Notes under the pieces: generated by a model
The model's input: the letters and a program-made list of their open reading frames with translations, nothing else
Database searches by the model: none
Told to the model about the DNA's origin: nothing
Program-made: the position numbers and the translations under genes
DNA from: Nitrospirota bacterium
GTDB taxonomy: Bacteria; Nitrospirota; Thermodesulfovibrionia; Thermodesulfovibrionales; SM23-35
Assembly: GCA_013388455.1 (NCBI GenBank)
Contig: JACAFF010000020.1
Span: forward strand, 1-33,906
Direction: 5' to 3'
Length of the DNA stretch: 33,906 nucleotides
Shown here: positions 1-33,906 of the stretch, in pieces
How positions within the stretch are numbered: position 1 is the stretch's first letter
Layout of the letters: every line of letters starts with the position of its first letter

Positions 1-51
1 AAGTTACAAAATAAACTTATTAGATTGGTTACATCAAAAAACAATGCAAAA

Positions 52-126
52 AAGAAAGATAATTTCGTTTATAATTTTCATGAGGCAACCAAGAAAGATT
101 TCGTTTAGATTTTTACGTGAGGCAAT
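52..126. repeat. short imperfect tandem repeat, two units of about 36 bp
   Basis: Two adjacent units, at about 52-90 and 91-126, both read AAGAAAGAT, then TTTCGTTTA, then a T-rich run ending in GTGAGGCAA or ATGAGGCAA. The second unit runs into the 3' end of the transposase fragment that follows. I see no gene here. It is probably a local duplication beside the decayed mobile element. Confidence 0.5.
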
Positions 127-429
127 ATGGTTTTGTCAATAAAATGTATAATTAAAGACATTTGCGACATTTCTCCATTTTCGACTAAATACTGAATAGG
201 GCTTTTTAATCCCAGTGACTTATGTGGTCTCTGAGTATTGTAATAATCAGCAAGTCTCTGGTCAAAAAGAGGTTTATCATAAATTACATCCAGATTATTA
301 TCAATCAGATTATTATCAATGAATTCCTCTTGAAAGGTTCTATCTATAAAATCCCTGTATCTTACTGAATATTGGAATATGTTCGTGAATAATGATCCAT
401 TATCCCTTAATGTCGTAAATGTGTCTTAA
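107..429 (-). pseudogene. transposase C-terminal fragment (DDE/rve integrase core, IS481/IS3-like), copy 1
   Basis: On the minus strand about 100 codons stay open from near 426 down to a stop near 107. They read like the end of an IS481/IS3-group DDE integrase core. A degraded DNG motif (RDNGSLFTNIFQYS) comes first, then IDRTFQEEFID, then the hallmark tail YYNTQRPHKSLGLKSPIQY. The N-terminal half is missing and no start codon or terminal repeat is visible, so this is a dead fragment. A second, more decayed copy in the same orientation lies at 2159-2397, beyond the porin gene. Both copies begin at the same internal position of the transposase. Confidence 0.75.
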
Positions 430-519
430 CTTTTCTGGAAGACAAGCACCCAGAGATTACTGTCCTTCCCCTCCCGGCTGCTGTATTAAAAAAGAATCCG
501 TGGTTGAGGTGCGTAAATC

Positions 520-2088
520 CTAAAAAGATATATTAACTTCAAAATATGGATACCATGTGTGTTCAAATTTGTTACTTCCTAAAATGGAATAATTACCATC
601 TCTGATACCACTCTCGTAAAATTGAAAGTCCATAAGCCCAAGACGGAATCTTAGCTTCTCATGATAAAAATAGTCGTAATATATATCCCATACCCCTGCA
701 TGAAACGGATAGAATCCAACGATTGTATTTGTTCCGCTCTCGTTATAAAAATAGTTATTTGCTGGCGATTGAACAGTACCTTTCCTTCTGAATCCCCGGT
801 AGTTGAATGGGTTTATCCATGCATCATCTCCCTTTGCGTATTCGACACATAATTGCATGTTTGGTGAAATTAAATCACCTGAATTAAATCCTAAATACCA
901 GATACGTCCCGGAAATCCCTCAGCGTCAAATGTATAAGTAGTTCCATTATCTACCCATGAATGATCTGGTATCTTGAAATGACTGTAGTAGTAAGCGCCG
1001 TAGATCTGGAATCCAAGCAGTTGAGTGTCTGCATAAAATCCAGTCAGCCAGTAAGGTGTTTTAAAGTCTGGCACGTCTTTATCATTTGATGTATTTGGTA
1101 TATGCCAGTCATCCATGTAAAGTCCATCAACCACAATTGCTGTATCTTTACCTATTTTTACTTGAGCTTGTGCAAGATACACATCAGCATCATCTGGTAG
1201 AGATTCTTTTTTCTCATCATATTTTAGATATCCAAGTATAATGCCTGTTCTATCTTTTATCTTTGACTCGTATGCTTTGCGTGATAAGAATGCCCTACCT
1301 ACTTCTTCTATACGTGAATTATTAAATAATCTTGTGCTCGTCCATGGTAACTTGATATTGTCAAGTGCTGTATGCGGAGCATCCCATTTAATTAATGATC
1401 CATCTATTTCAGCATCAATAAACAGTCTCGGGAAGAGGCTACCTGCCTGACGGGATGGGGGTCCGTCAAGTCCTGGAAGCCGCCCAATATACCATGTAGT
1501 ATTAAAAAGAGGGATTTTGATTGTTGTATAAGCTTGTTCAAAGCGAGGTGTCATATCATGTCCTTTACTTGCTTCGAAAGAATTAGGATTATCGAGTGGA
1601 TCAGAAAGACTTGACTCTGATAAGCCGAAGTTTTTATTCATGGTAAGACGTGCATAAAAATCAGCAATACCTGGAACGACCTCAGCATGTGCATTCAATC
1701 TTACACGAAGTGGGAAATAGGTTTCATCAACAGCTTCAATATCATCTGATGGGTGGTCATTACCGTAAAATCCAGCATTAGTATCTGATGTGCTTCTGAC
1801 AATACGAAATCTCGCCTCGCCACTGAGATTAACACGGTCTTTAAGAGATTTTTTTTCTGTTCTTTCTGCTTTTTTCTCAACCTCTGTAACTTTCTTTTCT
1901 GTCTTGACAGTTTTGCTCTCCATTTCTGCCTGCTTTTTCTCAAGCTCTTCTATTCTCTGCAAAAGTTTTTGAACCTCTTTTTTTAATTGATTGATCTCAG
2001 TTGAGGGGTCTTGACCACTAACATGGACTGCACTTATCGCGATAAGGAAAATGATAGAAAAAAATAAACCTCCTATCCTTTTAACCAT
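520..2088 (-). CDS. outer-membrane beta-barrel protein, putative porin (DUF3373-like)
   Basis: The 522-residue product starts with a signal peptide (MVKRIGGLFFSIIFLIAISA, cleavage near residue 25). A highly charged coiled coil follows at about 30-82 (EEL/EKK heptads). The rest is rich in alternating aromatic and polar beta-strand segments and ends in Phe (EVNISF), the terminal aromatic expected for Bam-assembled barrels. The layout of signal peptide, short coiled coil and barrel with an ARFRI-type first strand matches DUF3373-type putative porins of anaerobes. The coiled coil probably trimerises the protein or contacts peptidoglycan. A strong ribosome site (GGAGGAGGA) precedes the ATG. The substrate cannot be told from sequence. 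The gene stands alone between two decayed transposase copies. Confidence 0.75.
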   Translation of the reverse strand: MVKRIGGLFFSIIFLIAISAVHVSGQDPSTEINQLKKEVQKLLQRIEELEKKQAEMESKTVKTEKKVTEVEKKAERTEKKSLKDRVNLSGEARFRIVRSTSDTNAGFYGNDHPSDDIEAVDETYFPLRVRLNAHAEVVPGIADFYARLTMNKNFGLSESSLSDPLDNPNSFEASKGHDMTPRFEQAYTTIKIPLFNTTWYIGRLPGLDGPPSRQAGSLFPRLFIDAEIDGSLIKWDAPHTALDNIKLPWTSTRLFNNSRIEEVGRAFLSRKAYESKIKDRTGIILGYLKYDEKKESLPDDADVYLAQAQVKIGKDTAIVVDGLYMDDWHIPNTSNDKDVPDFKTPYWLTGFYADTQLLGFQIYGAYYYSHFKIPDHSWVDNGTTYTFDAEGFPGRIWYLGFNSGDLISPNMQLCVEYAKGDDAWINPFNYRGFRRKGTVQSPANNYFYNESGTNTIVGFYPFHAGVWDIYYDYFYHEKLRFRLGLMDFQFYESGIRDGNYSILGSNKFEHTWYPYFEVNISF

Positions 2089-2158
2089 GTTTTATTCCTC
2101 CTCCTTCTTATATTAAGAGATTAAATGTTTAACCTAAATACAAATCAATCTAACATAT

Positions 2159-2397
2159 TTCAATCAAATACTATACAGGGCTTTTTAAACCCAGAGACTT
2201 ATGTGGCCTCGGAGTATTATAAAAGATCATATAATCAGCAAGTCTCTGGTTAAACAATATAAATTTATATCCAGATTATTGTCAATGAATTCCTCTTGAA
2301 AGGTTCTATCTATAAAATCCCCGTATCTTACTGAATATTGGAATATGTTCGTGAATAATGCCCCATTATCCCTTAATGTCGTATATGTGTTTTAACC
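2159..2397 (-). pseudogene. transposase C-terminal fragment, copy 2 (degenerate)
   Basis: About 240 bp are clearly homologous to 168-429 in the same orientation. Shared blocks include the DNA for RDNG-LFTNIFQYS, IDRTFQEEFID and RPHKSLG, but this copy has small insertions and deletions that break the frame. Its start coincides with the stop codon of the sigma-54 regulator (TAA at 2394-2392), so the regulator's 3' end abuts the element. It fills the gap between the regulator and the porin gene. The remaining bases, 2089-2158, are AT-rich leader for the porin. Confidence 0.7.
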
Positions 2398-3912
2398 TTT
2401 TCCTGTTTCCTCTAAGCCGTATTTTTTTATCTTATAACCTATTTGACGGGGGGTAAGGCCGATCATACGCGCTGCTTTTGCTTGAACCCAACCGCATTTT
2501 TCGAGTGCCTCAAGGATACTGTTCTTCTCAATATCTTCTATCCCTGCCTTGAGAGATTCCCTCGGTAAAATCTTTTCACGAGAAGGAAGTTTAAGGTTGA
2601 TTGGCAAATAGGATGGTTTGATAATGTTGCCATCGGACATGACAACAAGCCTTTCAATGGTATTTTCGAGTTCTCTGACATTTCCAGGCCAGTCATACTC
2701 AATCAATACTCTGAGGGCTTCAGGTGATATGGAGATGTTCTTGCTATTCTCCCTGTTGTATCGATTCAGGAAGAATTCTACCAGAAGACTGATGTCCTCT
2801 TTTCTTTCTTTAAGAGAAGGCATGGATATTGGCACAACATTAAGCCTGTAAAATAGATCTTCCCTGAATTTGTTTTTAGAAACGAGTTCTTCAAGATTTC
2901 TACTTGTTGCAGCAATTAGTCTAACATCGACCTTGATAGTTTTCTCTCCACCAACACGCTCAAATTCTCTCTCCTGAAGAACGCGCAGTATCTTGGGTTG
3001 AAGATTCAGCGGCAGATCACCAATCTCATCAAGTAAAATAGTACCAGTATGGGCAAGTTCAAATTTACCTTTTCTTACAGAAATTGCACCGGTGAAAGCG
3101 CCTTTTTCATGACCAAAAAGTTCGGATTCAAGAAGACCTTCGGGGATAGAGGCACAATTAAATTTTATAAAAGGGCAATTCGCCCGAGGGCTCATATAAT
3201 GAATAGCTTTTGCAATTAGCTCTTTACCAGTGCCGCTTTCACCATATAGAATTACAGTTGCTTTTGAATCTGCCACACGGTGAACAGATGCGAAAATTTC
3301 CTGCATCTTGTCTGAATTTCCTATAATATTAGGAAGACTGTATTTGCCTTTGAGTTCGAGCTTAAGGTTTTCTCTCTCCCGCTCAGAATCACGATAATGT
3401 TTCCATAATATAATATACTGTCCAATTATTGACGCTAAAATCTCAAGCACTCTGATATCTTCATAAATATTTACATTTTTATCCTTAAAGATTCTGTCAA
3501 CACTTAATACACCTATTGATTCTCCTTTAAATTTTATTGGTACACAGAGAAAGGAGATGCCATCTTTACCGATACGCGAGCCTGTCCTATTGAGAAACAT
3601 TGGCTCATTTCCTACATTTGGTATAACCATAGGAGAACCCTTTTCGAGAACCCTCCCAACAACTCCTTCTCCAATTTTGTATTTACCACGTTCAATCTGC
3701 TCTTTTGTCAGCCCATGTGCTGCAACGATTCTCAGTTCTTTTGAGTTCTGGTCGAGCAAGAAGACAGACCCTCTTTCCATCTCAAGAAAATCACCAAGAA
3801 CGCGCATTGTGCGCGAGAGGTTTTTTTCAAGCTCAAAAGAAGAATTAAGAACCTTGCTTACTTCAAGAAAGGCAGAAAGGATTCTATTCTCTATTGCAAG
3901 TGACTGGATCAT
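2392..3912 (-). CDS. NifA-like sigma-54-dependent transcriptional activator (GAF, AAA+, Fis-type HTH)
   Basis: I place the start at the ATG at 3912, giving 506 residues. This ATG overlaps the TGA of the upstream glutamate synthase gene (ATGA), and the longer reading upstream of it is not domain-like. Domains in order are a GAF sensor (about 20-170), then an AAA+ core with Walker A GESGTGKE (224-231), the sigma-54-contacting GAFTGA loop (271-276) and Walker B LLDEIGDL (293-300). A C-terminal Fis-type helix-turn-helix follows (about 465-500), reading [20 protein letters not shown] and closely resembling NifA. It would act as an enhancer-binding ATPase that opens sigma-54 promoters. The operon position suggests control of nitrogen assimilation. 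The GAF ligand and the target promoters are unknown, and I saw no convincing -24/-12 promoter in this window. Confidence 0.88.
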
Positions 3913-6428
3913 ATATTTTCTACCATCTCCCAGACTCCACATGGACAGATGCCAGCACAGAAACCACAACCAATACATTTTTCATCATCAACAATATACT
4001 CATAAGAACCATCTTCATGTTCAACCCTGCTTATTGCTCCCCAGTAGCATGCATACTCGCACATATGGCAATCACGGCATGTTCCACAGGACATGCATTT
4101 ATCTGCATCAATCTTACAGAGTTCAGATTCGAGGGCCCAGACCTCCACCCCCTCCCTTGTCTTTCCCCCTCGATGGGGAAGGGTGGGTGGATGAGACTGT
4201 ATTCTGTGTTCTGCTTCATAATAGACCGTTTTTATGCGTTCATAAGGAATAACCTGTTTAGTCTCTGGCCATCTTGGAGCATGCATGAGTTGATAATGTA
4301 TCGATTCTGCTGCAATCCTGCCCTGGCCTATAGCATGTGTTACGAGTCCAAGTCGTGTAGCATCTCCGATGGCAAATACTTTAACATCTGATGTCTGTCC
4401 AATTTCATTGACAGCAATCCATCCTTTTTCTGTATGTATTGAAGGAGGAAGAAAATCAAGAATAGGAACATCACCGACAGACATTATTACAAGATCTGCA
4501 TCAAGTGATGAGCCATCTTTGAAATACAATTTCTTCTCATTATTATCATATCTTTCAGTAAATTTGGGCCAGATTATCTGAGTCCCTTTTGCTACTGCTG
4601 TCTCCATCTCTTTCCCGAATGCTGCGGGTTTCTGGATATCAACAGCGATTACAGATGTCGCACCACAATTATATGCCTGTGAGGCAACATCCATTCCAAC
4701 ATTACCTGCCCCTATGATAACGATCTTTTTACCATTAAGATCAGGCAATGAACCGATATTTGCATTCCTGAGAAAATCGTATGCTGTAACAACATGCTCG
4801 GACCCCGGAAAAGGTATGAGCCTCGGTTTATGAGCACCACATGCAACAACAACAATCTCATGATTTTTATAAATCTCTTCAAATTTTTCTTGATTGATTT
4901 TCTCATTCAAATAAATATTAACACCAATCTCCTTGAACCTCGATAACTCTTTCTGAAGCACCTCTTGTGGAAGGCGTTCTCTTGGAATGCATAATTCGAT
5001 TTTGCCCCCGAGTTTGTCTGTAGATTCATATATGTTAACAGTATGTCCTTTAAGAGCAAGCTGCCATGCTGCACTCAGACCTGATGGCCCTCCACCGATG
5101 ACTGCTATTGTATGTCCAGTCGGTTCAGCCTTTTTCGGGGCTGGTAAATCAATAGCAAGCCTGCCGAGTCTATCAATTCCTAATGGTTTATCAATCTGTC
5201 CCCTTGTGCAACTCTGCATACAGAGATTTGGACATATCTGGCCGCATACTGTTGCTGGCAAAGGACTATATTGTAAAACCAATTCCAGCGCCTCATGAAG
5301 TTTTCCCTGCCTGATCAGAGCAGCCCTTTTATGTGAAGGAATATGTGTTGGACAATTGTAAGCACATGGAGGTAAATACTTCTCATTTGCCCATACAGGT
5401 TTATTCCTTCTATCTTTTCCGGTAGTAATATATGGTAATAAAGTCATATCATGCTCTATATAAGGAGCAAATATACCACCCTGCCCAACTTCTTTCTCCC
5501 AGTAATTTTTTCTGAAATCTGTAATAGACATCTTGAACCATCTTCGCGATCTTTTTTCCTGAGGCGTATATGCAATTAATTTTTTCCATTCATCCTGTGA
5601 ATTTGTAAGCTCCTCATAATATGAAATCCTATCAATGGATTCGAGGAATGGTTTAATATTAGTTTTTAACCATTCCCAGTCCTGTGGTGTAAGATCGAGA
5701 AGTCTGACATCCCTTTCACTGTATTCCTGTATAGGACCCCTGAAATATATTGTTCCTCCAACCATTCCAACGCATGGACGATACCCCAGTATATTCGATG
5801 GGTTTCTTGAATCTACACCACAAACGACTGCGATGCCTCCTGCCTTGAATTCTGCAAATGAATCCCCAACATTTCTGAAATACCATGACTGCGGTGGATC
5901 AAATCTTGGATTGTGCTTGGTCATTGTGTCACACCTTGCACCTCCGCTGCCCTGAACGTATAGGATACCCTGAGCTGCTGCATTGAATGCACCATTTGTT
6001 ACATCACCTAAAACCGTTATTTTAGCTCCGCAGTTGATCCATCCTACATCGTCAGAGACGCTTCCTTTTACAATTATTTCTGTCCCAAACATGCCCATAC
6101 TCCCAAGCCTTTGGCCTACAGGTCCTTCGACAATTATTTTTATTATTTCATTTCTTGGCCATATCCTCCCGCCTATTCCATGCTGCCCATCAGCTATAAT
6201 ATGCAATTCTCTCGCACCATCACGAACTGCCTGCTGTATTTGTTCTTCGAGAATACGGGACGAAACCCTGTGGCCGTTAATACGACCATATATGGTAATG
6301 GCTTTAGTTTGTGCTACAGAGGGAAGGGAGGTTTTACCCTTCCTGAGGACATACCCCCCCTTACTAAGGGGGGGATTAGGGGGAGTATTGCTTTTCGCTT
6401 TTAACTTTTTACTATTTTTAGCACGCAT
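3909..6428 (-). CDS. glutamate synthase fusion: GXGXG domain + GltD-like FAD/NAD(P) oxidoreductase + C-terminal ferredoxin
   Basis: The 839-residue protein carries three modules. Residues about 43-240 form the GXGXG beta-helix normally at the C-terminus of GltB (for example [20 protein letters not shown]). Residues about 350-715 form a GltD-like chain: N-terminal Cys cluster (C355, C359, C395, C399, C403, C407), FAD motif GGGPSG (445-450), second dinucleotide motif GAGNVG (573-578) and FAD closing motif FAIGDA (685-690). Residues about 771-830 are a Cys-rich ferredoxin with two 4Fe-4S clusters. It would pass NAD(P)H or ferredoxin electrons to the FMN subunit encoded just upstream. The start overlaps that gene by 11 bp. 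Residues 15-25 and about 745-763 are translated palindromic repeats and look like insertions. Confidence 0.88.
4140..4196. repeat. palindromic repeat inserted in frame within the glutamate synthase fusion gene
   Basis: The DNA is a C-rich arm (CCACCCCCTCCC), a TTCCCC-ctcgat-GGGGAA core and a G-rich arm (GGGTGGGTGG), an imperfect hairpin. On the coding strand it reads [20 protein letters not shown]. That has the low-complexity, Pro/Gly/Arg-rich look of a translated dispersed repeat and lies in the linker between the GltD-like module and the C-terminal ferredoxin. The frame is kept on both sides. Confidence 0.6.
6321..6390. repeat. two palindromic repeats in the 5' coding end of the glutamate synthase fusion gene
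   Basis: Two inverted repeats lie side by side. One is GGAAGGG...CCCTTCC at about 6321-6343. The other is a seven-C arm with a seven-G arm at about 6354-6376, followed by ATTAGGGGGAG. The second translates as [11 protein letters not shown] (residues 15-25 of the fusion), a peptide typical of translated dispersed palindromes. The conserved GXGXG domain begins only after these repeats, so the N-terminal 40 residues are probably repeat-derived. Confidence 0.6.
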
Positions 6429-8079
6429 AGCTTATCTCCAGTCTTTCTGCCATAGCCTTGTCGTCTACACTCAAACCATCAGACATGCCTATAGGAAGTT
6501 CTGTGCTTCTTCCCATGGGCGCAAAGATTTTTTTCAGTTCAACGTTAGCTGCTTTGAATACTTCAACCACCCTTTCAGCAACCTTGTCAGAATCAAGCCT
6601 TCTGTAAAGTTTAGGGTCCTGTGTTGTTATCCCTCTCGGGCATTTACCTGTATTGCAAAGGTTACAACGGTTGTATTCATCACCGAAACAGTTCGCTGTA
6701 GCTTGCATTATATATTTTCCTACTGAAACTATTGATGCCCCAAGCATAATTAAAGCTGCTGCATTTGCTGCAAGATTTCCTTTCTTTGCAATACCACCAG
6801 CAGCGATTAAAGGCAATTCATTCTGTTTTCCCTGTTTCACGAGGTCGAGATAACATTCCCTGATATTAGAGGCTATTGGATGTCCCATCTTATCCATCGA
6901 AACGTTATAAGCAGCACCAGTCCCTCCATCTTCACCATCGATCGATAGTGCAGAAGCATATGGATTTCTTGCAAGGTTATTAAGAACTGCACGAGCTGTC
7001 TTTGTCCCTGATATTTTCGGGTAAACAGGGACACGGAAACCCCATGCCATAGACATAGACTGGATCATTTTTGCAACCGCCTCTTCAATCGAATACTTTG
7101 TCTGATGAGTTGGTGGTGATGCAAGATCAACAAATTGAGGTACACCACGAATACTTGCAATTAGTTTGAGAACCTTCTGTGCCATTAATAATCCACCATC
7201 TCCTGGCTTTGCACCTTGGCCATATTTAATTTCGATAGCTGCTGGATCCTCAACCATTTCAGGAATTGTATGGATAATCTCATCCCATCCGAAATATCCT
7301 GAAGCAATCTGCAGAATGAAATATTTAAGAAATCTGGATTTTAGAAGTCTCGGTGGTACCCCACCTTCACCGGTTGCCATAACAACAGGGAGACCTTCCA
7401 CTTCGTTTAGATACGCAACCCCCATAGCAAGACCTTCCCACATAGGAGGCGAAAGTGCACCAACTGACATGCTACCAATCATAATTGGAAAAATTTCTCT
7501 TACAGGTGGAATAAATTTACCCTTATCTTTATCAACCGAAAGTTTTCCGTTTACTGATATAAGTGGTAGTTCCTCAGGAGGTAATATTCTACCTAATAAT
7601 GTCCTGACACGAAACTCATGTCTTCCAGCATCAAGGGCTGGATCTGTAAGCATTGAGATCCTTGTGAACTTGAGCCTGTCAAGTGTCGAAATTGATGGGT
7701 CATTTCTACGTCCGCCTCTTTTATATCCTTCACCGCCTTTATTTTTATAAAGCAAGAATTTATTTTGAGGATTATATTCAGGTTCAATTGCATCATTTGG
7801 GCATACAAGAGTGCATGCACCGCATCCTGTGCAGTACCTGTCAATATCTGTTACCTGTTCAATTACATGAACAATCCTCCTAACCGCTAATGGTGTTGGT
7901 ATATGTCCCTCAGATGTAACAGTCCTCTGGAGCTTTACAGATGGTTCAATTGCTTTCACAGGGCATACTGCAGTGCATCTTCCACAACGTGTGCATCTGT
8001 CATCCCTCCACCGAATTATATAAGGGAGTTCTTTTAAAGAAAGCTGATGGTTATAATCTAATTTTGTAGCTGGTTCCAT
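6418..8079 (-). CDS. glutamate synthase FMN subunit with N-terminal 2x[4Fe-4S] ferredoxin (archaeal type)
   Basis: This 553-residue protein is the catalytic synthase domain. Residues 29-43 (CTRCGRCTAVCP) and 83-97 (CTGCGACTLVCP) form a two-cluster ferredoxin. The (beta/alpha)8 FMN domain follows from about 190. It carries the family signature SIDGEDGGTGAA and a later Cys group (CNLCNTGKCP) suited to the synthase 3Fe-4S cluster. The reaction is ammonia plus 2-oxoglutarate plus reductant giving glutamate. The amidotransferase and GXGXG parts of bacterial GltB are encoded by the flanking genes. The start overlaps the upstream amidotransferase gene by 22 bp and the 3' end overlaps the fusion gene by 11 bp, so the trio is translationally packed. 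Confidence 0.92.
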   Translation of the reverse strand: MEPATKLDYNHQLSLKELPYIIRWRDDRCTRCGRCTAVCPVKAIEPSVKLQRTVTSEGHIPTPLAVRRIVHVIEQVTDIDRYCTGCGACTLVCPNDAIEPEYNPQNKFLLYKNKGGEGYKRGGRRNDPSISTLDRLKFTRISMLTDPALDAGRHEFRVRTLLGRILPPEELPLISVNGKLSVDKDKGKFIPPVREIFPIMIGSMSVGALSPPMWEGLAMGVAYLNEVEGLPVVMATGEGGVPPRLLKSRFLKYFILQIASGYFGWDEIIHTIPEMVEDPAAIEIKYGQGAKPGDGGLLMAQKVLKLIASIRGVPQFVDLASPPTHQTKYSIEEAVAKMIQSMSMAWGFRVPVYPKISGTKTARAVLNNLARNPYASALSIDGEDGGTGAAYNVSMDKMGHPIASNIRECYLDLVKQGKQNELPLIAAGGIAKKGNLAANAAALIMLGASIVSVGKYIMQATANCFGDEYNRCNLCNTGKCPRGITTQDPKLYRRLDSDKVAERVVEVFKAANVELKKIFAPMGRSTELPIGMSDGLSVDDKAMAERLEISYAC

Positions 8080-9167
8080 ACTCTTACCTCCTCTGCCTGA
8101 GGACCTACAATAACCATATCGTATTTCATAGGAAAAATATCCTTCGATTTATCTCTCTTCGGGATGGCACTATCAAGCCCGCATTCCTCAGACATTAATG
8201 CATATTTGCCTTTTATACCGCCTACAACTCCAGGGCGAAGTTTCTTTGCATCGTGTACCATGAAACATGTTCCGTCAGGAGTAAAGCCAATAACAACATT
8301 AGGTCCATCAATGCAAAGTGGTCTTAATGATTGTTTAATCAGTCTAAGAACATCGCTGTCAGTTCTTGTCTCTATTTCGTTTTCTTTCAATGGTGTTATA
8401 ATATCTTTATAGTAGGTCAAGGGCAACCTGAGTTGTCTGACAGTATAGTGGAGAATATGAGTAAATACTTCACTATCACTGTTATAGCCGATATAGCCAG
8501 GAAACCCTCTGCTCATTAAAAATTCTCGTATAGGAACAAAAGCAGTATTCTCACCGTTTGTCATAGAGCAATATCCCTGAATGAAGAAAGGATGGCATGC
8601 GTATAGGTATATTGCATAATTTGTATTCTGCCTGCCCTGAGCAAAAATAATCTTTGCTTTTAGATTTTCTCTGTCAAGACCAAAAAACTCAGCAAGCTGA
8701 AGCGGATCTCCAACTTCTTTTAATGTAATAACGTCAGGATAAAAAGAGAACGCAAATATCGATTGATTAGATTCTCCCATCTTTCTGAGTGTTAGTCTTA
8801 CATTAACCAGAAGATCTTCTTTTTCGTGTAAGTGATTATGTTTGATTGAACTTGGATAATCATAAACTCTGGCAAAATAATGATCATGAGAAATAATTCC
8901 TTTTACATGCCTTATCTTAGGAGTCCATACATGAATTAATTTGAAACCTGATTTGTCCATGTAATCATCAAGGATCTTGGCCCCCTCCTTAGAACAAATT
9001 CCTGAAAGAATTGGATAACCCTTTAAATCTTTGAATTCTCCGCCCAGGTCTTTGAGCGTAATACCAAGCCCTGAGCCATCGTGTCCTTCTTTCATTGTTT
9101 CGAGTGCAAGAATATTTTCTATTGGTGAAAAATATTCTTTTGATGTAATAGCTGCTAATCTGCACAT
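8058..9167 (-). CDS. glutamine amidotransferase class II subunit of glutamate synthase
   Basis: I choose the ATG at 9167 (369 residues), not the longer frame. It gives MCRLAAI, putting the catalytic nucleophile Cys at position 2 as Ntn-type (class II) amidotransferases require after Met removal, and AGGAG lies 8 bases upstream. The expected role is to hydrolyse glutamine and supply ammonia to the FMN synthase subunit next door. The G-H-D-G-S-G-L-G stretch near residue 30 fits the GATase glutamine loop. It is first gene of the four-gene minus-strand operon. A separate amidotransferase polypeptide is usual in archaea and some anaerobic bacteria. Confidence 0.88.
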   Translation of the reverse strand: MCRLAAITSKEYFSPIENILALETMKEGHDGSGLGITLKDLGGEFKDLKGYPILSGICSKEGAKILDDYMDKSGFKLIHVWTPKIRHVKGIISHDHYFARVYDYPSSIKHNHLHEKEDLLVNVRLTLRKMGESNQSIFAFSFYPDVITLKEVGDPLQLAEFFGLDRENLKAKIIFAQGRQNTNYAIYLYACHPFFIQGYCSMTNGENTAFVPIREFLMSRGFPGYIGYNSDSEVFTHILHYTVRQLRLPLTYYKDIITPLKENEIETRTDSDVLRLIKQSLRPLCIDGPNVVIGFTPDGTCFMVHDAKKLRPGVVGGIKGKYALMSEECGLDSAIPKRDKSKDIFPMKYDMVIVGPQAEEVRVWNQLQN

Positions 9168-9203
9168 ATGATTCACTCCTGAAATTAATCGGCAAACGGT
9201 TAC

Positions 9204-9241
9204 CGTATGTATATAAAAACACATACGTACAATTTTGTCAA
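9204..9241 (-). promoter_or_regulatory. putative sigma-70 promoter with overlapping inverted repeat, glutamate synthase operon
   Basis: Reading the minus strand, TTGACA (9241-9236) is followed after 17 bp by TTTTAT (9218-9213), a fair -10. The spacer and -10 are overlapped by an inverted repeat, CGTATGT-N10-ACATACG (9227-9204), placed where a repressor would block polymerase. The start codon lies about 37 bp downstream. Both assignments are by eye only. Confidence 0.45.
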
Positions 9242-9281
9242 GGAAAAAACAATTTTGTTTTCTTTATGAACTTATATAATT

Positions 9282-10379
9282 TTATCTTAAAAGGTGAATA
9301 TTCCCGACCTTTACCCTTTTAAGCCCTGCATCTTCTGCGATTTCCTTACATCTGAATGCAAAGTCTTTAGATGTAAGAGGTAGGTCGGACATGTAGAAGT
9401 GCGGATAAAATCCAAGAAGGGAGTATGGTATGTTTTTATCGTGAGATGCTATAAATGTTGATATATTTCTGATTTCTTCTTCGTCAATATATCCTGGAAC
9501 AAGGAGGGTGCTTGCTACAAGGAGTGGCGGTTCAGGACGTTCACGGATTCTTTTAGCAATAATTGAAAAATTTTCAATAGTTCTTTTATTTGTGACTCCT
9601 GTTAATGCGATATTCAGAATCTCATTCCATGATTTCAGGTCAAATTTGATACATCCGCCAGATTTAAGGGATATTTCTATCATCTCATTAAGTAGATCTC
9701 TGTTCATTGTTCCATTTGTTTCCCAGCATATTCTGAGAATCCTGTTTTTCTTTTGTTTTAGTGCAAAATGTGACGCCTTTAATGCAAATGGCAGTTGAGG
9801 GGTAGGGTCTCCCCCAAAGTAGCATATGCATGAGGTTTTTTTGTTCACTACATCGACAAGCTCCTGTATGTATCTTTTAGGGGATGTTAAAGTCTCTTCC
9901 CTGAAATGCCAGTTCTGACAGAAAAGGCAGTCAATAGAACATGACTGAAAGAAAACTGCCAGGTTTTTGTATCCGTATTCAGGTCCTTTCGAATAAGCAA
10001 ATTCAGGATATCCTGTTCCACATCCTCCGGCACAAATCCAGTCAGCAACACAGTTTGTCGGCAGTGGATCGTAGTACCATGAAAATTTACCCTCATCCTG
10101 AGAAATTCCGAAAAGTTTTCCATTAATATTTGTCCTGAGACCGCAATAACTTATGCCACCTTCAGGTATCCTGCATTCGTTTACGCATAAATTGCATCGA
10201 ATTCCATTTGGATCACTGGGAGGTTTTGGTGGAAGGCCAAATAGCTTTCTACTTTCTGAATGCGCCTTTTCAATATATAAGGATGCCTTGGACGATTCAA
10301 GGCGGATGCATTCAAGGCATACATTCAGAGCTTTTGAGATCAAATTAGAGGACTTTCCACAGACTAAGCACTCTGCCAT
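9282..10379 (-). CDS. radical SAM protein, pyruvate-formate-lyase-activase-like (COG1180 type)
   Basis: The 365-residue protein has an N-terminal zinc-ribbon-like pair of CxxC motifs (C4/C7, C21/C24) and a second Cys group (C62, C65, C69, C79). The radical SAM signature CSIDCLFC (C147-x3-C151-x2-C154) should bind the SAM-cleaving 4Fe-4S cluster. GGDPTP and ETNGTM follow, typical of PflA-like activases. Members usually generate a glycyl or substrate radical, but no glycyl-radical enzyme is encoded nearby, so the substrate is unknown. The gene is in line with the glutamate synthase operon but separated by 114 bp that hold a promoter, so it is probably its own unit. Confidence 0.8.
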   Translation of the reverse strand: MAECLVCGKSSNLISKALNVCLECIRLESSKASLYIEKAHSESRKLFGLPPKPPSDPNGIRCNLCVNECRIPEGGISYCGLRTNINGKLFGISQDEGKFSWYYDPLPTNCVADWICAGGCGTGYPEFAYSKGPEYGYKNLAVFFQSCSIDCLFCQNWHFREETLTSPKRYIQELVDVVNKKTSCICYFGGDPTPQLPFALKASHFALKQKKNRILRICWETNGTMNRDLLNEMIEISLKSGGCIKFDLKSWNEILNIALTGVTNKRTIENFSIIAKRIRERPEPPLLVASTLLVPGYIDEEEIRNISTFIASHDKNIPYSLLGFYPHFYMSDLPLTSKDFAFRCKEIAEDAGLKRVKVGNIHLLR

Positions 10380-10493
10380 GATAAAATTACAAAACTTTTT
10401 ATCAAGTATATCACAATATAATGTTATGTATTAATTTAAAGTAAAAAGACGCAAATCTCGATGAAAAAGAGGCAAGATTCCTTAGTCACCCGG

Positions 10494-11252
10494 TTAAGAA
10501 ATTATTTGCCCTTGGATTCCGATTTTTAATGTTCTTACAGAAATATTCTTGCCTGATTCTTTTACCGCTTCCGCCATTAATTTGACAAGTCCAGTGCAGC
10601 AGGGAACTTCCATATACGCAATCGTGATTGAACGGATATCGTTTTTACTCAGAATGGCAGTCATTTTATCTTTATATCCACCTGCATTATCAAGTTTTGG
10701 ACATCCGATTGCGACGGTATGACCCTTAATGAAATCATTGTGGAATCCTGCATATGCATATGCACAGCAATCTGCTGCTACAAGTAAATTTGCTCCTTGA
10801 TAATAAGGTGCCTTGAGCGGAAGTAAACTTATCTGAATAGGCCAATTCCTAAGTTGAGGTTGTAATTTCTGTTGAACAAATTCAGCAGTACATTCATTTA
10901 TCTGTAATGTCTTAACCATGCTACCGGGACATCCGCAAGCTAAAGGTATAGGTTCTTTTTGCTCGTGGTTCTTCTGGGCTTCTTCCATTCTCCATACCGC
11001 TTCTATTCCTTTTGTTTTATAAAGATATTCTTTTGTAGCATCAATATCAAATGGCTTTGCTTCACGTTCCTCTATAATTAATGCCCCAGTTGGACATTTG
11101 CCAATACAATCACCAAACCCATCGCAAAAATCTTCCTTAACCAGTTTTGCTTTTCCATTGACTATCTCTATGGCACCTTCAGCACATGTACTAACGCAGT
11201 TGCCGCATCCATCACATAGTTCCTCATTGATTTTGATAATTTTCCTTTTCAT
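10494..11252 (-). CDS. 4Fe-4S protein of the type found beside hybrid cluster protein genes
   Basis: The N-terminus carries a full ferredoxin motif (CDGCGNCVSTC, C13-C23) and a second in which the second Cys is Phe (CDGFGDCIGKC, C43-C53), which may bind a modified cluster or none. The C-terminal two thirds holds more conserved-looking cysteines: CGC 106-108, C121, CC 162-163, C184 and CC 218-219. From memory, this two-part Fe-S family accompanies hybrid cluster protein and its Crp/Fnr regulator in anaerobes, with a role in nitrosative-stress or redox handling. No hcp gene is present here. GGAGG precedes the ATG. The gene lies just downstream of a Crp/Fnr gene and its likely operator. Confidence 0.75.
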   Translation of the reverse strand: MKRKIIKINEELCDGCGNCVSTCAEGAIEIVNGKAKLVKEDFCDGFGDCIGKCPTGALIIEEREAKPFDIDATKEYLYKTKGIEAVWRMEEAQKNHEQKEPIPLACGCPGSMVKTLQINECTAEFVQQKLQPQLRNWPIQISLLPLKAPYYQGANLLVAADCCAYAYAGFHNDFIKGHTVAIGCPKLDNAGGYKDKMTAILSKNDIRSITIAYMEVPCCTGLVKLMAEAVKESGKNISVRTLKIGIQGQIIS

Positions 11253-11281
11253 TTGAATCCTCCTGGTATATTCTTGAGTTT

Positions 11282-11324
11282 AGAATAGATCAGGTGAGGG
11301 AAAGTGTCCTTGACTTAAGTCAAG
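11282..11324 (-). promoter_or_regulatory. Crp/Fnr-type operator and promoter for the Fe-S protein gene
   Basis: A perfect 16-bp palindrome, CTTGACTTAAGTCAAG, occupies 11309-11324 and contains TTGAC-N4-GTCAA, the form of site bound by Fnr/Dnr-like regulators. On the minus strand a TATTCT -10 (11287-11282) follows. It predicts a start near 11275, which puts the palindrome centre about 41.5 bp upstream, the class II activator position. The palindrome also overlaps the stop codon of the Crp/Fnr gene. Confidence 0.6.
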
Positions 11325-11989
11325 AGAGAAAATGTCCTAAGTTTTTCTGGATCAGGGATTATGATGGTATTATTTTCTTCAATGATAAGATTCTTTTGTT
11401 TCAGGAAGGCAAGTGCCCGTGAAAGCGTCTCAGGTATTGTCCCGAGCACAGATGCGAGTTCTTTTTTGGAATAGGTTAACCGACAGAGTGTTATGCCGTT
11501 TTCTAAGGTGCTGTTTTTTAGTAAGTAATCAGCAAGCCTTGTTTTAATGTCTTTGAGGGAAAGTTCCTCGATTTTTGCAACAAACTGCCTTAACCTCCTT
11601 GAATATCCGCTCATCATCTTCAAGGCAACCTCGGGGTGTTTCTTTATGAGTTTGTTCAATCCTTCTTTTGGAACACGTATGAGAGTTGAGTTCTCTATAG
11701 CAACACAGGATGCCGGATAAACCATGGAATCAAATATCGCTGCCTCTGCAACAAGGTCTCCCGGAACCTGTATATGTAGCGTATGTTCCTTGCCATCTGG
11801 AGAAAGCTTATAAATCTTAACTTTTCCTGAAACAACGATGAAGAATGCAGTAGCCTCTGCGCCTTCTAAAAAGATCTGTTCACCTTTTTGAACATTTTTC
11901 AAAAAGAGAAATGGCTCGATGAGGTCGATCTCTTTTTCCGTGAATGAATTGAATAGGAAGATACCGGATAGAAAATGGCGTATGTCCAT
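11315..11989 (-). CDS. Crp/Fnr-family transcriptional regulator
   Basis: The protein has 224 residues from the ATG at 11989 (a TTG two codons upstream is also possible). An N-terminal cyclic-nucleotide-binding-type beta-barrel covers about 10-120 (KGEQIFLEGAEATAFFIVVSG, then G-x-L-V-A-E-A-A). A long dimerisation helix follows, then a winged helix containing YSKKELASVLGTIPETLSRA as the recognition region. The N-terminus lacks the Cys cluster of Fnr, so it does not look like an oxygen-labile 4Fe-4S Fnr. It may sense a ligand, haem/NO or redox state, as HcpR or Dnr do. Its product is a good candidate to bind the palindrome downstream and so regulate the Fe-S protein gene. Confidence 0.88.
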   Translation of the reverse strand: MDIRHFLSGIFLFNSFTEKEIDLIEPFLFLKNVQKGEQIFLEGAEATAFFIVVSGKVKIYKLSPDGKEHTLHIQVPGDLVAEAAIFDSMVYPASCVAIENSTLIRVPKEGLNKLIKKHPEVALKMMSGYSRRLRQFVAKIEELSLKDIKTRLADYLLKNSTLENGITLCRLTYSKKELASVLGTIPETLSRALAFLKQKNLIIEENNTIIIPDPEKLRTFSLLT

Positions 11990-12184
11990 ATTCAATGAAA
12001 TCTTTTTTTATGTATCTTATTCATTTTCATTATTGTATTTCAGTATATCACAGCTCAATGCTGTTCAAAATATATTGATGCATTGTATCATGGTTTTATA
12101 ATTATCGGACATCTTGTCTGCGGAGGAAAATTCTATTACAGGTATCCGATTGCTATTTATTTTTATAAAGAGTAAAAATATTCT

Positions 12185-13381
12185 ATGAACTTTGATGAAA
12201 TACTGACTTTGAGAAAAGTCTTCAAATCAGTGAAGGAAAGACAAAAAAAGAATATCCTGCCCGACTTTGGAGAAAAGGTGAAAAAGTTAAGAGCAGTTCG
12301 GGCATTATCTGTGGGCAATAATGAACTGTTAAATAATGCAGTAAGACGGATGGAGGAAAATGGCATAAAAGTATTTCATGCAAAGGGACGAGATGACGCT
12401 ATAAGAATTATTGTCCGGGAGATTGGAGATGAAAAACTGGTGGTGAAATCGAAATCAAATGTAACAAGAGAACTTGATCTCGGGAAAGAGCTGGAATCAA
12501 AGGGAGTTAAGGTCATAGAGACGGATATAGGGGACAGAATAGCCCAGATTTTGCAATGCAAGCCTTCACACCCCACAGGTCCGGTAGCGCATATATCAAC
12601 AAAAACAATAGCAGCAGGACTTGCAGAACATTATGGTATAACTTCAAGTGAAGATCCTCAAGATATCGTCGGATTCCTTAGAGATGAAATATGCAGTTAT
12701 ATCGAAAAGGCTCATGTGGGAATAACCGGAGCTAATGCTTTGACAGCAGAAGAGGGCTCTGTAGTTATTGCCCATAATGAAGGTAATATTTTTGAAGTCT
12801 TGAGAAAGAGAAAGCATATCATAGTTACCGCGATCGATAAAATATATCCGAACATTGAAGATGCCATTAACATGCTTAAAGTTATATGCTTCAACGCAAC
12901 AGGCTCATGGATACCCTCTTTTATTGAGATAATCAGCGGTGTAAGCAAAACAGCGGATATTGAGAAAAAATTTATCAAAGGAATTCATGCCCCCGGCGAG
13001 ATAGTGCTTATCCTTGTTGATAACAAAAGAACAGAAATTATTCAGAAAGGGTATAAGGAAATCCTGACATGTATTGACTGCGGAAATTGTCTTCTCCATT
13101 GTCCAATGTATAACACCGTCGGAAATTATTTTGCATGTGGAAAAAACCTCGGAGGAAAAGGAATAGCATTAAGTTTTCTCTCTGATGAGGAGGTTGAAAA
13201 GAAACTCGAACTCTGCCTTACATGCGGACATTGCAGGAGAAATTGCCCTCTGGAGATTGATATACCCTCAATCATCCGGAGTTTGAGAAGTGATAACATA
13301 CCTACTGAGGTTTATTATTTTCTAAAATCCCATCTTTTCTGGCTTTATTACAACTTAAGATTAAAATTGAATCAGCTATAA
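12185..13381 (+). CDS. LUD-domain iron-sulfur protein (LutB/LdhH-like)
   Basis: The 398-residue protein has an N-terminal LUD (lactate-utilisation) domain, about 60-290. It includes VVKSKSNVTRELDLGKELE and the GITGANALTAEEGSVV signature (179-194). A C-terminal pair of 4Fe-4S motifs follows (CIDCGNCLLHC, C296-C306; CLTCGHCRRNC, C344-C354). This is the arrangement of LutB and of the LdhH subunit of lactate dehydrogenase complexes. Here it is alone, without LutA (Cys-rich CCG protein), LutC or a D-lactate dehydrogenase FAD subunit beside it, so a role in lactate oxidation is only possible. It is divergent from the Crp/Fnr gene across about 195 bp. The ribosome site is weak. Confidence 0.82.
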   Translation: MNFDEILTLRKVFKSVKERQKKNILPDFGEKVKKLRAVRALSVGNNELLNNAVRRMEENGIKVFHAKGRDDAIRIIVREIGDEKLVVKSKSNVTRELDLGKELESKGVKVIETDIGDRIAQILQCKPSHPTGPVAHISTKTIAAGLAEHYGITSSEDPQDIVGFLRDEICSYIEKAHVGITGANALTAEEGSVVIAHNEGNIFEVLRKRKHIIVTAIDKIYPNIEDAINMLKVICFNATGSWIPSFIEIISGVSKTADIEKKFIKGIHAPGEIVLILVDNKRTEIIQKGYKEILTCIDCGNCLLHCPMYNTVGNYFACGKNLGGKGIALSFLSDEEVEKKLELCLTCGHCRRNCPLEIDIPSIIRSLRSDNIPTEVYYFLKSHLFWLYYNLRLKLNQL

Positions 13382-13437
13382 ACATATACTATAATAATCG
13401 CAAAATTGTAATATTACATTGAACTTCTGAGAAACAA

Positions 13438-13898
13438 ATGGATATATTTAAGATTTTCGACGCCATTGAAAGGTAGAATTAAAAATCTCCGAATTGTATA
13501 AAAATTTCAATAAACTTTTTGCTGATGAAAAAGAGGTTGCAGCTTTATTTTTCCGAATGAGTCTTGATGAGCAATCACATGCAGATTTGATTAAATACCA
13601 GCGAAGGTTAGCAAGACAGAATAAAAATCTTTCAAAAGATATAGATATGGATATAAGCCGTGTTGATAAGTTAATCTCCGGAATTGACAACATTATTGGT
13701 TCACATAAACCTCTTTCATTACGAGAAGCCATAAAGTTATCAATAGAAATTGAAAACGATATCATGGAATATCATGGTCGTCATGCCATGATAAAGACAG
13801 TTCCAGAAGTTGCAGAACTATTGAAAAGCCTTTTCGGTGAAGACCATAAACATATTGAACTACTAAAAGAATTAGCTAAATATGAATCTTCTAAATAA
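13438..13898 (+). CDS. ferritin-like/rubrerythrin-related four-helix protein, apparently frameshifted near its start
   Basis: The main open frame (from TTG at 13494) reads as a di-iron four-helix bundle: E, then SLDEQSHADLIKYQRRL, later IENDIMEYHGRH and EDHKHIELLKEL, i.e. paired E..H motifs. The N-terminal helix is missing from that frame. Upstream, ATG at 13438 gives MDIFKIFDAIE before a TAG. Adding one A in the GAAAGG run at 13468-13473 joins it to KVELKISELYKNFNKLF in frame, restoring a normal first helix and a 153-residue protein. So the gene either has a one-base deletion or this base is a sequencing error. Peroxide or iron handling is the family role. It is followed at once by a methyltransferase gene. 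Confidence 0.7.
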
Positions 13899-13917
13899 GA
13901 TTCTTTTTTAAGATACG

Positions 13918-14520
13918 TTGGATCCGCTTGGTAAAAAGGAACTTTTAAATTTCTACAACAGGCATCTTAAAGATTTTGGTGATTTACCTCAAGCAGTCAG
14001 GTGGACTCCTGAAGGGCAGAAAAAGAGATATGATAAAATTTTTTCTATAGCAGGAGATCTTTCAGGAAAGCATATACTTGATTTTGGTTGTGGAAAGGGA
14101 GATTTTTTTGGATTTTTAAAAGAAAAAAGTATTGCTGTAAATTATTGTGGCATAGATATTAATAAAAATCTTATAACGTTAGCAAAAAAGAAGTTTCCTG
14201 ATGCTGAGTTTATTGCTATGGATATAGAAGAAGAGGAATTTTACAGGAAGTTCGATATCATTTTCGCTTGTGGCGTATTTAACCTCAGAATTGCAGGAAT
14301 CGAAACTACAATGAAAAATATTTTAATAAAACTATTCAATCTTTGCAACGAAGCCATACATATAAATTTTCTTAGTTATTATGTACCTCGCCGAAATGTT
14401 GAAATGTTTTATGTGAAACCCGAAGAGATTCTCTCTTTTGCGATCACCGAACTTTCAAGGATTGTTCAACTCAGGCATAGTAAAGAGGACATCTATCTGT
14501 CGATATACAAAGAAAGCTGA
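13918..14520 (+). CDS. class I SAM-dependent methyltransferase, substrate unknown
   Basis: The 200-residue Rossmann methyltransferase has motif I ILDFGCGKGDFFG (about 53-65), an acidic residue after beta-2 (CGIDINKN) and motif AEFIAMDIEEEEF. The GVFNLR region takes the place of motif IV. Its start is a TTG, 20 bases after the ferritin-like gene, with no strong ribosome site, so coupling with that gene is likely. Family members methylate many small molecules, and nothing in the context fixes the acceptor. It ends convergently with the cytochrome b gene. Confidence 0.75.
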   Translation: MDPLGKKELLNFYNRHLKDFGDLPQAVRWTPEGQKKRYDKIFSIAGDLSGKHILDFGCGKGDFFGFLKEKSIAVNYCGIDINKNLITLAKKKFPDAEFIAMDIEEEEFYRKFDIIFACGVFNLRIAGIETTMKNILIKLFNLCNEAIHINFLSYYVPRRNVEMFYVKPEEILSFAITELSRIVQLRHSKEDIYLSIYKES

Positions 14521-14539
14521 GTAAAATTAAATATTTTAT

Positions 14540-15223
14540 TTAGCTGCTGTGACCATGTTCTTCAGCATGAGCATGTTCTTCAGCATGTCCGTGCCCATGT
14601 TCCTCGTGTTCTTCTTCATATCCTGTAAACATTGCGATGATATGTGCCATTGGAGTATGTCCAAGGGTAGCGAGATAGAAATGAACTATTATGAATGCAC
14701 TGAAGAATATAAACAGAAGGACATGGATCATGTCAGCGATCTGAATTCCTCCTATCAGGTTTACAGCAGGAGAAAAGAATTTTGGATCCCAGAGGAAAAG
14801 ACCTGTGATGATCTGAACAGGAATTAACAGGGCCATTATCATTAAATATGAAACCTGCTGCATGGGATTGAATTTATTGTCAGGTGTTGAATGATGTGGA
14901 TTCTGATCGCCAACCATTATGCCGAAGCCGTAAAACTTTGCCTGCCTTATGGCCTTTTTAGCAAACTCTATTGGACGGTGAAGAGGTGGTATATAGATTT
15001 TAATTTTTAATGTAAGGAGGTAATAGATAAGCCAGATGAAGTAATTTGCCAGAAGAATAAAGCCAAGCCAGCTATGGATTTTTACCGCTGTTTCGAACGA
15101 GAACAGATTAAGAACATTGCCAAATCTAATCTGGGCTCCTGTGATAATCAGAATAATGAAACCCAGTGCATTAATCCAATGCCAGATTCTTATTGGTAAT
15201 GGATGTAAATATATTTTTTTCAT
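14540..15223 (-). CDS. cytochrome b (cytochrome b561/NiFe-hydrogenase b type) membrane subunit with His-rich tail
   Basis: The 227-residue protein has four predicted membrane helices. Histidines suited to two b haems are in IRIWHW (helix 1), KIHSWLGF (helix 2), DMIHVLLF and IVHFYLATLGH (helix 4), the pattern of hydrogenase/formate-dehydrogenase cytochrome b subunits. It would pass electrons between quinol and the multihaem cytochrome encoded immediately upstream; the genes share one base (TAATG). The cytoplasmic C-terminus is a Glu/His repeat (EEHGHGHAEEHAHAEEHGH, eight His). It is encoded partly by a direct DNA repeat at about 14554-14587 and may bind metal. No catalytic subunit is adjacent. 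Confidence 0.85.
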   Translation of the reverse strand: MKKIYLHPLPIRIWHWINALGFIILIITGAQIRFGNVLNLFSFETAVKIHSWLGFILLANYFIWLIYYLLTLKIKIYIPPLHRPIEFAKKAIRQAKFYGFGIMVGDQNPHHSTPDNKFNPMQQVSYLMIMALLIPVQIITGLFLWDPKFFSPAVNLIGGIQIADMIHVLLFIFFSAFIIVHFYLATLGHTPMAHIIAMFTGYEEEHEEHGHGHAEEHAHAEEHGHSS

Positions 15224-17268
15224 TATTTTTTACCTCCTTTTCCCATTCTTCTTAATGAGCGTAGGGGTGAAGTTATGATTCTAAAAGTAATATGTCCTAT
15301 AGGAACTGCTATTCCGCCTATGAGCGCAATGATAAACAGGATGTCAAATAGCTTTATATTCGTGCTACCCAGTGCATAGAATTTACTGACAGGTAATATA
15401 GTATATATTGAATTGAGGACTTCTTTTTTCGTCTGCAAAAGGGTGGTTTTCCCATCGGATCTATTAATGGCAATCATAACATTACCAAAGAATTCGGCTT
15501 CAGGGTGATGACACTTTTCGCATTCTCTTACGGCCTCTTTTTTTGCGGATATTTGGTGAGCTTCTGTAGCTTTGCTCACATCCATCTTGCCATGGAAGAT
15601 TGACAGCGTCCCTTTTTTGTATAGTTGTGTAAATATATTCCATAGTTCATTACTGTCAATGCTTCCGTCTTTATTCGTATCGAGTTTTGCCATCAAACCT
15701 TCAGAGTCTGTCTCAAGCAGTTTAGCGAGTTCTTCCTCTGGCAGAGGTTTCCCGGATTTTCTATCAAAAAGACTGAGATAGATCAACCTCTGAGCATCTT
15801 TAGAATGGCAGGCGGCACAGGATACAACATCAAAATGTGCTCCTGCAAATGATGAAAGAGTAATAGGTGGATTGGATAGCCACTTACTATGAATTTTTTC
15901 TATATCCTTGTGACACTTGAGACATCCATCCTTTATTTTAGTGGTCATTTTTGTTGATTCAACATCATGTGCATTATGGCAGCCTGAGCATGTCGGGGTG
16001 CCAGATTTTCCCTGCATCCTTAGCTCTTCATGAATGCTGTTCTTATAAGAGTCATACATATCACTATGGCATTTATTACAAAGTGTGAGCCCCAATGTTT
16101 TATCAATGCTTGCTTTCCCGATTGCATGGCTTCCGTGACATCCTACACAAGAGGGTGCTTTTTGATTACCACTTTTGAGCATTGAATAGTGGATACTTGT
16201 TTCATATTTCTTATAAGCATCTTCATGGCATTTATTGCAGAGTTCTGAAGATAACAGAGAATATTCTGCAAGATTCTCATATGTTTTACTTGGATGCTGA
16301 GTCTTCGAAAAACCTGTATGACAATCTCCACATTTAAGACCTGAATGAACTGAACCTTTTACGGATGCTTCATCCACATATAGAATAAGCGTTTCTCCAT
16401 TTTTCATCCTCATGCTTATTTTGTTCTTGTGGCATGAAAGACAATATGCATTCTCGGGTGCTGTTGCTTTTGCAGCCTTCATGCTCTTTATGGTATGTGA
16501 ACCATGGCATGAAATACAGTTGTCTTTTGCAATTAGAGCATAGTGTGCAGCATTTTTTCTTAATTGATCATCTGTATGACATATGGTGCATGCCTTTGCA
16601 GCTGCTGTAATATATTCTTTCCTGCTTTTGAATGTTCTAAAAGGATGCTTATTTTTTGAAAAATCCATATGACAGGCAGTGCAGTCGAAATTGCCATGAA
16701 CAGAATTCTTGAAAGTGTCTCTATTGATAAAAAGGCTTAATAATTCAGCACTGCTCAATGTCATACTAAAATCAAATTTATGACAGGTTAAACAATATTG
16801 CGTATCACTTATTTTCTTTTTCCAATCTGCCATTTTTAAAATGTAATGTGCGCCATGGCATTCAGAACAGAAGATGTTCTTTACCTTCGTTGTCAGGTAA
16901 TTATGCATTGGTAACTTTTCTTTTGGAATTTCTCCATGGCATAAAATACAGACCTCTGAAGCTCTTGCTGAATATTCTTTCTTGCTATTTATCTTTTTTT
17001 CCTGAGGATGATTTTCCATAGATATATCCATATGACACCCTGCACATCCGAGTGTGCTGTGTGCAGAATTTGCAAATTCGTTACCATTGATATATAGAGA
17101 GAGGATTTCTTTATTGGCAAGCTGTTTTGTCAGGCTATTATCCGAATGGCATCCAAGACACATCTGAGCTTCATCTGAGAGCTTCCCTTTTGCAGAGACT
17201 ATATATAATGGAAAAACAGTGAAGGATATAAAAAGCAATAAAATAATAATTTTCTTTCCTTTATCCAT
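15223..17268 (-). CDS. 17-haem c-type cytochrome with EF-hand loop and C-terminal membrane anchor
   Basis: The 681-residue protein starts with a signal peptide (about 1-26) and contains 17 CxxCH motifs, at residues 37, 75, 107, 134, 159, 196, 227, 251, 276, 313, 344, 374, 397, 427, 449, 484 and 583. The first twelve form three tandem four-haem units with nearly equal spacing (38/32/27, 37/31/24, 37/31/30). Residues 530-541 (DTNKDGSIDSNE) match a 12-residue EF-hand calcium loop. A hydrophobic helix at about 640-666 followed by Arg/Lys should anchor the C-terminus in the inner membrane. With the overlapping cytochrome b gene it should form a quinol-linked periplasmic electron conduit. The acceptor is unknown. 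A ribosome site (AGGGGG) precedes the ATG. Confidence 0.9.
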   Translation of the reverse strand: MDKGKKIIILLLFISFTVFPLYIVSAKGKLSDEAQMCLGCHSDNSLTKQLANKEILSLYINGNEFANSAHSTLGCAGCHMDISMENHPQEKKINSKKEYSARASEVCILCHGEIPKEKLPMHNYLTTKVKNIFCSECHGAHYILKMADWKKKISDTQYCLTCHKFDFSMTLSSAELLSLFINRDTFKNSVHGNFDCTACHMDFSKNKHPFRTFKSRKEYITAAAKACTICHTDDQLRKNAAHYALIAKDNCISCHGSHTIKSMKAAKATAPENAYCLSCHKNKISMRMKNGETLILYVDEASVKGSVHSGLKCGDCHTGFSKTQHPSKTYENLAEYSLLSSELCNKCHEDAYKKYETSIHYSMLKSGNQKAPSCVGCHGSHAIGKASIDKTLGLTLCNKCHSDMYDSYKNSIHEELRMQGKSGTPTCSGCHNAHDVESTKMTTKIKDGCLKCHKDIEKIHSKWLSNPPITLSSFAGAHFDVVSCAACHSKDAQRLIYLSLFDRKSGKPLPEEELAKLLETDSEGLMAKLDTNKDGSIDSNELWNIFTQLYKKGTLSIFHGKMDVSKATEAHQISAKKEAVRECEKCHHPEAEFFGNVMIAINRSDGKTTLLQTKKEVLNSIYTILPVSKFYALGSTNIKLFDILFIIALIGGIAVPIGHITFRIITSPLRSLRRMGKGGKK

Positions 17269-17360
17269 ATAACCCCCTGTCTCTAAAATATTCCTATGAA
17301 AAAAAGACGTATAATGTATAGCATATCCAATTAATAGAATGCAAGAATAATTACATTGTT

Positions 17361-17389
17361 TTGACAGAAAAAATATATTTTCTTATAAT
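17361..17389 (+). promoter_or_regulatory. perfect-consensus sigma-70 promoter
   Basis: TTGACA (17361-17366), a 17-bp spacer and TATAAT (17384-17389): both hexamers match the consensus exactly at optimal spacing. It reads toward the rhomboid gene, whose TTG start lies 31 bp after the -10 behind AGGAAG. Confidence 0.8.
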
Positions 17390-17420
17390 TTTGTTATATT
17401 TTATAAATTAGGAAGAATTT

Positions 17421-18095
17421 TTGATACCGTATAAAGATGATAACCCGACTTATAGAATTCCTGTTATAACTATAATTATTATTGTATTGAATATTTTAGC
17501 CTTTTTTTTGCAGATGGCTTATCCTTCTGGATTTAAAGAAGTAGCATATGCTTATGGAGCAATTCCACATTCTATACTTACGTTCGAATCAACTCAACCA
17601 ATTCATCCTGCAGCTACAATATTCACCTCAATGTTCATGCATGGAGGTTTATTTCATCTCGGAGGTAATATGCTCTATTTATGGATATTTGGCAATAATA
17701 TCGAGGACAAGCTAGGCCATATACGTTTTGTAATATTTTATATAGTTTGTGGTATATTTTCGGCATATGCACATGCGATATCAAATGCAAATTCAACAAT
17801 TCCTATGATTGGTGCAAGTGGTGCGGTATCAGGCATTTTAGGTGCATATTTACTTCTTTTCCCGAGGGCAAATATACATACCTTAATATTTTTAGGATTT
17901 TTTATAACTACAGTAAGAATTCCGGCCTTGATAGTTATTGGATTTTGGGCTATTATACAATTTATTAATGGATTGATAAGTACAGGACTGAATGAGGCTG
18001 GTGGTGTTGCATGGTTTGCACATATCGGGGGTTTCCTTATGGGTCTTTTAACTGTAAAATTATGGTTACCAAGGAGGGTTAGACAGTGGTTGTAA
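17421..18095 (+). CDS. rhomboid-family intramembrane serine protease
   Basis: The 224-residue protein has about six membrane helices and the rhomboid catalytic pair: Ser133 in GASGA (131-135) and His201 in FAHIGG. The HLGGN motif at 79-83 supplies the conserved Asn of the oxyanion side. The L1 region (about 40-75, with HPAATIFTSMFMHGG) is as in bacterial homologues. It cleaves membrane proteins within the bilayer; the substrate is unknown. The start is TTG at 17421, chosen because AGGAAG precedes it and the protein begins right there with the usual short MIPYKDDNPT leader. The gene overlaps the next by 10 bp. Confidence 0.9.
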   Translation: MIPYKDDNPTYRIPVITIIIIVLNILAFFLQMAYPSGFKEVAYAYGAIPHSILTFESTQPIHPAATIFTSMFMHGGLFHLGGNMLYLWIFGNNIEDKLGHIRFVIFYIVCGIFSAYAHAISNANSTIPMIGASGAVSGILGAYLLLFPRANIHTLIFLGFFITTVRIPALIVIGFWAIIQFINGLISTGLNEAGGVAWFAHIGGFLMGLLTVKLWLPRRVRQWL

Positions 18096-18964
18096 CATGT
18101 CCGAGATGCAAGACAAGATTGAAAATTGACGAAAGTAAGATTAAAGCAGAAGGCTCAAGATTTAAATGCCCAAAATGTAGCACCCCTCTTTTCATAAAAA
18201 AACCTGCTCCAATAACTGAAAAAGCTCCTGATAATAAGAAAATAATAATAGCACATTCAAATCCTGATATTATCAATGAAATACAATCAATTCTATCCAA
18301 TAAGGGATATCAGGTAATCACTTCATCTGATGGAATTGATACAATGGTTAAGACACTTAAAGAGTTGCCATTTGCTGTTATAATTGAAGCTGCTCTTCCC
18401 AAGATTTATGGTTTTGAAGTTTGTAATAGATTGAAATCAAGGGCTGAAACTAAAAATATTAAGTTCATACTTGTCAGCTCTATCTATGATAAAGTTAGAT
18501 ATAAAAGAGAACCCACTTCTCTTTACGAAGCAGATGATTTTATTGATGAGCATAAATTGTCTGAGGCCCTTCTTGATAAAATTAATGCATTAAGAGAGAA
18601 AAAACCTGCTGAGAAAGAGAAACATATTGAAAAACCTGAAGAAAAAGTAATATCTGAAAAAGTTGAGAAAAAACCTGAACCAGCAAGAAGACAACTTGTC
18701 GAGGATGTCAAACCTGACATAGACGATAAAGTTGAAAGAGCAAAAAGACTTGCACGGACTATAATATCAGATATCTATTTATACAATACTCCCAGGTTCG
18801 ATAACTCTATCAAAAATGGGACTTTTTATTCCGAATTTTCAAATGAAATTAAGGATGGAATGAAGCTATATGAAAGTAGAATACCAGAAGAAGTTCGGAA
18901 AAAAGGTGATTTTTTTCATGAGGTGATAAGAGAGTTTATTGAAAGCAAAAAAAATTATAACTAA
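18086..18964 (+). CDS. MJ0042-type zinc ribbon + pseudo-receiver domain protein
   Basis: From a GTG start with AAGGAGG upstream, the 292-residue protein begins with a zinc ribbon (C5-x2-C8, C28-x2-C31). A CheY-like fold follows (about 52-168). The receiver lacks its active site. The usual acidic pair is HSN (57-59), the phospho-accepting Asp is Glu101 (IIEAALPKIYGFEV), and the conserved Lys after the last strand is absent (EADDFIDEH). A charged Lys/Glu linker (about 170-210) leads to a helical C-terminal domain (about 215-290). It overlaps the rhomboid gene by 10 bp and shares its promoter. It probably acts as a constitutive or protein-binding adaptor, not a phospho-switch. Confidence 0.75.
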   Translation: MVVTCPRCKTRLKIDESKIKAEGSRFKCPKCSTPLFIKKPAPITEKAPDNKKIIIAHSNPDIINEIQSILSNKGYQVITSSDGIDTMVKTLKELPFAVIIEAALPKIYGFEVCNRLKSRAETKNIKFILVSSIYDKVRYKREPTSLYEADDFIDEHKLSEALLDKINALREKKPAEKEKHIEKPEEKVISEKVEKKPEPARRQLVEDVKPDIDDKVERAKRLARTIISDIYLYNTPRFDNSIKNGTFYSEFSNEIKDGMKLYESRIPEEVRKKGDFFHEVIREFIESKKNYN

Positions 18965-19042
18965 AAAATTAGAAAAATAAAGATATTTGGTTAAAATAAA
19001 AGATATTTTCTCTTAATTCTTCTTTTCAGGAAAAATAAACCC

Positions 19043-19097
19043 TTGCCTTATTATTTAATTTCAGAGTATATTAGCACTCACTAAGTGTGAGTGCTAA
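19043..19097 (+). promoter_or_regulatory. groESL promoter with perfect CIRCE operator
   Basis: The CIRCE inverted repeat TTAGCACTC-N9-GAGTGCTAA is perfect at 19071-19097. A promoter, TTGCCT (19043-19048) and TATATT (19067-19072, 18-bp spacing), runs into its left arm. This is the standard HrcA repressor site, so chaperonin expression should be heat-inducible through HrcA. No hrcA gene is in this window. Confidence 0.93.
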
Positions 19098-19137
19098 TAA
19101 AATCATTAAATAAATATTATGAAAGGAGAAATGCGTT

Positions 19138-19428
19138 ATGAAGTTTAAACCATTAAGAGATAGGGTATTTGTTAAATTTTCTTCAGAGGAAGAAAAAACA
19201 GCAGGTGGTCTTTTTATTCCTGACACAGCAAAAGAAAAGCCTCAAAAGGGAACAGTAATTGCGGTCGGGGCTGGTAGAATCACTGATGACGGAAAGCGTC
19301 AACCTATGGATGTGAAAGTTGGGGATACAATCTTATTTGATAAGTATTCAGGTTCAAAAATAAAAATTGATGATGAAGAATACCTTATTATAAGGGAAGA
19401 AGACATTTTAGGGATTGTTGAAAGCTAA
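19138..19428 (+). CDS. groES: co-chaperonin GroES
   Basis: The 96-residue protein shows the GroES fold throughout: [10 protein letters not shown] at the start, the mobile loop [20 protein letters not shown] that binds GroEL, and [27 protein letters not shown]. Its length is usual for the family. AAAGGAG precedes the ATG, and the CIRCE operator lies 40 bp upstream. It caps the GroEL ring during protein folding. It is first gene of a two-gene operon with groEL, which starts 24 bases later. Confidence 0.97.
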
Positions 19429-19452
19429 AATTAAATAGAAGGAGGATTAGAA

Positions 19453-21081
19453 ATGGCAGCTAAACAGCTACTTTTTGATGATGCAGCAAGAAATTCGATA
19501 TTAAAAGGAGTTACCTTACTTACAGATGCTGTGAAGGCAACTCTTGGACCTAAGGGAAGGAATGCAATACTTGACAAAAAATTCGGTGCCCCTACCATTA
19601 CAAAAGATGGTGTCACCGTTGCAAAGGAAATTGAACTAAAAGACCCATGGGAAAACATGGGAGCCCAATTGGTCAGGGAGGTTGCCTCAAAAACATCTGA
19701 TATTGCTGGTGATGGAACAACCACAGCTACTGTTCTTGCACACGCTATCTACAGAGAGGGAATTAAAAATGTTGCCGCTGGTGCGAATCCAATGGATCTG
19801 AAAAGAGGGATAGAGAAAGCGGTTGAAATAGTTATTGAGGAGCTTAAGAAACTTAGTAAACCCGTCCAGGATAAAAAAGAGATTGCACAGGTTGGAACGA
19901 TTTCTGCAAACAATGATACATCTGTTGGTGAATTAATAGCAGAAGCGATGGATAAGGTCGGGAAAGACGGTGTTATCACTGTTGAAGAAGCAAAAAGTAT
20001 GCAGACAACTCTTGACGTTGTTGAAGGAATGCAATTTGATAGAGGCTATATATCGCCCTATTTTATAACTGATCCAGAACGGATGGAATGTATTTTAGAA
20101 GATGCCTTTATTCTAATTCATGAGAAGAAGATTTCGAGCATGAAGGACCTTTTGCCAATACTTGAACAAATTGCAAAGATGGGCAAGCCCCTCCTGATTA
20201 TAGCAGAGGAAGTTGAGGGTGAAGCTCTTGCAACTCTTGTTGTGAACAAGTTACGGGGAACTATACAGGTAAGTGCTGTTAAAGCTCCGGGTTTTGGTGA
20301 AAGAAGAAAAGCGATGCTTGAGGATATAGCAGTTCTTACCGGTGGTACTATGATATCAGAAGACCTCGGAATAAAGCTTGAAAATGTCAAAATATCAGAT
20401 CTTGGTCGTGCAAAAAAGATAACTATAGACAAGGAAAATACTACAATTGTTGAAGGAGCTGGGGACCCTTCAAAAATACAGGGCAGGGTTAAGCAGATTA
20501 AAACACAGATTGACGAGACCACATCAGATTATGATAGGGAAAAATTGCAAGAGAGACTTGCAAAGCTTGTTGGTGGTGTTGCAGTAATCAATGTTGGTGC
20601 TGCAACAGAGACAGAAATGAAGGAGAAGAAGGCACGAGTTGAGGATGCATTGAATGCTACCAGGGCTGCAGTAGAAGAAGGAATAGTTCCTGGAGGTGGA
20701 GTGGCTTTCCTTAGATGTTTGCCCTCGCTCAAATCGCTGAAGATAGATGGCGATCAGCAGATCGGTGTTGACATAATTAAAAGAGCGCTTGAAGAACCGA
20801 TTAGACAAATTGCAAACAATGCAGGTATAGAAGGCTCAATAGTTGTCGAAAAAGTAAAGCACGCCAAGGATGTAAACTTCGGCTTTGATGCTAATCAGGA
20901 AGAATATGTGGACATGATGAAGACAGGTATAATTGATCCCACAAAAGTAACAAGGACTGCGTTACAGAATGCAGCATCAGTTGCCGCTTTAATGTTAACG
21001 ACTTCAGTAATGGTTACAGAAATTCCAGAGGAAGAAAAAGCACCTAAGATGCCACCTGGCATGGGTGGAGAGATGTATTAA
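19453..21081 (+). CDS. groEL: chaperonin GroEL
   Basis: The 542-residue protein aligns in mind along its whole length with GroEL. It has the ATP-binding segments [16 protein letters not shown] and [11 protein letters not shown], apical-domain motifs ([15 protein letters not shown]) and [14 protein letters not shown] in the equatorial domain. The C-terminus is short, ending PPGMGGEMY, where the usual Gly-Gly-Met tail is reduced to one partial repeat. It forms the double-ring ATPase that folds cytosolic proteins. GGAGG precedes the ATG, and a strong intrinsic terminator follows the stop. Confidence 0.98.
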
Positions 21082-21123
21082 TAAGAGCGCTGTATCTTAG
21101 AGCTAAAAGAGCAGAAATTCAGA

Positions 21124-21161
21124 AGAGGGGTAATTTCGTAGCAGAATTGCCCCTCTTTTTT
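21124..21161 (+). terminator. intrinsic terminator after groEL
   Basis: A 12-bp stem (AGAGGGGTAATT with AATTGCCCCTCT, one G-T pair), a 9-base loop and a run of at least five T residues at 21157-21161. It sits 43 bases beyond the groEL stop. Confidence 0.85.
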
Positions 21162-21186
21162 GAGTAATTAAAACTCATTTATTATG

Positions 21187-21265
21187 TTAACCCGAAAAAT
21201 GCAATTTAATAATACAGATGTTGCGAAAAAATTTTTTTACGCAATGTCTGCATTATTCGGGTTAA
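21187..21265. repeat. 79-bp intergenic palindromic repeat
   Basis: The outer arms TTAACCCGAA and TTCGGGTTAA are fully complementary. The next bases (ATGCA/TGCAT) also pair, and an inner imperfect arm (CAGATGTTGCG against CGCAATGTCTG) closes on an A7T7-like centre. This is a large cruciform or hairpin with no T tract of its own. It looks like a dispersed miniature element. Confidence 0.65.
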
Positions 21266-21278
21266 TGCCTTATATAGC

Positions 21279-21316
21279 TTGTCATTCTGAACCTCCAAAG
21301 GGTGTGAAGAATCTTG
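21279..21316. repeat. TGTCATTCTGA...GAAGAATCT-type dispersed intergenic repeat
   Basis: The sequence TTGTCATTCTGAACC, then CCAAAGGGTGTGAAGAATCTTG, matches the widespread CATTCTGA/GAAGAATCT family of intergenic repeats that I know from many unrelated bacterial genomes. It lies between groEL and mltG. Between 21082 and 21383 I see only the terminator, the palindrome and this repeat. Confidence 0.5.
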
Positions 21317-21383
21317 TTGTTTTTTTTCAGGTCAATCATACCTATATTTGACTCTGCAGAAGTGATTTTGTCATGCTAATACA

Positions 21384-22430
21384 ATGAAAAGAAATATTAT
21401 ATTAATCACAATATGTGTCATAATCCTTCTGGGGATATATATAATTATAGAATTAATAACCCCCCTGCCTCTTGGCAAAAAGAACATAGAGATCGAAATA
21501 CCTAAAGGCGCAACATTCAGGTATGTAGCAGATTTGTTCGAAAAAGAAAATATACTAAGAGATAAAAATCTTTTTCTTTTCATTGGAAGAGTAACAGGAC
21601 TGGACAGAAAAATCCGTGCAGGATATTATTCAATTTATAGCTCGATGAACCTTCTTGATCTCCTGTCAGTTTTAAGAAAAGGACAGATTATTGAATATGA
21701 AATAACAATAGTCGAGGGTGACTCTCTTATTGAAATAGCTGAAAAATTATCAAAAAAGGGGATTGTCAATGAAAAGGATTTCTGGCAATTATCAAAGGAT
21801 GAAGATTTTCTTAACTGGCACGAAATAGATGCTCCATCATTTGAAGGGTATCTTTTCCCTGAGACATATAAAATACCAAAGGGTATGGCACCTGAAGATG
21901 CGATAGGAATGATGATTAACAGGTTGCGTGATAAATTCGTTGATGAATTTTTAAACAGAGCAGAAGAGATAAATCTTTCAGAGAGGGAAGTTCTGACTCT
22001 TGCTTCTATTATCGAGAAAGAAGCTGTTATAGATGTTGAAAGACCTTTAATCTCCGCTGTTTACCATAATAGGATGAAGAAAGGGATGCGTTTACAAGCA
22101 GATCCTACAGCCATTTATGGTATTAAAAGCTCAAAAGAAAAGATAACAGCAAGAGATTTGAAGCGAAAAACATCTTATAATACTTATTATATAAAAGGAC
22201 TGCCTCCTGGTCCTATTGCTTCTCCGGGAATAAAGTCTATTATTGCAGCCCTTTATCCTGCAGATGTTCCATATCTGTATTTTGTTTCGAATAACGACGG
22301 GACTCATCATTTCTCAGTCACTGCCGATGAACATAATGCAGCTGTGCAGTTATATAGAGAAAAGAAACAACAGGAGAAACAAATTGATAGAGAGTTTGAT
22401 GAAGATTTAGAAAATCATGAAACCTCGTAA
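21384..22430 (+). CDS. mltG: endolytic murein transglycosylase MltG
   Basis: The 348-residue protein has one N-terminal membrane helix (about 5-25) and then a LysM-like and YceG domain. Typical motifs are FEGYLFPETYKIPKG, LTLASIIEKEA (catalytic Glu in the I-I-E-K-E stretch), HNRMKKGMRLQADPTAIYG and YNTYYIKGLPPGPIASPG. MltG cuts nascent peptidoglycan strands and helps set glycan length. There is no good ribosome site before the ATG; I keep this start because the membrane helix begins right after it. The gene overlaps ispG by 14 bp. Confidence 0.95.
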   Translation: MKRNIILITICVIILLGIYIIIELITPLPLGKKNIEIEIPKGATFRYVADLFEKENILRDKNLFLFIGRVTGLDRKIRAGYYSIYSSMNLLDLLSVLRKGQIIEYEITIVEGDSLIEIAEKLSKKGIVNEKDFWQLSKDEDFLNWHEIDAPSFEGYLFPETYKIPKGMAPEDAIGMMINRLRDKFVDEFLNRAEEINLSEREVLTLASIIEKEAVIDVERPLISAVYHNRMKKGMRLQADPTAIYGIKSSKEKITARDLKRKTSYNTYYIKGLPPGPIASPGIKSIIAALYPADVPYLYFVSNNDGTHHFSVTADEHNAAVQLYREKKQQEKQIDREFDEDLENHETS

Positions 22431-23472
22431 AAAGACACGTGTAATCTATATAGGGAAAGTGCCTGTAGGTGGTGATAATCCAATTGTTGTTCAGTCTATG
22501 ACAAAAACAAATACTGCTGATGTCAAATTAACCATAAAACAGATAAAATCACTGGAGAAATCGGGATGCGAAATTGTCAGGCTTGCAGTGCCTGATATGG
22601 ATGCAGCAAAGGCACTTGGTAGAATAAAAGAACTGATTAAAATTCCGATGATAGCAGACATTCATTTTGACTGGAGGCTTGCAATTGAAGCTATCAAACA
22701 GGGAGTTGACGGACTGAGAATAAACCCGGGTAATATCGGCGCATCGTGGAAAGTAAAAGAAGTTGTTAACCTTGCAAAAGATAGAAATATACCAATCCGT
22801 ATAGGTGTTAATGCTGGCTCACTCGAAAAGGAGTTACTCCGAAAATATGGGCATCCTACACCTGCTGCATTAATTGAGAGTGCTTCAAAACATATTCAGA
22901 TACTCGAAGATAATGATTTTACATCCATAAAAGTCTCGCTGAAGGCATCTGATGTTTTAAAGACAGTCGAGGCTTACCGTCTTTTTTCAGAAAAGCACGA
23001 TTACCCACTACATATTGGTATATCAGAAGCAGGGCCATTATTTCAGGGAACAATTAAGAGTTCTATAGGACTCGGACTGTTACTTGCTGAAGGCATTGGT
23101 GATACGATTAGGGTATCTCTTACAGCGCCACCTGAAGAAGAAGTTCGTGTTGCCTACGGTATACTCGGAGCACTTGGCCTTAGAAAGAGAGGTTTGGAGA
23201 TTATATCCTGTCCTACATGCGGTCGTTGTAAAATTGATTTGAAAAGTCTTGCACTGAAAGTAGAATCGAAGCTTAGAAAAATTGATAAGCCTCTAAAAGT
23301 AGCCGTTATGGGATGTGTAGTGAATGGACCTGGAGAAGCAAGAGAGGCTGATGTGGGAATTGCTGGCACCAAGGGAAGAGGGATCGTTTTTAAAAAAGGG
23401 AAAATTGTAAAACAGGTGAAAGAAGAAGACCTCCTCGATGCCCTTTTACAGGAGTTGAAGGATTATACTTAA
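22417..23472 (+). CDS. ispG: 4-hydroxy-3-methylbut-2-en-1-yl diphosphate synthase (IspG/GcpE)
   Basis: This 351-residue enzyme of the MEP isoprenoid pathway reduces MEcPP to HMBPP. Seen here are the N-terminal TIM-barrel hallmarks (VQSMTKTNTADV, IADIHFDWRLA, GLRINPGNIG). The C-terminal Fe-S domain follows, with SCPTCGRC and MGCVVNGPGEAREADVGIAG, whose Cys residues and Glu hold the 4Fe-4S cluster. The length is typical of the bacterial two-domain form. The 14-bp overlap with mltG implies co-translation. It ends convergently, 18 bases from cimA, with no clear terminator between. Confidence 0.97.
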   Translation: MKPRKKTRVIYIGKVPVGGDNPIVVQSMTKTNTADVKLTIKQIKSLEKSGCEIVRLAVPDMDAAKALGRIKELIKIPMIADIHFDWRLAIEAIKQGVDGLRINPGNIGASWKVKEVVNLAKDRNIPIRIGVNAGSLEKELLRKYGHPTPAALIESASKHIQILEDNDFTSIKVSLKASDVLKTVEAYRLFSEKHDYPLHIGISEAGPLFQGTIKSSIGLGLLLAEGIGDTIRVSLTAPPEEEVRVAYGILGALGLRKRGLEIISCPTCGRCKIDLKSLALKVESKLRKIDKPLKVAVMGCVVNGPGEAREADVGIAGTKGRGIVFKKGKIVKQVKEEDLLDALLQELKDYT

Positions 23473-23490
23473 TAAAACCTATAAAGAGCA

Positions 23491-25059
23491 TTAATTTTTT
23501 TCTTTTAAAAGTTTATATTCAATACTATCAACCAATGCCTGATATGAAGCCTCAATTATATTCTCCGAAACACCCACAGTATTCCATCTTTCATTCCCAT
23601 CACCTGATTCTATAAGAACCCTTACTTTTGCTGTTGTCCCTTTACCCGCTGTTAGCACACGGACTTTGTAATCATGTAGTTTAACATTCTTAAGTTCAGG
23701 ATAGAATTTATCGAGTGCTTTTCTCAGTGCATTATCGATTGCATTTACAGGGCCATTGCCGATTGCAGCAGTATGCTCAGTATGTCCTCCAACTTTAAGC
23801 ATAATAGTTGCTTCACTAATAGGTTCCTCTCCCTCTTTTCTTTTTTCAACAATAACCCTGAAGCCAGTTAGAGTAAAAAATTTTTTATGAAGTCCGAGTG
23901 ATTTTTTCATTAAAAGTTCAAAAGATGCCTCTGCAGCTTCGAATTGAAATCCTTCATTTTCAAGTTCCTTCAGAGTTGTAACAATATTCTGTATCTGCGG
24001 TGAATCAGGTTCGAGATGAATGCCGAATTCCTCTGCTTTCCTTAAGATATTGCTTTTGCCTGCGAGGTCTGATATTAACACTCTCTGGGAATTGCCGACA
24101 AGAGATGGTCTTATATGTTCATAAGTCTCGGGTCTTTTCCTTATCGCGCTCACATGTATCCCTGCCTTGTGTGCAAAAGCACTATCACCTACAAAAGGTT
24201 GTCTCTTAAAATGCCGTATATTAGCAATTTCATTTATAAATCTTGATACATCACGCAATTTTTTTAAGTTTTCGGGTTTGATGCAATCTATCCCAAGCTT
24301 TATCTGAAGATTAGGAATAACTGAACAAAGATTGGCATTCCCGCATCTTTCACCAAGTCCATTGATTGTGCCCTGCACATGAACAGCTCCTTTTTCAACT
24401 GCAATGACAGAATTTGCAACTGCACATTCAGAGTCGTTGTGAGCATGGATACCTAAAGGTTTATGTATATCTTTTTTAAGCTTATCAAAAATATTTTGAA
24501 TGTCATCAGGAAGTGTTCCACCATTTGTGTCACATAGCACAATACAATCTGCACCTGCCTCCTGTGCTGCTATAAGACACTTCAAGGCAAACTGTGGATT
24601 ATTCTTATAGCCATCGAAGAAATGCTCGGCATCGAAAAAAACAGTCTGAACATTCCTCTTTAGGTATGCAATTGAATTATGAATAAGATCAAGATTTTCT
24701 TCTAAAGAAATTTTCAGTGCCTCGGTTACATGGAAATCCCATGTCTTTCCGAAGATTGTAATAATCTGAGCTTTTGCATCAAGTAGAGCCCGAATATTGG
24801 AATCTTCTTCGACTTTATGATGTGGTCTGTGCGTGCTTCCAAATGCAACAATCTTCGAATTTTCGAGGTTTATTTTTTTTGCCTTTTTGAAATATTCCAG
24901 ATCTTTTGGATTTGAACCTGGCCATCCACCTTCGATGTAATGAAGGCCGAGTTCATCGAGTTTTTCAGTAATACGCAGTTTATCTTCTACAGAAAAAGAG
25001 ATTCCCTCAGTCTGCGAGCCATCTCTTAATGTAGTATCATAAATTTCGATCTTGGGCAT
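23491..25059 (-). CDS. cimA: (R)-citramalate synthase
   Basis: The 522-residue protein has a DRE-TIM HMGL-like catalytic domain ([16 protein letters not shown] at the start, [34 protein letters not shown]) and a C-terminal LeuA-type regulatory domain from about 400. GGWPG near the N-terminus and the roughly 520-residue length favour the CimA family over 2-isopropylmalate synthase. It condenses pyruvate and acetyl-CoA to citramalate, giving threonine-independent isoleucine synthesis, and is probably feedback-inhibited by isoleucine. It starts two bases after the lysC stop, so the two genes form one operon. Confidence 0.92.
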
Positions 25060-25061
25060 AA

Positions 25062-26282
25062 TTATTTTTCCATGCCTAATTCAAAAGCATCATGAAGAAC
25101 TCTAACAGCAAGCTCTGTATACTTCAAATCAATAACACATGAAACTTTGATTTCAGAAGTGCTTATCATCATTATATTGATGTTATGCGCTGCAAGGGTT
25201 TCAAACATTTTTGCTGCAACACCGGAATGTGTTCTCATCCCAACGCCGATTATAGAAACCTTGGAAATATCTTCTTTTAGGTCAACACCTTTTGACCCGA
25301 TTTCATTAATAATCTCACGAGTAATCTGTAAAGCCTTTTGAGAATCTGCTTTTGGCACTGTGAAAGATATATCGGTTGTTTTACCATCACTACTGACATT
25401 TTGTACAATCATGTCAACTATTATATTTGCATCTGCGATAGTATGAAATAGTTTTGCTGCAATACCTGGCCTATCATGAACAGCGATTGCTGTGATCTTT
25501 GCCTGATTTTTATCATAGGCTATCCCTGAAACCACAACATTTTCCATATCCTTATCCTCCTTGACAACGAGTGTGCCAGGATTTTCATTGAAACTTGACC
25601 TGACAACAACTGGCACATCATATTTCATAGCAAATTCAACAGATCTCGTCTGAAGCACCTTTGCACCGAGACTCGCAAATTCAAGCATCTCCTCGTAGGA
25701 GATTTTATCAAGTTTTTTTGCCTCGGGGACTATGTTGGGATCTGTTGTGTAGACACCATCAACATCTGTAAAAATTTCGCATAAGTCTGCTTTAAGCGCT
25801 GCAGCAACTGCAACCGCTGTAAGATCTGAGCCTCCTCGTCCGAGAGTAGTTACATCAGATTCCTCTGTAACTCCCTGGAAACCTGCGATAACTGGTATTA
25901 TTCCGTTCTCAAGAGCCTGTTTTACTCGTTTACCAGTTATTCTTTCTATCTTGGCCTTTGTATGTGCTTCATCTGTAATTATGCCAACTTGTCTGCCAGT
26001 AAAAGACATCGCTTTTTCCCCGAGATTTGTAATAGCAATTGCTGTAAGGGCAGAACTTATACGTTCACCTGACGACAGTAATAGATCCATTTCTCTGCCG
26101 TCAGGGTTAGCTGATAACTGTGAAGCGAAGTTGATAAGCTTATCAGTCTCTCCTGACATTGCTGATACAATAACAACTATTTTATTGTTTTGCCTTTTTC
26201 TTGCAACAACACGTTCTGCAACAGCTTTTATTCTTTCAATGTTGCCGACTGATGTGCCACCATATTTCTGAACAATCAACAT
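25062..26282 (-). CDS. lysC: aspartate kinase
   Basis: The 406-residue protein begins with the kinase signature [10 protein letters not shown]. It contains SSGERIS, the [18 protein letters not shown] phosphate/substrate motif and [11 protein letters not shown], followed by two ACT domains (about 265-400; [17 protein letters not shown] and [17 protein letters not shown]). The length matches the lysine/threonine-sensitive class II (LysC alpha) enzymes. It phosphorylates aspartate, the first step to lysine, threonine and methionine. In class II enzymes an internal start can give a separate beta (ACT) subunit, but I cannot confirm one here. It is first in an operon with cimA. Confidence 0.96.
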
Positions 26283-26476
26283 ATCTTTTTATCTTTCTTA
26301 ATTTTCTCGGGTTTGTATTATTTAGTAAATTATAGCAAAATTATTTATTTTCCAGATAGTCTTATTGAATGTTTGTAAGCATCACTTTTCCTGATGAAGC
26401 AATTTCCCCAGGCCACTATAAATCCTGGAATTGGTTAGGTATTATTAGGTATGCATTAAGCTGTTATGATAGAATA

Positions 26477-28369
26477 ATGAAATCGAAAATGAATATAGAA
26501 TTATCAACAGGTCAAACAATAGAAGTAATAAGTGGAGAGAGTATTTTTAATGCACTGAAAAGAAATGGAATCCATCTTGTAGCCTCATGCGGAGGGAAGG
26601 GCGTTTGCAGTAAATGCCGTGTCAAGGTTGTTGAAGGACAATATAGGGCTTCATCAAAAGGAAAATTAGGAGAGGTTGATATCGAATCAGGTATTGTTCT
26701 TGCGTGTCAGACATATCCTGAGGAGAATCTTTCAATTGAAATTCTAAAGGAATCATTACTTGTAGTTGGTGACAGGATAGCACTCTCAAAATCAGGTGAT
26801 CTTCTCCAACTATTAAAGTCCTTTTTCGTAAAAATTTCACCAATTGTTAGGTGGATTGAGTTAGAACTTCCGCATCCTACAATTAATGACAACATAAGTG
26901 ATCTTGAAAGACTGAAGCGGGCATTATCGCAAAAGGGGCTGACAGGCATGAGATTTTCCCATCACATTGTCTCACAACTTGCAAAGATATTGAGAGCAGC
27001 AAGCTGGAAGATTATAGTTGGATATACTGTTGCCAACGATATCATTTATATATTGCCAGCACAGGGACATAAAAATAGGTACGGACTTGCTATTGATATC
27101 GGAACTACTACTCTGGTTGTATATCTTGTGAATCTTGAAACAGGACAACTTATAGATGTGGGTTCGACATATAATTCACAGATAAGGTATGGAGACGATG
27201 TTATTACACGTATAATATATGCCATTGAACAAAAAGGGCTTGAAGAATTAAGAGAGACTGTTGTTTCGGATATCAATGATATTATAAATTTGTTAACTGA
27301 AAAACATCGTATAGAACCCGCTGATATCGAATCAGCAGTTATAGCAGGTAATACAACGATGTCTCACATTTTCTGGGGACTTGATCCTTTATCCATAAGA
27401 GAGGAACCTTACATCCCTACCGTAAATTTCTTCCCCAGATGGAGAGGTGAGTTCTCCATGCTTAATATTAATCCTATGGCTCCTGTACTTACGCTGCCAT
27501 GTATTGCAAGTTATGTTGGAGGAGACATTGTCTCAGGCGTTCTTGCATCCAGAATGCATCGGAATAGTGAAATATCGCTCTTTATGGATATCGGCACTAA
27601 TGGAGAAATTGCTATCGGGAATAATGAATGGCTGGTGACAGCAGCATGTTCAGCAGGGCCATGTTTTGAAGGAAGTGGTATAAGACATGGCATGAGGGCA
27701 ACAGCCGGAGCGATAGAGTCACTAACAATTAACCCAGAGACATTCGAGCCAATTGTTAGTGTCAACGGACATGGAGAACCTCTGGGTATATGTGGTTCAG
27801 GAATGATCGACGCTGTCTCAGAGATGTTCCTGAAAGGGATTATCAATCAAAAAGGGAAGTTTGTCGCTGATCTAAAGAAAGACAGGATAAGAAAAGGCTC
27901 TGATGGTATTGAATTTGTAATATACACCAAAGATGGAAAAGATATTGTTCTCACAGAGGTGGATATTGAAAATATCCTCAGAGCAAAGGCTGCCATGTAT
28001 GCAGGAGTTTCCCTGCTTCTGAATGAGGTCGGACTTAAGATTGATGCAATCAAGAAGATATATATAGCAGGAGGTTTTGGTAATTATCTTGATATTAATA
28101 AAGCTATCATCATGGGAATGTTACCTGATCTCCCCATGGAAAGATTCTCGTTTATCGGAAATGCCTGTATCACAGGCGCCTATCTATGCCTGCTTTCCGA
28201 TGAACTGAGAAAAGAGGCTGGCATAATAGCATCAAAGATGACTTACATAGAGCTATCAGTTTCGAGGAGATTTATGGATGAATATCTTTCAGCATTATTC
28301 CTGCCCCACACCGATATATCTCTGTTTCCTACAGTAAGGCAATTGATATTAAAAAATGAAAGAAGTTGA
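26477..28369 (+). CDS. ASKHA-domain 2Fe-2S protein, corrinoid-activation (RACo/DUF4445) type
   Basis: I start the protein at the ATG at 26477 (630 residues), because a longer frame from 26369 adds 36 residues unlike the family. Residues 1-95 are a plant-type 2Fe-2S ferredoxin with C38, C44, C47 and C77 (SCGGKGVCSKC, LACQTY). A linker domain follows, then an actin-like ATPase core: GLAIDIGTTTLVVYLVNL, SAVIAGNTTM, LFMDIGTNGEI and KKIYIAGGFGNYLD. Relatives use ATP to drive reduction of inactive Co(II) corrinoid proteins in methyl transfer and the Wood-Ljungdahl pathway. No corrinoid protein or methyltransferase gene is adjacent, so the partner is unknown. It is divergent from lysC. Confidence 0.85.
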   Translation: MKSKMNIELSTGQTIEVISGESIFNALKRNGIHLVASCGGKGVCSKCRVKVVEGQYRASSKGKLGEVDIESGIVLACQTYPEENLSIEILKESLLVVGDRIALSKSGDLLQLLKSFFVKISPIVRWIELELPHPTINDNISDLERLKRALSQKGLTGMRFSHHIVSQLAKILRAASWKIIVGYTVANDIIYILPAQGHKNRYGLAIDIGTTTLVVYLVNLETGQLIDVGSTYNSQIRYGDDVITRIIYAIEQKGLEELRETVVSDINDIINLLTEKHRIEPADIESAVIAGNTTMSHIFWGLDPLSIREEPYIPTVNFFPRWRGEFSMLNINPMAPVLTLPCIASYVGGDIVSGVLASRMHRNSEISLFMDIGTNGEIAIGNNEWLVTAACSAGPCFEGSGIRHGMRATAGAIESLTINPETFEPIVSVNGHGEPLGICGSGMIDAVSEMFLKGIINQKGKFVADLKKDRIRKGSDGIEFVIYTKDGKDIVLTEVDIENILRAKAAMYAGVSLLLNEVGLKIDAIKKIYIAGGFGNYLDINKAIIMGMLPDLPMERFSFIGNACITGAYLCLLSDELRKEAGIIASKMTYIELSVSRRFMDEYLSALFLPHTDISLFPTVRQLILKNERS

Positions 28370-28464
28370 AAAAAATTCATTTTGCCGATATTCATATAGT
28401 CCCCCGGTGGTCGAAGACCGGGAATGAGTTCGCTGAGAGTTTATCTGAACTCTTATCCCCTCAA

Positions 28465-28659
28465 TCAAAGGTGGATCTTCATTAAATAACCTTTTATAAT
28501 CGTCAACGATATTTTTCTTCCTTTAAAAGCAATCAATAGCTGGGCTGCCTGGTCATTTTTCTTTTTCAACCTCACATCCCTTGTTTTTATTATCAGATGC
28601 TTGCCTCCAGTTGCAAAGGAGGGCTTACCCTTGAACCAATCTCCAACTGTTGCCTCCAT
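28465..28659 (-). CDS. small hypothetical open frame, doubtful
   Basis: A 64-codon frame encodes a basic peptide (GKHLIIKTRDVRLKKKNDQA in the middle). It has no recognisable domain, no good ribosome site and no homologue that I recall. It lies in accessory DNA among mobile-element remnants and may be part of one. The flanking stretches 28370-28464 and 28660-28762 hold two short inverted repeats (CCCGGT...ACCGGG and AGAGTT...AACTCT) but no gene that I can support. Confidence 0.25.
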   Translation of the reverse strand: MEATVGDWFKGKPSFATGGKHLIIKTRDVRLKKKNDQAAQLLIAFKGRKISLTIIKGYLMKIHL

Positions 28660-28762
28660 TATTTCAGTTCGTTTGAGTTCTATTTTTTCGGTTCAATTAT
28701 GAAACTTCCATCTCTACTGCAATATTGTTTGTGTATTTTGCTCTTGAGATAGTGATTTGTTT

Positions 28763-28969
28763 GGGGTCATACCTTGACATAGGACAATTGTTTCTTTATT
28801 TTCTCTACCTCTCTTCTTAATCTTGTGTCTTCTTTCAATCTTCTTTTAAACCGCTCATATATCTTTACTACTGCAGAATAACTTAAATTAGTGAAATATT
28901 GTCCAATCTGTATCTTTGAGTAAAAGGAATTACGTAAGGTCACTTTGTCTTTTGTCAAGGTGCGACCCT
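28763..28969 (-). mobile_element. REP-associated (Y1) transposase remnant between 17-bp inverted repeats, copy A
   Basis: Minus-strand codons 28958-28767 encode only the C-terminal helix-turn-helix of a REP-associated tyrosine (Y1) transposase: IGQYFTNLSYSAVVKIYERF, then basic helices ending LSYVKV. The ends are inverted: GGGGTCATACCTTGACA at 28763-28779 against TGTCAAGGTGCGACCCT at 28953-28969 (14 of 17 match as an inverted pair). The stop codon TGA lies inside the left repeat. The catalytic HUH/Tyr domain is gone, so the fragment cannot act on its own. Confidence 0.65.
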
Positions 28970-28972
28970 AGG

Positions 28973-29019
28973 AACCCCTCCAGTGGCTGTAAGCCATCCG
29001 CTGGATTTTTTTGTTAGCT
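28973..29019. repeat. hairpin repeat A, attC-like, at the 3' edge of the R-M unit
   Basis: The plus strand reads CCAG-TGGCT-GTA-AGCCA-TCCG-CTGG, then seven T residues and GTTAGCT. About 28 bases (GGCTGTAAGCC through the T run) are identical to hairpin B at 30551-30609. AAC (28973-28975) before and GTT after the hairpin resemble the outer boxes of an integron attC site. The T run would also let it act as an intrinsic terminator. It touches the stop codon of the nuclease gene. Confidence 0.55.
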
Positions 29020-29556
29020 CTTTTTTATTGGTAACCCCAACCAAGACAAAGGAAGTTCGTTGAATTTGTAATGACAATTGACGCTATGAATATAATTCAA
29101 CACATCCTTGTATTCAGGCTTTTTAAACCAGTCGCTCAACACATAGACATACTCAACTTTGATGCCGAGAGGCGCTACCAATTTTAAATATTGTTTACGT
29201 TTAAAATCACAAGTTTGTAACTTTTCGTCAACTGAACCCGCAACCTGCTGATATTTTACCTCGATAATAAACAATGTTTCTCGCACAATCACGAGAAGGG
29301 CATCATCAGGCAATAATTTCTTTGAGATTACGTGTTTCCACTCAACGCCTTCTTCGTCCAAGAACCTGTAAAAATCGTGTTTTCTAAAGCAGCGAGCAAC
29401 AAGCTTGTTTTCAAAAAATACTCCTAATCCAGCTTTATGAGGAACTTTTTTTAATCCATATCCGGGAATTGCTGTAATAATCTCACGAAAGTCAACTTTC
29501 TTCTCAAAGTTTAAACCTGTTATTGTAGTGCCCCCGCCAGAGCCGCCGGTCTTCAT
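29014..29556 (-). CDS. type II restriction endonuclease, PD-(D/E)XK fold
   Basis: I choose the ATG at 29556 (180 residues), because AAGGAG lies 8-10 bases upstream and the family-like start KTGGSGGGTTITGLNFEKKV follows at once. The catalytic core is P83-D84-D85 followed by E99-V-K101 (LFIIEVKY), a clear PD-(D/E)XK nuclease motif. It overlaps the 3' end of the methyltransferase gene by 53 bp in another frame, as in many restriction-modification pairs. The nuclease should cut the same site the methylase protects. By analogy with the methylase, a GAAGA (MboII-like) site is possible but unproven. Confidence 0.75.
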   Translation of the reverse strand: MKTGGSGGGTTITGLNFEKKVDFREIITAIPGYGLKKVPHKAGLGVFFENKLVARCFRKHDFYRFLDEEGVEWKHVISKKLLPDDALLVIVRETLFIIEVKYQQVAGSVDEKLQTCDFKRKQYLKLVAPLGIKVEYVYVLSDWFKKPEYKDVLNYIHSVNCHYKFNELPLSWLGLPIKKS

Positions 29557-30502
29557 TTTTGTTTTCTCCTTGCAAGCATAGTGTCGCCTGTTTTTCTTTA
29601 ATAGTTTGTTCAAGGCGTTTTTTTGAAAGCTCTAAATATTCATCTTCCAAATCAATCCCAACATATTTTCTATTCAGTAAAAGTGCTGATACTCCTGTTG
29701 TAGAACTCCCACAAAAGGGATCTAAAACCAAATCGCCTTCTCTTGTTGAGGCAAGTAATATTCTTGTTAAAAGTTCCACTGGTTTTTGTGTAGGATGTTT
29801 ACCAAACTTCTTTTCTTCTGCAGGCGGTGCTGAGATTTCCCATACATTTCTCATTTGCTTGCCTTGATTCATCTTTTTCATCAATTGATAATCAAAGTAA
29901 TGTTTGCTTTTTTCATTCTTTGCTGCCCATAAAATAATTTCTGTTGAATGCGTGAAATATCGGCAAGAGAGGTTAGGGGGGGCGTTGCGTTTATACCAGA
30001 TGATGTCATTCAAAATCTTGTATCCAAGCTCTTGCATGGCATAGCCGACAGAATATATGATGTGTGTAGTCCCTGAAACCCAGATAGTCCCGTTAGGTTT
30101 TAAAACACGCTGACAAGCCTTGAGCCATTCAAGAGTGAATTTATGGTTTTCCTCAACGCCTTTTGATTTATCCCACCTGCCCTTGTTTACAGAAACCATT
30201 TTACCCGCATGACAGGTAATGCCACCATTTGAAAGAAAATAAGGGGGATCGGCAAATATCATATCAACGCTATTCTCTCTTGCTTGATTTAATATTGCAA
30301 TACAGTCTCCTTTGAGAAGCCTGACTGAATGTTTGGGATTATCATAATAAATTGTGAAAGGTCTTTTGCCGTTATTTCCGTAAGATGCTGTTTCTTCCGA
30401 GATGTAAAATTCAACAGAAGATTGAGGAGTTGCATAAGTCTTTGTCTTTTTATGTGTTGCTGTTGTTTTAACAGTTTTTTTATTTTTTATTGTTTTTAGC
30501 AT
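29504..30502 (-). CDS. type II DNA methyltransferase, beta class (M.MboII/DpnA-like)
   Basis: The 332-residue protein has the catalytic motif IV ADPPYFLSNGG (DPPY at 85-88) before the SAM-binding motif I (LVLDPFCGSSTTG, about 262-274), the order of beta-class amino-methyltransferases. The SVNKGRWDKSKG, WLKACQRVLKPNGTIWVSG and KPVELLTRILLAS segments closely resemble M.MboII- and DpnA-type N6-adenine methylases. The first 25 residues are Lys/Thr-rich and may be extra. No ribosome site is obvious before the ATG. With the downstream nuclease it forms a complete two-gene restriction-modification unit lying between two near-identical hairpins. Confidence 0.9.
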   Translation of the reverse strand: MLKTIKNKKTVKTTATHKKTKTYATPQSSVEFYISEETASYGNNGKRPFTIYYDNPKHSVRLLKGDCIAILNQARENSVDMIFADPPYFLSNGGITCHAGKMVSVNKGRWDKSKGVEENHKFTLEWLKACQRVLKPNGTIWVSGTTHIIYSVGYAMQELGYKILNDIIWYKRNAPPNLSCRYFTHSTEIILWAAKNEKSKHYFDYQLMKKMNQGKQMRNVWEISAPPAEEKKFGKHPTQKPVELLTRILLASTREGDLVLDPFCGSSTTGVSALLLNRKYVGIDLEDEYLELSKKRLEQTIKEKQATLCLQGENKNEDRRLWRGHYNNRFKL

Positions 30503-30550
30503 TAATTAATTTTAAAAGGGCAGCGGCCTGAATTTCAATCTTTATATTAT

Positions 30551-30609
30551 GGATAACGACTGAAGTCAGTGGGGGCTGTAAGCCATCCGCTGGATTTTTT
30601 TTGTTGGGC
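30551..30609. repeat. hairpin repeat B, attC-like, on the 5' side of the R-M unit
   Basis: On the plus strand GGATAAC (30551-30557) is followed by CAGTGGGGGCTGTAAGCC, ATCCGCTGG, eight T residues and GTTGGGC (30603-30609). The last box fits the GTTRRRY consensus of integron attC sites exactly; the first keeps only the AAC. The core is identical to hairpin A at 28973-29019. The two copies are in the same orientation about 1.6 kb apart and bracket the R-M genes. Confidence 0.55.
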
Positions 30610-30660
30610 GTTCTTAGAAGGTATATATTATTTTCTTGTCCAGTATTTACAATCATCTGG

Positions 30661-30903
30661 CTATAATTTTCTATCGGCGGGAGACAAGTTAAAATAATTT
30701 ATCCAGACCCCTTTAGTTTGATCAAATATTTTACATGAAATTTTTGATTCGCTCAGCAGTTCTTTTGATTGAGAGAAAGTATAATCCCAATCTTTCACCT
30801 TCTTGAAACTTTTGAACGTCTTGCACCAAGTATATTTCGTGGGACCAAATCCAAAATTTTTATCTCTTTTCCTTACGTAATACTCATGTCCGCAAAAGGA
30901 AAT
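30661..30903 (-). other. 80-codon open continuation after an in-frame TGA
   Basis: The frame of the small zinc-ribbon membrane protein continues without another stop from its TGA (30906-30904) to TAG at 30663-30661. The extension reads ISFCGHEYYVRKRDKNFGFG first and ends WINYFNLSPADRKL. Its composition is protein-like (aromatic, mixed charge). Either the TGA is a nonsense mutation that truncated a 167-residue protein, or the codon is read through. Confidence 0.45.
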
Positions 30904-31164
30904 TCACCCAATTATAACAGAGATTATAATTCCCCAAGTACCCATGGCATAGCTGCCTAGTATCAATAATATTATGCCAATTATCAATATAAGGACCGCA
31001 AGACAACCTGTTTTTGCTAATAACTTTCTTTTAGTTTCATATGATGGAGCATTAAGTAATTTATCCTTACACTGGATACAAGTAGGTTTAATTTGAAACG
31101 TGAGGGGATGTTTAAAATCTTCGGTGGCCGTCTCTTTATGACAATAGTAGCAAGTGTCTCTCAT
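30904..31164 (-). CDS. small zinc-ribbon membrane protein, possibly truncated
   Basis: From the ATG at 31164 (preceded by GGGGAG) the frame gives 86 residues. Two CxxC pairs (CYYC and CIQC, about 22 residues apart) suggest a zinc ribbon. A basic stretch and two hydrophobic segments follow (CLAVLILIIGIILLILGSY and WGIIISVIIG), and the frame then ends at TGA. The function is unknown. Its frame stays open past the TGA for 80 codons, so the natural protein may be about 167 residues with a soluble C-terminal domain. It lies just downstream of another small membrane-protein gene in the same direction. Confidence 0.5.
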   Translation of the reverse strand: MRDTCYYCHKETATEDFKHPLTFQIKPTCIQCKDKLLNAPSYETKRKLLAKTGCLAVLILIIGIILLILGSYAMGTWGIIISVIIG

Positions 31165-31212
31165 ATTCACTCCCCTGTGGAGTATAAAAAGCTATTTAGT
31201 GATTTGTTGAGT

Positions 31213-31560
31213 TCAAATTGAAATAACATTAATAACGGAACTTACCACAAGAAACAACAAGCCCAGATAAAACTTTATCGGATTGAAGGAAGGAGGGGAG
31301 TAGTAATTTGGGAATTGGAGTAAAGCCCACCTTAACTTCTTCAAAAAGCCTTGCCCGATAGAAGGTATGTGGAAGGAAATTGAACCCGCCAGTAAAATTG
31401 TACCCAGGATGTTGAAGAGAAACACAAAGAATTGACTGGCTGTAAGCGGTTTTAATTGGTAAATCAAAACACTGCCTACAATCGCGACAATACTGACCAA
31501 AATCTCGATCTTTGGTATTCTCATTGATGGCCTTTGACTTTGAGGCTTGAAGCCCAACAT
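31213..31560 (-). CDS. small hypothetical membrane protein (three to four helices)
   Basis: The 115-residue product is mostly hydrophobic: helices at about 19-35, 43-62 and 97-115, with a short amphipathic loop (FLKKLRWALLQF). There is no signal peptide, motif or family that I recognise. ATG at 31560 has no clear ribosome site. ATG at 31524 (MRIPKIEILV, after AAAGG) is an alternative start. It probably lies in the same transcription unit as the zinc-ribbon membrane protein downstream (49 bases apart). Confidence 0.45.
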   Translation of the reverse strand: MLGFKPQSQRPSMRIPKIEILVSIVAIVGSVLIYQLKPLTASQFFVFLFNILGTILLAGSISFHIPSIGQGFLKKLRWALLQFPNYYSPPSFNPIKFYLGLLFLVVSSVINVISI

Positions 31561-31896
31561 TTACTTTTATACTTATTCTATTTACATATTTGCAAGCATT
31601 ATATAAGGATAAGTTATAGGAGTCAAGCGGACGAATTGTATAAAATGCTTAAAATATTATTGATATATAGAAATCAATACTGTAGAATAGCAAACAATTT
31701 ATCATTATATATAATTATATAAAACATATGCTTCATAATTAGAGAGGTATCTTCTGCAGAAAGGTGATGTTTAAGCTCTCATTGTATGAAAAGGTGACGG
31801 GCTATTCTGAAATTATCATAGATTGAAAATGGGCATGGAGAGTATTTCTTTTATGCTGTGGTTGACATAATTATGAGCATATGCCTAAGGTGGAAT
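31561..31896. other. AT-rich gap without a supported gene
   Basis: About 335 bases between the small membrane-protein gene and the left inverted repeat of the second transposase remnant. The first 170 bases are very AT-rich and would hold the promoter of the minus-strand genes. I found no convincing coding frame, tRNA or terminator hairpin in the rest. Confidence 0.5.
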
Positions 31897-32319
31897 GGGG
31901 TCAGACTTGTTTATTGCAAATTGTCTTTTCATTTAGCATATTTAAAACATCTTCCATATCCGCTTTAAAGGTTTCTCCTTCTTTCAAATATCTGGTGATA
32001 ACCGAGGGGTCTTTTTGAAGAAAGAATGCTATTTATTTACACTTATACCCAAATTCCCTTGCTGTAATAAATGCCCAACAGTCCTGTATCTCCTGTTGTA
32101 ATACATTGTGTAACTCTGGTTTATACCCTGAAGAATTTTTAGAGGCTGATATATTTCTGAAAATCATCATCCCCTTTGAATACCCTCTGGCGTTGATTCC
32201 TACGGGTGATGACATGATAAAACGCTCCTTCATATTCTATCCTCGGCTTCCTTGCCATGCATCAAGATAGCATATTATCTGTTATCATCTATCAATTTGC
32301 AATAAACAAGTCTGACCCC
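31897..32319 (-). mobile_element. decayed REP-associated (Y1) transposase unit with perfect 27-bp inverted repeats, copy B
   Basis: GGGGTCAGACTTGTTTATTG plus CAAATTG at 31897-31923 is perfectly inverted at 32293-32319. Between the repeats, on the minus strand (32258-31901), lie three pieces of one Y1 transposase. They are an N-terminus MARKPRIEYEGAFYHVITRR, a middle GINQSYTMYYNRRYRTVGHL in another frame, and a C-terminal HTH IAFFLQKDPSVITRYLKEGE after an in-frame TAA. The final TGA falls inside the left repeat. Internal deletions removed most of the catalytic domain. This is clearly an inactivated RAYT gene with its paired REP ends. Confidence 0.8.
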
Positions 32320-32343
32320 GTTCTTTTGCCGTTCCTTTGATTT

Positions 32344-33606
32344 TCAACCAGAGATTGTTGCGCTTATCAACCACTTCCATAATGGCAGATAATAAATCGT
32401 CCGGTTATTGAAGTCTTCCTTAGCCTCGTAATCCCATGTAAGAACCATCAGGTTTTTGCATTTAACCTCATTTGCGGCTTTAAGGAGTGCATTTGTCTCT
32501 CTTTTTTTCGTCATATAGTGATTGATCTCGTAACATACCTGAATCAACTGGCTTACCTTCAGCCCTTCCTTGATGGCAAAATCCACTTCTTTACCATCTT
32601 TAGTCTTATAGCAATAAAACTCTTTACCACGCCGGAGAAGTTCTACTGCTGCAAGATTTTCAATCAGTCTTCCCGTGTCAGGAGCTGTCTTGAACTTTAC
32701 AGCAGTGATAACACCTGTGTCATAAGCATATACCTTCTTGGGGCTTCTCAGTTGCTCCTTGACCTTGTGATAAAATCTCCCGGCATTAAATATCAGAAAC
32801 GCCTCATTAAGATAGTTGGTATAATTTTCGACAGTATGCACGCTTTTGAACTCAAGGGCTTTTTTCAGGCTCGTATATGAGAACTCATTTGAATGGTTTG
32901 TAATCAAATATAGTCCGAGATCATAGAGTTTTTTCGCATAGCGTACGTTGTATCTCTTCACGATATCTTTGAACAGAATACTTTCAAACAGGGTTTTGAT
33001 ATAGCTCGTATGTTCTATGTTTTTGACGAGAACTTCAGGGTATCCCCCTTTGTTCAGATATTCACCCAAGAGATTGAGGATCATCCCCTGACGCTCTTTC
33101 ATAGCAAGGGTATCATCTAATACAAAGTTCCTTGTTCTCAAGAATTCAATAAAAGAAAATGGGAATATCTGTAACTGTATGTAGCGGCCTGTCAAGTGGG
33201 TGGCAAGTTCACCGCTTAACAGGCGTGAGTTAGAGCCGGTGATAATAAGATTGAAGCCTTTGCGGTGCAGCCTGTTTAGGAAAAGCTCCCATTTGTTAAG
33301 ATTTTGTATCTCGTCAAAAAGGATGCATTTTGTTTCTCCGTAGACCTGTCTGATAGCCTTCAGAAAGTCATCATAATCTGATATGCCGATGAGCCTTTCA
33401 TCATCAAAGTTCAGATATGCAAAGTCCTGCCCCTCAAGCATCTGAATTGCGAAAACTGACTTGCCGGCCCTACGCGGCCCCACAATGACCTTTATAAGGT
33501 TGTTTCCTATGCTCTGACGGGCTTTCCGGAGACCTTCTCTATGAATATATTGAGCCTTAAGGAATTCGTCCCGCTCTATCTTGTGCCCTAATACAATATT
33601 TTTCAT
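32344..33606 (-). CDS. AAA-type ATPase with C-terminal DUF4143 (PD-(D/E)XK-like) domain
   Basis: The 420-residue protein carries Walker A VGPRRAGKS (42-50), Walker B CILFDEIQN (94-102) and a sensor TGSNSRLLSG segment. A C-terminal DUF4143 region follows, with a nuclease-like TKDGKEVDFAI motif (D-x-K-E-V-D-F). This AAA_14/DUF4143 family is very common, mobile and paralogous in bacteria and archaea. Proposed roles are in defence or toxin-like functions, but the true function is not established. The gene stands alone behind a 26-bp palindrome, 25 bases from the decayed transposase unit. The length is normal and no motif is lost, so it is probably intact. Confidence 0.85.
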   Translation of the reverse strand: MKNIVLGHKIERDEFLKAQYIHREGLRKARQSIGNNLIKVIVGPRRAGKSVFAIQMLEGQDFAYLNFDDERLIGISDYDDFLKAIRQVYGETKCILFDEIQNLNKWELFLNRLHRKGFNLIITGSNSRLLSGELATHLTGRYIQLQIFPFSFIEFLRTRNFVLDDTLAMKERQGMILNLLGEYLNKGGYPEVLVKNIEHTSYIKTLFESILFKDIVKRYNVRYAKKLYDLGLYLITNHSNEFSYTSLKKALEFKSVHTVENYTNYLNEAFLIFNAGRFYHKVKEQLRSPKKVYAYDTGVITAVKFKTAPDTGRLIENLAAVELLRRGKEFYCYKTKDGKEVDFAIKEGLKVSQLIQVCYEINHYMTKKRETNALLKAANEVKCKNLMVLTWDYEAKEDFNNRTIYYLPLWKWLISATISG

Positions 33607-33621
33607 ATTTATAATTTCAAT

Positions 33622-33647
33622 TGCACAAAATTATATTATTTTGTGCA
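33622..33647. promoter_or_regulatory. 26-bp palindrome upstream of the DUF4143 ATPase gene
   Basis: Ten-base arms TGCACAAAAT and ATTTTGTGCA flank a 6-base AT centre. It ends 16 bases before the ATPase start codon, where an operator could cover the -10 region or leader. A half-like copy (TGCACATTTTG) lies about 15 bases further upstream. Confidence 0.5.
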
Positions 33648-33726
33648 GTACAGTTAATTATATGCACATTTTGAGAGATTTTACAAGGCAATTCACAAAT
33701 AAGTAATCTTCAGTGACGGGTGGATA

Positions 33727-33815
33727 TCCCCCCTTTGGAAAGGGGTCACATTTGGGGTCATCGCATTTGGCATTTATTTGGGGTCGGCATTTATTTGGGG
33801 TCAGGTCTTGAAATA
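33727..33815. repeat. G-rich palindrome and GGGGTC-type REP array
   Basis: A CCCCCCTTT-GG-AAAGGGG hairpin at about 33730-33747 is followed by four spaced GGGGTC units, most with TTT before them (for example ATTTATTTGGGGTCGG). GGGGTC is also at the ends of both other transposase remnants in the window. The array lies directly downstream of the partial transposase gene at the window edge. Nothing coding is seen between 33607 and 33827. Confidence 0.55.
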
Positions 33816-33827
33816 TTATTTATGGAG

Positions 33828-33906
33828 TTATTTTTTGTATGTTATTTCCTTAATCACTTTACTGACTGTAGTATAGTGAATGCCGAGGTAATCTGCAATC
33901 TCTTTC
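33828..33906 (-). CDS. C-terminal end of a REP-associated transposase (partial, runs off the window)
   Basis: Reading inward from the window edge, 25 codons encode KEIADYLGIHYTTVSKVI then KEITYKK and TAA. This is the DnaA/Trp-repressor-like helix-turn-helix seen at the C-terminus of REP-associated Y1 transposases. The rest of the gene lies outside the window, so whether it is intact cannot be judged. The GGGGTC repeats that follow it support the assignment. Confidence 0.55.
   Translation of the reverse strand, partial: KEIADYLGIHYTTVSKVIKEITYKK

Follow-up and report, generated by a model that had tools for sequence, protein, structure and literature searches.

The window, that is, the whole 33,906-nucleotide stretch of Nitrospirota DNA that was analyzed, carries a pair of overlapping genes encoding a multihaem c-type cytochrome and a b-type cytochrome. 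The features of the pair are given below, all on the minus strand.

14540..15223, minus strand: partner b-type cytochrome, 227 aa (PF01292, E 2e-27)
15233..15238, minus strand: AGGAGG ribosome-binding site of the b gene, inside the c-gene codons for the conserved tail KGGKK
15223..17268, minus strand: 17-haem c-type cytochrome, 681 aa, with N-terminal signal peptide, periplasmic haem array and C-terminal membrane anchor
17191..17268, minus strand: probable signal peptide, residues 1-26 (KKIIILLLFISFTVFPLYIVSA, by eye; helix 4-26 in the model)
16795..17160, minus strand: four-haem block 1, residues 37-158 (41% and 36% identity to blocks 2 and 3)
16444..16794, minus strand: four-haem block 2, residues 159-275 (block alignment and identity to blocks 1 and 3)
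16081..16443, minus strand: four-haem block 3, residues 276-396 (block alignment and identity to blocks 1 and 2)
15925..16080, minus strand: haems 13-14, residues 397-448, resembling an extra C,D half-block (by eye)
15784..15924, minus strand: haems 15-16, residues 449-495, core common to seven-haem relatives (alignments including 28pb_A)
15646..15681, minus strand: EF-hand loop, residues 530-541 (ligand pattern, conservation, helix-loop-helix in the model)
15508..15522, minus strand: haem 17 motif, residues 583-587 (CxxCH)
15280..15357, minus strand: C-terminal transmembrane anchor, residues 638-663, with a positively charged tail beyond it (model helix, hydrophobic segment in relatives)

The ORF translation of the c gene contains exactly 17 CxxCH motifs and no CX3-15CH variants. 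The motifs are spaced 38/32/27/25, 37/31/24/25, 37/31/30/23 and then 30/22/35/99, with haem 16 at 484 and haem 17 at 583; both the haem count and the three near-repeated spacing series are as the first-pass annotation gave them. The protein matches Pfam cytochrome c3/c7/paired-CXXCH models. AlphaFold models were generated without haem and have a mean pLDDT of 76 (whole protein) and 88 (two-block model). At the anchor, the model predicts a long helix (638-674) in a region of low pLDDT, and the motif FYALGS...GGIAVPIGH is conserved there in the 20-row family alignment.

The start of the b gene overlaps the stop of the c gene (TAATG), and its product is the sole PF01292 match in the host genome. 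Its histidines 15, 50, 167 and 181 are invariant in 66/66 partners and are predicted to be the ligands of two b haems. This overlapping gene went unmentioned in the first-pass annotation. The next gene (13918-14520) lies on the opposite strand and has methyltransferase matches.

Gene pairing and four-haem repeats

Relatives were collected with a profile (A3) built from 20 rows and covering the last five haems, the EF-hand and the anchor. At E <= 1e-10 it matched 86 of the order's 176 genomes. Counted by hand, 58 of the 86 reach E <= 1e-50, and the others match only over approximately the first 60-70 positions. In the phylum to which a Thermodesulfobacterium relative belongs, a further 47 of 395 genomes matched at E <= 1e-12. 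Seventy loci were examined (the window, L021-L040 and L179-L227; L025 and L197 represent one contig), and 66 of them have a same-strand cytochrome b gene that overlaps the c gene or is at most 113 bases from it. The remaining four comprise three loci that stop at a contig or sequence edge (L035, L195, L225) and one c-b fusion (L224). Recoding was considered for Thermodesulfovibrio rows with apparent stops inside and was rejected: these are most probably cases of translation read past the real stop, since the ORFs are uninterrupted and end earlier.

For the repeat analysis, the array was cut at every fourth CxxCH into blocks of 122, 117 and 121 residues. Identities were 47/116 (block 1 vs 2), 43/118 (1 vs 3) and 40/115 (2 vs 3), with z-scores of 10.6, 6.6 and 10.2, respectively, against 500 shuffles per pair in which the haem motif residues were held in place, indicating that the three blocks are true repeats. 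By eye, haems 13-14 (CNKCH...CSGCHNAH) resemble the second half of block 3 (CNKCH...CVGCHGSH), as if a C,D half-block had been copied once more; the total would then be 3 x 4 + 2 + 3 = 17.

The best match of the block profile among solved chains was 6r2q_A (E 7e-13; entry title, Structure of the Mtr complex), followed by 28pb_A and NrfB (E 3e-8 for NrfB); in block sequence the window protein is thus like the decahaem MtrA/DmsE cytochromes and NrfB. It differs from MtrA/DmsE in being membrane-anchored at one end and in having no adjoining porin gene, and TIGR03508 (MtrA/DmsE) gave 71.9 bits on it vs a cut-off of 192.2. Fold comparison gave weak matches: neither the whole-protein nor the two-block model had a Foldseek match at E <= 0.001, and VIA-align Z was at most 6.8 and 2.9, respectively, with MtrA, a Shewanella tetrahaem and also hydrazine dehydrogenase among the matched rows. 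The two MtrA/DmsE comparisons were similarly weak (Z 5.2, rmsd 5.1, 189 aligned; Z 2.4, rmsd 4.5, 116 aligned), and 28pb was absent from the fold-search results of both models.

Changes in haem number

Family members carry 13, 17, 21 or 25 haems (4n+5), which together with the homology of the blocks supports the earlier proposal that the array grew through duplication of a four-haem block. The tree was built from the core and the cytochrome b with the blocks omitted (48 rows, 47 different), and haem number changed at least 7 times on it, 6 times when L036 was removed and 5 times when L036 and the long-branch L039 were removed.

Compared with the window protein, 13-haem relatives lack a segment that starts midway through block 1 and ends midway through block 2. 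Where these relatives are close to the window protein, the first half of their block 1 matches block 1 of the 17-haem proteins at 49-66% vs 35-44% for block 2, and the second half is nearest block 2, by 9-13 points in L026, L196, L031 and L037 and marginally, by 1-5 points, in L027, L028, L029, L033 and L198. Such hybrid blocks are the expected remnant of an in-frame deletion in which block 1 recombined with block 2. The signal was not visible in six more distant 13-haem rows tested (L179 to L193). Within 25-haem proteins, mutual identity is 49-62% among the three N-terminal blocks and 31-43% for other pairs, indicating that recent growth took place at the membrane-distal end.

Split arrays were also observed. 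Among the 41 genomes searched in the order of G281, 12 matched, and in 5 of these the outer blocks have a gene of their own that immediately precedes a 13-haem gene. The upstream gene carries 12 haems in G209, G246 and G587 (where the downstream gene is interrupted), 8 in G361 and at least 7 before the contig end in G408. In two split pairs (L230, L231), all four proteins have a signal-peptide-like start. The existence of split arrays indicates that blocks can be made as separate units, and block number may shift by unequal recombination between homologous blocks.

That the differences in block number are artefacts of assembly or ORF calling is extremely improbable. Most sources are MAGs, and two 25-haem loci (L199, L201) seemed shorter before the full stretch was taken; against this, the 13-haem form appears repeatedly across many families and genera, L228 with its 25 haems lies within a 1.63 Mb contig, none of the tree polypeptides has a frame open to the sequence edge, and the hybrid blocks are coherent.

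Alignment of 13 members with 17 haems revealed 17 conserved non-motif histidines for the 17 c haems, 16 of them present in 13/13 members and H87 in 11/13; H659, in the membrane helix (12/13), was left out of this count. With one conserved distal histidine per haem, no haem needs an open site, and one distal ligand for each haem would be consistent with a pure electron carrier. The protein is therefore very unlikely to be a multihaem enzyme, such as a nitrite, hydroxylamine or similar reductase or oxidase, rather than a wire: the whole-protein model has weak fold matches to hydrazine dehydrogenase and hydroxylamine oxidoreductase (Z 4.3-6.8), but all haem motifs are CxxCH, the distal histidines equal the haems in number and leave no obvious substrate site, and relatives gain and lose whole blocks, which an active site would hardly tolerate.

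The EF-hand loop between haems 16 and 17

Residues 530-541 (DTNKDGSIDSNE) form a 12-residue loop with acidic or amide ligands at positions 1, 3 and 5 and an acid at position 12, as in the definition of an EF-hand. D530 is invariant among 20 family members, and N532, D534, G535 and E541 are conserved in at least 90% of them; helices 522-529 and 539-551 flank the loop in the whole-protein model, giving a helix-loop-helix. Pfam EF-hand_5 matched the window protein below its gathering cut-off (E 7e-4, 19.4 bits vs 25.9), but a PDB search with the family profile for this region retrieved calmodulin EF-hands at E values of about 1e-5 to 1e-3. The first-pass annotation had recognized the EF-hand and placed it after the last haems; the loop stands, but its position is between haems 16 and 17, and since it precedes haem 17 (583), this haem stands between the loop and the transmembrane helix.

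Presence of the loop was scored with a ligand-only pattern across the 48 tree rows. It is kept in 31 and absent from 17, with one change on the tree: the 17 rows form one clade that retains 13 haems and the cytochrome b gene, and most of them are also eight residues shorter before haem 16 (window numbering). The same pattern was found in 8/10 seven-haem relatives, indicating that the loop is old.

The EF-hand is probably a structural calcium site and not a gate, which is the simplest reading, because a whole clade lost the loop and kept its haems and partner. It would most likely bind calcium structurally and brace the long segment linking haems 16 and 17 beside the membrane. Of the two roles suggested earlier, calcium-dependent structure and gating, the former is thus plausible and the latter very unlikely. 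A calcium-operated gate on electron flow would fit the position of the loop between two haems and its retention in 31/48 rows and in 8/10 seven-haem relatives; however, the 17-row clade lost it in one step with 13 haems and the cytochrome b gene kept, and there is a single EF-hand rather than a pair. Calcium gating was rejected as the leading idea on the basis of this single loss.

Relation to CbcBA and direction of electron flow

The C-terminal part of the window protein, with five haems, EF-hand and anchor, is homologous to seven-haem proteins of Desulfobacterota with an adjacent cytochrome b. A solved relative, 28pb_A ('Cytochrome c', 278 aa), was matched by the window core at E 4.5e-14 (phmmer, single sequence) and 3e-21 (profile). 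It has seven CxxCH in the alignments and an EF-hand-like loop (DTNNDNYISLAE) in the same place as that of the window protein, and it aligns to the window core and to window haems 1-2. It lacks haems 3-12 and the membrane anchor and corresponds to the soluble part of proteins such as L217. This member of the seven-haem Desulfobacterota group has an EF-hand, a C-terminal anchor and an adjacent cytochrome b, and it matches 28pb_A at E 3e-133.

As described for Geobacter, CbcA is a heptahaem cytochrome and CbcB the PF01292 b-type cytochrome of a menaquinol oxidoreductase (PMC7726332; PMC10470525); CbcBA, which the literature also names as a two-subunit unit, is reported to be needed near -210 mV (PMC9129911). 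Like CbcBA (Cbc5), the window pair joins a membrane-associated multihaem c cytochrome with a C-terminal anchor to an adjacent PF01292 protein with predicted ligands for two haems. The further core features were compared through the seven-haem Desulfobacterota relatives, whose EF-hand and anchor match those of the window protein, the named Geobacter sequences being known by description. The differences are the 17 CxxCH motifs in place of the seven haems of CbcA, owing to the tandem N-terminal blocks, and the absence of cbcC, cbcD and cbcE neighbours at the window locus. The pair is called CbcBA-like and not CbcBA because the haem number differs and the named CbcA and CbcB were compared by description only.

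On these sequence comparisons, the window pair is likely to be a longer variant of a two-gene, CbcBA-like menaquinone:multihaem-cytochrome c oxidoreductase. The earlier view that no named family is recognizable holds in that Pfam and NCBIfam lack a model for the long form, on which multihaem equivalogs score far below cut-off; it fails for the core with its b partner, which has the CbcBA architecture. The long form was not described in the open-access literature searched. What is new here is the length of the haem array, the core and b partner being of an already known kind.

Other multihaem systems share single aspects. CbcL of Geobacter is also described as a quinone oxidoreductase of the inner membrane that combines a multihaem portion in the periplasm with a b portion holding two haems (PMC9129911). 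It differs from the window pair as a single fused protein with nine c haems and six transmembrane helices. Hexadecahaem HmcA is likewise a large periplasmic multihaem cytochrome of sulfate reducers, and NF045713 (HmcA) gave 37.2 bits on the window protein vs a cut-off of 400. Dodecahaem cytochromes of the GSU1996 type also arose by tandem duplication of haem domains, with c7-type three-haem units and no known link to a b cytochrome.

In the proposed mechanism, the b subunit, with its two haems b, would exchange electrons with menaquinone in the inner membrane, and the c subunit would be anchored beside it by a single helix at its C-terminus. Its anchored end (haems 13-17 and the EF-hand), the constant part of the family, would swap electrons with haem b. 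The N-terminal MtrA-like four-haem blocks, each with their own distal histidines, may form a low-spin wire into the periplasm, which would pass electrons on, either to small cytochromes of the periplasm or to conduits in the outer membrane.

The host assembly (2.1 Mb), whose named relatives belong mostly to Nitrospirota and in several cases carry the label Thermodesulfovibrionales, contains two clusters in which a large non-haem protein is flanked by multihaem cytochromes; these are probable porin-cytochrome conduits, and the two large proteins have no Pfam match. No strong NapC/NirT relative was found in the host: of 5 matches, the best (E 3e-4) is the 17-haem gene itself. By hand count, the outer-membrane porin of the host occurs in 12/176 genomes of the order; 10 of these 12 also have the core, which is present in 58 genomes (Fisher p 3e-4). 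Inside the family of the window, the porin was found in 10/17 genomes with the core vs 0/3 without (p 0.21), indicating that the co-occurrence mostly reflects shared ancestry. With the porin in only 12/176 genomes and the core in 58, the complex is independent of that conduit.

In relatives from Thermodesulfovibrio and Thermodesulfobacterium, the b gene is followed by one for a tetrahaem protein; the L032 copy matches NCBIfam TmcA at E 5e-18, below the cut-off. Thermodesulfovibrio-like sequences appear to belong to group f10. The tetrahaem neighbours suggest exchange with soluble carriers and argue against a wire taking over their role completely.

The same complex may also run mainly in the opposite direction, a serious though somewhat less favoured possibility in which the wire, in a Qrc-like manner, would be fed by periplasmic cytochromes that receive electrons from hydrogen, formate or an outside donor, and would reduce menaquinone for sulfate reduction. 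The host has dsrA, the tetrahaem genes with the TmcA resemblance of the L032 copy point the same way, and 16 genomes of group f10 have the core while none of the 12 genomes with this porin belongs to f10; a reverse role has been proposed for CbcBA of Seep-SRB2 (PMC10553843). Conversely, the two host clusters read as outer-membrane porin-cytochrome conduits fit outward flow, and no tetrahaem gene lies beside the window pair.

For crossing the periplasm from the quinone pool to the outer membrane, small shuttles are the usual answer. A more speculative idea, which we consider doubtful, is that the array is a length-tuned wire over much of the periplasm, with the cytochrome b and quinone pool at one end and the outer membrane towards the other, in which block number (13-25 haems, sometimes with 8 or 12 on a clip-on protein) would be fitted to envelope geometry and would partly replace diffusible carriers. 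The ten haems of MtrA span roughly 80 angstroms, and at that scale a linear array of 25 haems would near the width of the periplasm.

The relationship places an EF-hand in the CbcBA-like family, where it is visible in the solved relative 28pb_A. It also identifies one oxidoreductase family with a homologous membrane core in natural 7-, 13-, 17-, 21- and 25-haem versions as well as split ones, a length series found in Nitrospirota and Thermodesulfobacteria relatives. The series shows the evolutionary lengthening and shortening of haem wires and permits a direct test of whether the length of a wire alters its rate, its reach or the need for shuttles.

Additional genes of the window

Besides the genes for the c and b cytochromes, the following features were recorded in the window.

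2392-3978: NifA-class regulator, adjoining the split glutamate-synthase-like genes
3909-9224: split glutamate-synthase-like genes with extra ferredoxin domains
8058-9224: 388 aa companion of the split genes, for which neither Pfam nor NCBIfam gave a match at the thresholds applied
26369-28369: AcsV-like corrinoid activation protein; its score, 650 bits, is below the cut-off of 800

The c/b gene junction and the tail of the b cytochrome

For its ribosome-binding site, AGGAGG (window 15233-15238), the b gene uses codons of the KGGKK tail that is conserved in the 17-haem c cytochrome, and the conservation of this tail may therefore stem from translation coupling. The b cytochrome itself is closed by a His/Glu-rich tail, EEEHEEHGHGHAEEHAHAEEHGHSS (window 14540-14620), which is possibly metal-binding; its length in the window's family exceeds that in the other relatives compared.

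One genome (G147, the same as G181, which was reached via locus L025 and is labelled Nitrospinota) carries the type of gene typical of the window's family twice. Both copies (L196; L197/L025) are on small contigs, which may point to mixed binning.

Multihaem architectures in the host and in other phyla

Adjoining genes for proteins with 16 and 26 haems were found on host contig C3 (L132:9240-12492), the latter protein being built from paired CXXCH repeats; the two are predicted to be giant cytochromes of the window's own host genome. A 19-haem architecture with near-constant spacings recurs in many phyla (L045, L049, L052 and others), and its genes often adjoin an 11- or 13-haem gene. Nine-haem proteins from Acidobacteria, Deltaproteobacteria and other sources (L044, L047, L048, L050, L067, L069, L079 and others) begin with a spacing close to 38/31/30/23 but carry another kind of C-terminal part.

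Fusion and growth among the relatives

A seven-haem EF-hand cytochrome is naturally fused to its cytochrome b in L224:1210-2934. In Desulfobacterota, 13-haem proteins (L211, L212 and L215, also L213, L219 and L222) show the spacing of a repeat of the entire six/seven-haem unit, and those of L211, L212 and L215 each carry two EF-hands by pattern. From its haem spacing, this repeat of the whole unit would constitute a second route of growth.
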